Shown here one piece after another: positions 1 to 64,000 of a stretch of 64,000 bases of DNA. The notes below the pieces were generated by a model, which had not been told where the DNA came from, made no database searches, and worked only from the letters and a program-made list of their open reading frames with translations. Source of the DNA: Reticulascus tulasneorum (lineage: Eukaryota; Ascomycota; Sordariomycetes; Glomerellales; Reticulascaceae); NCBI GenBank assembly GCA_001557505.1, contig LSAX01000001.1, positions 310,001-374,000 of the forward strand. Direction: 5' to 3'. How positions within the stretch are numbered: position 1 is the stretch's first letter; every line of letters begins with the position of its first letter. A program made the translations under genes and the position numbers.

Positions 1-212
1 GACGGGCCAACCGGGTACCGGTCCCGTGATATTTTCTCGAGGATATGGCGTTCGTCGGGCGTGAGGGGTCAAGCCACACCATTGCGCAGACACGAAATAC
101 GGTGTTCCATGTGCGAAGTACGCCTTATTGAAGCGCCTCATCGACCACGATGCAGATCATCAACACATAGCCATATATTATAATAGCAACTCCCCGTCCC
201 CCTTTGATGAGA

Positions 213-1481
213 ATGGACACAGCATTTCTCGCATTCTTTGGGCAACCCGAACTGCCCGCTGTGAAAGACTCCGTCTCCAAACTTGTCACAAACATGGGTG
301 GTGGATCATCCCGGTAAGTGCCAACTCGAAAGGGGAGTTATCTGGTAGTCTGAAGGAGCCGCAACTGATCGGAACAGGCCGCCGCCGCCGCCGCCGCGGG
401 TTGCAAAGTCTTTCCCGTTGACAACGCTCCGCTTCCAGGATCTCCCGCCCCTCATCACCGATGGGGCTCGGGAGGGTCTGCTGTCTGCCGCCGTGCTCCG
501 CAACTTCTACCTGGCCGGCGACGAAGCAAAATCCGGCCCGGCTGCCAACAGTTCGGTTCAGTCACAGCTTGAACGTCTCGTCTCCCAGGCTCGGAAGGCA
601 TGTAACATCCGCGACTACGTCGCTCTGCTCATTGAAGAGACCATTCTTCGGTTAATGACAGATTCCGGCCCACCGCCAGCGCTGATGATCGAGATTGCAA
701 GAGTGGTCAACCCGTTCCTGAACCAGCAGGGAGATGATCGAAGCATCCTCAACGAAGCTGGGCCAAGCTCGGCTGTGCAAGGGGAACATGGTCTTCCTGC
801 TCCATTCAGATCAACCGACTTGGCTTTGATTGCTGAGGCCGAGAAGGATCTCCTAGTGCTTCTCTACTACTGCGATATTGTCAACCTGAAATCGTCACCC
901 GACGAAGTCCTTGGCCATATTGCCAAAACGACCGCGAAGTATGGGAACATCCAGGAACTTGATCTCAGGAAAGAATCATTTGCGGAGACAGAAGTAAGAT
1001 TTCCCATCTTATGAACAGAAATGCATGAAAGAAGCAATCTCACTCTTTTTAGGTATACATTCACTGGGCAGTCTTCTACCTGACGACCAACATCTCGACC
1101 ACTACACCACCAGACATGCTCACCCCAACGTCCCACACCAATCTCGAAGCCGAGATAGGTCTGCAAATGAGCCGTCTTCTTACTGTTTGCGAAATGCTTC
1201 TGAGTGACGCCAGACTCGACCAAATCTGCTTCCTTCTCATGTTCCTCAGACGGTGCGCCATGAACTCCAGAAAGGACTGGTGGAAATCGAGGACCAAACA
1301 TCTGCTGAAGGATATGAAAAAGACCAGGACAGGGCGCCAACCATGGCATGTCGAATACTCGGAAAAGACAATTAAGAGCTTGAAAAAGCTCGAGGACGAG
1401 GGGCCGGAACCGTGGTCGCGCAGAGGGTCCTTGATGATTGAACGGGAGGAGGTGGAGCTGGGGAAGAGAAAGGGCGATTAA
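213..1481 (+). CDS. Unrecognised fungal protein, three exons
   Basis: I read exons 213-313, 378-993 and 1053-1481, joining in frame to 381 residues. The ATG at 213 is followed by a short leader. Intron 1 (314-377) ends directly before a GCC/CCG-rich stretch that encodes six consecutive prolines. Intron 2 (994-1052) is phase 0 and its removal avoids a stop just after 1014. The protein has no signal peptide or membrane segment. It looks mostly helical, and its C-terminal third is rich in Lys, Arg and Glu. I do not recognise the family. The segment after intron 2 is vaguely like the C-terminal helices of fungal regulators, but no zinc cluster is present, so no function is assigned. Confidence 0.65.
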
Positions 1482-2847
1482 GCCTGCGGAGTGGCAGATA
1501 TACCGTGATAGGAATAGGACATTGTGATATTTGGAGGGTGTGTCCTACCTCTGGCTTCTCATCTTCACAACTCCGCACTCTCATCTCATCAGGTTAGCAC
1601 TGCTATAAGGGTTTGTTCTCAGATGGCTCTAGCAGAATCTATCGTGTATCTCCATTGTCAGCTCGTCACATTCCCGAGGGCCTCCAGGAAATACCCATCC
1701 CTCGTCACAATGGAACCCTCCCACAAACAAGATCGCAATCTTGATGGTAATCCTGCATGCTCATGCTTTACTTGCACTAGCACAGGCTTGGCCCAGTAGC
1801 TAAAGATCTTTTGTCCTCTGCCGGGCCACAACCCAGTTCTTTGTGGCATGGAACAAGCCGAGTCTAAATATGCACATGCCTCCGATTGGGCTACGCAAGC
1901 CAATGAGCCTGAATAGTAAAGCTCCATTGGGAGCAGGGAGCGATCCAAATAAGTTCTGACCGACTCTCAAGCTTCTGCCTCGGCTCATGCTTTCCCAAGA
2001 CAAAACTGGGTCTCAAGCGTCGCCGGTAAGCGATTGGCGGAGCAGTAGAGATGGTGTTTCGATTGAGAGTGCTTCCCCTTTGCTAAGAGATGGCGGTGGA
2101 CATATACAAAGGGATTAATAAGGGAATTGAACGGCCATCTGCCTTGGCTGTGGTCCAGGGTGGTTTCTTGGAGCATCCATGGAATAACACGCTGGTTGGG
2201 GATGGTTTAGTGTGGAAACACCGCTCGCTGGTTAGAATGGACACCTCACGGATCCTTGTGTGGGACTACACTAATCTGTACCATCCCTCGTTACGTGGTA
2301 CCCCTGGCTTGTGCTCGTTCGTACAATTTATGACCAAGTCATTTTGGCTTAGCGTGATCCTTTGGCCATGCATGGCATTCGTCCTTCCTGTGGGATCTGC
2401 ATCAATCGGAGACGAAAATTCAGCGATACACCGCAGCCAGCACCGGGCCAAACACTCAAAGAAACACCATCCTCCGCCGGGTCGTTCTTTTACATTATCC
2501 CGCCGCTGTGCTTGCGCCTGTAAACTGCGCAATGTAGGAGGAATAGGTCAGTCAGGGGGGTTTCTGGTATCGAATAAGCAGTAGTGTCAAACTGAGTAAC
2601 CGAAGGTAGCCAATTACAAATCTTCCATTGCATCACATCTATAGTTAGACGTTTCCCACCCCGTATTATCAAGACTTGTCATACCCCACAGTCAAGGGTC
2701 ATACGCTGTATCTAAGTAGCATTGCCCTCTTGTGCGAGGGCTGCAGTATTTTTTTTTATCTTCTCGATCTTTTCAGAGCTCTCCCCTTTCGTACCGCCCG
2801 CCTCTCTCTTACATCCTCTACCGCGGACGCTGGAACCACTTGTCAAG
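1482..2847. other. Gene-free stretch
   Basis: Small open frames occur here on both strands, but none shows splice structure, a recognisable domain or consistent composition. The last part, from about 2650, probably contains the promoter and leader of the downstream P450. I see nothing else. Confidence 0.5.
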
Positions 2848-4931
2848 ATGATTGAGTTCTTCCTTCACTCCGCCAACAGGTTTGGCAGCGAGTTGAGCTT
2901 CTCGTGTGCTGTGGCTGCCATTACTGGCCTTCTCTCTCATTCGCTTTACTTCATACATGGGATTCGTAATCCGGAGACTATTCGGTATATCATCTTCTTT
3001 CCAGTCGCCCTATGCGCTCTTTTCGTCAAGACCGTCGCCTCCCTGGGACTCTTGAAAGGCCTAGTTGCCTATTGCGCCATTTCATCATCCTACTTTGCTG
3101 CACTATTCCTGAGCATTGGGGCGTACCGGCTGTTCTTCCACCGACTCCGCCGGTTCCCAGGTCCTCTTGCAGCAAGAATCTCCAAACTCTACGGGCCTTG
3201 GATTGCGAGACATGCAAAGCTTCCTGACGAGTATAGAACCATGCATGCGATGTATGGCGAGTTTGTTCGTGTTGGTACGACCATGCACTTCTCTCCGTAC
3301 ACCCACACATGTATCGCAGACTGATTTGGGCTTCTATAGGTCCTAATGAGATTTCCGTCCTCAACGTGGACGCTTTTCCAAAAATTCATGGTCCTCTCAC
3401 GAAGTGCAGCAAGAAGAACACCGGCCCCTACGACGCGAACCACTTTCGAGGAGAGCCCAACTTGGATACCATTCTGACGAACGACGAACACCGTGATCGC
3501 AGAAAGATCTGGGACCAATCTATGAACACGAAGTGTACATCACCGTCCAACTGATAATCTTTCCCTTTCGGCTGGTTGGGCTTGGCTGATTTCTTTCTGT
3601 TAGCTCAGGATCATTACGAACATGCTACTCGTGCAGTTATCCAGACATGGATGGGACGACTGGACGAGCTCAATGGCAAGCCAATCAATACTTCTCTCTA
3701 CGCAATGCTCATTCCCTTCGATAACATGGGACGAGTAGGCTTTTCGAAGGACTTTGGTACCGTTTCAGAGGGCAGGCGGGACCGAATGCTTGACATTATT
3801 CAGGCTAGCTTCAAGACGGCTTCGAAGTTCGGCCAGCTAGCATGGCCTGCTTATGTGCTCGCTAGTTTGCCAAAATTTGGAATGATTAAAGAATTCGAAA
3901 CTTTGTCTGAAAGTATGGTGGACAGGAGGATAAAGGTATGTCCGACACGCATTGGTGTTTGTCCACGGCACTGTGGAGACTAAGTCAAGACAGATCGACT
4001 CTGAAGACACAAACGACATGGTGAAGTTCTTTCTGGAAGACCTAAACTCCGAGAAGCCCAAGTCTTTTAAGAACAAAAACGTTGTTTGCTCCGATGCTCA
4101 AGCCATCTTAGTTGGCGCCACGTAAGCACAAGGAACCCGATCCCACTCTCTTGACCTGACCTGACTCTCATTTTAAGTGATACGATTGCATGCGCCTTGG
4201 GGGTCGCATTTTATTTCCTTGCCCGCGATGCCAACCTCAGACGACAGCTCTACGAGGCAATAGCGCCGCTCCATGGGAAGACACTAGCAGGGGAATTTGT
4301 AGCTTCAGATCTCGTAGACGTAGAATGTCTTGATGCCTTCATTAAAGAGACTCTGCGGATGTATACGCCGGCTGCCATGAATGGGCCGAGACTCAGCCCG
4401 CCAGAGGGAGTGGAGGTTGGCGGTACTTGGATTCCAGGAAGTGTGATTCTGTATACGCCGCTTCACGTCTACCATCGCAGTAAGTTCTGTTACCAAGGGC
4501 ATTAAGAATCGTGGGGAACTCTAACCAGTCTTTGTCACAGGTTCCAAGTTCTGGAAGCAGCCCAATGAATTCATCCCCGAGCGGTGGACCACACAACCAG
4601 ATCTTATCATTGATAAACGAGCGTTTCAACCATTCAGCTATGGTAATATCCCAGACTGCAGTCCCCTTGGCTCGACCAGCAGTTATCATCCAGCCTGGTA
4701 TCGTAGTAGTAGTTGCATTGCTGACACTTACGAACAGGTCGATATGACTGCGTGGGTAAGCGCTTAGCTTGGAATGTTTTACGACTCACGCTCTCATACA
4801 CTTTATTGAAATACGATTTCAAGTTTGCACCAGGCGAAGATGGCCTGAGTTTTGAAAAGAATATATCCTTCCAGATTATCCAGAAGCCTGGGGCGCTTGA
4901 ATGTGTGTTTGAGGCGCGGGAGAGAGCTTGA
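2848..4931 (+). CDS. Cytochrome P450 with membrane-rich N-terminus
   Basis: This is a heme-thiolate monooxygenase, probably anchored in the ER. Seven exons (2848-3274, 3340-3534, 3604-3935, 3994-4121, 4178-4479, 4541-4642, 4738-4931) join to 559 residues. The first 100 residues hold several hydrophobic segments, followed by the RFPGPLAARISKLY hinge. An I-helix-like GATDT lies near intron 4. The ExxR helix is KETLRMY and the PERW motif is present. The heme loop FSYGRYDCVGKR is split by the last intron. The layout resembles fungal benzoate-4-hydroxylase and tryprostatin-hydroxylase type P450s. I chose the ATG at 2848 for its good context (AAG ATG). An in-frame ATG at 2722 would add 42 residues. 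The substrate is unknown. Confidence 0.9.
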
Positions 4932-5452
4932 GAGGTGGTTGGAAAGACCGCATAATGCGAAACTGGAAGTCTTTTGGACCAAGAAACGGCTATTGGGTGT
5001 CTTTCTGCTCCTTTTAAGTTTTTTAATAGCTTGTCTAGCCTCTTCATCTTTCATAGTCCAGTATGGATCTTCACCGCTATTCACGACATGAATGATAAAG
5101 AAAATGTCACACCCCACGACCGGGTAAAGCTGGAATCCAAATATGGCTTCAATATTACCTGCAATGAGAGCGCATCCTCTCATTTGTGATTGGCTTGGAC
5201 AAGTTCAACGGCTGTACAAGCTCATGTGGAACAGAACATGGGTTAATACAGAAATCTCTTCATTCTGAATTAGTCTTTTGTCTATTATGCGCTAATACTA
5301 CAGCCAATACCAAATCCATCAATGCGGGACTTGCGTCTGCGAATATCTGAACGCCAATATGTCAATATCACAAGGCGTAATCCGGCGCTGATCCAAATAA
5401 TGATTCGGTCATACATGCTGACTGACGTTCCTGGTTTAGATCAGGTACTGCT
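4932..5452. other. Convergent intergenic region
   Basis: This is the space between the 3' ends of the P450 and the opposite-strand RNA-binding gene. It presumably carries both terminators. I see no further gene. Confidence 0.5.
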
Positions 5453-7048
5453 TTAAGCACAGGGATCAACCCCGAACTTCACGTCCCAGACCGGTCGCCC
5501 CATCAAGTCATTCTCTCGCATGATAGCCAATCGAGCCGACTCAGCCTGGCATCGGTAGCTTCCGAAACAATACACCAACTCTCCCATGTGCTCATTCAGC
5601 ACAATTGTGTTGACCTCGTCGATCTGGAAGTCAAACCGCTGCTGGAACCACTTTGTCAGGGACTTCTCGTTCACAAATGCGGGATTTCCTTTCAGATGCA
5701 GGACTCGGGTCTTGTTGCCAGAGTTTTCCTGCTGGGCCGACTTGATGCGATTGAGGGACACCTTGGCGGTATACCCGCGAACAACGAAAGGCTTTTGAGT
5801 CGCCACGGCATAGAATCTATGAGCGGCGGAAAGATCGAAAAACACAACCTTGGCAGCTGCGGTGTGGTGAAATTTCGTTGGATCCGGAGGATTGATTACC
5901 GTGGCGTAGACGCGGCCGATATTTCTGATCTCCGAAAGAAGGTCATGATGAGTAACGTGAGGATGTAAATTCACGAGCCAAAAGGAGCAGTTTTGAGAGT
6001 TGGGAATGTTTGCGCTGGCGTTTCGAACCAATTCTGTGTTGCCTTGGTAGTTCTGTGAGAATCCTTTTCCCACGCGACGAAGGGCTTCTTCCTTGATGCT
6101 GGCGGTTGAGTGGTTGTGGTACTCTTGCGTGACGGCCCTCATTGGATGGAAACGGTTGCTGTCAGGTTGAGGCGGATGCAATGGCTGTTGGAAGACGGTA
6201 GAAGGTGAATTCGGGCTCCAATCAAAGCTGCTGAAGTCCCATTCTGTGTTTGATTCGATGCCCAGATGCGGCGATTCACGACGGAAAGGCGTCGAACCTG
6301 GCGTTGGTCGAGGAGAATGATACACATTGGCGTCATACGAAAAGTTGTCGCGGAAAGACGCTTGTAGAGATGCGGCAAGACCTTGCCTAGATGAGACTTG
6401 CGAGGCCGGGGAGCTTGTAGTATGATCAGGACACTGATCGTTGTGCTCCTTGATTCCAACGGTGCGTCCGGCAGGTGTCGGGGTCTCATGAATGGCAGCA
6501 AGGTAACCCACCCTTCCCGGCCCGGGTATCTCGAAGAGACATCCGGATGGGCCGACAATCGTTGTGCCGGTTAAGGCATTGCTTCCAAAGGAGTTTCCAT
6601 ATCCTAGGTTCTGGGGAGTGCTGAACACATTGTCTCTAGGATTCGTACCTGCTGAGGACGGGCCAGGAGTAAATGGTGACAGATGTTGGGTAGGAAGTGT
6701 TTGTGACAGATTGCCAAGGATGTCATCATACCCCTTCCGGGTTGACTTTGATTGTGTGTTCCCAGTGTCGTGGCGTTGGCCTAAGCCTTTCGATCCAACT
6801 TCGCCCGCCTCTCGGAGGTATCCGCTGCTATCAGCACGCCACTCATGAAGTCTTCCCAGCGGCTGGGGTTGCTGAAGAGAACGGGGACCTGGCAACGTAG
6901 CCGGAATGGATTGGTATGCTGGTGAGGAAGTAACTACTGGAGGTGCGCTTTGGGTGGAACCACTCGCGTTGTTCAAGAGCTGGCTGATCCGGGTGCCCGC
7001 GCATCTTGAGGTTCGGTCAAGTCGATTGAACTGCGGATTAGATACCAT
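5453..7048 (-). CDS. RNA-binding protein with two RRM-like domains
   Basis: This reads as a 531-residue protein. The first ~340 residues are low-complexity, rich in Ser, Pro, Gly, Asn and Gln, and probably disordered. From about residue 350 there is an RRM-like fold (start FWLVNLHPHVTHHDLLSEI; a KVVFFDLSAAHRFYAV strand-helix). A second, divergent RRM-like unit follows (TRVLHLKGNPAF...). The frame extends upstream to an ATG at 7099, but that ATG lies inside an intron (7082-7140 on this strand: GTGAGT donor, AACAG acceptor). The first ATG after the splice is at 7048, so the intron is in the 5' leader. This type is common in filamentous fungi as a hypothetical RNA-binding protein. Role in mRNA fate is inferred only from the domains. 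Confidence 0.8.
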   Translation of the reverse strand: MVSNPQFNRLDRTSRCAGTRISQLLNNASGSTQSAPPVVTSSPAYQSIPATLPGPRSLQQPQPLGRLHEWRADSSGYLREAGEVGSKGLGQRHDTGNTQSKSTRKGYDDILGNLSQTLPTQHLSPFTPGPSSAGTNPRDNVFSTPQNLGYGNSFGSNALTGTTIVGPSGCLFEIPGPGRVGYLAAIHETPTPAGRTVGIKEHNDQCPDHTTSSPASQVSSRQGLAASLQASFRDNFSYDANVYHSPRPTPGSTPFRRESPHLGIESNTEWDFSSFDWSPNSPSTVFQQPLHPPQPDSNRFHPMRAVTQEYHNHSTASIKEEALRRVGKGFSQNYQGNTELVRNASANIPNSQNCSFWLVNLHPHVTHHDLLSEIRNIGRVYATVINPPDPTKFHHTAAAKVVFFDLSAAHRFYAVATQKPFVVRGYTAKVSLNRIKSAQQENSGNKTRVLHLKGNPAFVNEKSLTKWFQQRFDFQIDEVNTIVLNEHMGELVYCFGSYRCQAESARLAIMRENDLMGRPVWDVKFGVDPCA

Positions 7049-7081
7049 GTTGACAAGCTCCTTAGATGAATTGCAGGTGGC

Positions 7082-7140
7082 CTGTTTAGAGAGTGTCAAA
7101 AAAGATCGAGTTACATGGTGGGAAGACGCTCAGTACTCAC
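7082..7140 (-). other. 5'-leader intron of the RRM gene
   Basis: Read on the minus strand it starts GTGAGTACTG and ends CTCTAAACAG. It contains the ATG that would otherwise extend the frame of the RRM gene. Confidence 0.65.
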
Positions 7141-7144
7141 AGCT

Positions 7145-9144
7145 TGTGTATCTTTCAGAACTGTTGGATGGATAAGGGACTAGCCAACCCACGAAGGTAG
7201 GGCAAGAATGTATGGAGAGACAGAATTTGACGAAATGAAGTTCAGGAGTAGAAGAGAAAGGTGTTTGGCCAAGAGATTCTGTGTAGGTGAGCAGGTGTAT
7301 TGGCTCTCGGGCGGGATGATGAGAGAAGAGGAAGGATATTCAGAGGCAAGAGGCAGCGGCTTTATAGAAATGAAGCCAGTTCCCAGTGACAACTGCCCTT
7401 GCTTTGCGATCTTGCTGCTCATGATGCCGAAAGTTCGATGCACGGATGTTACGGGCACGGTGAACGGATGCTGAGCGAAGCCAGAACTGCGTTCCTGCTT
7501 CCGAAACACAGCCGTTCCTGTCTCGCTTGCTCTGCTGCCTATATCCGTATAGAAATTCAAACGATGATGATTCTCCATTAAAATGATCTAAGGCGCGTCT
7601 CAGATTCACCTAGCATCTCTGATGCTTTCATGATTTGCAAGAGGGTGACCCATAATCGATACCTGGACATCGAGATTCTAGCATCTGAAGGCATGCCAAG
7701 TGCAAAGATATCCCTATTTTAAGCTCTATAGAATCTTCTTAGCTCTTCTCTTCAAGTAAACGAGTTAGATCTGATGTATGGTTACATTCCATCTACTAAG
7801 AATAGCTGCAACAGTCTCTGGAATGCTCAGGTTGCTTCAGGCTCCGTCAGCAAAGTTCGTGAATAATGAAATTGTTGCGATTCTGCGCCTCAAACACGAA
7901 GCTGGAAGTCAGAAATTGCACTCATAGAGGCCTTGCACCTGGAGATCTTAACTTTGATGACTGTCTGTGACCTAGGCTTCTTTGATTATGGTCTCCCTAG
8001 TTCCGGGGAAACTTTGTCCCTTTCTGACTTCAAACCCACCGCGAAATGGAAGTGTCAAGAGCCAGGCGAGTGAATGAAGATTTGATGATCAAAGCTTTCC
8101 CAAGCCAAAGTTGGGGTTGCGACCCTTTGGATATCTTATGGTCATCTTGTACGTGCGGCAATCCTCGCCGAAGGTCAGTAGCTATAGACGTGTATCTTTA
8201 TTGTCACGAAGTAAAATCGCATGTACGACACTTATTGGACGGGGGAGGCTATCTAAGAGCTCAAGCCTGGTTTGAACTGGCACTTTCTGAAGCTTCTAGT
8301 CCATTCCCGTATCATTAATATTTCAAATTCTATTGTCAAGACGTGGAAAGGAGGCATTATGGAGTACAACGCGTTTAGACACACCAAACAATGGAGATAC
8401 TGGCAGTTCAAATCAGACATCTCTATTCCATCATCTTTCATTACCTTGAAATCCATACATGATAGAGCCAACAAAAGTTCATTGTCAGGAAATAAAGATT
8501 CAACCTTGACCGGAAGTTGATTATCACCACCACCTGTTGCCGAACGCTTTTACCGCTCGCGGCCGTTGCCGGCAGAAGCTACTGCACGATTTGTTAGACG
8601 AGGTCACATTTCCTTCCAGAAAAGCAGAATCCGCTAAGACGGCAGTCGATCTCGGCGATAACAACCCTCGGCGAACCATCTTCAGCTGGTCGGATCTCGG
8701 CCTCAAGCGGCGGGAGCCCTGTGGATGATGCCCTGGGGCATCGAATTCCCGGGTACGATTGCCGCGACCAGCATCCGTCGATCTGCCGCTTTCGGACCCT
8801 ACGTAGTGCGGTTTTCAACGCAGAGTCGGGGCTAGACTTTGATAGGGTTAGTTTACCTTTTCCAGACTGGTGGAATCAAGCAAGCTCTCCACAGTGGCGC
8901 TAGGAGCCAGCAAAGCACGCCTTTCCAGTGGTTAATCATATTTAGTGAGCATCCACCCTCGCCAGTGAAGTGCCCAGGATCAAAATCCTCGCCCAAACAA
9001 TTAACTCATATATGGTTGCAAACTACGCAGCCGAAGGCGCACATCGAATAATCCTATAAGCAACCTCCTGCTGTTAGAGGATTCAACCATCTGTTACCAG
9101 TCCCGCTGCAGCGCTTGTGCGTCGGGTTTTCGCGTTGAGTAGAG
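7145..9144. other. Gene-free stretch and two promoters
   Basis: The left part probably holds the transcribed leader and promoter of the minus-strand RRM gene. The right part leads into the transporter. The open frames are short, unspliced and unlike any known family. Confidence 0.45.
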
Positions 9145-11069
9145 ATGTCGGGAAATACTGAAGTGAAGAACACGGTAGTTCCTGAGCCTGGTGAGAAAGT
9201 TGCACAAGCTTCAGAGTCTCGGCAAGCAGTGAAGGTCACCAACGATCTAGAACGCAAAACACCAACATTAGAACAGCCGGAGGAAGAGACATCAGCCGAC
9301 GATGATGACCCAGCTTCCCCACCGACGAAGCTACCGTTCTCTAAAGCCCGATGTATAGCATTGGTGGCGACTGTTACCGGGGCAAGCTTCATGAATGTAT
9401 GGCCTGAACCTCTGCTGTGAGATTCCCCATTCTCAGGACTGACCTTATATAGACCCTGTCCATCCAGGCAGTCGTGATCATTCTCCCTACAATCGGCGAA
9501 GAGCTTGGGATCCCAGAATCCAGACTGCAATGGCTAGTCTCAGCATATGCCTTGACTTTCGGCTGCTTCCTCCTATTGTGGGGCCGTATCGCTGATATAT
9601 ATGGCAAGAGGAAAATATTCGTCGCAGGCTCGGCGTGGGTAGCGCTGGTGACACTCGTGAACCCATTTGTGCCAAACGAGATTGCATTCAACTTGTTCAG
9701 GGCTCTGCAGGGACTGGTGAGTAGAGCATGCGACTAGGTCAGAGAAAGGCGGGACCGAGGACTAACGTTTACGTGTACAGGGTGCAGCAGCGAACGTACC
9801 GACGGCGATTGGCATATTAGGGGTAACTTTCCCGCCAGGGAAGGCGAAGAATTATGCATTTAGCACATACGGTGAGTATTTGAGTCGTGGGGATAGCAGT
9901 TGTAGGAATCATGAGTTCAGAGCTGACTTTGACTAGCCGCTGGTGCGCCGCTTGGCTCCATCTTCGGGAATATCCTGTCCGGATTGATCGCAGAGTACGC
10001 AAGCTGGAAATGGGTCTTTGGCGTCATGGCCCTCCTCAGCGGACTTGTCGCCGTGGCAGGCATATTCGTCATCCCGCCACCACCTGCGACCCTCCGTATG
10101 CAAGGCGTGAAAGCAAAGAACGGAGTTGACTGGATTGGGGGTGCGTTGATCACCGTCGGACTATTGGCTCTTCTGTTTGCCTTGACTGAAGGCAACGTCG
10201 TGGGTTGGAGCACGCCTTGGGTGCCCGTCCTCGTTGTCGTCTCGCTCCTGATCATCGGCGCATTCATATTCTGGCAGCGCCATCTTGAATTCAAGACCGA
10301 CCGGCGGCCTCTGATGAAGACCTCGCTGTTCCATAATCGTCGATTCAGCGCTGCGATGATCATCATGGCGCTGTTCTTCTCCTCGTTCAACAATTTCTTG
10401 ATTTACGCGACATACTTCTTCCAGAACTACCAAGGACTTTCGCCGCTGCAAACGACGCTTCGGTTTATCCCGACCGGAGTTATGGGTATCGTCACCGCCG
10501 TGATAGTTTCTCAATTGCTGTCGATTGTCCCGACATATCTCTTACTCGTGTTCGGCAATTTCAGCGTCTCGGTTTCGTGTTTGCTATTCGCGGCTCCGAT
10601 TCCGCCACACACGTCGTACTTCGCATACGGTCTGCCCGCTATGGTTCTCTCCGTATTCGGAGCAGATACGACGTGGCCGTCGCTGACGCTGTTCACATCG
10701 AAATCTCTCCCTCAAGAAGACCAGGCGCTAGGTGGCGCTCTGGTCAACGCAGTGGGCCAAATCGGCCGCGCCATCGGATTGGCTATCAGCACAGCCATTC
10801 AGACGGCTGTGATGGCTAATGCAAGGGGGGTTTCTATTGAGGAGAGTGGAGGAGTACTGCCTTGGGATCAGCCATCATTAGACGGCATTCGCGCGGCTGA
10901 GTGGATGAATTTTGCCTTTGGAGTGTGCTCGTTGCTGATTGTCATCTTTGCATTCAAGAGCTCGGAAATCGTCGGAAAAGCCGGCCCTTCGCCGAGAAGC
11001 TCGGGGGGAGAAGAGGGCGTCATGAATGAAGAAGACACAGAAATTGAACGGCGGACTTCCAAAACATAG
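9145..11069 (+). CDS. MFS drug:H+ antiporter, DHA2 type
   Basis: Exons 9145-9396, 9453-9716, 9781-9871 and 9937-11069 join in frame to 579 residues. The N-terminus (about 75 residues) is acidic and cytosolic. A long series of hydrophobic helices follows. After the second helix is a motif-A-like loop, GRIADIYGKRKIF. Downstream come the helix-5 stretch GAAANVPTAIGILG and a Pro/Gly-rich APLGSIFGNILSGL. The length and motifs fit 14-helix proton-coupled exporters of small molecules at the plasma membrane. It lies upstream of a reductase and a P450, so export of a metabolite is possible but inferred. The substrate is not predictable. Confidence 0.9.
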
Positions 11070-12166
11070 CCACCGCAATCCAAATTATCATAATCAGATT
11101 CTATCGAGAACGAAGCTTTTCACCAATTCTGTTGGTATCCAGAGCCGTGAAGCTAGAGAAGGGGACTGTTGGGATCAGCACACAAGCTGAAGGCTAGCCG
11201 CATGGCTGAGGCTGGAGGCAACCGCCCAATTGTCCAATGGCGTCCAGGCTGGTTCCTCCGTCTTATATGCAAGTGGCGCAAAGGTAGTTAAATATGTCCA
11301 AGTTAGCCCAACGCACCGACCAGAACAGGTCTGCCAGTGCCTTGGGACGTTCGTTTACCGGATTCGGGTCCAGATTCCCACTAGTACCCGCCCCGGATCC
11401 GACGCCCGCTTGACGAACACGATTACCACCGAGATGGCGTCCAGACCCATGACCGAACCAGCCCTATAGGGCAGCACAATTGTAAACATCGCAAACCTCG
11501 CATTTTGCCTTGGCGCTTATCAATGTCTTTGGCAGTGGTTTGAAATCCAAAAAAAGAAGTCGCAGGCGAGACATTGTGGTTCAACTTTTCGTAAGTCGTG
11601 ATGCCTGGTGACGAGCGCAGGGACGTCATGGCTGGCAGCCAATATTCGATTTCTAAGCCGCCAAGCACACTCCTCGAGGCCACCAGCACCCAGTTAAAAC
11701 TTGGCATCTTTCCCAATCAAGCCTTTCTCTCGAATCCGAGGCTGCACTATGACTCAGAGTCATTTTAGATCTCCGTGGAAAGCTGGGCCCTCCGGTTGAC
11801 GAGCTCAACCTCTTCCCAGTACGGGGCTGTGATGTTAGGCTGGCACCGTAGGCCTGAAGATTCACAACCGTGGGCGGGGCCATGTCCGAGATCGATGGCT
11901 AACCGCAGCCTTCGTTCGTCGGATTCAATCCGACCGTATCAGGGGAAGGACAGCGGGTTTTGATGAGACTATAGAGTAGCAGCATTCACGGCGGTCGAAA
12001 GCGAAGTTATATAGAACGGCTAGAAGCCCCACGACCATGTCCCAAGTTTGAGACCACAACACGCTACAAGCTCCCAGCAACGAGCTAAGCTTGATACAAG
12101 CTTATACCCCGCGAAACCGTCACCATTGAGTGCATAGCTTATCGCCACCTCCTGGCTTTCTTCGCC
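11070..12166. other. Gene-free stretch
   Basis: No convincing gene on either strand. The right end contains the promoter of the reductase gene. Confidence 0.5.
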
Positions 12167-13060
12167 ATGGCTGGGTCTCACGATATCACCTTCATCGGCA
12201 TCGGCAATATGGGCTCTGCAGTCGTGCAAGCCTTGCTGAAGGCCGGGAACCGCGTCACTCTCTGGAATCGCACCGCTGACAGGCCACAAGTCAAAACAGC
12301 AGTTCGGGCTGGTGGTATATTCGAGGCGAATCTTGCAGCAGCAGTCGAGAAGAACAACGTCATTGCCATCTGCGTCTTGGACTACGGCAAAATCAAGTCT
12401 ATCCTGTCAAGCCTACCCGTGGGAGCGTTCAAGGGCAAAGTTCTTGTAAACCTCACCAATGGCACACCAAGACAAGCAAAAGAGATGGCTGAGTGGGCGA
12501 AGAGCCAAGGCGTCGCAAGCTACTTCGACGGTGCGATCATGGTCACTCCGCAGATGATCGGTGGGCCACACAGCTTCCTTGTCATAAGCGGCGAGACACC
12601 CGAGTCCTTCAGCGAAATCTCGAATCTCCTCAGCTCTATCGGAAACCCACAATACCTGGGTGATGAAGTTGGTGCCGCGGCGCGATATGACGTGGCAACG
12701 CTTGCAACCATGTACGGCATGTTCAACGGTGCGTTCATCGGCATGGCGCTGCTCAAGCAAGCAGGGCAAGATATCAAACTTGCACCAGTGGTATCGGAGA
12801 GCTTGGTACCGTTCCTGACAGCCCTTGTTCCATATTTGGGCTTGATCGCCAAATCATGGGACGAGGAAACCTGGACGGAAAATATGGGAAATCCGATGGG
12901 AATGCAGGTCGAGGCTATCAAAAACATTGTGCAAGCTTGCAGGGAGGAAGGCGTGGATTCGGGACCAATGGAGTATTTTGCGAAGCTGATGGGGAGGATT
13001 GTTGAGGAGCACGGAGACGATGGCGGAATCGCTGTGCTGGGGAGTTACTTGCTGAAGTAA
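12167..13060 (+). CDS. Imine reductase-like NAD(P)-dependent dehydrogenase
   Basis: This is an intronless 297-residue protein. The N-terminal Rossmann fold carries GIGNMG (residues 11-16) with a following WNRT, typical of the 6-phosphogluconate/beta-hydroxyacid dehydrogenase superfamily. The segment LVNLTNGTPRQA matches the substrate-loop motif of imine reductases. The helix with YDVATLATMYGMF holds the Asp/Tyr positions that act in imine reduction. The C-terminal half should form the dimerising helical domain. Imine reductases reduce cyclic imines or iminium intermediates with NADPH. A plain beta-hydroxyacid dehydrogenase is less likely, because the usual catalytic Lys is not evident. It sits tail-to-tail with a P450 only 296 nt away. 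Confidence 0.8.
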   Translation: MAGSHDITFIGIGNMGSAVVQALLKAGNRVTLWNRTADRPQVKTAVRAGGIFEANLAAAVEKNNVIAICVLDYGKIKSILSSLPVGAFKGKVLVNLTNGTPRQAKEMAEWAKSQGVASYFDGAIMVTPQMIGGPHSFLVISGETPESFSEISNLLSSIGNPQYLGDEVGAAARYDVATLATMYGMFNGAFIGMALLKQAGQDIKLAPVVSESLVPFLTALVPYLGLIAKSWDEETWTENMGNPMGMQVEAIKNIVQACREEGVDSGPMEYFAKLMGRIVEEHGDDGGIAVLGSYLLK

Positions 13061-13356
13061 CATCTCAGTGTCGCGAGTTGCTCCGTCGAGCTGCGGCATT
13101 CGCCATCTCGTTCCCTTTTCTCTTAAGTGAGGGCGTTGGGTAAACGATGCCGGTGCCATGATCTCACACATGTGTCAGCCCAAACAATATCTTGTTCTCT
13201 TCCTGTAGTAGTTCCCTTCAGAAGCTTGCGCAGGAGCAGTAATTGATAATTAGACCTCTCATGTTTAAATTAAAGCCCAGATATCTTCAAAATTAGATGG
13301 TCTAAAAAGAGTCCACCTCAGTCTTTACCAGCAACTCTGCGGTTTTTCACATCCTC

Positions 13357-15097
13357 TTAACCTGCCACTACCCACTCAACATTCTCCCACCCAGGCCGGC
13401 GACTAATGGTAGCACGCAGGTCAGAGCCAGCCTTCGGTCTCAATATACCCCCAACCAACCAAGGGAGGGTGGTTTCGGGCACTTTTAGCGCCTCCCCACT
13501 CGCGTTTGTGAAATCGAAGCCCAGCATCAACAGAATAACCGCACCAATAATCTCTCCACTAGCGAAGTATCGGCCAGGACTAGCAGATCTTGTCAACGCC
13601 TCGCTCAGAAGAAGGACGGAAGGGAAAGAGGAAGCGGGCTCACGTACCAGATATGCTTGCCGCCACCAAAGGGCAGAAAGCCAGGGATTGCCGTCATGGC
13701 GCCACTGTCGCCAGCATTCGCTGCCACCTTTAGGAACCTGTCGCCAACAAATTGCTCGTGGTCGGCGCCCCAAATGGTCTCTTCCTGGTGAAGGATGCCA
13801 TGTGGAACCTGCAAATGCATGTCTTTTCTCAACACATATGTGTTCTTGCCATCTGAGATGGTTGTATCCGCCAGCACCCGACGATTCAAAGCCCCGATGG
13901 ATGTGAAGCGCTGTGTCTCGCGGAAGCACGACATGAATAGCGGACAGCTATCTTCAACCTTATTGATGTGTACTATCACTTGCCGTTTCCCATCCACGGT
14001 GGACCCAGTTTCTTCGGTTATCTTCAGAGCTTCCTCCCGCAAACGGGCGACAAGACTGGGCTGCGAGAATATGTGGGTAAAGAACCAGTAGGATGTCGGG
14101 ATGGTGTTCGACAAGGCACCATGAATGACGGCGACCTCTAGGGCGGCGCTGGAGTAGGGGTCTAACCCCCATTCTCTCTCGAGCTCGAGGCGACTCTTGA
14201 CAAATGCCGGTACGTCACCAGCAGTGTCGTGCTTTGCTGTGAAGTACTCTGTCATGGCTTTCTGCATTCTCGCCCTGCCTTGGAATGCCTTTGACGCGGT
14301 AATTGACGGCAAAATGTTCACCATTAGTTTATGCAGGTCCTGGTCGTAATCCCTGGACAACGTTAGTGGTAAAGCATAGAACGGGAAGGGAGCGGCGGAT
14401 ACCAGTAGGCATCAACCAGCCCTGGATCCAGCCTCCAAGGATTCATGCTCCCAAATAATGCTGACGTGCCGGCCATAGTCATCACGGTCTTCGTCCAATA
14501 GTTGATATCCGGTATATGGAGGTCTTGGCCAGCTTGGATTTGATTGAGGGTTGTAGCAATACTATTCAGTGCGGCGACGTTGATTTGCGTCAATTGCTGG
14601 CCCGTCATGGAGGAGTAAATGATCTTGAGCCACGCCGAAAAGAAAACCGGATCCTCATACGCCTTGATGCCCACCTCATTGACGTCCGTCATCCGCACGA
14701 TGAAGTCGTGGACGTATGGGTCGAAGCTCAACGACCGGTTGCGGATCACTGCTTGTGCAAGGTCGGGGGTTGTGACGACATACATCTTCCCGCCAAGCAT
14801 GGGGAGCGTGTAGATGGGCCGCTTGACCTGGGAGCTGGGAGAGTTCAGCTTCGCGACCGAGAGAGATCGGTGGAAGACGACGTACTAATGCATTTTGTGG
14901 TAGCTCCATTGGTGCTGTATGAGTCCGATGATGTGGCCAACAAATGGAACCTTTGGCCGAAGCAATGGAGGCTCCTTGGGGTCGAGGCTAACTGGGAAAA
15001 TCGTCAGGTATGTCAGGATAATGGCTACGACTCCAGCCAGTATGGCCATGGGCGAGATGGCGCTGGCATCGCCAGTCAAAACCTCCAAGATCGCCAT
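13357..15097 (-). CDS. Cytochrome P450, group IV (CYP7/CYP8-like)
   Basis: Exons 14886-15097, 14403-14834, 13648-14352 and 13357-13579 (minus strand) give 523 residues. One N-terminal membrane anchor is followed by a proline hinge (PKEPPLLRPKVPFVGH). The I-helix region lacks the usual acidic-Thr pair and instead reads SNTIPTSYWF, as in CYP7/CYP8-like enzymes. The ExxR helix is FRETQRF. The heme loop FGGGKHICPGRYFASGE is created only after removing intron 13580-13647, which splits the Cys codon. Group IV P450s act on sterols and other lipids, and in fungi often on secondary metabolites. The substrate here is unknown. Confidence 0.88.
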
Positions 15098-16976
15098 GGA
15101 GCGGATGCAGAAGAGGAAGCACAGTCAAATGATTGCCGCTCAATTGCACATCCGAAAGAAGTCCGATGAACAAAGAGGCCGACCTACAGACCCGGCTGGT
15201 CCAGCAGTTTTATTCGGACGACCGCCTTGCTGACACCCGCACGGCCACCTGCATGGATACCTAGATACTGGACCTTAAACGCCCCCCTAGATAATACCAC
15301 GGCATAGCCAAGCACATAATGTGCTGTAATTAGTTGGCCAACATTGCATATGGAACGGTGGATTGGAGGGACAAGGGTCGCATTCGTTGGTGCCAGTGAG
15401 ACGTGCCGGCAGGATTCAATGGTAAGCCTAAAGCTGCATGAGGCAAACTGACCGAACTTTTGGTACTTTTGCTTCCTTCGCTTGATGAAATACAGTCAGT
15501 TCTTTTCCGAATCCCTTTTTCCGCGCCAGGGTGCGCCCATGGCGGTTCAAATACAGATAAAATCCACGGCCTCTCTTTGCTTGCAGGGAATTTCATCGTC
15601 TGGATGGCCCTAACTTCCGGGCCAGCTTACTTCGAACTCCAGGTAGTCATAATCTTACGTGATTAATTAGTACGGTCTTTTAGGTATTCCGTATTATACC
15701 TTGTATTCAGAGGTCCCTAACCAGCAGGGGAAGGCGACTTATCAGGGGGCGCCGACGGAACTTTATCTGTGCGCTAATCTATCAATCTTGGGAGTTATTA
15801 CCTAGGCCAATTGAATTGATGCTATTGAAATCCTTCTTCCCATTGAATGGTAGAGCCTGCAGGAATTTGAGCTTGGCTCTCTGCATCACAATCCGCCCGA
15901 CTAGCGCTAACCCCGCCTATGGGATCCAGCTGAGCTTGTCTATACCTGGTGCATTTGCGTATACATCTGGGGCAGGACATAATGCTGACCTCACCGTCCT
16001 TTCGATGCCAGACCGTCGTAAACTACCCTCCCTTTTTGTAAAATTTCCTTCTCTTTTTCTGCCCACTAGCACGGCGTTTTCTCACAAGAGATATGGACGC
16101 TGGATGGAACTCATCTGTTGAACTGTCACACACCACAATTCCTTGGACCATGTCGAGAACGGAAACCATTGGATTACGCACCCACCACACCTGTATTACT
16201 TACACGGACGTATCCTGAGAAGCCAACTCCTGTGCGTGCTCTGGCTTACGAGCTCGTCTAGACACATCCACTGTGCTTCGTGGTGGAGTATGTTCGAGAC
16301 TGGAATAACGGATCGTCTTCCTCGTCGGCAGAAGGTATTGTGTTGTTGCTCCGTGACAAGCAACCCGGCTTCCTGGGTCACAACTACTAAGTTCGTATTT
16401 ATCCCTGCCCTTAAGAGAGTCCAGAGGTTGCATGCCCTCGCACTTCCTTGGTCTTAAGCATAAAGTTTGCTTAAGCTTTTAGGTATTAGTGGACTGTCTC
16501 AGCCTGCTCAGTATGCAGCCTGACGCTTTATTCCATACTGTTACGCTGCTTGTGCATTCCGCTTGAGGATACCTCGTAGCCCCGTAGCCCGCTAAGTAAG
16601 TATCAACTGAATGTCTTGCGGCAAAGAATGTACATTTAAATAGGTTTTTATCTTTCTCTGGCTCGGGTTCGAGTGGAATTTGACCACACGTGAGCAGGAC
16701 GACTCTCGAGAATGAATCTGGAACTCCCAATAGTCCGCCTCTGCATTCGGGCCGGGACATGTGCATCTTTCGGTACCCCGGGCAGATGCCATAATCTCTG
16801 GGTTTCGACTCAGCTTCTGATTTTCTTATAGCTTAAAAATGAAGTATTTAAGACGACAGTCACCACTCCTGTTACTCGTAGTCAGTTAAACACGCAACCT
16901 GAAAGTTTCTCGGTACTGCTCCAAAAGTTTACAACCTCAATCTCACCATTCTATCTATCAACCAGCTTTCGCCAGC
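15098..16976. other. Gene-free stretch
   Basis: Only short, patternless open frames are present. The segment from about 16800 is probably the promoter of the small secreted protein gene, since it sits directly before that start. Confidence 0.5.
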
Positions 16977-17276
16977 ATGCTTATTTCTCAGCTCATTGCC
17001 ATCGCCTCTGCGGAAGTAGCGTTTGCAAATTCTACTCCCATAGACCCCAATGGTATGGCGTCTTCCTCTTACGCAAAGCTAATTTTCTCGAGTACTGAAA
17101 TGGAATAACGATCAGGTTTAGCAGATATTCCTAATAAGCAGAACTACCGTTGGTTCGGTACTGCGCCGTTCTGTACCGGCCGTTGTCCTGAAGGATACGA
17201 GAACAAGAGGAGCGATAACTGCGGAGATGGAGTTTGCTGCTTTACCGGGTCCAAAGTATATTGCTGCCCGCGGTAG
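16977..17276 (+). CDS. Small secreted cysteine-rich protein (effector-like)
   Basis: Two exons (16977-17052 and 17116-17276) give 78 residues. The start MLISQLIAIASAEVAFA looks like a short signal peptide. The mature part contains WFGTAPFCTGRCPEGY, then spaced cysteines ending VYCCPR, with seven cysteines in all. The W-x-GTAPFC-x-G-C pattern recurs in small secreted proteins of many fungi, as I recall the family. The intron (GTATGG...ATCAG) is phase 1 and restores the frame. Such proteins are exported and disulfide-stabilised. A role in host interaction or antagonism is inference. The gene ends 528 nt from the convergent GH45 gene. Confidence 0.75.
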
Positions 17277-17804
17277 TGGCATCGTGCAGGGCTATTAGCA
17301 CAAGGCGCTATAGACGCACCACTCCTTGGCCAGACGCGTTCGAGAGCTATGAGAGCCTCAAAATATGCCTTCGTTGGATAGCCGTCGCTTACCAGAGGCA
17401 GTCCATTCTTATTGCACGTACAATGGAATTTGACAAGGTGTGTTTTTAGGTTTACCAGCGTGTCTGCATCCAGAGGTTTCATCTATGACACCTCCGTATG
17501 ACAGTATGGGAGGTCATGTAATATCTTAACATATCCATTCGAGCCCACTCAACATACAGAAAAGTTATTAAAATAAAGAGTTCATAAAGGTCGCTACTAG
17601 GCGTCTTGTTGGGCAATGGTCGTTCTGGTGACCGTTTGAACAGGCACACATGTTCTTGGGTTTCTCCGATACAGTTAGCAATCCCTTCACGCCGGAAGAA
17701 ACATAATGACTGTATAATACTTATCAGAATAGAGATTACCAACATCATTTCATATATTAAGGACTATATAACTATCACCGAAGACGACCACCGTATTGAA
17801 ACAA
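17277..17804. other. Convergent intergenic region
   Basis: Shared 3' region of the small secreted protein gene and the GH45 gene. It is AT-leaning with no coding signal. Confidence 0.45.
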
Positions 17805-18648
17805 CTAAGCAGCGCATCCCGAAATGGAAGTAAGCTGCGATGGACAAGAGACTTGCTGATAGTCAATATTCCAACCATTAACCGGACCTCTCGCCCAGTT
17901 ATATCGCCAGTAACAGCCGCCTTGCAGATTCTGTGGCAGATTGGCGCATGATGCAGAGCTATCGACGCCGCCATTCTGATTGCCCCTACATTCATTGTCA
18001 GTGATTTATGTATACCAAGATTCAGTGTCATTGATCCATACCAGGACGTGCCGTACTGGTTTCTGCAGCCAGCGCTATTCGGACCTACGCCGCCGCCGGG
18101 CGTATAAATGATAATATCATTCGCTTGGACATCGCCGCTGGCAGCACCGATGTTGAGAGCTTGGACGATCATGGACTTCCCGTTCGCATTGCCGCTCCTC
18201 CATGTCAACTGATAGCACTTGCAGCACTTATCATTTCCAATCATGGTGGCGAATCCATAAGACATATTGTCAGAGACCGGAGCTGGAGTATAATCGTCGC
18301 AAAGGAAACCCTTGCCTCCAGACTCACAGCCCGAGGCGGCGTTGGGACCGTCACCTAAGATATTGTTGTTTATATCACAGACGCGAGGCGAGCCTCTATA
18401 AACAAAGGCTGGTTAGATCCCTGCGGCCACATGAACAACGCTCAGTTATACGTACTGGACGTTCCTCGCCAAGTTGGCTTTCCAGGCGCATGCCGGTTTG
18501 CAGCTACGTTACTAGTTAGGGAGTTCTGGTCATATTATCGTTGCGGGGGCTCATACCAATCCCAAGTCGTATACGTCTTGCCGGAAATGGCATACGTAGA
18601 TGGCAAGAGAGCCAGCCCAAGGGTGGCAAGAATTGTTGTGGCATGCAT
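17805..18648 (-). CDS. GH45 endoglucanase
   Basis: Exons 18557-18648, 18456-18503, 18042-18395 and 17805-17985 join to 224 residues. A 20-residue signal peptide ends STYA. It is followed by the hallmark TTWDCCKPACAWKANL, which holds the catalytic-base Asp (D30). Next come SGCESGGKGFLCDD, CCKCYQLTW, the ANDIIIYTPGGGVG segment with the second catalytic Asp position, and GCYWRYNW. The enzyme should cleave internal beta-1,4 bonds in amorphous cellulose outside the cell. There is no carbohydrate-binding module. The length fits a single catalytic domain. The junction Cys codons are split by intron 1, which supports the splice model. Confidence 0.9.
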
Positions 18649-21089
18649 ACTGGCGGTAGATTCAATATTGACCTGGAGCTCTTAGATCGTGTCTGACGGA
18701 GGAAACAAGAAATCCTGGTTTCAAAGGGGGCGGATGACCTGGATTTATCCTTTTCGATTCCCGCCTGGTGATGCATTATGACTGTCTACGTCTTGCCCGA
18801 CATAGGCAAATCTCCAAGATAGCTCCATAATCAAGATCGAGTACTTCGGGGATCCCAGAATAGCAACGATTTCAAGCTAGCAACGGGAATGAAGAAGTGA
18901 ACATCGCTTGTACCTTAGTTGCATACATATGATAGACGTAGCAGCAAATTCAAGAGCCTTCTCGCGGACCACTTGCGTCGTCGGCTTTTTGATCCCGGTT
19001 TACCCGCGCCAGGGCTATATCGGAGGGCTTCGGACGATCGAGCTTGAGATAGAGGGGTGTCATTGAGAGCCCGTTAATAAAAGCTAGTGAACCAACCGGA
19101 CTGTTTCTTAAGCGAATTTGATTTACATACATGACCATCAAGCAGTGTCTGCGGATAAACGGGAGCGCAAAACCACCAGTTCGCAGCTCTAATGGTGTGG
19201 TGGGACCCATGTGGCCGGGAACGAAGCCACAGAGTCGGCACTCATGACGATAAGTTTGGCGAGTGTGCTTAATGGTGTGATGAAGATGTAAGTCTTGGGC
19301 CCGCTGGGAAGAATCAGGCCATCTCATTTATCCACGGCCTAAGACTACGCCCTCTTCTGATCATCAAGGTGAAACCTAGGGAACTAAACAAGCAGATGCC
19401 CTGGCAGGGTCTTTGCTCACGAGGAGAAAATCTTTTGTATTGGGCATTCGCGTGTTGATGATAGGTTGGTAAACTTGTTCTTAAGCCTTCCGTTCATGCC
19501 TGCCGCGAGGAACTCCGGCTATGTGGTTATGGGTGGCCGGGTCAACGGGTAATGTTCGATCCTCTCCCTGTTCTCTGGTCCATGGGTCAAAGGGACCAAC
19601 TCGATTAAAGCCTTTCCCAAGCAATTGGTCCCGGGAAATACCAAAAGAATATAAAATAATGTCCCGTGCTGGCTCCAATTCGTCAAGCAATATACTGCCG
19701 CGCCAATAGAGCTCTCAACAATCTCGGCCTGCCATGTGCCTTGATTCAACAGCAGATCTGGACCCCTCGATATATTACATTTCCAACCTTCGCTCAGAAA
19801 CCGATCGGCGATGTAGATATGCGCCATCTCCCCATGTCGTCTCGCTGATAGCTAGCGGTAACGCGATGCCGTCATAATGCACGTCTGGCCAGATTGAGAA
19901 GGCGAGGTCGCACTGCCTGAGTGTCTTCTCCACCGCCAACAAATTTCATCGGTGGGGCCCTCTGGAACATAAGGCGCTCGTTACGTGCGTATTGTTTTGA
20001 CTATTTGCAGTCTGCATAGCGGCCTGATATGAATGCTGGGAAGATCTATTCTGGTCTCTAGGATTGTGTTGGGGATGTCGGCGTGCTGGACGAGAACTGG
20101 CTGAGTCTGGGGTGGGTTTGTTAGTTGGCGTCTTCCCTTCGAGCGGTCCAGTACTATCCAAGATAGTCTCATCTAGATACCTGATGATAATGGGAATAAA
20201 ACAGCTCATAAGCGCGTCAGAATGTACTGTTAGATCTTGTCGTATGCCTCTCTCACCTCGGATAATAACTGATTGTGTACCCAATTTCGATTTGGCTAGA
20301 CTCTTCCATAAACCAGCGGGCGGGTGACATTTGGGTAAATGTAATAGAAGGATGGATGTAGCCTGTACGTGCAGATACTACGAAATGACTCTAGGATGTA
20401 CTATCTAAAGAAAATTATTAATGGAGCTTAATTCAGTTGCCGCGAGTTGCGGTCCACCAGACTGCCAAAGTCCTGTCTTCATGCTCGGGACGAAAGTGGG
20501 GAGCACCGATCTCATCTCCGTGACAGCTGATTACGTGTGATGGATGCCCTCAACTCATATCGCTCCTGGACTACACCAGGGTCTACCCCAGTTGGACATC
20601 CCAGTTTTTTCGGCGGCTCGCCCTGGATTATCCCAAATGACGTTCTCTGCCGTTCTTGTGGCGCCGCCACCCGGCGGCTTGGTTGACTATCCGCTACCAA
20701 CAATGCCTACTTGGTTCATCGGTTGATCATACAGCGCCCTCGTCCAAGCCAAATAAAAAAAAGATTGCAAAGGGGGTACACCTGATCGTAGCTGCGTGGG
20801 TTGGGTGTATAGATGTACGAGACTGCAAAGTTTCCCAGCCCGAAGGCTGCTCTAGATATATATATGAGTGACCGGGAAGAGGAGACTGCATGTTCATGGT
20901 GGGGGGTAAATTAGATCAACGCTGAAGGATAAGGCCGGTCAGAAGATAAGTGATTCTGTTGAATATACCTGAGGGCGTGTACCAAGCGAAGTTGTATCGT
21001 TGTCTAAATTTCAGGTAAGACAGGGAGATGAGGAACATCGAACCCGGGCTTGACTAGGATCAGGCAACGCTCTTCAGGCAGATAGGCAC
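18649..21089. other. Long gene-free stretch
   Basis: This is the GH45 promoter region followed by roughly 2 kb with no credible coding model. The frames in 18950-19330 and 19519-19827 (minus) lack codon and motif support. Confidence 0.4.
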
Positions 21090-21095
21090 GGCCAT

Positions 21096-21600
21096 GTGGC
21101 AGCTCCATTCACAAGGGTAGAAGTGACAACTGTTTGCAGGTTAACTGGGCTCGAATGGCATCAACAAAGACGTCGAGGCCACCCTTCGATATCAGCCAGT
21201 AATATATGGTTGCATCCTTCGGCTCCGATATTTTGTGAGCACCGGCCGGCGCTCGACCGAATGACCAGCTCTAGGTTACTCATCTCAGAACCTTTAAGCT
21301 CTCCCTCCATGAGTCTAGAAGAATGGGTACGAGACAAGAATTACAGCTACACGTCGTCAACTCAAGTTCCAATCGCAGGTGCTTTCGTTGTCCCCTATCT
21401 TGGTCTCGGAGGTATCAAACAGATGCTCTGTATCCTTTCGCGTCGGTTGTGCAGAACAAATCAGACCGGTGGCCGGAGACACTCAAGTCGGTGTTGTTCG
21501 CGTCGAGCGACGTTCTGTATGAGGCCCTGCAGATCACCTGCAATTCCACTCTGCTCCGAAAGCAGTCGACTCAGATGCATCACAAGTAGGATGAATCGGG
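21096..21600 (+). pseudogene. Possible relic of an alpha/beta-hydrolase (esterase)
   Basis: Two overlapping frames, joined by a shift near 21420, give a chain resembling the cap-to-catalytic-Asp part of HSL-type esterases. One frame gives PIAGAFVVPYLG. The other gives DALYPFASVVQNKSDRWPETL followed by SSDVLYEAL. The GxSxG nucleophile region is not readable upstream. This is a weak call, based on the YPFAS...WP.TL...D.LY pattern alone, and it may be chance. Its place beside other broken genes adds a little support. Confidence 0.25.
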
Positions 21601-21818
21601 CAGTACTAGCAGAGCATCAAACCCGACAATTGAGGCTGCTGGTCGCAGTGTGACGGAATGCAAAGGCGGCACTTAGAGTCTCCTGGAAGGTGGCATTCCA
21701 AGCAGCATGGTTCGGAACCTCCTGCGATACTCTGAAGATGTCACAGCAGTGTCTGAACGAAGGTTCCCGAGCTGCAGATAATATGCGTGATGGTGTTCGT
21801 TCTAGCTTCCTCCGACGT

Positions 21819-24106
21819 TTAGAAAAAGGCAGGCGAGGCAATCCCAGAGAACAGATCGTCCCATTGGATATTTTCAGCGTAAACGGAGTCATCCGAATTC
21901 TGAACTGACTGCCTGTTCGGGCCGGGCAGTTGGTCCGAGGAAGCACCCACAGGACGGGCCTTGTCTAGGTCATTGCGTGTAATCCGGCTGGGACTTGCCG
22001 CCAACAGATCAACAGTCTGATGATTGTATGTCATTTCAGCATTGCCAACAGGAGGAGTGGTGGTCACGTTTGACCTGCCTCCCTGCTGCAGCGGCACCAT
22101 CACCTGTGGGGTCTGTCGCTGCTCCTGTCTCTGCTGGGCAAGGGTTTTAGCCAGTATCTGCATCAGCGACTCATGCAGGTTGGCTGCCGCCAGTGAGTAG
22201 CTTCTCGCATCGTCGATTATGCGCAACGCCTCCGCCAGACCGCCCTGGGACATCTCCTCTTGCAGCGAGCTGGGCCTATTGACGCACTTGACCATTACCA
22301 ACACGATGCTGGATGTAAAGACACTGTGCAGGATCGCTGTCAAGCGCAGCCGGACTCGAACGAAGGGATGCTGTGACTGCAAGAGCTGTGTCTCAGCACG
22401 GATGACCTGTCGCGCTGAATTAAGGCATGTGTCTCGCGAGGATGTATATGCCGGATTATTACTAGGACCGGACGTGAGGTAAGAAAGGTGCAGTTTACAT
22501 CGCTCTGTGTGAATCAGTGAGCTTAGCATGTACGCCTGGATGAAGATGCCGCTTGATTTGTTGGAGTTGGGATTCCGCTCGTAGGTGTCCAGCTGAAGGA
22601 AAGGAGGGACGTCATGGACCATCTGGTCAAGCTCGAAATTCATAGTCAGGACGTGGGCGTAGTAGCTCGACTGACCGGAGCTGCTGCTGGCTACGAGTCT
22701 ATTGTCGACGATGCTACGTGAAATCTCGGCCAAACGGATTCGCTGGAGGAAATAGGACATGTCGGTCGGCTGCGATATGGGCAGGACCAGCTGGATCCCA
22801 CTCTCAAGCAGATCTGCATCGTTTATATTTCCCGGCTTGTTGGCCATTATGTGAAGCGGGTGGACCTGATAAACACCCTCGCTGGGGCCACCGTATCTCG
22901 CAGCCAACATCCTGTATTCATGCTGTTAGGAAGTCTTGCTAACCATGGTAAGATGTACGAAGATGAAACGAACCATTCTGTAGCAACCAAGTACCACCAA
23001 ACACGTCGACCCATCTCAGCCTGGAGAGTATTGGCGGTAGCGGCGTTAGACTCGTGATCAATTAGATGGAGACCAAGCTCACGGCTGAACATAATCCCGG
23101 TAGATATCAGGGACCGGTATCGTAGCGAGACACCTTCCAGGTTGCAAACAACAAAGGAAAGAATGATGATGCCCTGGATGGTTTCCAGCGCAAGCGCCGC
23201 GCTGTTTTGAGCGGCATTGGGCACAGCGTGCGCCGCCTTGATCCACAAAGGCGTCTGTGAATTGGCCTGAGCCGACGACAAGAATAGAGGGCGCCCACTG
23301 CCAATATCATCTCGTTGCACCCACACATGCGTCGCACTGGCAATGATGCTCAGAAGCAGGAGGATCTTGCCAGGCTTGACAGGCTCGTGGTCGTCAGTCT
23401 GCTGGTAAACATCGTCAATGATAGCTGGAAGTGAAGGGTAGTGCACGACATGCTGAATATAGCTGAGGTCGGTGATGTAGTTGTTGACAAGCACCACGGC
23501 CTCGGCACGGTGTGGAAGCCACACACATGTCGTTGGCTTTCCCAGCTGTGCCGTGTACGTGGGCGCTTGAGGGATATCCCGGATGCGCTCGACCTGGATC
23601 ACGAGATCGTCGAAATAGATGGGTTCGTGGGAGCTCTGACCCATAGACACACGCTGGAGATGGGCCACCACCTCAGTCACCTACCCAATATCCGAGGGTA
23701 GAGTTGGGCTGACTGCACCATCACTGGGAGCAGAAAACGACAGGGGGATCTCGCCGCCATGATTAGTGCGCTGGACGATACGTTTCTCCAAGTCTTGGGT
23801 CAGCTGCCGCAATGCCTGTACTTCAGCCAGCAAGTCTCCTTGACTCAGAGCAAGCGGTTGTGATGGTGAGTTTGGTAGGATGGCAGCAGTGGAGGCTGAA
23901 GGTAACTGCACCTGCGGTTCCCTATGTTGGTCTTGCTTCTGAGTCCCAGAGGCAGACCCAAAGAGACATGTCTTGCCGCGCGATTTGCAGCTTGTGCAGG
24001 GCAGTGGCCGATCACAGCGAAGCTTACGTGCCCGACAGAAGTCGCACGAGTACTGTCCCTTGCGACTTGACCGTTCAATTTGGCCAGGTGTCGGCATCGT
24101 GTGCAT
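21819..24106 (-). pseudogene. Zn2Cys6 transcription factor interrupted by an in-frame TAG
   Basis: The model is two exons, 22974-24106 and 21819-22911, with intron 22912-22973 (GTTCGT donor). It gives about 740 residues if the TAG at 23681-23683 is ignored. The N-terminus has a perfect Zn2Cys6 cluster, CDFCRARKLRC followed by CTSCKSRGKTC, then a short coiled coil (EVQALRQLTQDLEKRI). After the TAG comes a fungal_trans (PF04082-like) middle domain: SRELGLHLIDH, GRRVWWYLVATEW. The frame is the same on both sides of the stop, and no intron with usable signals removes it. A CAG to TAG change is the simplest explanation. If the TAG is real, only a DNA-binding stub of 141 residues would be made. It lies head-to-head with an MFS transporter. 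Confidence 0.8.
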
Positions 24107-24414
24107 TGGGAAATTGGACGGGGATGCGAACTGGAGTACACCGTGGGTATTCCGTGGAGGAAGACTTTTGAGGTCATCATAACCCGGGCAGTCTCCACTC
24201 TGGCGGAGAGGCTAAAGCCCCCGCGGAATATCCGCGGAGAGAGCGCCTATAAGTCCATTCATATGTCTGTGTTGCTGTTAATTCGTCACAATTAAGTTCT
24301 GAGATCACGCAGTACTGCGTATAAGCTGCATCAATATCGACAACTAGCTCGCGGCAAGTACACGGCATCACGGCCACGACCAACTGGACAATATCTCGCC
24401 ATACGCCCCATAAC
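24107..24414. promoter_or_regulatory. Divergent promoter between regulator and transporter
   Basis: About 300 nt separates the two starts. It contains several CGG/CCG triplets and one strong palindrome (listed separately). Sharing of one control region is inferred from the head-to-head layout. Confidence 0.5.
24221..24237. promoter_or_regulatory. CGG-N5-CCG palindrome, candidate Zn2Cys6 site
   Basis: The sequence is CCGCGGAATATCCGCGG. It contains an inverted CGG/CCG pair spaced by five A/T bases, the half-site arrangement bound by dimeric Zn2Cys6 proteins. It lies between the regulator and the transporter. Confidence 0.5.
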
Positions 24415-26095
24415 ATGGATGCCACAAAGACAGAAGAGGCCCGGGCTCCTTATCCCATGATCAGAGACACAAAACGGTGGTTCTGTGCCAAAGCTTCCAC
24501 CTGCTGAGATCGACATCGAGAAATCCTCTGTAGACGAAAAGTCGGCAGAGGCACCGGACAAGGACCCTAATGTCGTCGACTTTGACGGACCCAATGATCC
24601 AGAAAACCCGATGAATTGGTCTTCAGCCAAGAAAACGACGGCTATAGTCATCGTAACTGCTATGACGCTACTCTCTTATGTAACAGTTTCTTAAATGCGT
24701 CTTGGTTCCAGGCCGTGCAAAAGATTGACTCGTCTTGATTGCAGACCCATTGGCTCGACAATCAACTCCTCCGCAACATTGGACATCTTGGACCAATTCA
24801 ACTCCACCAACAAGACGCTTGGGGCATTCGTCACCACCGTCTTCCTGTTGGGCTACACCTTTGGCCCCATACTTATTGCACCGCTGTCCGAGATGTACGG
24901 AAGAGCAGTTATGTATAAGGTGTGCATGTTCTTCTTCGTTGTTTTCAACGTGGCTTGCGCAGTGGCCAATAGTCTGGACTCCCTGATCGCGTTCCGATTC
25001 CTCGCCGGCCTCATGGGTTCCTGCCCTGTCACTCTCGGCACCGGCTCCATCGCCGATATGATACCTAGAGAGAAGCGGGCCGGCGCCATGGGAGCGTACG
25101 TGATTGGCGCGGTGCTGGGACCATCAATCGGACCCATTGCTGGCGGCTATCTGTCACCCGCCGCTGGATGGCGCTGGTCCTTCTGGCTAATGGCCATAGC
25201 CTCTGGGGCCAAGACCGTGATAGCTATCCTATTCGTGCGCGAGTCATACCCATACGTGCTTCTCGAACGAAAGACAGAGCGGCTGCGCAAGCAGACGGGC
25301 AACTCGAACTTGCGGTCTGCCCTGGATACGGGCAAGACGCCACGCGAGCTGTTCGCTTTCTCAATTCTACGTCCGCTAAAGATGCTCCTCTCTCCTATTG
25401 TCTTTTCGCTGTCTCTCTACGCCGCCGTCGTCTACAGTTACCTGTACCTGTGCTTCACCACCTTCGAAGTGGTCTTTGGTGGCCAGTACGGTTTCAATAG
25501 CGGCCAATCTGGGCTGGCGACCCTGGGCCTAGGGATTGGTTCCATTTTTTGCGTTTTCGCCTGCGGTACAGCGGCAGAAAAGATCTCCAAGTACCTAACT
25601 AAGAAGAATGGCGGTGATCCAAAGCCTGAATACCGGCTGCCACCGATGATTGTTGGCGCGTTATGCACTCCCATAGGCTTATTCTGGTATGGGTGGTCAG
25701 CCGAGGCCAGAATACACTGGATTGTCCCAATTATAGGAACTGCCTTCATAGGTTTGGGCATGATTTTTACATATGTGAGTCGTCTTTCTGGTGTGCCCCT
25801 TGCTCGTGATAAACCTGTCTCAGCTAACAGTAATCCCCAGATGGCCAGCACCATGTACCTTGTCGACGCATACACCGTCCATGCAGCATCGGTGACTGCT
25901 TCAACCACCATTTTCCGTTGTCTTTTGGGAGCCATATTGCCCCTTGCTGGGCCTTCCATGTTCGATGCGTTGGGATTAGGCTGCGGAAACTCGCTCCTTG
26001 GATTCATTGCCATCGCCTTTAGCCCCATTCCATGCATCCTTTACCTTTACGGCCAACGGATTCGGGAGACAGCGCTCTTCAAGGTGGAGTTCTGA
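24415..26095 (+). pseudogene. DHA1-type MFS transporter with reading-frame breaks
   Basis: The body is clear. A hydrophilic N-terminus ends PNDPENPMNWSS, followed by about 12 membrane helices. It carries motif A (APLSEMYGR), the helix-4/5 GSCPVTLGTGSIADMIPREKRAGAMG and the GAVLGPSIGPIAGG antiporter motif. Intron 25775-25840 is 66 nt and free of stops. Two breaks are visible. The only good ATG (24415, MDATKTEEARAPYP) is in a different frame from the N-terminal domain, with the shift near 24450-24460. Second, every donor around 24660-24680 is phase 0 while every usable acceptor up to 24745 is phase 2, so exon 1 cannot be joined in frame to the rest. A damaged gene or assembly indels would explain this. 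Confidence 0.7.
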
Positions 26096-26984
26096 ATGAA
26101 AAGTAGCGGGTGTTTTTTATTTTATTTATCTCGCTTGTGGAAACCCGATATATTAAAGGAAGCGCCCTGCTTGGGGTCAGTGAATCCCCAATGAGAGAAT
26201 AGTTCGAGTGCGGGCATTGCCACGCTACTCATCATCTAAAATAGAGAACTACTCATATCATCATAGAACCTAGACATATGACTGTAAAATATATCTTTTG
26301 TACTAGCTCAATTGATTCCTTAATACCACAAACTTTAGCGAGCAATCGGATGTGTCTTTATGTTGGCCTCGTCTTAGAGTGCAGCGAAGTCTTGCCCTTC
26401 CTTTCTAATGAGCTTACCATGGCCAAGCCATTTACGGTCTCTAGAATGACCAAAAAGAAAGGCGTTATATCTCCAGTAGAAGTGACCGTCCTGGTATATT
26501 TGAGTAACGAGGCATGGCAGATTTTGTAATTCCGTCAAATACGTGAAGCTCGAGATAAGTCATGGCATCCCTCTCGCAAGCTACTCTAACTCGTCACCAG
26601 CCCATGGACATATACCAATGTTGCGCAGACAATACGAGAACAGGAAGAGAAACGAAAGAACCGTCGCTCATTTGGAACACTTTGGCGTGGTTTAGTTGAG
26701 AAGAGTCGAAGCGGCAGTTCCGGACCAGGTCTCTTCAAGGCTTGAAGTGGATTGGGGGCACGAGGATCCACCAGTCTCCGCGGGATTCTGTGGAGTGATC
26801 GCGGAAGGTTCGTTATGAGTATTGAAGAAAGAAAATAGAACTATTAACTCTGTCATGCCATTTGGCAGATTGAAACATTCACGTGCTGGTTCACATTCAA
26901 ATCTGTCTCTTGAATTGCTCTACCAGTTGAACAAGTCTCGAGCGCTTCTCACTTAATCGGATCCACGGGTTGTAGTCCTTCACA
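26096..26984. other. Gene-free stretch
   Basis: It lies downstream of the transporter and upstream of the oxidoreductase. No coding signal is seen. Confidence 0.45.
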
Positions 26985-28339
26985 ATGTCGTATTCGGAGC
27001 ACTTCGTATTGATTTGTAAAGCACTCGGCTTCTTCCTCCCCTACTCTGGCAGGGTCGCTGTTCAAAGCGCGGCCGCAGTACTTCATCGCTTGACATGGCG
27101 CGATACACTTGATTCTAAGAACGTCGTCGTGCTGGGCGGTTCGTTCGCGGCAATTGAGTTGGTGGGCCGACTGGCCCACACGCTGCCGACTGGATTCAAG
27201 GTGGTCTGGATCGAGAAGAACTCGCACCTCAACTACTCGTTCAATTTTCCTCGGTTCTCCGTTATGACTGGACACGAGCACACGGCATTTATTCCCTACG
27301 ATGGGGTGGCGTCGGCGCGCCGGGAGGCATCCTGACACGCATCCAGGACATGGCCGTCGGCATTACTGAAACCCAGGTCTTGCTTGCGTCGGGACAGGGA
27401 GTTGACTACGCCTACCTCGCCATCGCAACAGGGTCTTCGCAGCCGCTTCCCGTGCAGGTATTGGCCACAGAGCGTGAAGATGCGTGTCGAGAGATGCAAG
27501 GCATGCAACAGGCTATAAAATCGAGCCAGAAGATCGCCATCATTGGCGGAGGAGCCGTGGGCGTCGAGCTTGCTAGCGATATCAAGGATTTCTACCCGGA
27601 AAAGGACGTGACTCTTATCCACTCGCTCGGGCAGCTTTTGAACCACTTTGGCAAGCGACTACAAGATTACACCCTCAAAACTCTTCAAGACGAGCTCAAG
27701 GTCCGGGTCTTGCTGAACGAGCGGCCCTCGATGCCTGCAGGAGGGACCATGGCTACTTCAGCTACAATGACTTTCTCTGACCGCGTCAGGAACAGTTTGA
27801 TCTCACAGTAAGCTTTGCGTTTTGGTTTCTTAAGTTTCTTAACTGCTACTCTTCTCTTGTCTCTTTCCTATGCTCCGTTTTAATTGAGATACTAGATCGG
27901 TTGCACGGGGCAGCGGCCAAACTCATCCATCCTGGCAACCCTTCTCCCGAGTGCCATATCACAAACGACTTCTCGTATCATGGTCCGACCAACTCTCCAA
28001 GTGCTCGCGAACGAGAAACCGGGCTCAGATACCCCAATATTTGCTTTTGGCGATGTGGCTGAGCACGGCGGACCTTGCATGGCCCGAGCCGGGTGGCTCC
28101 AGGCGGGAGTCGTCTTGGACAACATTCTGGCGCTGATCAACGGTCAGACGCCGTTGCAAACGTACAAGCCGAATGTATTTTTCGAAAGCGCCATAAAGTT
28201 GACATTGGGCAAAACACACACTGTTATTTACAGTATGGATGATGACGATTCGGATGTCATGCTACCCACAAGAAATGGGCGCTTGGATCTAGGAATCGAA
28301 CGGGCGTGGAAGCAGTATGGTGCCAATTTCGAAGGCTAG
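26985..28339 (+). pseudogene. AIFM2/FSP1-like FAD oxidoreductase with two frameshifts
   Basis: Homologous segments run in order. VVVLGGSFAAIELVGRL is the first dinucleotide-binding motif. Next come HLNYSFNFPRFSV and HTAFIPYDG. IAIIGGGAVGVELASDI is the second nucleotide motif. CTGQRPNSSIL and IFAFGDVAEHGG form the C-terminal FAD motif. Frame changes occur at 27306-27307 (between IPYDG and GVGAPGGILTRIQ) and at 27782-27783 (between TFSD and RQEQFDL). Neither leaves room for an intron. A normal intron follows at 27808-27895. The family transfers electrons from NAD(P)H to quinone-type acceptors and belongs to the pyridine-nucleotide-disulfide oxidoreductases. As read, the product would be truncated, so I call it a pseudogene. 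Confidence 0.75.
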
Positions 28340-29845
28340 TGCGCCTGTTGTGCATGGTGCAACAGCGGCGATCAACAATGATGCCACAGAGATACTATTC
28401 ATATTGAAAGAGAAACAACGACTTGGGTAGGGAGATCTCGTACGTATTTAGCTGCATTCAAGGAGGGCACGTACCAGTAAATGTGTGCCAGTTAGGGTCG
28501 CCTAGACATTCGTATCAGCTACGAGTGTATTTCGGGTCCCCAAAGGGTCCCAGAGTCACGCCTTGTAGCCTTGGGTCATGTAAGAAGACACTTCTAGATG
28601 GACAGATTGATTAAACCCAAATTGGCACATGACATTATATGGACTTTGATATACAAGTACCGCTACAACATCTTAGATCTGTTAAGTTACCACAAAAGAC
28701 GCGGCTGGTTTTGGCGGCGAGTCACCGTGCAGGAGTCAGATAGACTTGAGAGTGATACAGGGACTGGCTACGTTTAGCGCCGCATCTCCGCGGTACTGAA
28801 CATGTAAGGCTCAAAACGGGGTCCTTGTTAGCAGTGCCAGAGGCGAGCATCGTAACGTTGCAGAGCACACTAGACGTCAGGATCCGGGAAACCCTGCATC
28901 AGAGGCTAGAGCTGGTCTAAACAGAAGAGACCTTGCATGTCACAGCAGACGAGCCGCCCTCTTCAAAAAGGTAAGCGGAGTAGCTGGGAAGAGAGGTTGA
29001 ATTGTGGAATGAGTAAGATATCCCAGAACCAGGTTAGGGCGACCCTCTCCAGGGCAAAGTCATCCTCTTAAATACCAAAGATACGGTCGGCGTCATCAAA
29101 GGGTCAAACTGCATGCCATTCGCTAGTCAACAGACGGCAAAACACCGCCATGCCAAAGCATTTACTCTTAAAGCTGCTGCCAGGATTGGAATCCTTCCAG
29201 CACTGCCTGTAGCAATGCCCCCAATGCTTAATAATTTAGTGACTTGGCGACCACCCCGGCGCTGCAGGGGTCAGCATTAAGCATATTTTTGGCAGCTGGA
29301 GTGTGGTTCGTCCACAATGAGGGTACTCCGTAGTCCCGCCCTAATCCAGATTTACAGGCATGTGCCCGATCCTCTGCGCCAGGATCTGCGGCGTGAAACG
29401 CCAGCCACTGGCAAGGCGGTATCGGTAGCGGTTTGCAGGTGCCTGCTGCTGACCTGGGGGGCGATTTGCTCCTTGTGTAACCGTGTGAGACAATGGAAGA
29501 CTGATCTGACATCCCATATACCTGAGCATGGTCCCGAAGGACCGCGTTTCGCGCTTCCTTATCAACTTTCGCCAATGATTTCGCAGTGAGAGTCGTTTTC
29601 TGTCAGGCAACATCATACCTTCGATATTCAAAGGGTCCCTAGCTTCGTAATGTGCTAATCCAACATATTCGCGGTGCATTCAGTCTCTTCCCGGCGTCTT
29701 TCTTTCCGCAGTTCCACTGATTTCTTTTCGTACGGGTTGACGCGCTGCCGGTAGAGTAGCAGCAACCTTCAGCGGCCATCAAAAAGCTCTACACCACTGC
29801 GGTTTCATCACAGTTGATGGAATCCTTAAACATCTCACGACCAAA
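28340..29845. other. Gene-free stretch
   Basis: No gene is seen. Open frames around 29228-29680 on both strands overlap each other and show no domain. Confidence 0.45.
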
Positions 29846-31803
29846 ATGCCTTCAATAAAGAGCCTCGCCCGCTCTTTGGGGTTTTTGTTGATGCAATATT
29901 CGGTATTGGCCGCTGCTGAAACGTATGACTCGCCTGCGACCGACAAATTCCTGCGAAAAACCACAGCGCGAGGTTTCTAGAGCCCATTTCCCATGGCAAT
30001 ATCCCCATGGAGACTGACTGTTCATCTTAGGTGTTGTACTTGGGGACTACTTGTACATCGACGGCGGGGAAGTGTCACAACTAACCTCAGAGGGGAACAC
30101 ACAAGAGTATCGAGCTTCGGATGGAGGTGAGTTTATATATGCTTCTGACACCAAAAACCAAGCTTATAAGAAACCAGTCAACTCGACTCTATCCATAGAC
30201 CTCACAAAATCATGGCGCAGCGAGGACGTCGAAATCAGAACAATACCAAAGATCGCGCCTATTATGGCTGCCCAAGGGGTCTTTAGCTATGACGCATCTT
30301 CTCCCGCCTCGTTCTACATATTTGGCGGCCAAACCCCGTACGGAGCCCCTGTTTCTGAACCGCAGAACTGGAAATTTGTGGCAGATGGGGGTGGAGGCGG
30401 AACCTGGAAGACCGAAGACCCGACTAACCCAGAGATATTCAACGAGCTGCGACGATCACAAGATGGTGCCTTCGTAAGCACTCCCAGCGCAGGAATCTGG
30501 ATCGGAGGACATGCATCGGCCTGGACGGATTTCGCCCCCGACTCACAGCCCGTGCCAGGAGCTCTCACGTTCAACTTCACCGCTAAAACGTGGCGAAACG
30601 ACTCGACAACAGACTTCACCCCATCTGGGGCTCTCCGTGGAGGCAATGCAGAATATGTACCGTCATTCGGCCCGAACGGCCTTGTAATGATGCTGGGAGG
30701 GTCAACCTCGGGACTCGATCCTGAGACGCAGAAAATCGAGTCATACTTGGACTTTCAAAATATCTCTTTCTTCGATCCTGTTACCAGGGATTGGCACTGG
30801 CAATCGACTACGGGGCTAGCGCCCTCAGGACGCCGATACTTCTGCAGTGTCGGAGCCCCCGGCCGGAATGGCACGCATGAAATGTTCGTCTGACTCCTCC
30901 CGGGATGAGACCTCGCCCCTTTTCTACAGCATTCATGATTCCTTGCGCGTGGAAGAGCTAACAGCTTCTCAGCTTCGTCTTTGGCGGCCGTAACTTCCTC
31001 AAAAGCGAGATTTACAACGACATGTATATTCTCAGCCTTCCGGGTTTTGTATGGACGAAGGTTGCGATCTCCGAGCAAAGTCGCCGAGCCTCGCATCATT
31101 GTGTTCTGATAGGGAAAGGGCAGATGGTCAGCATAGGCGGCATAGGTAAGAGCGGCTTCAAAGAGAAAGACGACTTCCCGCGGGGACTGGGCATTTTCGA
31201 CATGAACAGCTTGACATGGGGAACGGAATTCAGGGTCGATGCGGAAGAATATGACTCTCCTCTCGCGACCAAGCAGTGGTACGCTACAGGGTAAGCTACG
31301 GTCGTCTCGTTTTTTGGTTGGCAAGACATGGAAGATGGAAAAGCTAATCAAGACCCAGTGGCCTGGACTCCGTCCAATGGAGCTCCGATGAAGTGCGTTC
31401 GTTGTTCGGCGCGGCGGGGAATTCCACAAACCCCCCTGAAGTGCCCCCGCCAAAATCTTCTTCCTCAATACCGGTGGGCCCAATAGTAGGCGGTGTATTA
31501 GGTGGCGTGGCGTTGCTAGCAATCATCGGCGCTGCCATATTCTTCTGGAGTAGAAAGGGGCGGACAAAGGTGCCCCAAGATGATCATGAGGAGATGATCC
31601 ATCAACCTGCACAGCAGTACCATGATTCTCAACCTGTACTACAATACCAGGATGTGGCCGAGCCCAAGATGTTGTACACGGGCGCCGCATCCGTAACAGA
31701 GTTCCATGGAATGACGCAACGGCCGGAGCTGGTCGGTTCAGAACCGTTTGTGTCGGAGCTGGTTGGGTCGATGCCGCAGGATGGACGGCAGGATCAAAGA
31801 TGA
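29846..31803 (+). CDS. Kelch-repeat protein with one transmembrane helix
   Basis: Exons 29846-29972, 30031-30883, 30973-31290 and 31359-31803 give 580 residues. An N-terminal signal segment ends around LAAAETYDS. Kelch-like blades follow, with repeated G-G and W pairs: LGDYLYIDGGE, FYIFGGQTPYG, GLVMMLGGSTSG, IFVFGGRNFLKSEIYND, WYATGGLDSVQW. After a Pro/Ser-rich linker there is a Gly/Ala/Val/Ile-rich membrane helix, then a Gln-rich cytosolic tail. The layout matches fungal cell-surface galactose-oxidase/Kelch-type proteins. The extracellular propeller may bind a partner. No catalytic residues are evident. Intron 2 uses a GTTCGT donor. Confidence 0.85.
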
Positions 31804-32238
31804 CCTGCCCGGAGTATAGTATTCTCAGGCACCTGGTCCAGGAATGCCTGAATTCATTTATTTCTTCTAGCAGAATACCCTGTTCCTCCAAGGTTGAGCC
31901 GCCTGGATGGCTAGTTGGCCCTTTGCATAGAGTTCTGGAAAGAATAACAAACTTATAGATCAGTTAGAGAAGCACTTCAAACAGTGCAATAGCTTGAAAA
32001 CCGTAAATATAACTATGATAGTATCCTTTTTACAGGCAAAGGCCACGTGTTCCAGCTGAACTTTAGTAGCAAGGTTCATGCTACAGCGTTGATGCAGTTC
32101 ATGCTATGGGTCCAATGCTCATACAACAGCGCATAGAGTTACATAAAATCCAAGTTAGCATGACCTGGGCAAGCTATCTGCGTTTGCCCTTCCTTCCCGG
32201 TTCTGCTTCTGCCGGCTTAACGTAGAGAATGCCTCGTT
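31804..32238. other. Convergent intergenic region
   Basis: 3' regions of the Kelch gene and the Mth938 gene. I see nothing else. Confidence 0.45.
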
Positions 32239-32742
32239 TTAGCACGTGGAGTGAAAGAGACCGCCAACTGGAACCGACGGCAGGAGTTTATTGTAGATGG
32301 CCACCGCAGCACGAGTTTCGGCAACGTGGATCTCGACGCCGCGAGCGCGGAGAGCGTCGACCGTCGAATCTGGGACTTCAAGGCGCTCCTGCATACCGCG
32401 GGATAATACGATTACGGTGGCGCCGTGGTCGAGCAGCTCCTCGGCATCGGCCACTTGAATGCCTGGAGAGTGCCTGGTGCTGGTCTCGCCCCAATCCCAA
32501 ATGCGACCACCACCTGGCCAGAGCTTGACATCCTTGACATTGCCAACACCCTCGACCTCCATCTCGCCCCAGGATACGGACAAAATGCGAGGCGCGAGCT
32601 TCGCTGCTGCTTCCGTAGATCCTGCGCCGGCATCTGGCAGATCAGTCGGTGACGGGTCGGGTGGATCTGTGGGGCTCTGAACCGTGTCGTCGGTTTCTAC
32701 GAGGCGCTTCGCGGCCTCCGCCGAAGTGAGCTTCTGCGGCAT
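32239..32742 (-). CDS. Mth938-domain (DUF498/AAMDC-like) protein
   Basis: This is an intronless protein of 167 residues. The first ~50 residues are rich in Pro, Asp and Thr and probably disordered. From PRILSVSWGEMEVEG the sequence follows the compact Mth938 fold. Typical motifs are KDVKLWPGGGRIWDWGET, the TRHSPGIQVAD stretch, ATVIVLSRGM and VEIHVAETRAAVAIYN. The family is widespread from archaea to humans (AAMDC) and has no established enzymatic activity, so none is assigned. The start at 32742 is the first ATG in this frame. A weak coding-like frame further upstream on the same strand (32761-32920) could be an extra exon. Confidence 0.8.
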   Translation of the reverse strand: MPQKLTSAEAAKRLVETDDTVQSPTDPPDPSPTDLPDAGAGSTEAAAKLAPRILSVSWGEMEVEGVGNVKDVKLWPGGGRIWDWGETSTRHSPGIQVADAEELLDHGATVIVLSRGMQERLEVPDSTVDALRARGVEIHVAETRAAVAIYNKLLPSVPVGGLFHSTC

Positions 32743-33743
32743 TGTCGCTGACGATCTTTGTTAGACACGAGAGTCTGCAGACACTGAACCGTCAGAGTGA
32801 GTTACGCTGATCAATGCTGAGGAAGTCGATGGATTCCTAGAAATCTGATTGGGCTGTGTGGAGGGTTCATGTGGAAAGCTCGAAGCGTTTAGCAGCCTAG
32901 GGCGGGCAGATCTAGGCATCTTCGGTGGCTTGAAGCGCCACAATTGGTTACAACGAACTCGGTGAACGTGCTGCGTTCCCTTCGCTGCTCATTGGCTCGT
33001 CGGGGCTCGGTGACCGCCGGTATGGACTTGAGAATCAATTGGGGAAAAGTCATGTATTAGATACTATTGCGAGTAAGGTAATCGAAGGTGTGGCGGACTG
33101 CTGTGTCCAGAGACCGAAATGCATTCCAGTACACTTTATATACGTTGATGCCTTATAAGGGCATTCAGGTGTTGGTTCAGCCCGGTTGCTGTAACGTTCA
33201 CCAAATGTCTTTCAGAAGAGCCATGATGAACGATGAGGCCGTTGCTGAAAGCGCATTTTATGGGCCTTCCGCCTCCAGTCCAGCCCAGATTCCAGGGGTT
33301 AGAGATGAACGAAAAGAATAGATTTATATTATTATTATCAAAAGTGAGGCCAACGCTAATGCGACGCTGGCTTCGCACATTCCCTCGCAACAGAGCGTTT
33401 GCAGTACCGCCCATGCAGAATCCAAAATGCTACTGACTCCTGTAATGACCTGGTAGCCTCTCCAGATCAACAAACTCCCCGTGAACGCTTATGCAGGAAC
33501 GTGAAAATGGGAGTGGAAAGCCCGAGCTGAATATCTTTAATCCGTCCTTGAAGAAGAGAATAGATGGGAGCGCGGAAGAAGTCATTGGGAGAGGTTGAAT
33601 GAATGACCTGGGCACAAGGGACCAGGATCGTGGTGTCGTCGGTTGACATGGGTTTGAAATGTCAGTCTAGATTCTGGCACTATCCACGCTTGTCAGATTC
33701 CATGAACCTCCATCCAGGTCGCTGTCTACTAGTTCCTGCTTGC
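32743..33743. other. Gene-free stretch
   Basis: Upstream of the Mth938 gene and downstream of the VPS9 gene. Only short unsupported frames are present. Confidence 0.4.
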
Positions 33744-36378
33744 TCACGTCGACAATGCAAGGCACGCATCCACAGCCAGTCCAACTCTGCCAGCAACAGT
33801 TAGCAATCATAGTTCAATTATGATTAAAAAGTGGATTAGAAATGTGGTGAAAGCGGGACTAGGGATTCCTTACCTTCCCTCCTTCTGGTACACTACATCG
33901 GAGATGATATCCTTGTCCAGATCCGGGAACATTCCAGCCAAAGTCTCGACGATATTCGCATGCTCCGCTCGATGCAACCTTTGGGCTTCCGCGACTTCCG
34001 CGCTTGCCTGTCTTGCTGCGGCCTCCTCGGCTGACAACTGATGACCAGGTCGGCCACCTTCCCTGCCTTGCTCACCGCTTGGCCGTTCTGGTGGGGCCGG
34101 GGTGCGCGGAGCACTGCTTGGGCCGCTCGGGGGTGCAGAGGGCTCATCTGAAAACATGCGACCGATCGTGGACAGTGGTCTTTGGATCGATCGAAGGAGG
34201 CCAGTTATGGCTGCCTTCTCATCCGAGTCTGTTCCGCCCTCCGAGGACATGGAGCGGCGCGGCGTTGATGGCTCGCCGGAGCTGATGTCAAGCGATGGTC
34301 GGGTAGACGAGGACTCTCCTGGGGGCAAAAGTGTAGACGGCGACTTCTCCGAATGACTCGGTAGTAGTGACGGTGAGTCAAGGCGGTGTTTCTCAGCAAT
34401 AGCTGAGACAGCTGCTTCGACATTCTTCTCGAATTCATCGTCCGTTATGGTCAATGTCGTTCGATCCATATTCTCGATGAATTGAATAGCTCCCATCTTG
34501 AGACATGTCAGCAAATAGGACGGAGCAAAACGAAGTGGATCGTACTAATGACGAAAGGTAATATCCTGCTTCACCCCCCAGTTTCTCTTGATTCCGAAAT
34601 CGCAGGATGTACTGGACGTTTGATACAAGATGTTCGGTGTTGGATTGGAGAACAACATATATGAGAAGAGGCATGAATGAGTCCGCGGAAGAATCCGATT
34701 TGGCATGTTTGAGAAGGCCTTCTCCTGGTCAGTGGTTGTTGGTTGGACGAGGGGAGGGGCAACGTACCGAAAATGACTTTGCAACAGTTCAGAACACATA
34801 TTATCTTATCCCTTGGTGCCCTATAAGATTTGATCTTCAGCAGCTCTGCTTCCGTCAGTCTTCATCCGAGGAACGTGTGCTTGCGTTCCTACCTTGCTGT
34901 GCCAACTTCAGAAATCGCTTCCCGCTATCGTTTGCTGGAGGAATATCTAAGTGTTCCTCCCGTACCCAGCCATATATATTAATCTTCTGTGTCAGAACAT
35001 CGTCCCGCTCTACATCCTCTTGATGTTGGCCCCTTCTCCCAGGTCCCATTGGCCGATCTCCTCCCCTCCTCTTCGACTTTGCTCCAGGTATTGGTTGCGG
35101 CGCAGGTATTGCTGGGGAAAAGGTCTGGGTATATAGTCTGTTCATTACCAGCTTCTCCATCCCTTCGCGAGCGTTGTCGAACTCCGCATCGGACACTTCC
35201 CTCCACACCTCACATTGCGCCATCTTGTTCGCTATGAAAGCAAGAAAGTCACTAATGATCTTGACTTGCTCGTGAACCATCCACTGCCGTTTACCGAACT
35301 CAGACAAGAATGATTTCAGGTAGCGGGCCACGGGATCAGCCTTCTTATTTCGCAACTGCTCGAGGAATCGGTGAAAGTCGAACGGCAGGGTCGGTTCGGG
35401 CTCGGGCTCAGGGGGCGGTGGGCGATGGAGCAGGGTAGGGGACAATGGAGACTCCGTGCTAAGCTGCCGCTCTTCGTGCGACCGAGTGGGCGTTGCCGCC
35501 GAACTATCCTTCGGCGGGACTGGCGGCCCCGCATCTTCTGGCAACCGTTCTCGAGATCGCATACTGGCTGGTGAAGAGGACATCATTCTCAGACCTTGAA
35601 GGTCCTGTATCTGGTTGGAAAGTGTCGGGGCGAGGGGCTCCAAGCTCGATTTACGCGGCGGGTGTTGAACTGGGCTTCCGAGCATCGGCGACGCCATCTC
35701 CAGTCTGGGACTCATGACCTCCTCCGCACCAGGACCGCGGCCATCACCAGTGAACTGCTCCATGATACTTTGTATCTCCGACTGCGACTCGTTTTCTTGA
35801 TCATTGTCGCTCATATCTCTTCTCTCGTCGTACGCAGAGTCAGATCTTGTGGGGGAAACCTCGGGCATCTCGATAGAACGGGGCCTTACGCCAGCGTTGG
35901 AGGCAGTTCTTGAAGGGGGCTGGGAGCCGACAGGTGTTGGTGGAGTTGGATCAACGTATAACTGGGATTGAATCGAGAGATACTGAGTGGAGGTGTCCGG
36001 CGGGAGAGGCTTTGTTGGCTTCAAGGTCGCTATCGAAGAAGACATCGGGTCTGAGTTGTCTTCGGTAACTAGGTGGGCAGTTCGTTCGTTAGGTTTGGAT
36101 GTAGGTTCGGGTTCTGCAGTCATGTTGGCGGTGGTAGCGGCTACCGCTGGCTCGTCCGTGAGGTCTATCAAGTCTCCGGCGACTTCATCTTTCGCAGCTG
36201 TGTTGGCAGACAAGTCTGTTTGGACCCCATCGTTGGGCTTTGCCACAGTCGGTGGTTGCGTTTCAACCTCTGACCCCGCCAACGAGGCGTTGGTCACCCG
36301 GGCCTCGGTCGGCTTGTCGTCATGTTCGATGTCGCCAGCACGGCCGGTGGAGTCGACTGACGTTGCTTTGGGAGACAT
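33744..36378 (-). CDS. VPS9- and CUE-domain guanine nucleotide exchange factor
   Basis: Exons 34893-36378, 34768-34845, 34546-34718, 33874-34496 and 33744-33786 join to 800 residues. The first ~330 residues are disordered, rich in Ser, Pro, Thr, Glu and Asp. A VPS9 domain follows, starting at FHRFLEQLRNKKADPVARYL. Its signature ELLKIKSYRAPRDKIICVLN is assembled across intron 1, then ADSFMPLLIYVVLQ and GGEAGYYLSSL. A linker leads to a C-terminal CUE domain (ETLAGMFPDLDKDIISDVVYQK...VDACLAL), completed only by the last 43-nt exon. VPS9 proteins activate Rab5/Vps21 GTPases on early endosomes, and CUE binds ubiquitin. This matches the yeast Vps9 layout but with a long N-terminal extension. Confidence 0.92.
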
Positions 36379-38436
36379 GCACGGATCTGGTATGGGGTAT
36401 TCGACTGCTGGGCGCTATCGGTATGGGTCGGAGGTGCGAATCGACCTGCTTTGATGGAGGTGGCAGGCAACGCAAGGCTTGATCCTCGGTAGCGGGACTG
36501 ACTAAAGGGCCGTTACAGGCATACAAGTGCTGCAGCCTAGGTAGAAATTCTATAGAGAGTATAGATATGGGTATAATCAGCTAGTCCTCGTGGTGTTTCA
36601 TCCGAGCTCCTCGTCATCGGGGATATCAAATGGTTTGTTGTTGTCGACGAGTGGAAGTCTTGATGACGGAATGGCGCTGACGGGGTTTGGGCTGTGGTGA
36701 AGTTCCGACTGTCGGTGGGGCGGGAAGGCTGCCGTTTATTTTACGCCTTCCCTGCTTCCATTGTTTTGCCGAAGCGATTAATTATTTTGGTGCAGTCGAG
36801 TCGAGGCGCCAAGGATCTTTCGCCGATCTTTAGCAAGTCACCAGCTCAATCTCCATAGCTCGACTTTGATCCAGCAACCGAATCAATCTGGATGAACATT
36901 GGACAGGTGGACAGGCTGTTCCGCATCTTGGACTCATGCTTTGACAATCGACTGATGTTTTCCCTTGCTGTTTCAAAAGCGCACCCATCAGGTCCTCTTC
37001 GCGCCCACCACTGCAAGGGACATACCTGAGGGCACACGAGCCGAGGTTCATAGAGAGCATCAAGAAACCTGGAATCAGAGGGCGAAATGCACCAAGGCCA
37101 ACTGGGGCAGTATTCTTTCCACCTATCTATAGTCATTATCCCACCCTGGGGTCTCTAGTGAGGCTGTGATGTTTCGCAAGCTCACACTTTCGGTTTCATA
37201 TCTCAACGGTCAGACTGGCAGAGTGCTGCTGGTGACAAGCCACTCACCTGAACTCTGACAGTCGACCACGGATATCACATCATGTCCTTGCAAGCTATGC
37301 TTCTCCTGACAGACTTTTTATCTTACCTCGGCCCTTCTAGAATGCAGCGTGAGGGGGGGGGGGGTCTCGCAAGAAACACTACTTCTTGGTAAAAGACACG
37401 GATGTGTTGACGCAGGTCAACCCCGTTCGCTTCAGCTAGTTTCAGCAATCAACTGCACCGCGATTGCTGCTTCTTGATGGCTGCCGAATTCGTATCCGTC
37501 ACGATATCACAGAAATGCTCCTGATGAGAAGAGAGCCAGGCCGAGATCGAACCCCAGGTCAGCAAAGGCAGTTGGAAATTCCTACAATCTTCAGATGATA
37601 TATGTCAAGCGCATATGGTGCGTCACTTATTAATGCATTTGCAACGGTCCATAAAGTATCCACTGAGCCTCCCCACAGGGTAGCAGCTTTTATGGTAGTA
37701 GTGTTTGTGTCCAAGCCACGTTCTTCCATTACGTCTAAGGAACACCCTCAGTAGTCTTGCGTTCTTCTGTCATTTGGCATCGAGGGCTTGGTTGCCTATG
37801 CTCTTTCCAGATATCGGCTCTGGATTTGGTGCTCTTAGGTTCTAGCTCATTGGTGAAACTGGGAATCCCCAGCCTTGGATCGACGCGGCACAGGGTGATC
37901 TGTGATCTGCGACCATTCTGAGCCTTGACCACAACGCTTGATTTCCCGATTTGGACAGACTTGCGATGCGAGTAGGATTCTCCAAGTGCCTGCGCGCAAC
38001 AAGTCGCTATGCAACCCAAAGACGGCAATATGTGTTGTTCCTAAACGCCAAGCGCGACTTGTTCTGAGACTCCTCGGCTCCTCTAGCGATTCGGCTGAGG
38101 TGAATGGCTGCCACATAGGTCACTCATGGGATGAAGGCAATTCATCTCTTTGGCTAACGCATGGACGAACGATGTCTTCAATACCGCATCACCGTCCCAA
38201 GTAAGCTCAACGTCGTAAAGGGAGGTATGGGCATGGACGAAAGGTTATAAAGAGGGCCAGAATCACCTCTCGACTTGATACTTCATCTCATTATCAGTCT
38301 CACTTACCTGAGGACAATCAATATAATACGGAAGTTGTCCCTGGCCAATACTCGCGCCAGCCCCAATACTACACTCTCATCCAGCTTCCTGAACCTTTGA
38401 AATCTCCCCACGATTCCCACACTTCAATACCGGAAG
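36379..38436. other. Gene-free stretch with G12 tract and cutinase promoter
   Basis: Divergent spacer between the VPS9 gene and the cutinase. It contains a run of 12 G at 37353-37364. A TATAAA box lies at 38246-38251, about 190 nt before the cutinase start. No gene is seen. Confidence 0.5.
38246..38251 (+). promoter_or_regulatory. TATA box of the cutinase gene
   Basis: TATAAA in a GGTTATAAAGAGG context, followed by a pyrimidine-rich leader before the ATG at 38437. Confidence 0.4.
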
Positions 38437-39179
38437 ATGAAGACTGCTATCACCAGCCTTGCGCTTGCGGCTCTCGCTGTTGCAAACCCCATCGATCGGC
38501 CGGAAATTGTAACCCGCCAGAGCAACGTTGGCATCGTCTCAAAGGAGTTCACTCAGGGCGGTTGCCGCGATATCATCATGATATTTGCGCGCGGATCAAC
38601 TGAAGTTGGCAACATGGGTACTGTTTGCGGGCCACCGACTGGCGAAGGTTTGAAGCAGAACTTCGGTGCCGACAACGTTGCTGTCGAGGGCGTCGATTAC
38701 GGCGCGCTTCTATCCACCAACTTTCTTCCTGGCGGAGCCGATCTCGCAGGCATCCGAGAGATGGAAGATCTTATTGCTCAAGCGAACCAGGAATGTCCTG
38801 ATTCTAAGCTCGTCGTTGGTGGTTACAGCCAAGGTGCCGCGCTCACGCATCGCGCTGTCGAGGGCCTGCCAGCTGCCCAAAAGGACCAGATCGCCGCTGC
38901 CTTCATGTTCGGAGACACGCAGAATCTCCAGGTATGTGGAACGGGGAAGTTCTCATTCTTCACGAACCCCTATGCTGACTACTCTGCCTCCAGGACAATG
39001 GACAAATCAATAACTTCCCTCCCGAAAAGACCAAGATTATATGCAACCCCGGCGATGCTGTCTGCCTCGGGACACTTACCATCTTGCCACCGCATCTAGA
39101 CTACGCACGCCGGGCCGACGAGATGGTGGACTTCCTCACTGCCCAGCTCCAGGCTGCTGGTGCCAAGCTCAAGAAATAG
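38437..39179 (+). CDS. Cutinase (CE5)
   Basis: Exons 38437-38931 and 38994-39179 give 226 residues. The signal peptide is MKTAITSLALAALAVA. A short pro-segment ends in the VTRQ-type dibasic region. The enzyme core has DIIMIFARGSTE with its oxyanion residues, the nucleophile elbow GYSQG (Ser131), CNPGDAVC with the catalytic Asp, and LPPHLDY with the catalytic His. Four conserved cysteines are present (GGC, TVC, ICN, AVC). The intron is phase 0, after the Gln of NLQ, at a position I recall from other cutinases. The enzyme hydrolyses cutin polyester of plant cuticle outside the cell. Confidence 0.93.
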
Positions 39180-39614
39180 GAACGGGGATTAGCTTTGGGT
39201 TAGGGGTATTGAGTTGGAGTGATGATGTGTTCGATGCATTTTGAATAAGGTTTGACGAAGATGGCTGGGGATGTCCATTTGTATCGCATGGTGTTAGCAT
39301 TTGCGGTTGACCCGGCGCAGCATGATACCATGGTTGTGATCCACGCGTTGATCGAAGTGGACGATGATAATAGTCAATGAGCATTTTGATGCTATGCTAT
39401 GCTATCTGTTAAAGTTCGCGCAAAGTGATAGTGGTTTGCTAGCAGTACTCCCGTGAGCTTGCGAAGGTACAATTCAGAAGTGCAATTTGCAGCGGACAGA
39501 CAACATTGCAGTAGGTATTCGGAGCAGAATTACATGGCTATGGGCATGACGTAGTGCCCTTGCGGCCCAGAATGATGTTGCCTGCCCAGTCAATGCGTTC
39601 TGTATTTGCTCTCT

Positions 39615-39653
<39 letters not shown>

Positions 39654-40114
39654 CCTTGTTCGGGATTTTGCGCGTAACAATGAAATCTCATCTCGAGATG
39701 GTGTCCGTCGGACACGGATACGGGAGATGTTCTCGAAGCATTCCGCACCACTGCAGCCATACTGCCTGATTTCCGGGTTAATAAAAGACTAATCTAGTCC
39801 ACTTCAGGACACCCCCCTACTACGTAGACTAGGGATGACAGGCGTCGGCCGTCGACATCCCCTGGAGTCAGTGATGCTCGAGTCATGAATGCGTGGTTTC
39901 TAGGCAGTCTTGCGTGAAATGGAAAGTTCAGGCTCCCACTATTCCATTCCGGCCCTCCACATTTCGAGCGGCATCTCTGCTGCTAGATCGAGCACCAAAG
40001 GAGGCTTTGGTACGGCAGTCTGCAAGAGGCACTGGGACAAAAGTCCTTAATCCTTGTAAATTCGTAATATGGGTATACCTGGTGCGTAGAAATACGAAAA
40101 AAATCGTAAACATG
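39180..40114. other. Gene-free stretch before the AT-rich block
   Basis: 3' region of the cutinase gene, then spacer with a CT microsatellite. GC content falls sharply from about 40080. Confidence 0.45.
39621..39650. repeat. (CT)15 microsatellite
   Basis: Fifteen uninterrupted CT units preceded by imperfect CTCTCCCTCC. Confidence 0.9.
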
Positions 40115-43100
40115 TAATTAAAAGTTGTTAGACCTCTTTCTTAGGGTTTCAATCCCTACATAATATTATACCATCTAGTATAACTTTATATATCTTTACC
40201 TATATATCTATATATCTATTAAACCTAACTCTATCTTTATATAATACTAACCGAACGTTTATAGTGGTATCCTTACTACCGAAATATAATATATCTATAA
40301 GTTAAACAGTTTCATCTAGAATAACTTATTTATAATTATTATAATACTAATTTGCTTACTTTTATATAAGCTTATATAGAAGATAAGGTTATCTATAATC
40401 TTATTAGTTTAGAAATAGTCAAAGTAATATAAAACCTTTTTTGATTAAACTTTTTATTAAGTAAAAATATATTTTATATTTTACTTATTTCTTAATCTAT
40501 ATGAATACGTGAAGGTTTTTATAATATTATAATTTAAAGGTTAAATATATATAAGATAAGTATTTGTTATATAAAGAAAGAACTAAAAAAGTTTTTTATT
40601 ATTAATATTAATATTTTATTATATATTACTAAATATTATAATAAGGAGGTTGGTTTATTAATAATAAAGATATATATAATTATATAAGTCTTTAAGAAGT
40701 TTAATATAAAAACTTAATTTAGACTAAATAATAACTATCTTTTATATTAACATATAATTATTAATATTATTAAATATTTTATAATAGATAAATCTTTTCT
40801 TATATAAAATTAAAAAATAATATTAATTATAAAGAAAAATCTTATTAATATCTTAGAATATTAAGATATTATATATAAAATTTAGGATATCTATATATTT
40901 CTAAATATAGTTAATATTCTAATTAATAAAGATAAATATAATTTTATATTAATATCTATAACTTTTAAAGAGCTTCTAAGTAATATTATTCTTTAGAAAA
41001 TATAATCTTAAAAACTAATTAACTATATAAATAAAAATAAACTTATATAAATCTAATTAATTTTCTTTATAATAAGTCAAAGCTAATAAAAGTAAAAAGA
41101 GTATTAAAAAAAGAGATTAAAGAAGAATATATAGAAAAAGAATAAGTTAAAGAAAAATAAATTAAAGAAAACCAAATTGAAAAAGAATAAATTAAAAAAG
41201 AATAAGATAAAGAAAAAAATAATAATAAAAGATTATATAAACCTAATTAACCTTAAAAGATAAAAATATATCTTTTTATAATAATATATAATAAGATATA
41301 AACTTAGTCATCATAGCTTTATTTTAAACGAAAACGTTTATATATTTTAATAGATAAATTAGATAAAGAAGATAATTAACGTTATTTTTCTATATCTTTA
41401 TCTTTATATTCATTTTTAATCTTAATTATACTAAGTTAATTAATATTAATTTATTATTAATTTAAACGTTATTAAATTTATTTAATTCCTTTAGTTAATA
41501 ATATAAGAAGTCTAATAGCTAGTTATATATCTTTATCTATATACATTTTCAAATAAAGCTATAAATATTTATATAAAGCAAACTAAAGATAAACCATTTT
41601 ACTAATAGATAATTATATTAGAAAATCTTTTATATAATTTAATATATCTTTATAAACTTATATTATAATAACCAGAAGAAAAATATCTAACTTAAATACA
41701 TCTTAGTTTAAAATATCTATCATTTTATAAATATATTCTTAATTAATTAGTTATATATAGTCTTATATAGTTTAAAGATTAAGCTGATAATATAAATACT
41801 AAGGTTTTCTATATATAATATATAAATAATTCTTCTATTAGCGAATACGATAAGAATTTTACATTTATATAAACAAAGAAAACTTTATATAGATAAAAAG
41901 TATATAAGTATAAAGAAGTATAATCTAGTCGAAAAGATGTATAAGATTATATAAGTTTTTTAAATATAAAAATCTAAAATATTCTTATATAATTTAATAT
42001 AACTTTATATATATATATTATAAAAACTTACTCTTTAGAATATAGATCGGCCTTAATAAAGATGGTTTTATTAGTTTTCAATCTTAACATTATAAATACT
42101 TTTTCCAAAGATCTAAATATTTTGAAACTTAACTAAAATTATATTATCATATATAATCTTTATATGATCTTATATAAGATATTAATAAACATTAGTAATA
42201 AATATTATTTCTTTACCACAGTCTAATTAAATAATATATAATATTATTTTATAAGCTTATAAGATTATAAAATATTATATAAGTATATTTCATAATATAT
42301 AAGTAGATATATTAACATAGAACTATATAATAAACTAAGAATATATATTAATACTTATATAGATCTTAAACCTATATAATAAAAGTTTATTATATATGTT
42401 TATCGACTAAATAAAGTTTAATCTTAATATAATCTAGCTTATATAACGATTCTAAATATTATTTAAACGTATAACAACTTTGTCTAAGAAGACTTTACGA
42501 TATATTATATAGAAAATATCTTGATTAATAATATAACCATATTAACATATAAATATATAAAGATATTTATATTTATACCTTTAAGCTATTTATATTTCAT
42601 CATCTATACCATTAAAAAAGTCAAAGGCTTTCTTCTATATAATTATAATCTATTCTATATCTTATTTATAAAATAACCTATTTTATCGACGTAAGACTTA
42701 TAAACTAGTTTTTAAGATTATAAACCTTTCTACTTATAGACGATAAAGTAATTTAGAATTATATAAGTTAATCTTAAAGAAAAATAAATAGATTTAACTA
42801 AGTAAATCTTTAGAAAAAACTATATAAATCTCCTAGATAAAGCTTTATTTTATAAATTATTAAGATAAAGTTTTTAATAAAACTTAATATAAGTAAGTAA
42901 TATATAAATATATATAGATTATATTATTTATCTACTTATCTGCTTATTTTAAAATAATATCTTTACGAAATAATAATAAGTTAATCTTTAATCGATTAAT
43001 TTGAAATATTAAGATAATCATTTATATATAATTATATATAAAATTATATAGATATATCTAGAGAAATATTTAATTAAACTTCTTAAGAAAAAAAAACCTA

Positions 43101-44350
43101 AACCTACCTACCCCTAGATATACCAAAATAACTATTATATAGTTTTATACGCTTTTATACGTTTTTTCTTATTATTATATAAGAAAAAAAAAGATCTAAC
43201 TTTAAAAAGTATATTTACTTACTTTTAAACATACTAGATGATCTACTTATTTAAATTTTTCTATATTATAATTAGCTATATAACCTTATATACATCTATA
43301 TAAGTTAATATATACCCTTTTTAAGCATAATTATAACCTCTTTAAGGATTTTTATGAAATTATAAAGTTATTTAATATTAAATATTTTAATATATAATAT
43401 AATCTTTTCAACTACTTTCGTATATTTTTATAATATACTAGTAGTTAAACCTAGACTAAACTTACGTTTAACTATATAAGTTAATATAGATAGATATATG
43501 ATTATATAGAGATATACCTTTTAATAAACATTTAGAAACATTATTATTATAACTATAATTAATATATATATCTTCGGTATAACTAATATAACTAACGAAG
43601 ACTTTATTTTTATTTTAATAATTAATATATATATTTATATTAAAATATATATCGTTATATATATATTTCTAGATTAAATTAGTATTTTATAATCACGTAA
43701 GGTTTAGATTAAGAATAATTATATATATACCTTAAAACTTAAGCTTAAACGAGAGTATTTATTATAACTAAGATTTATATATTAATATATAACCTTATAT
43801 ATTATTATATAAATATTTATAATCTTATAATTACCTAAAAAGGCTTTTCTAATTATAAATAAAAACGTAAAAAAAGATATTAGATCTATTAGCCTATATA
43901 TACCATCTTACTAGCTTATATATACCTATAAAAGCCTAAGTAATTATATTTAGACTTATAAACTTTCTTAGCTATTTATTTAGAATTATAAATAGTTATA
44001 TATCACTAATCTTATTTAGAATAAATATATTTATATCTATTTAAATATAATTATATCCATATAAGTTTATATAAGATTGAAAAACGTAAAATAAAACCGT
44101 TTATAATTATATATTTATATTAATAATTATATAACTATATATAAATATATAAATAAAAATAAGAAATAGGTAATAGAAACCCTAAAATTAATCTATTCTT
44201 ATCTAGAATTCTATAATTTCCTTAAAATATAAGAAATTACGAAATCTATATTAGAAATAAATAATTCTAAGGTTTCTTGATCGGCTATATTTAATAAAGG
44301 ATATTTCTTACTAATAACTATATAATGTTATATAGTAAGGTGATGGTTTA
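40115..44350. repeat. AT-rich isochore, RIP-degraded repeat DNA
   Basis: About 4.2 kb composed almost wholly of A and T, with TpA-rich words. The change in composition is abrupt at both edges and no intact frame remains. At about 41120-41230, lysine/glutamate-like codons alternate with TAA exactly where CAA (Gln) would be expected, as C-to-T mutation gives. This fits RIP of a former transposon. No terminal repeats could be recognised. TGTTAG at about 40127 could be a degraded LTR start. Confidence 0.8.
42809..43180 (+). mobile_element. Relic of a Copia-type reverse transcriptase
   Basis: Reading one continuous plus frame through the stops gives Copia pol landmarks in the correct order. At 42809 is LxKKLYKSPR (compare the SLYGLKQAPR region). 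At 42911 is YIDYII at the YVDD active-site position. At 43052 is IYLEKYLIKLLKK (compare IYLSQEKYIEKLL). Then KPKPTYP and, at 43121, YQ followed by LYA (compare YRxAIGSLMYA). All anchors are in the same phase and roughly at the expected spacings. TAA/TAG codons stand at likely Gln or Trp positions. The element is long dead. Confidence 0.65.
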
Positions 44351-45144
44351 AGGCAAGCTGATATATAATTGTGGGTTGTTTACAGGGAAGAAAGAAAAGA
44401 AGAAATTTACAAAAGCGGGTGTTAGGATAATAGACGGTAGAGGGGCAGAAAAGTAGGGCTATTTTTATGAATTTGTATGTAGCTATTCAATAAAAATTTC
44501 TATTTGTCTAAATATGTACTAGTCCGTTTTTTGCTGGAGGGGTCGTTGCAGTAACAAAAGACTTTTGTCCCAGTGGCTCCTGCAGACTGCCGTACTTTGG
44601 CACTATCGAGAGGCGCTTTCGGGGCTGGATCCGTCCATAGTGCTGCTGGTGGGAGGTGTCTCGGAGGACTAGTCCCACGTGGGGCAGATCAGCGATTTGG
44701 ACGGGGAAATCTGGCATGGGTTTTGGGCCAATTCCCTGCTTTGGATGTTGGTTTACGGGCTACGCGCCACCTTGGCGACTCCACGCGTGGGTTGGTTATC
44801 TGACCAGGCGGGAATACAAGTGTGTCTCCTAGCCGCTCTTGGGATTACCCATTCTCTCCTTCGTCAGTTCGAGTTTAACAGAGGTTAAGATGATGAACAA
44901 GAGGAGCTGTTTCGGCTGTCGCGTACATGGTCGAACTTGATGCGCCGAGCCCAATTGACTGTCTTTCATCCTCGATCGATCGACATCGAATACGTTCTGA
45001 CCAGCCCGATACGAGATCCGTCGTAATCGCAAACCCACATTTTCGCTCGCTGATTGTTTAGTCCGTTTCAATCATTTTGCAATGAGTCCATCAATCTGAA
45101 TACAAGGACTTGGACATGTCACTCGCTCAACCGATCAATTTACA
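44351..45144. other. Transition from AT-rich block to flippase promoter
   Basis: GC content recovers from about 44400-44550. The remainder is the upstream region of the P4-ATPase gene. No gene is seen. Confidence 0.45.
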
Positions 45145-48100
45145 ATGAAAGCAGAAGAGCCTGCGGAAGCGGGGCATCAGGATCAGAAGCACCCTCAATC
45201 CTCGGGCGACCAGCAAAGGTCGGGATGGTTTGGCGGAGAAGCGACTCGTCATACGCTCTCACGATGCAAGACCTTCGTCGTGGAAACCGTTCTAAGGCAG
45301 CGGCCGCTTCCCCCATCGAAGGATGGCCGTCACATACCGCTCGCTGTTGGCCATTGCCCACCACTCGCTGACGAAAGACGAGGGGGTCATCCATACATCT
45401 CGAACGTCATCCGAACCTCCCGATACACCGTGTACGACTTCGTGCCGAAGCAACTGATGTTCCAATTCACTCGTTTAGGGAACTTTTATTTTCTGTGCGT
45501 CGGCGTCCCTCAGACAATTCCCGGCCTGAGCACAACTGGAAATTTTACCACCATTCTCCCGCTGCTCGTCTTCGTCCTCGTGACCATTGCGAAAGAAGGC
45601 TACGACGACTATAAGCGCCACCGGCTTGACAAGGTGGAGAATGCCAACGCAGCCACTGTCCTAGGAGAGGGGATGGACGAGACGCCACGGACGAACGGGT
45701 GGCTACCCGGAGGATGGGGGACGAAGGATAACCTGATACAGACCTGCGAAGAAGACGGTGGGGGCGTTTCTTGGAAGAAGACCAAATGGGCCAGCCTCAA
45801 AGTTGGCGACGTCATCAAGCTGGTACGCGACGAGCCGGTTCCTGCCGACATCATCCTGCTGCACGCAGACGGGGAGAATGGACTCGCATACATCGAAACC
45901 ATGGCCCTTGATGGCGAAACGAACCTCAAGAGCAAGCAAGTGTCCAGCTCGCTCAAAGGATGCGACACGATCCAGGGCATCACTGCCTGCAAGGCAGACT
46001 TTGTCCTCGAGGACCCCAACCCGGATTTGTACCGGTTCGATGGGAGGGTCAGCGTGAATGGGGAAGTACTGCCGTTGACTGTGAACGAAGTCATATATCG
46101 TGGCAGCGTACTGCGGAATACCGTATGCGCCATCGGAATGGTCATCAACACGGGTGAAGAATGCAAGATACGGCTTAACGCAAATCAGCACCCGAAGGCA
46201 AAAAAGCCAGCTCTGGAGACCGTGTCCAACAAGATTGTGCTCACACTGGCACTATACGTCCTGATTCTCTCATTTGGGTGTTTCGGAGGGTATGTCATGT
46301 GGCAGCAGTCGGAGGAGCGGTTCTCCTGGTATCTCAGCGGCGCCAAGGTCAAATACCACGAGATCATCATCGGCTACATCATTCAGTTCAACAACGTCAT
46401 CCCGCTAGCACTCTACGTCAGCCTGGAAATCACCAAAGTCGGCCAGCTGCTGATGCTAAACTCCGACGTCGAGATGTACGACGAAGAGACCGACACGCCG
46501 GCTAGGTGTAATACCAACACGATCCTCGAGAACTTGGGGCAGGTTGGCTATATCTTCACCGACAAGACCGGAACACTGACGGAAAACGTCATGAAGTTCC
46601 GGAAGTTGAGCATTGCCGGAACATCCTGGCTTCATGAGACGGATATCCAGCCCGATGGCCAGGATGCTGACTTGCCGTACAACGATATCAAGATCACTTC
46701 GGATACATCAACTGAGGAAGTCACCTCTGGCATAATACCTGAGATCCGAATCCCTGGACCGCCGTCAATCTCACCGGGCAGGCCCTCGATGGCAAGACGG
46801 TCGTCCTCACATTGGCGATCCACTGGACGTCCCGACCATATTCAGCCAGAGGTCTCAACGCGCGATCTCCTCGATTACATGAAGCTCAGACCACACTCTG
46901 TCTTCGCAAGGAAGGCCAAAGACTACATTCTAGCCATGGCTCTCTGCCATACTTGCCTCCCCGAAATCAAAGACGGCAAGGTCAATTTCCAGGCATCTTC
47001 GCCAGACGAGCTTGCAATTGTTGAGGCTGCTCAGGAGCTCGGCTATGCTGTCACCCAGCGGACGCCTCAGCACATCACGATCCGCGTCGATGACGAGAGC
47101 GGCGAGGAGCGCAATATGCGGTTCGAGATACTTGATGTCATAGAGTTCAGCAGCAAACGAAAGAGGATGACGGTCATAGTTCGATATCCCGATGGGAGGA
47201 TATCGATCATCTGCAAGGGTGCGGATTCTGTCATCTTACCTCGGCTGAAGCTTGCCAATCTCGCTCTCCAGAAGGCCAACGAAGTGAGGAAGAGCGCAGA
47301 CCTGGAACACGAGCTCCTGCGACGCAGCGAGCAGCATGAGCCTCGAAATAGCTTTGGGGGGCGACCCAGCCTGTCGTTACGAAGGAGCATAGGAATAGCC
47401 CGGAACGCGCCTGGCAGCCTCAGACGGCCAGTCGTGGATCGCAGCAAGTCTTTTGAGGCGAGCAAGGTTCGGAAGTCGGAGGACCTGCTTCGGCCGTCCT
47501 TGGCCGTCCGAACCGTCTCCTTCGATGGTCCTGCCGCCCCATTGCAATCGCACACTCCCGAGAAATTCGCCTTCCTCGACGACGCTTCGATCGCAAACGA
47601 CGCCGCGGTTTTCACACGATGCTTCAAGCATCTCGACGACTTCGCCACGGAAGGCTTACGGACTCTTCTCTTCGCACAGAAGTTCCTGTCCGAGCAGGAG
47701 TACCAGACATGGAAGAAGAGTTTCCACGCGGCCAGCACCAGCCTCATCGACCGACAGGAGCAGATCGAAACCGTGGCGGATGTGATCGAGCAGTCGTTCA
47801 ACCTGATCGGCGCGTCGGCCATCGAAGACAAACTGCAAAAGGGGGTCCCCGAGACCATTGATAAGCTCCGGCGGGCGAACATAAAGATCTGGATGTTGAC
47901 CGGAGACAAGCGCGAGACGGCCATCAACATTGCGCATTCGGCTCGTATCTGCAAGCCTGGATCGGATCTGTTCACACTGGACGTGGCCAAGGGGGATTTG
48001 GAAGCGCAGCTGATTGCTGTCACGGAGGACTTGCGGGCCGGCTCGATTCACAGCGTCGTCGTAATCGACGGTCACACGCTGGCAGCCATCGAACAATCAC

Positions 48101-49344
48101 CGGTGCTCTCATCCAGGTTCTACGCCGTCATGCCTCTCGTGGATTCCGTGATCTGCTGCCGAGCCTCGCCCGCTCAGAAGGCTTTGCTCGTCAGTACCGT
48201 CAGAGCCCGACTCCGCACCTCCAAGGGCCACATGAACCGCGGTCTCACCCTGGCCATCGGGGACGGAGCAAACGATCTCGCCATGATTTCAGCCAGCCAC
48301 GTTGGCGTGGGCATCTCGGGCAAGGAAGGTCTGCAGGCTGCTCGTGTTGCGGACTACGCAATTGCGCAATTCAGTTTCCTCCAAAGGCTGCTACTAGTCC
48401 ACGGTCGCTGGAACTACGTCCGCACCGCCAAGTTTATCCTCTGCACGTTCTGGAAGGAGCTGTTCTTCTACCTCCCGACAGCTATATACCAGCGGGACAA
48501 CGGCTACACTGGAACATCATTGTACGAATCGGCCAGCTTGACGGTCTTCAACACCCTCTTCACCAGTCTCTGCGTCATTTGCATGGGCATATGGGAGCAG
48601 GACTTGAGTGCGGACACTTTGCTCGCGGTGCCGGAGCTCTACGTCTACGGCCAGCGCAACATGGGACTTAATCTAGGGAAATACGGGGCTTGGATGCTCG
48701 CGGCTGCATGCGAGGGCGTCATAGCATGGTTCGGAGTCTGGGCTGGTTATGTCTGGTTTGCGACTTCGAGCGACCAGGGCTTGTTTGCGGTTGGTGATCT
48801 TGCTTTCACAGTGGGAGTGGTGTGGATCAATTGGAAGCTATTGTACGTCTCGGGCATCCCCTACCATTAACGAAGCAGAAGCTAATCTGTCCGCAGCATC
48901 ATCGAGACGCATTACAAGTCCACCGTCGTCATGGGCTCTTTCCTCATCACGGTCTCCGGCTGGTTCGCCTGGAACGGCTTCCTCTCCGGGATCTACGCCC
49001 GCTCGCCGTCGCCGTACTCCGTGCGGGACGGCTTCTCCAAGACGTTCGGGCGCGATCCGATGTGGTGGCTGACGCTGATCGTCGTGGTGATGGTGCTGAT
49101 ACTGGCGGAGATGTTGTTCAAGACCGTCAAGCGGAACATGATCCTCGCGGGACAGTGGAAGTGGCCGCCATGGAAGCGGGGCGGGTTGGAGGATTCGATC
49201 GAGGAGTGGAATTTGGAGCTGTGGCAGGAGCTGGAGAAGGATCCTATTATTAGGGAGCGGTTAAGGAGGATGGCAAGGGACGACTATGGTAATGATGACG
49301 ATGACGGAGACGACGATGAGGTGGGATTGGATAGAGACTCATGA
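45145..49344 (+). CDS. P4-ATPase phospholipid flippase, Dnf3-like
   Basis: Exons 45145-48842 and 48897-49344 give 1381 residues. It translocates phospholipids to the cytosolic leaflet of Golgi/endosomal or plasma membranes, usually with a Cdc50-type partner. Visible features start with RYTVYDFVPKQLMFQF before the first helix pair. Next are the actuator motif ALDGETNLK and the phosphorylation loop FTDKTGTLTEN (Asp473). Nucleotide-domain motifs include SSPDELAIVEAA, KGADSVI and WMLTGDKRETAI. The hinge is GDGANDLAMI and the last helices close with a charged, Asp-rich tail. A Ser/Arg-rich insertion lies in the N domain (about residues 720-790). The closest yeast type is Dnf3, judged from the N-terminal region. 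The gene starts less than 0.8 kb from the AT-rich block but is intact. Confidence 0.92.
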
Positions 49345-52300
49345 GGTTTGTGTACATGGCATTTAGATACCCGATTTATATTTCACCATAACTATAGACG
49401 TCGAAGTGGCATCCGATGCCTCTTCTCTTTCTGTCAAATGCTTGCATTTACCGGAGTGCTCATTCCTTTCTTCGCATGTGTCGATGTGAGCCTACATACA
49501 CATTTGGCGGATGGAACAAAGAGCATCCAGGGATGACGATGTACGAACCATGACGGAGGAAGTTCTCCACAGTAGAGATATTCGTGAGATAAAGTTATTC
49601 CGACCAGGGGGAACGCCACTTCTCTCGGACGGGTTGGGCTTGAGGGAGGTGGTAGTCTTGAAAACCACCGCATGCAAGCATGCGGCACCTTCGAACGGTG
49701 CCGATAGCAAAAAGCTTCATCTCAAGCCGCCCCGTGATTGGGCAAACTGCAAAGGAGGTGACCATTCGGCGATACCCTGCGGCGGTATGCAAAGGAGAAG
49801 GCAGAATCCGCCGGACAGTGACCGAGACTGTTGCACCAGTTTCGGTCCCAGTGGCAAGTCTGCCTTCTAGCTGTAGAAGTGCTGCGATTCCACGGCGTGT
49901 CAGCCCCTAGTTGGGAGAGCTGCATCACATGAAGCGAGAGGAATTGGACCGATCGCATGAAGGAGATACCTGACTACCGGACCCACTACGTTGAGATCGG
50001 GAGAGCGCTAATTTGAGGGTGGATTCTTGCTGGAACCAAGGCCAAGATCATGGCCTGGCCCAATTTCCATCGCCTTAACACCAGTGGCACAGCTGGACGG
50101 GTTCAATCTGGCGAGCCAGACCTGGAGGCCGTTTCTTGGGCAGGTAGAACGATCGGATTTATCCCCAAAGAAAAAATGTCATCGAGGTCCGCATCATCAG
50201 GCACGCATTTTACGAGCGTTGTGGCCGAGAGTTCCTCGATTCGGTGAGCAGGCAAGTGTGTCAGATGGCTGGAAGGATGAAAGGCACTCCGGTGAGGGAT
50301 ACAGGGATGGCTGCTCCAGCACACTGCTTGACAGCTGGGGCGCACTTGAATGTGAAAATAGCAACAGAAGAGGGGATGAACGCACACTGCTCGCAACTCA
50401 GATGGCAGACTGTCAGGGCCTGGACATGGCACCATCACAGGTCTTGCGGGAGTCCACTGATCCTAGGCGGAGTGAAGCCCATTTTGCTTTTTGGACAAAT
50501 CGTAAAACACCCTCGACAGGGACATAACACGACAGAATACGAAACATAGGATACGAAGACATCGCGCTAGAAAGGTATCTTCGTAGCGGCTCCGTCCACC
50601 TACATACATAGCAGAAACACCATACTGAACTTAATACCGGCTTCGGGATAATTGCTGGGAGCTTACGAAATGCCCATACGAACACCGAGAGCGAGATGAT
50701 TATCGGCCAAATCCCAGGAGGATGAAGGTGTACGGCATTCAGGAAGGGGAGCCCCACCGATGGCAATGCCATCTTTGCTTCAAGTTCAAGCCCCTGCAGC
50801 GAGGCTGAATTTGGGGGTTCCCTGTTTTTGCTGGCTGATGGGGGTCCAGCAATACCCGTTTTTGTTTTCTTTTTTAGCTGGTGTGGTGTGGTGTTGTGTG
50901 GGTGGGATGGTGGATGGTGGCACGATGGATTAACCTTAACAGAAACCTAATCTTTACTTGCTGGTAGTGTGAGTGTGTGTGTGAGGTCCAGTGTATCACA
51001 GAAAGTCAGGCTAGACTGCAATCTTCATTCGCCCATCTTTGCCCATCCGATGTTTTGCACGCCCTGAACTTGAAGGCTGTGTTTTCTCATCCCCCCTCCC
51101 CCTCCCCCTACAGTGGTGAAGGCATCAGAAACACAATCCAAAACCCCCAAACCTGCCCATCTCTGCTGGCCCTGTTTCTCGCGGTTGCAGGGCAGGTTTG
51201 TTCTCGCAGCAACGCAGATTCTCACCTGATGTTGTTTCGTCCTGTCCCACCGAAGCTTCGTATTGGCCGGAGCGCCCACGAAGGGGGGCACGTTTCGAGT
51301 CTCGCCGAACCTTGCACGTGCAGGATTCGCAGACACCTAGGTCCGAATGTGATGAAGATTAGTGGTGCTATGGCCCTGGCAGAGGGGGTGTTCGTCTTAC
51401 CGCAGCCCAGCCCCAACCCCAACCCCCAGCCCGGCTTCGACTTTAGACTACCGGACTAACTAAGGCACTGCTGGGTTGGACTGACTCCCGTTCGTGGCGG
51501 TGGATGTGACATGTGTCAAACATGGACGATAACATAACGGTCCCTACTGGACTCGCGGGTCCGCACATGCAGATGCGAACCGTGTACGGACTACACACGT
51601 AAACAATAGGCAGGTCTGGAGGTGGGGAGAGAGAAGGGCGATGGATTGCTGGAACTCGTCGCCCAAATGCCTTCGCATCAAATTCCCAGATGCCCTGGAG
51701 AGTGTTCCCGGTGAAGACCAAACAGCTCTCGTTGGAGTCCCGCATAGTCCGCTCTAATATTACAATGTTTTGCAACAGGCAAATATCGTGCTATTGCTTG
51801 CTGCTGCATTACCTGATTTGCAATGATCCACCGCGATCAACCACCCGACCCGGAAAAGCGAGTCAGCAGCGGGAACAAAAAAGTCGTCCGCGAAGAACCC
51901 TCCTCAGCGCTGAGCAGCGAGGCATCCCAACACAACCACCAGCTCATTCTCACGACTCGCCTCCCACCCCCTCCGAGTTTCACTGCGCAGATCAACCAAC
52001 GCCTAACGCCAATTGAGGAAAGCGTACCACGGTTGGGCTCGACCCGGGCACGGTTTAAATTCTAGGGACTGTCGGGGCCCCTGCCGGCCCCTGTTTGGGA
52101 CGCCTGGCTGCCAAGAGAATCTTCGTTCCTGGGGTCTCTGGGTCTCGGCCGGGTCTGATGTCACTGGCTGGGCTGGCCAGTCAGGTCACCAAGTTGGCCG
52201 ACTGTCGAGCTTGTCAGACCCTCACCACCCACCCCTGTGGGAGCCGCACAAAGTCAAAACAGACGCTACCTGGCTCTCGTCCCTTTCTGCATGATTGCGT

Positions 52301-52893
52301 CCCATGATTTTCGCGATCCATCACATCGCTGCACTGGCAACTCGCAGTTCGGATGGCATAGGGTGACATGCTCCGTTATCCTCCTGTCGCGGTCGTTCAG
52401 ACAGAGCCGTGTTAGCCTGCCCCGTACTCCATCCCGCGTCCGCGCCAACCCTGCCCCAAGTTCCAAGACACCATAGCCTGCACTCCCAGTCACCACCAAG
52501 ACCGTGATGACCTTATCGTCGGCGTCTCTTGCAGTCCCTTGCCCCAGGCTCTCGACCTGCCCAGCTGCCAGGGTAAGACCGGGGACGGGGACGGAGTCTT
52601 CAATGCCAGAAGCCAAGAGCCAAGAATCCCATGATATAATGGTGAGCGACCTTCTTCCCGCTGCACTGATCAGCAGGCCACTTCCTCCATCCTTTTCGTC
52701 TTGCCCTCTTCATTCGTTTCGTCCAGCATCGTCCTCGTTGCTGTTTGTTTCTTTCGTTTCGATCCTAGAGACCGGCATCTCGAACTGTTTAGAGCAAGCC
52801 TCATTCATTCATTTTATTCATTAACTATTATTACTTGTTCCGTTCTCTATACGTCTCTTTATCCATTCTTCTTTCGTATACTATAGACCAATT
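49345..52893. other. Long gene-free stretch (3.5 kb)
   Basis: No credible gene. Frames such as 50027-50527 and 50977-51459 have unnatural composition and no domain. G/T-rich simple sequence occurs at 50878-50930. The last few hundred bases are pyrimidine-rich and probably form the promoter and leader of the repeat protein. Confidence 0.5.
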
Positions 52894-54291
52894 ATGTTGT
52901 ACTCACGATTCGCCCTCCTGGCCTTGGCCTCCGTTGCGCTGGCCAACCCGCCCGTCTGCCCGCCGGCCCAGATCCAGACCGTCGTCCACACCATGATAGA
53001 GACCGTCCATGTCACTGTACCCGGCGCGGTGCGAACCGAAACCGTTCACGTTACGAGGACCGAGGTCAGGGAAATGGTCAAGACCGAAGTACGCACCAAG
53101 ACAGAGGTCAAGACCGAGGTGAAGGAGAAGACCAAAACTGAAGTAAAAGAGCACGTCAAGACCGAGGAGAAGCTGGTCACCAAAACCGAAATCAGGACCG
53201 TGGCAGTCACCCTACCTCCACACGTCAAGATCGAGACCAAGGTGGAAGAGAAGCTTGTCACAAAGACGGAGGTCAAGACAGCAGTAGTAACACTGCCACC
53301 AGTGATCAAGACGGAGATCAAAGAGAAGATCATCACACTGCCGCCCCAGGTCAAGATCGAGACCAAGGTGGTCGAGAAGGTGTTGACCGTGACGCTCCCG
53401 CCAGTCGTCAAGGTCGAAACTCGGGTACAGCACGTCACCGTGACCCAAGTCCAGAAGGAGGTTGTCACACTGCCTCCGCAAATCAGGACAGAGACGAAGA
53501 CCGTCGAGATGGTCGTCACCCTCCCGCCTCAGGTCAAGATTGAGACCAAGGTCGTGGAGAAGGTTGTCACCCTGCCCCCGCAGGTCAAGATTGAGACCAA
53601 GGTCGTTGAAAAGATCGTTACCCTACCTCCACAGGTCAGGGTCGAGACCAAGGTCGTGGAGAAGGTCGTCACCCTACCCCCAAGCGTTCGGATTGAAACA
53701 AAGGTCGAAGACAGGCTTGTAACCAGAACCGAGGTCAGAACCGAGGCGGTCACGCTTCCCCCACAGGTCAGGATCGAGACCAAGGTCGAGGACAAGCTCG
53801 TGACCGAAGTCAGGACGGTCCTCGTCACCGAGCACAACCGGGCTGTCAGCACGGTGGTGGAGACCGTCCACGTCACGCTGCCGCCCCAGATCGTCAGGGA
53901 AACAGTCCAAGTCACTGTCACTTCGGCTTTCTGCTCCACCGGCGCGGCCGCGCCGGTCATGGCTCACGAGACAGCCAACATTTCCAGCGTCGCGGCCGTG
54001 ATGCCCCATAACACGCTCGTAACATCGGTCGCAATGCCGCACACAACGACCGTCGCATCGGTGGGCATGCCGCACCAGGCCGTGCCGCCAATGGCCCCTC
54101 ACGTAACCCCATCGCCCATCTTCGTGCCGGTCGAGCACCAGCCTCAAGCAGCACCCACCGCCGCGCACATGCCGCCCCACCAAGCCCCAGCGGTAATCCT
54201 CATCCCCGCTGTGCATCAACCTCCCCACGCGGCACCCGCACCGGTCGTGACGCCTGCGCATCCGCCCATGCGATTCGCGCGACGAACATAG
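52894..54291 (+). CDS. Secreted protein with 17-residue TLPP repeats
   Basis: This is an intronless protein of 465 residues. The signal peptide is MLYSRFALLALASVALA. The body (about residues 25-350) is a run of alternating hydrophobic and charged residues. The core unit is VTLPPQVKIETKVVEKV and there are 11 TLPP boxes. The four most regular copies start at nt 53515, 53566, 53617 and 53668, a 51-bp period. Variants insert LVTKTE-type spacers. The alternation suggests stacked beta-strands. The C-terminal ~115 residues are rich in Pro, His and Ala (repeated MPH, QPPHA). There is no GPI signal or membrane helix, and almost no cysteine. I do not recognise a named family. A structural wall or matrix role is inference. 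Confidence 0.8.
   Translation: MLYSRFALLALASVALANPPVCPPAQIQTVVHTMIETVHVTVPGAVRTETVHVTRTEVREMVKTEVRTKTEVKTEVKEKTKTEVKEHVKTEEKLVTKTEIRTVAVTLPPHVKIETKVEEKLVTKTEVKTAVVTLPPVIKTEIKEKIITLPPQVKIETKVVEKVLTVTLPPVVKVETRVQHVTVTQVQKEVVTLPPQIRTETKTVEMVVTLPPQVKIETKVVEKVVTLPPQVKIETKVVEKIVTLPPQVRVETKVVEKVVTLPPSVRIETKVEDRLVTRTEVRTEAVTLPPQVRIETKVEDKLVTEVRTVLVTEHNRAVSTVVETVHVTLPPQIVRETVQVTVTSAFCSTGAAAPVMAHETANISSVAAVMPHNTLVTSVAMPHTTTVASVGMPHQAVPPMAPHVTPSPIFVPVEHQPQAAPTAAHMPPHQAPAVILIPAVHQPPHAAPAPVVTPAHPPMRFARRT
53515..53715 (+). repeat. Tandem 51-bp coding repeat
   Basis: Four head-to-tail units inside the repeat-protein gene, each coding VTLPP-x-V-[KR]-[IV]-ETKV. The nucleotide sequences have drifted mainly at third positions, so the protein pattern is under selection. 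Confidence 0.8.
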
Positions 54292-54532
54292 ACGATCATG
54301 ACAGGCTAGATAGAGACTGGATGGGATAGAAGGACTGGAGGGGCACATTGGGGTGTACGGTGTAACTTGGAAGCCGGCTATGGACCGGCTCTTTTACTTT
54401 CTCGCGGAACCTCTTGGATGGTACTTTTTGTGTGCTCTGACGAAGTTTGATACCCGGTCAGGAATCCTCAAATGAATCATAATACCATGTCTCATGGCCA
54501 AAATATCTTGCATTCTCCCACTCGCGTGCCTT

Positions 54533-55504
54533 CTAAAAATACATCTGGGTTAAGAGTGCGGCCGATGCCATGACCGACAACAGGAAAGCACTAGGTCCCA
54601 GTGACGCGCCTGACCCAGGCGTCGGCGTCGGCGTTGGCGTCGGTGTTGATGTTGGCGACGCTTCTTCGTCAGCCTTCTTGGACTCGTTGAATTGCGCCAC
54701 AATAAAGTCTACAGCCTGCGTGCCATATCGCGTGAAATAAGCCCCGTGTACTCGCCTGTCGCTGCCGCGGTCGCAGTAGACGTCGCCCGTGTCACAGTAC
54801 GCCAGCATCTTGTCGGCGTACGGCTCACAGGCAGTCGTATTTTCTCGCGGAAAGATCTGAAGTCTGATGTCAGGGCTGGGATTCTAGCATCGATATCGGA
54901 CAATACTGACACCATCCTGGGTGCTGGTTCCATTATCCCATGGCAACCCAGTGATATGAGTGGGATCGCCCATCATCACCACCGCGATAACTGCAGCAGA
55001 GTCAGTATGAGAACAGGGGCTCTGATCATTGCGCAAACTCACCGCTCATGTCCACCACCGAAGTCGAAATGGCAAACGTCTCGTTGAAAGCATCCTCGCT
55101 CGTCCCGCAAAGCGTGTCCGCCGTCACTTGGGCACCCTGTACCCCATCAGCACCCAGCACCTCATCATGAACAACTCACATACCTGCGAGTAGCCAAGCA
55201 AAGCCACCTTGGACTCTGGGCAAGCAGCATTGTACTTCGTGAGAGCATTCGTCAACGCTTGCACCCCTGCCGCCACCGAGCCGCTGTAATTCGTAAAGAC
55301 AGCGGGGTAATCCAGCGCCTGGATTTTTGAGTTCGGCACGGCGTTCGCCACACCGTCTGCAATCACGCCAATCCGTCCTGTTCCTGGTGGCTCGTTCGAA
55401 CCTCGTGCAACGATCATATAGACGCCGTCAACGCAGGTGGTATCTTGGGCGGCGCTTTGTGCGACCAAGGCGCCAAGGAGGAGAAGGATCTCGGGGAGCT
55501 TCAT
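54533..55504 (-). CDS. GPI-anchored cutinase-family (CE5) esterase
   Basis: Exons 55184-55504, 55043-55136, 54911-54990 and 54533-54856 give 272 residues. The signal peptide runs from MKLPEILLLLGALVAQSAA. The CE5 core shows VYMIVARGSNEPPGTG, the nucleophile GYSQG split at intron 1, CEPYADKMLAYCDTGDVYC with the catalytic Asp, and HGAYFTRYG with the His. After the domain comes a Thr-Pro repeat stalk (PTPTPTPTP), then a Gly/Ser site and a hydrophobic tail, as for GPI attachment. It resembles acetylxylan-esterase/cutinase proteins fixed to the cell surface. I start at 55504, because longer readings in this frame lack a signal peptide. Intron 3 uses a GTCAGT donor. Confidence 0.87.
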
Positions 55505-56118
55505 TTCGGGTGGTTGTCGAAGCTGCGATTGCTGAATTTGCTCGCCGGGCAGATTGTCCTCTTTAATCGAGGAAATCAATGACGTCTCAATACCATCATT
55601 CGCGATAGGCAATTCCTCTCACAGGGGACTTAAAGACGTAGCGCCAGGAGTGGTTCCAGCCAGGCGAACAGCCTGCTTTATAAACCCGGGTGACACAGAT
55701 ACCCAACGAGCTAGAAGACCGAAGGATGGGCATGGGCACATGCTAGCTAGCCTCTATCTCTGGCAATGCCTGTTGCGTAATGCGGGCGCGTGATTGCCCC
55801 GTCCTTGATTCAATATATCCATTACGGGAGTAGATAGTGGCCCGACAAGAAAGCCTTCCGTTTGCTATCGCGTATCAGGAGTACGAAGAATGCCTTGAAA
55901 GACCAGAGGCGCCACTGCGTTGCATTAGCCGGTGCGCCACGTCCGGATTGTGCGGGGTTAGGCTTGCGAGCTCCAAGCTTCTTTCGCAGAATATCACGCG
56001 CTACGTTTATCCCAGCCACTCTGTGCCAAACACGAACTCGTGCGCTAGCAAGTTGCGGCATCTTCGGCTTTACGTAGACAAGCTTGGGTTGCGACTTGAA
56101 CATACAAATAAACGAAGA
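55505..56118. other. Divergent promoter region
   Basis: This lies between the CE5 gene and the HET gene. The frame of the HET gene is open back to 55837 but has no ATG before 56119, so this part is probably leader or promoter. Confidence 0.45.
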
Positions 56119-58440
56119 ATGCCCGGCCAGGCTGTCCACAATGGCAATATTGCTGGTGGCATCTTTGGCAACGAAGTTGGGAATGACGTTGGCTGCGAAA
56201 CTTGCCGTCAATTATGGCTATTCCTAACAGTCGAGGTACAAGGTGATTTCCGGGAATTAGGTCGAGTTAGTCTTGGACGTCTAGACTCTCTCCTGGCAGC
56301 CAAATGCTCTGGACATGATCCTTTGTTCCGGGAAGTCAAGAAACGTTGCGATGCAAAGTTTGCAGACTTTGCACCGCTCGCAAGTGCACGTGAGGCAGAT
56401 GAGGTCTTGATTGAAGCACAACCCAATCATGTCTCCCTCATGGTTCTAAGAGAGCAGAAGGAATCTCCCTGGGAGATCCTCAACTTCTCACTACTCCAAA
56501 GGCCGGATGTCTTAGGTCATCCAGGACGTGGTCGTGTACCTGACCCAGAATGGGTCAATGTAGAGCTTGCAAAACAATGGAAAACCAACTGCCTTCTAGA
56601 GCACAAAGAGGAGTGCCAGAACCCACTCAAGATCAAGTCCATGTCCCCGGCATGGCTCATTGATGTTCGCACCAAGTCTCTCGTTCCCGGTCAAAATGTC
56701 AGCGGTTTCGTTGCGATATCATACAGGTGGGGGGAAGATGGCGGCGGCTTTAGAACCAGAAAAGATTTACTACCTCTGCTCCAACAGGACAGTTCGCTCG
56801 AACTTCCACAGATAGATATGAAGCTATCCCCAGTGCTAAGAAGAGCAATGTATCTAGTTGAGGCGCTAGGAGAGCGCTATCTTTGGGCAGATACGCTGTG
56901 CATTGTCCAGGAAAATCAGGCCGAAACAACGTCTCAGTTGAATCTGATGGGAGCTATCTATTTCAGTGCTGTATTCACCATTATTGCTGCAGATGGAGAT
57001 GCCCAAGATGGACTTGCAGGCGTGGGTGGTAAATGCGGGATGATTCGACGGCCGCAAGAAAACGAATTAGTCGTTCCGTTCGGGGACGAGGAAATCTTCA
57101 TCAGGCAACGTCGTCGTGACGGCTGGTACACAAGCGAATACTATCTCCGAGGGTGGACGTTCCAAGAGTATTTTATGTCCAAGCGGCGGCTGGTGTTCAA
57201 CGAAGCAGAAATCCATTGGGAATGCCAGTGTCATACGTGGGACGAGGACATGGTTGCAGGTCATAAATCTTCTGCTACTGAGATGCTCGACATGCAAACC
57301 TTGGTCGTCAAAGGCAGCCCGGTTCTAAACGCTCTGGCTACCGTCGTCTCCGAATACAACTCCCGAAAGCTTACTTACGACGCCGATGCCCTCCCGGGGA
57401 TCTCTGGTCTACTCGGCATCATGAGCCGCACGTTCCCCGGCGGGTTCCTGTATGGACTTCCAGAAATGATTTTTGACAAGTCTCTCGCCTGGTATCCATA
57501 TCACAGTGATCCGATCAGCGTCAAAACGAATCTTGTACGACGAAGTATTGCTAGCAGCGACAGCCAAGTCCCCTCCTCGTCGGCGGGTACCCCGTCCTGG
57601 TCCTTTCTTGGTTGGCGTGGCTATGTAGCTTGGATGCTCGAGTATGCCTTCTCAGGCGGCGCAAAAGTAACAGAGGAAACGATTCCAATCACTGAGTGGT
57701 ATACCAGTCACACACCTTATGGGGGCAGGCGCCGCCGCATCACGTCTAGCTGGTTTGACCAACGAGAGAAATACAAGGCCGCTTCTGATCCATTGCCCTC
57801 CGGATGGAGGCGAGAAAGGTATGATCCCGAACTACACCACATGCGGATATATCAGTTTCCTCCGAACCATATTCCAGAGGACGGCAACCGTTACGTATTT
57901 AATCACCAAAACTATCCTGCCAGATGGTACTGGCATCCAACACCTATGGTTGAAATCAACGAGCTCACACCATCATTTATTCCAGAGCAAACGCCTTACA
58001 TCATGTGCGAGACCAAGCGAGCATGGGTCCACGCTGTTCGGTCTCCGGACGACTGGGCGGAGGATTTCGACGCTCCGAAAGCTAGACCGAAAGCAATCGG
58101 CTACGCAAAGACCCTGCTGCGCCTTTGCACTGTGTCCGGTACTAAGATTGGAAGGCTGAATCTGCATCACGAGAAGGATCTCGAGCAATTCCCCGAAGAG
58201 CCTGCGTTGGGATTGGTGATAGAGCTGGTGGCAATCAGCCGCCGACAGCGTGCAGCGACGATGCTTACTCATTTTTCAGGTCGTGAGATGCTGTGGTCTA
58301 CTCCCGATGACCTAGAGGATTATGTTGTGCTGTGGGTTAAGTGGAAGGATGGGGTTGCGTATCGCAAAGCGATTGGGTCGGTTGGAAGGACGCAGTGGGA
58401 GGGTCTGCCCCTAGAGCGTGTTTCTCTTGTGTTGGGTTGA
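56119..58440 (+). CDS. HET-domain (heterokaryon incompatibility) protein
   Basis: This is an intronless protein of 773 residues. The HET domain spans about residues 190-350. It has the usual three blocks: GFVAISYRWG, then ALGERYLWADTLCIVQEN, then YYLRGWTFQEYFMSKRRLVF. The first 40 residues include GCETCRQLW. The C-terminal half has no known domain, as is usual for this family. HET proteins trigger cell death or growth arrest after fusion of unlike hyphae, and some act downstream of NLR-like receptors. The frame remains open upstream to 55837, but the first ATG is at 56119. An ankyrin protein with a Helo-like N-terminus lies 2 kb away. Confidence 0.9.
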   Translation: MPGQAVHNGNIAGGIFGNEVGNDVGCETCRQLWLFLTVEVQGDFRELGRVSLGRLDSLLAAKCSGHDPLFREVKKRCDAKFADFAPLASAREADEVLIEAQPNHVSLMVLREQKESPWEILNFSLLQRPDVLGHPGRGRVPDPEWVNVELAKQWKTNCLLEHKEECQNPLKIKSMSPAWLIDVRTKSLVPGQNVSGFVAISYRWGEDGGGFRTRKDLLPLLQQDSSLELPQIDMKLSPVLRRAMYLVEALGERYLWADTLCIVQENQAETTSQLNLMGAIYFSAVFTIIAADGDAQDGLAGVGGKCGMIRRPQENELVVPFGDEEIFIRQRRRDGWYTSEYYLRGWTFQEYFMSKRRLVFNEAEIHWECQCHTWDEDMVAGHKSSATEMLDMQTLVVKGSPVLNALATVVSEYNSRKLTYDADALPGISGLLGIMSRTFPGGFLYGLPEMIFDKSLAWYPYHSDPISVKTNLVRRSIASSDSQVPSSSAGTPSWSFLGWRGYVAWMLEYAFSGGAKVTEETIPITEWYTSHTPYGGRRRRITSSWFDQREKYKAASDPLPSGWRRERYDPELHHMRIYQFPPNHIPEDGNRYVFNHQNYPARWYWHPTPMVEINELTPSFIPEQTPYIMCETKRAWVHAVRSPDDWAEDFDAPKARPKAIGYAKTLLRLCTVSGTKIGRLNLHHEKDLEQFPEEPALGLVIELVAISRRQRAATMLTHFSGREMLWSTPDDLEDYVVLWVKWKDGVAYRKAIGSVGRTQWEGLPLERVSLVLG

Positions 58441-58940
58441 GTTTGCCTGTTTCAGACCGGAATAGGAGTTTGCTCGACTGTCCGCAAACTGTCAGGTTTA
58501 CAATATTACCGGTATAAACATGTACTGAGGAGTTTGCTCAAACCTGGGTGTGGCTGATGCGCTTCAATTGCTTGACGATTTACCTACTCACTGGTTTGCT
58601 TCAGCGAGATGTGCTCCTTCCTTTCGACGAGTCCGCCACAAACGGCAGGAGAGCTTCTCTATAAACGTGACTGCACCCGTCACGGTTAATTTCGATGATA
58701 CTGCTTCAGCTGCTTTCTCCTTCTCAATAGACATTTTCGACCCCGACCATCAACTCTCGCATCACCAACTCACCCTGATCCTACAGACAGTAACTTCCTG
58801 AATTGGAGTCTCCTTTAGACCTACCTGGTCACTAAACACTTTCATCACCAGGCGACTAGAAGTCTATCCAGATCATCGTCCTTGCCACTCAAACTTCAAC
58901 TCGTTCACTGTACCCCAGTCCACCCAAGTCATCCAACGCG
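58441..58940. other. Spacer without gene
   Basis: Lies between the HET gene and the MYND relic. It contains only short frames. Confidence 0.4.
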
Positions 58941-59971
58941 ATGCAGCAAGTGTCCTCGACCATTTAAGCCAACGTCACTTTGGCCGGAGAGTCCCCAGAA
59001 TTGCCCGTGAAAGAGAAATATTGCGTTGGCTGCGGCCTTTTCCAGTCGGCCCTCTCAGTACAGCTTCTTTCGTGTGGTAAGTGCAAGTTCGCTTCTTACT
59101 GCGGGCCGGCTTGCCAGTAGGCAGACTGGCAGATGCACAAGCGCATTGGCGATTTCTGGTCTAAGCGTGGCCAATCTGAGCCATGCAGCTGCTGTGTCGA
59201 AGGACCCGTGATCAGTGCCAAGAATCATGCCTACTGGCATGACATCGCCTCCCATGATCCGGCAGCCCAAGAACTAGCTGCTGTCGTCGGGCTTCAAATC
59301 CAGTCCGAGCACGGTCACGGCTGCCCAGGCATCGCGTATGGTTCACGACCGCTCCTTGTTGAGAATTTACGACTGACCTTCAACCCAGGAAAACTGTTCG
59401 ACGACTAGTCCTCACTGGGCATGATAGCGATCCCGAGTTAAAGCTCCTGCTCGGACCGAACTACGTGAAAGATGGCGGATACACCAATGCACGAGACGAA
59501 GCCATGGCAGCCCCACGTCCTGGATCCTTTGAATTCCACAGGCTCCTCGATCTGGATTCAGAATGTCCTCCGCAAGTGTGGACACCAAGGCCGGTTCGGC
59601 CAGGATCAAATGAAGAGGCAAAACTTAGCAAGATCAAGGCTTTACTGGCAAGCATGCTCTCTGCAATGGCAATCGATGGCGCTTCGGAAGTGAGTGATGT
59701 GCACTTGAGGGTGATACGCACTGCCTTCCCAGCCAAATTCGGAAACGGCTGGCCATTCTCCTGTGGTAACTTCACCGACCTGGACGACCTCTCCTACGCT
59801 CTACGCACGTTTCCGATCAACCTTGGAGTTATTCGCACCAATTTGGTGGGACTCGGCATCTGGCACATCCCAGCCAACCTCGAGTTTGCCGTTCGAGGTG
59901 GGGGTTCTTTCACTAGTCTCGGCTTTCAGGTCTGCGCCTGTTCCGAACCTCATTTGATGAAGCAGGAGTGA
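58941..59971 (+). pseudogene. Broken MYND zinc-finger protein gene
   Basis: From the ATG at 58941 the frame holds a MYND finger: CVGC, CGKC, YCGPACQ, then ADWQMHKRIGDFW. It is interrupted by TAA at 58965, by TAG at 59118 inside the finger and by TAG at 59406. A one-base frame change near 59409-59420 leads into a second readable part, HDSDPELKLLLGPNY through FGNGWPFSCGNFTDLDDL, ending at 59971. At least the first stop (STI-x-ANVT) fits CAA changed to TAA. MYND fingers bind proline-rich partners. This copy cannot give a full product. Confidence 0.8.
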
Positions 59972-60432
59972 GTACTTTTCTAGATTGCCTGGGGCGAGAA
60001 CCGTGTTGTTCGTGCGTGTCGTCTCGGGAGTCGCTGGGGAGAAAGATGCAGATTTGAGCGAAGATGAGGCAATTTGGGGTGGCAGTCTCTAATGTCTTTC
60101 ATGGCTCTTCTTGCTTTTAGTCACCTGGAATTGACTAGGTCTTTAAGCAGTACTGATAGGTCCGATTCGAGTACCTCAAGCACAAGATCGCTCAAAGGGT
60201 GGCACAAGGGGCGTTTGTAGACCCAACGTCTTATAGATGCAACTCATTTCCTAGATTTGGCCTTTCCACGTATCCTACTGTAACAATGCCGGAATGACCA
60301 TATGCCCCGTTCAGCGATGTGCGGCCCTCAGCGATCTCAAGTACCTTAGTTACACCATCCGTGCCGATCCAGTTGCTCGTTTCATTCTTTGAAACCATCC
60401 TTGTCGACCTCACTGTCACCGGCGTCGCTAGA
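59972..60432. other. Convergent spacer
   Basis: 3' regions of the MYND relic and the ankyrin gene. I see nothing else. Confidence 0.4.
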
Positions 60433-63190
60433 CTAGTATTGCTCTTCGTCATCGCTTTCGACATCATCGTCGATACCACCGCAATCGGGTTGATCCTCAA
60501 CCTCGCTGACTTCGTGCCCATGGGCAATACCATACTTCGACATCACTTGCCACGGTGATGTTGCCATTTCAAGTTTCAAAATATCGATGTTCTCCTCCAC
60601 TGATTCTACCGCGGCCTCCCACATCTCTTCTCGGACCTGGATTTTGATCGTTCTGTAAGTTTCGACCATATCCCCCATCTTCCAGTTCTCTTTCAGTTGG
60701 ATCAGCGGTTGTAGCTTTATGATTGCATCGGATCCTCGGCGGCTCTTAAGAGCTGCCAGAACCCCTTCCAGATGGCTGATGTCGGATTCTAGATTCCTAT
60801 TTCGTATCCCTCGATAAAGCTTCTCAAATGCCTCTTTTGTTTCCTCGTCCGGATCTCTCCAGAATACGCGTGTGGGATATGGTCTGTTGATGGTGAATAT
60901 AAATAGATCCCACGGAGTATCATGGCTGGAGCTGCGATGTTGTGCATTGATGCTTGAAAGCTGTAACGTGTCCAAATATTGGCATACTTCAGCATTGCTA
61001 TATATTGCTGCAAAGTGGAGAACATTGTACCCATCCACGTGGTCAACGATATCCAGTCGTGCATTTGCATCGACTAAGACCTTCGCGAATGTCAAGTTGT
61101 CATAAGTAATGGCCTCCAGCAATGGCGTGTTGCTGAGGCAGTTTCGACATTCGATGTCGGCCCCTGCTTTCAAAAGTAGCTGAGCCTTCGCTTCAGTCAA
61201 CCCTGTTTCGTGGTGCTGCACGTTAGCCAGCAAGTGCAATGGCGTGTGTCCGTTAGTGTCTTGTGCCGTTGTCAAGGTGTAACTTGACAAGATCAAATCA
61301 AGGATGTGATGTGAATCGCGAGACGGAGAATGTACTGCGTGATGCACAGCATTTTGTCTGTAGATATTCCTCAGATGAACATCACATCTTGCGTTGACAA
61401 GACACTGCGCATGCGTAAGATAGCCGGAGCTTACTGCGTACATCAGCGGAGTCTCTCCTTCCCAATCCATCTGGTCGACATCGGCTCCAGCACAGAGTAG
61501 TTCCCGTACTGCTTCTTCATTATCGTTCCACACAGCTAGATGAAGAGGAGCAAGCCCAGTGTAGTCAAGCGAGTTTATTGCCCAGAACTCTGCGACTGGA
61601 ACCGACGACGAAATATTCCCCCGAATAGCTGCTTCGTGGATGGCTGGTCGCATCGGGTGTCCGTCAACTTCGCCAGCTGAGACGACCTTCTGCAATATCT
61701 CGTAGTCACCGACGCCACAGGAAGACGACAGCAGATACTGATAGGCTGTATAAACTGTATTCCTTTTGTACCAAAAAAGGCCCTGTCAGTTTATGTCTAC
61801 TGGAAGTGATTAGGCCAAGTTGCCAGAATGGCGTTCCTTACATTCCACAGCCCTGACGTTGCAGCCAATCTGACCACAAGACAAGCAGAAATTCCACAAT
61901 ATCAAAACGGCGGTGACTTATAGCATACTAGGCGCATTGCTGTCAGCAGTATTCCATAGCGATAGGACGACTTGAAAGCCGACTTACTTCTATCAAGCCT
62001 ATCTCAGGTTCTCCAACATCTGTAGGATATAGCGTCAATTCTTTCAGAATTAAGTCCTGGAGTAATTCCGTAGTCCCTTTCTTAATACATAACCAGATCT
62101 TATGGTTGCCTGGAAGTACTCTGCCAACGCTCAGGTGCAGCGATGCTCCAATATTAGATACGCCATCCAAGGAGCTTCGGAACGACACGACTCGGGAACA
62201 GATCCACGACGGAAATGAGTAGTTAACATGGATTGAAGAGCCTTGGCGTTGGCAATGCTCTTCGTTGCACTCAACCTTCTTCGCTATTGGGATGTTGCTG
62301 TAGCGAAGGATGAGAGAGCCGATGACAGGCTGTAACCAATGGCCGGTTCTGCGTTCGGACGCGTTGAAGTGGCACTGACAATGACATGGCTTGGGGCAGA
62401 CTCCCGGCATCATCACCGAAGCTCGGATGTGAACAGAACTGGCATTGTCGTCCAATATCATTCGCTCCATCCGACTGACAGTTGATCCAAGTTGGCTGCC
62501 GCTACTCCCTGACATGGATAGTTGTGGCCGAGTTCCAGATTTGATCTCTTCCCGGGTAGAGACAGAAACGTTCTCAATTTGCAAAAGATGTTTTGTGGTC
62601 GGCCTGTATTGAATGTTTAGCCTTTTCCTTACCATGATAAGAAGCATTGAGCGTTCTCGGGGCCACAGGTATGAACATACTGATGGAGCTGGTGGCCTCT
62701 TATTTCTAACAAGAGAGCAGTCTGAAGCATTAGTTGTGCATTGCGGGCTTTCGCATGCATCTTTTCGATGCTTTTCTGCGTTCGAACCCACTTGAACTTT
62801 CTTGGCTTGAGTGCATTTGCTCCATCAGAGCGGGAACAGTCGACGCAGATTTTCTCAAGGTCCGTAACGATGCTCTGTAAATAAACCCTCGTTCGTTGAA
62901 GTAAGGTCGACTCGGCCTTAGACGGTGAGTTTAGAGCGTCGTGATTCTGGATGAGGCTTGTTTCCTCAAGGATTGTTTGCAACGTCTCAATCTGAGTGTC
63001 ACTTGTCAGAAGTCGGATTCCCGTGTCCACGTCGCGATTCTAAGGATTGCAAGGCACAAACTTCACTGTTCAAAGACAATAAATCGTCCTGGATCTCAGG
63101 TATTGATCGCAGAAATTCGACAATCTTCGGCACAGCTGTTAGGGCTTGACCGATTGCGATTATGCTTGCGACTGCGCTGAGCGGATCCAT
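60433..63190 (-). CDS. Ankyrin-repeat protein with Helo-like N-terminal domain (one suspected frameshift)
   Basis: The model joins 62681-63190, 61988-62603, 61842-61927 and 60433-61762 to about 846 residues. The N-terminus, MDPLSAVASIIAIGQALTAV, matches the fungal STAND/NLR N-terminal (Helo-like) type. A coiled region follows, then a Cys/His cluster (CPKPCHCQCHFN) and a conserved block with WLQPVIGSL. At least five ankyrin repeats come next, e.g. TGLAPLHLAVWNDNEEAVREL, GETPLMYAVSSGY and GHTPLHLLANVQ. The tail is acidic. There is no NACHT or NB-ARC domain. Within exon 1 the frame changes near 63040, between VCALQSL and DVDTGIRLL, with no room for an intron, so an indel in the gene or assembly is likely. 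The C-terminal exons join cleanly. Confidence 0.75.
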
Positions 63191-64000
63191 GCTGTCCGCG
63201 TTGACTTGACGGTCTTCAACCCATGGGAACGCGATATAGTATTGGAATCCTCGTTATCCGGTCTGAGGATTAAATTGAAGAGTTCGCCATAGTTGCGGAA
63301 TTTGTTGAGATCAATTTGGTGGAAGCTGATGGGATGAAGCTGGCAGGTGACTTCTGCGGCTCAGCAGTACATAGCCACAAATTTTATGACAGCCGTGTGC
63401 TCTGCCCGATGTCCTTCCCATCATGACATGAAGGGAGGACTTACAGAACGTTTAAAAGTGGTGGTGCAGATGAAGTGACTCAAGATTAGAATAGAAGCAT
63501 CCAAATCAATCTCAACAGAGAAGCAACTATTTAATACGCCAGTCCAAGGGATGATGTGCGACAGCAGTCGAGCGAGCGTTGAGGCAGCCGACTGGGGTGA
63601 TCGTCAAAGTTGTTCTGGGCCCGAACTATGCTGCATTGGGAGACGTACATTGGCGAGAACGCCATCTACTTGCCGAAGAGTATGTACGGGCGGCCGCCAT
63701 AATCTAATCTATATGTTGTTGTCTGTTTTTCGTACATACTGAGATGAGCAAAAACAGACGAATCCACTGCAGCGGGAATGTTTCCTTTAGCAGCTTGTGA
63801 TACGGAGGGTCCATCAGGCTGATTGCGTGTATTCTCCGGGGTAGCTGAAAGCTAAAGCACCTGTAGCCGCGTAGCCGCATTCACAACGTCTTGAAGACCT
63901 GGAGCCCAGGCAGTTTCACCACCGTACACGTACATGGAGGCGTGTCAAAGCTAGGGTGGAACAGCTGTAGCCTCCCTTTAGGCCATTAATGCTACTTGGT
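63191..64000. other. Right-end gene-free stretch
   Basis: Promoter of the ankyrin gene, then sequence without coding signal up to the window edge. Confidence 0.45.

Follow-up and report, generated by a model that had tools for sequence, protein, structure and literature searches.

What could a fungus make of a chain in which a Pro-Pro box interrupts stretches rich in Val, Lys, and Glu again and again, and is such a chain a real protein in the first place? The question is raised by a 465-residue open reading frame in the window analysed here, i.e., the 64,000-nucleotide stretch of Reticulascus tulasneorum contig LSAX01000001.1 from position 310,001 to 374,000, which an earlier note made from the letters alone had read as encoding a secreted beta-repeat protein. 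The frame begins with the ATG at 52894 and its stop codon ends at 54291, both coordinates being exact; it is apparently intronless. In window positions its features are:

52894..54291, + strand: ORF of the orphan repeat protein, with a secretion-like start; the sole stop-free frame of six
52894..52944, + strand: putative signal peptide, residues 1–17 (MLYSRFALLALASVALA), by eye and hydropathy
52957..52959, + strand: Cys22, N-terminal edge of repeat domain (two cysteines in all)
52999..53208, + strand: TEV/KTE-rich N-terminal part without TLPP, residues 36–105
53209..53886, + strand: first to last TLPP box (n = 11), residues 106–331, core unit QVKIETKVVEKVVTLPP
53479..53682, + strand: the four most regular 17-residue units, residues 196–263, by unit match and 51-bp period
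53929..54288, + strand: His/Pro/Ala/Met-rich tail, residues 346–465, with 11 His and three MPH
53932..53934, + strand: Cys347, C-terminal edge of repeat domain (the other cysteine)

The eleven TLPP boxes reported in the earlier note were counted exactly, starting at residues 106, 133, 148, 167, 192, 209, 226, 243, 260, 287, and 328 (spacings of 27, 15, 19, 25, 17, 17, 17, 17, 27, and 41), so that Pro-Pro recurs every 15 to 41 residues in the array; 10,000 shuffles of residues 19–345 gave a mean of 0.018 boxes and never more than two. Tandem Repeats Finder identified a 51-bp unit at 53491–53682 (3.8 copies, 82% matches). The core unit agreed with the 17-mers at residues 196, 213, 230, and 247 in 12, 17, 16, and 15 of 17 positions, respectively, scores that are favoured by its having been drawn from the protein itself (residues 213–229), while the best match in 2000 shuffles of residues 19–345 was 11 of 17. 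The N-terminal part is opened at residue 36 by ETVHVTVP, which is echoed by ETVHVTLP at residue 323, and ETVHVT[VL]P is thus present near both ends of the repeat domain. Residues 19–345 contain 23.9% Val, 17.7% Thr, 12.5% Glu, and 10.7% Lys, together with 0.9% Ser, 0.3% Gly, and very few aromatic residues. Charges in the array (residues 101–345) are near balance, at 37 Lys/Arg to 30 Glu/Asp, and the calculated pI of residues 19–465 is 9.4. One cysteine lies on either side of the array and there is no other, the single N-glycosylation motif (NIS at 362) is inside the tail, and the sole dibasic pair of the whole protein is the Arg-Arg at 463–464 in the last residues, MRFARRT, a scan for such pairs having found no Kex2-type site inside the array.

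The repeats themselves bear on whether the frame is translated into something that matters. Among the eleven boxes, taken as 14-residue units, pS (the silent difference) was 0.62 and pN (the replacement difference) 0.22; the four 17-residue units that end at boxes 209 to 260 gave 0.51 and 0.11. The comparison is one of repeats within one allele and says nothing on differences between strains. This excess of silent over replacement change supports a constrained protein; moreover, as roughly one silent site in two differs even among the regular units, the array is unlike the outcome of fresh slippage and its protein sequence has been conserved; repeat number would accordingly be expected to vary little from strain to strain. 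Against this stands the possibility that the locus is non-functional, an open frame thrown up by GC-rich repeat DNA or lying opposite a true gene on the other strand, which would fit with the failure to find any homologue and with a silent excess in one antisense frame as well (pN/pS 0.47, the forward frame having 0.42, both computed on boxes padded by one codon on each side). The antisense excess follows from the two frames sharing the wobble position, and the antisense frame is interrupted, with 6 stops in the stretch, 1 of them inside the boxes, whereas the forward frame alone among the six is free of stops over 465 codons. The forward frame also begins with a signal-like sequence, its first, second, and third codon positions account for 220, 236, and 490 differences, and its codon use for seven amino acids broadly resembles that of a flippase ORF in the window. 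We therefore regard a non-functional locus as highly improbable and, since silent change outweighs replacement between the repeats, which speaks against a junk ORF, we read the gene as an orphan and not as an artefact.

The predicted signal peptide, proposed in the earlier note, is supported by reading by eye and by hydropathy: the most hydrophobic 19-residue window (1.43) starts at residue 6, and the predicted cut, judged by eye, follows the putative signal peptide and precedes an Asn. GPI-anchored wall proteins end in a C-terminal hydrophobic signal; here six 19-residue windows (starts 421–446, every fifth) reached at most 0.74 and gave no sign of a C-terminal hydrophobic anchor or GPI signal, in agreement with the unanchored protein described before. 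Composition likewise bears out the His/Pro/Ala-rich tail, which has 11 His in its 120 residues and about 19% each of Pro and Ala. Three MPH motifs, at 370, 381, and 392, lie in it, a number seen in 3 of 20,000 tail shuffles and exceeded in none. Judging by its His and Met content, the tail could possibly bind metal.

Searches for relatives were negative throughout. Neither Pfam-A profiles nor PDB sequences gave a match to the protein at E ≤ 1, and among candidates scored from 5.8 billion proteins 0 of 7998 reached E ≤ 0.001 with the full protein as query and 0 of 7995 reached E ≤ 10 with residues 95–345, the scored candidates being those that shared most words with the query, so that distant relatives may be crowded out by low-complexity proteins. 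In these three sets, then, the repeat unit matched no described family, in line with the earlier note, which knew of none. That note had set two outcomes against its own reading, a strong match to a characterised family, or an absence of transcription and of homologues; no such match was found, and homologues were indeed absent from the databases searched. As a control we used an apparently intronless MFS transporter ORF (24695–26095), for which 3963 of 7998 candidates had E ≤ 1e-30 and the 120 matches listed included many named fungi (NCBI, UniRef), so fungi are present in the protein set. The top identity among the matches listed was 83%, which indicates that the source genome's own transporter was absent among them and that proteins of close relatives may be missing. 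A phmmer comparison of residues 95–225 with residues 226–345, at the 5.8-billion database size, gave an E-value of 3.6e-26, so that an equally distant relative would be reported if it were among the candidates. The absence of homologues is informative for the annotated fungi of the protein set, not for unannotated ones. A word pattern matched 53 stretches in prokaryote genomes, none a relative by tblastn, and 4 stretches in viral contigs, again with no relatives; these collections are bacterial, archaeal, and viral, and hence say little on fungi. A literature search with the letters of the repeat unit (TLPP, VTLPP) gave nothing related in a collection that leaves out most subscription journals.

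At the genome level the fungal sequence covered was the window's own assembly (42.8 Mb, 35 contigs). At E ≤ 10 it held one other match (E 2.21, 28% identity over query residues 157–224), which fell in a 511-residue ORF of different make-up with no TLPP and was rejected as chance, and a DNA search with part of the array returned four matches, all inside the array itself. There is no credible second copy, and by these searches the gene is single-copy. In the same assembly a 5.8S rRNA model gave 15 matches over its cut-off, a count that proves little alone as the model also matches 9 of 14 prokaryote control genomes, 5 of them over the cut-off; at one locus, by eye, the eukaryotic order of small subunit, spacer, 5.8S, spacer, and large subunit can be followed. 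One match (G000:C7:16508-16661) is divergent, scoring 126.9 bits against 170 for the 14 others listed, and its contig has no other copy among the matches listed; it may be what RIP mutation left of an rDNA copy.

The repeat gene and a cutinase-family gene (54533–55612, minus strand) lie tail to tail. In the cutinase-family gene, ORF 55124–55612 matches Pfam Cutinase with an E-value of 3.5e-18, and ORF 54533–54808 has at its end a Thr/Pro stretch and a hydrophobic segment, GPI-like by eye; a tandem repeat (54618–54657, 18-bp period, 2.2 copies) lies within the latter ORF in the region of the Thr/Pro stretch, minus strand. An ORF of 867 residues at 55837–58440 (plus strand) encodes a HET domain (heterokaryon incompatibility; Pfam E 7.8e-23). 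Elsewhere in the window, an AT island at 40001–44500, with 14–18% GC in four 1-kb windows and 37% at 44–45 kb in surroundings of about 50%, contains several short AT-rich tandem repeats and has the look of heterochromatin or of DNA degraded by RIP. HET domains together with such an island would suit a filamentous ascomycete.

How such a chain might fold was approached through its periodicity. In the eleven stretches punctuated by Leu-Pro-Pro, Val, Ile, and Leu tend to alternate with Lys, Glu, and Thr. The hydrophobic moment at 180 degrees, as a mean over 11-residue windows, was 0.467 against 0.255 ± 0.028 in 300 shuffles, none of which reached it, and that at 100 degrees was 0.334 against 0.282 ± 0.020 (reached by 1 of 300); these contrasts, like all those with shuffles given here, look stronger than they are since shuffling breaks the repeats and there are fewer independent units than residues. 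Hydrophobic power at periods of 2.0–2.3 was reached by 1 of 1000 shuffles and at periods of 3.4–3.8 by 100 of 1000, and adjacent residues differed in hydrophobic state at a rate of 0.54 against 0.47, reached by 5 of 2000 shuffles. The alternation of hydrophobic and charged residues stated in the earlier note is borne out by the strand moment and is not strict: residues at i and i+2 shared their hydrophobic state at a rate of 0.46 against a shuffle mean of 0.53, with 1995 of 2000 shuffles at least as high, and VV pairs, by eye, shift the phase. Chou-Fasman means were 1.11 for strand and 1.05 for helix in residues 101–345, and 1.07 for helix and 1.04 for strand in residues 19–100, a slight helix preference. 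Taken at the level of sequence, a mainly strand-type amphipathicity is supported. An apolipoprotein-like fold, i.e., amphipathic helices punctuated by Pro, was weighed in view of the i,i+4 pattern in VVEKVV, and was set aside as the helix moment exceeds shuffles by less than the strand moment does and beta-branched residues dominate; such helices are a minor possibility.

The elongated, stacked beta structure suggested earlier gained no backing from structure prediction, which was of very low confidence. AlphaFold2 without an alignment modelled the whole protein with strands and zero helix at a mean pLDDT of 38.3, and a 96-residue core aligned with five further array stretches gave a mean pLDDT of 32.1 and only two strands of three residues each; MAFFT had placed the overlapping stretches mostly without a register shift, so that this alignment carried little information, and single-sequence folding can yield very low pLDDT for folded proteins too. 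In the charge-hydropathy plot all three parts fell on the folded side, with H of 0.440 against 0.418 for residues 19–100, 0.504 against 0.424 for residues 101–345, and 0.522 against 0.416 for the tail.

The reading we lean towards, tentatively and somewhat short of calling it probable, has the protein secreted without an anchor and serving a structural role, on the surface of the fungus or in its extracellular matrix, where its strands would drive self-assembly. Strands of different molecules would join into beta-sheets or fibrils that are hydrophobic on one face, the L-Pro-L-Pro boxes would block tight hairpins and hold the chain extended, the two cysteines might connect one chain to the next at their ends, and the tail would remain exposed and perhaps bind metal; the resulting fibres or coat outside the cell would coat or stick hyphae, as amyloid-like repellent peptides do. 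The excess of the strand moment over shuffles, larger than that of the helix moment, would speak for this, as would the near balance of charge, the cysteines at 22 and 347 only, the lack of a known domain at E ≤ 1, and the helix-free strands of the full-length model, at low confidence as they are. The very low model confidence, the almost strand-free core model, the i,i+2 relation that runs the wrong way, and the slightly helix-favouring residues 19–100 would speak against it.

Short stretches interrupted by Pro and abundant Lys and Glu also make a largely disordered chain possible, and the protein might be an elastic or spacer polymer of the wall instead, a charge-balanced V/T/K/E/P chain, perhaps O-glycosylated, serving as flexible filler or tether. 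Its low complexity, its scarcity of aromatics and Gly, its recurring Pro-Pro, and the low pLDDT values (which single-sequence folding can also give for folded proteins) fit this; the folded side of the charge-hydropathy plot does not, and a spacer would have no need of strand-type amphipathicity, so that we think it unlikely, though a real contender. Contact with the host is also possible, and an effector-type protein, shielding hyphae or binding host molecules as Ustilago maydis Rsp3 does, would share with Rsp3 a gross layout of secretion-like start, abundant repeats, an array without Kex2 sites, and no GPI signal, as far as the passages available of that report describe it (PMC5923269). Lacking a Cys-rich domain, with 2 Cys in all, and with replacements between units held down relative to silent changes (among the repeats of one allele), the protein makes this a decidedly improbable role. 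Still more doubtful is a metal-handling protein in which the repeats are a mere carrier for a Met/His/Pro tail that binds copper, zinc, or nickel: the His content and the MPH motifs of the tail would suit it, but no recognised domain was found at E ≤ 1, and the 12 other window ORFs scanned, which are part of the window's genes, include no dedicated metal gene, the Cation_ATPase model among them matching a phospholipid flippase.

Returning to the self-assembling surface protein, fungi are known to secrete repeat proteins, and what sets this one apart is a repeat unit that matched nothing in the sets searched, with far more divergence between units at silent sites than in the protein. We speculate further, on what is rather unlikely ground, that it represents a polymer class new to fungal surfaces, a natural counterpart of the designed Val/Lys-Pro-Pro hydrogel peptides in which V-K-I-E strands punctuated by LPP would form beta-fibres without Kex2 processing, linked from chain end to chain end through the two flanking cysteines, and in which metal bound by the Met/His tail could cross-link the gel or adjust it. 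Gel-forming peptides of the MAX1 kind are, to our knowledge, known only from design; if the assembly is true, the protein would be a natural version of them and would add to the ways in which fungi build their surface, and if it is false, it is one more orphan secreted protein. It is a fair candidate for bench work.

Among known fungal surface proteins, hydrophobins have eight spaced cysteines, a pattern not found in the repeat protein with its two cysteines and no Pfam family at E ≤ 1. Fungal wall proteins with repeats and a GPI anchor are likewise secreted, and differ in the C-terminal hydrophobic signal that is missing here; many non-processed fungal repeat proteins are described as GPI-anchored in the available part of PMC5923269. 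The repellent Rep1 of U. maydis, which we compared by description and not sequence against sequence, is also secreted with amphipathic repeats and would share the working principle proposed here, whereas its repeats are given as 34–55 residues long with Kex2 sites between them in the excerpt of PMC4617103, against a 17-residue core and an array without a dibasic site. Like our protein, Rsp3 is presented in the portions available of PMC5923269 as a secreted repeat protein without a GPI anchor and predicted to be unprocessed by Kex2 at its repeats; the same portions give it a Cys-rich region before the repeats and a processed N-terminus, against 2 Cys in 465 residues here, and a predicted negative charge and disorder, against our calculated pI of 9.4. 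With the Kex2-processed repeat proteins (KEPs) it has in common a signal-like start (by eye and hydropathy) and internal repeats, of which KEPs have at least three and our protein eleven boxes, but KEPs are defined, in the text available of PMC6339444, by Kex2 sites between the repeats, and the only dibasic pair here lies at the C-terminus. The designed peptide MAX1, in which Val/Lys strands flank V-DPro-Pro-T, resembles it in pattern only, through Val-rich alternating strands around a Pro-Pro turn box with Thr (PMC12940918, as far as its available sections go); MAX1 is synthetic, contains D-Pro, and has Lys as its sole charged residue and no Glu, and we claim no family relation. According to the same sections, a control peptide with L-Pro-L-Pro adopts no hairpin and aggregates irreversibly into fibrils (PMC12940918); the boxes of the ribosomally made repeat protein are L-Pro-L-Pro.
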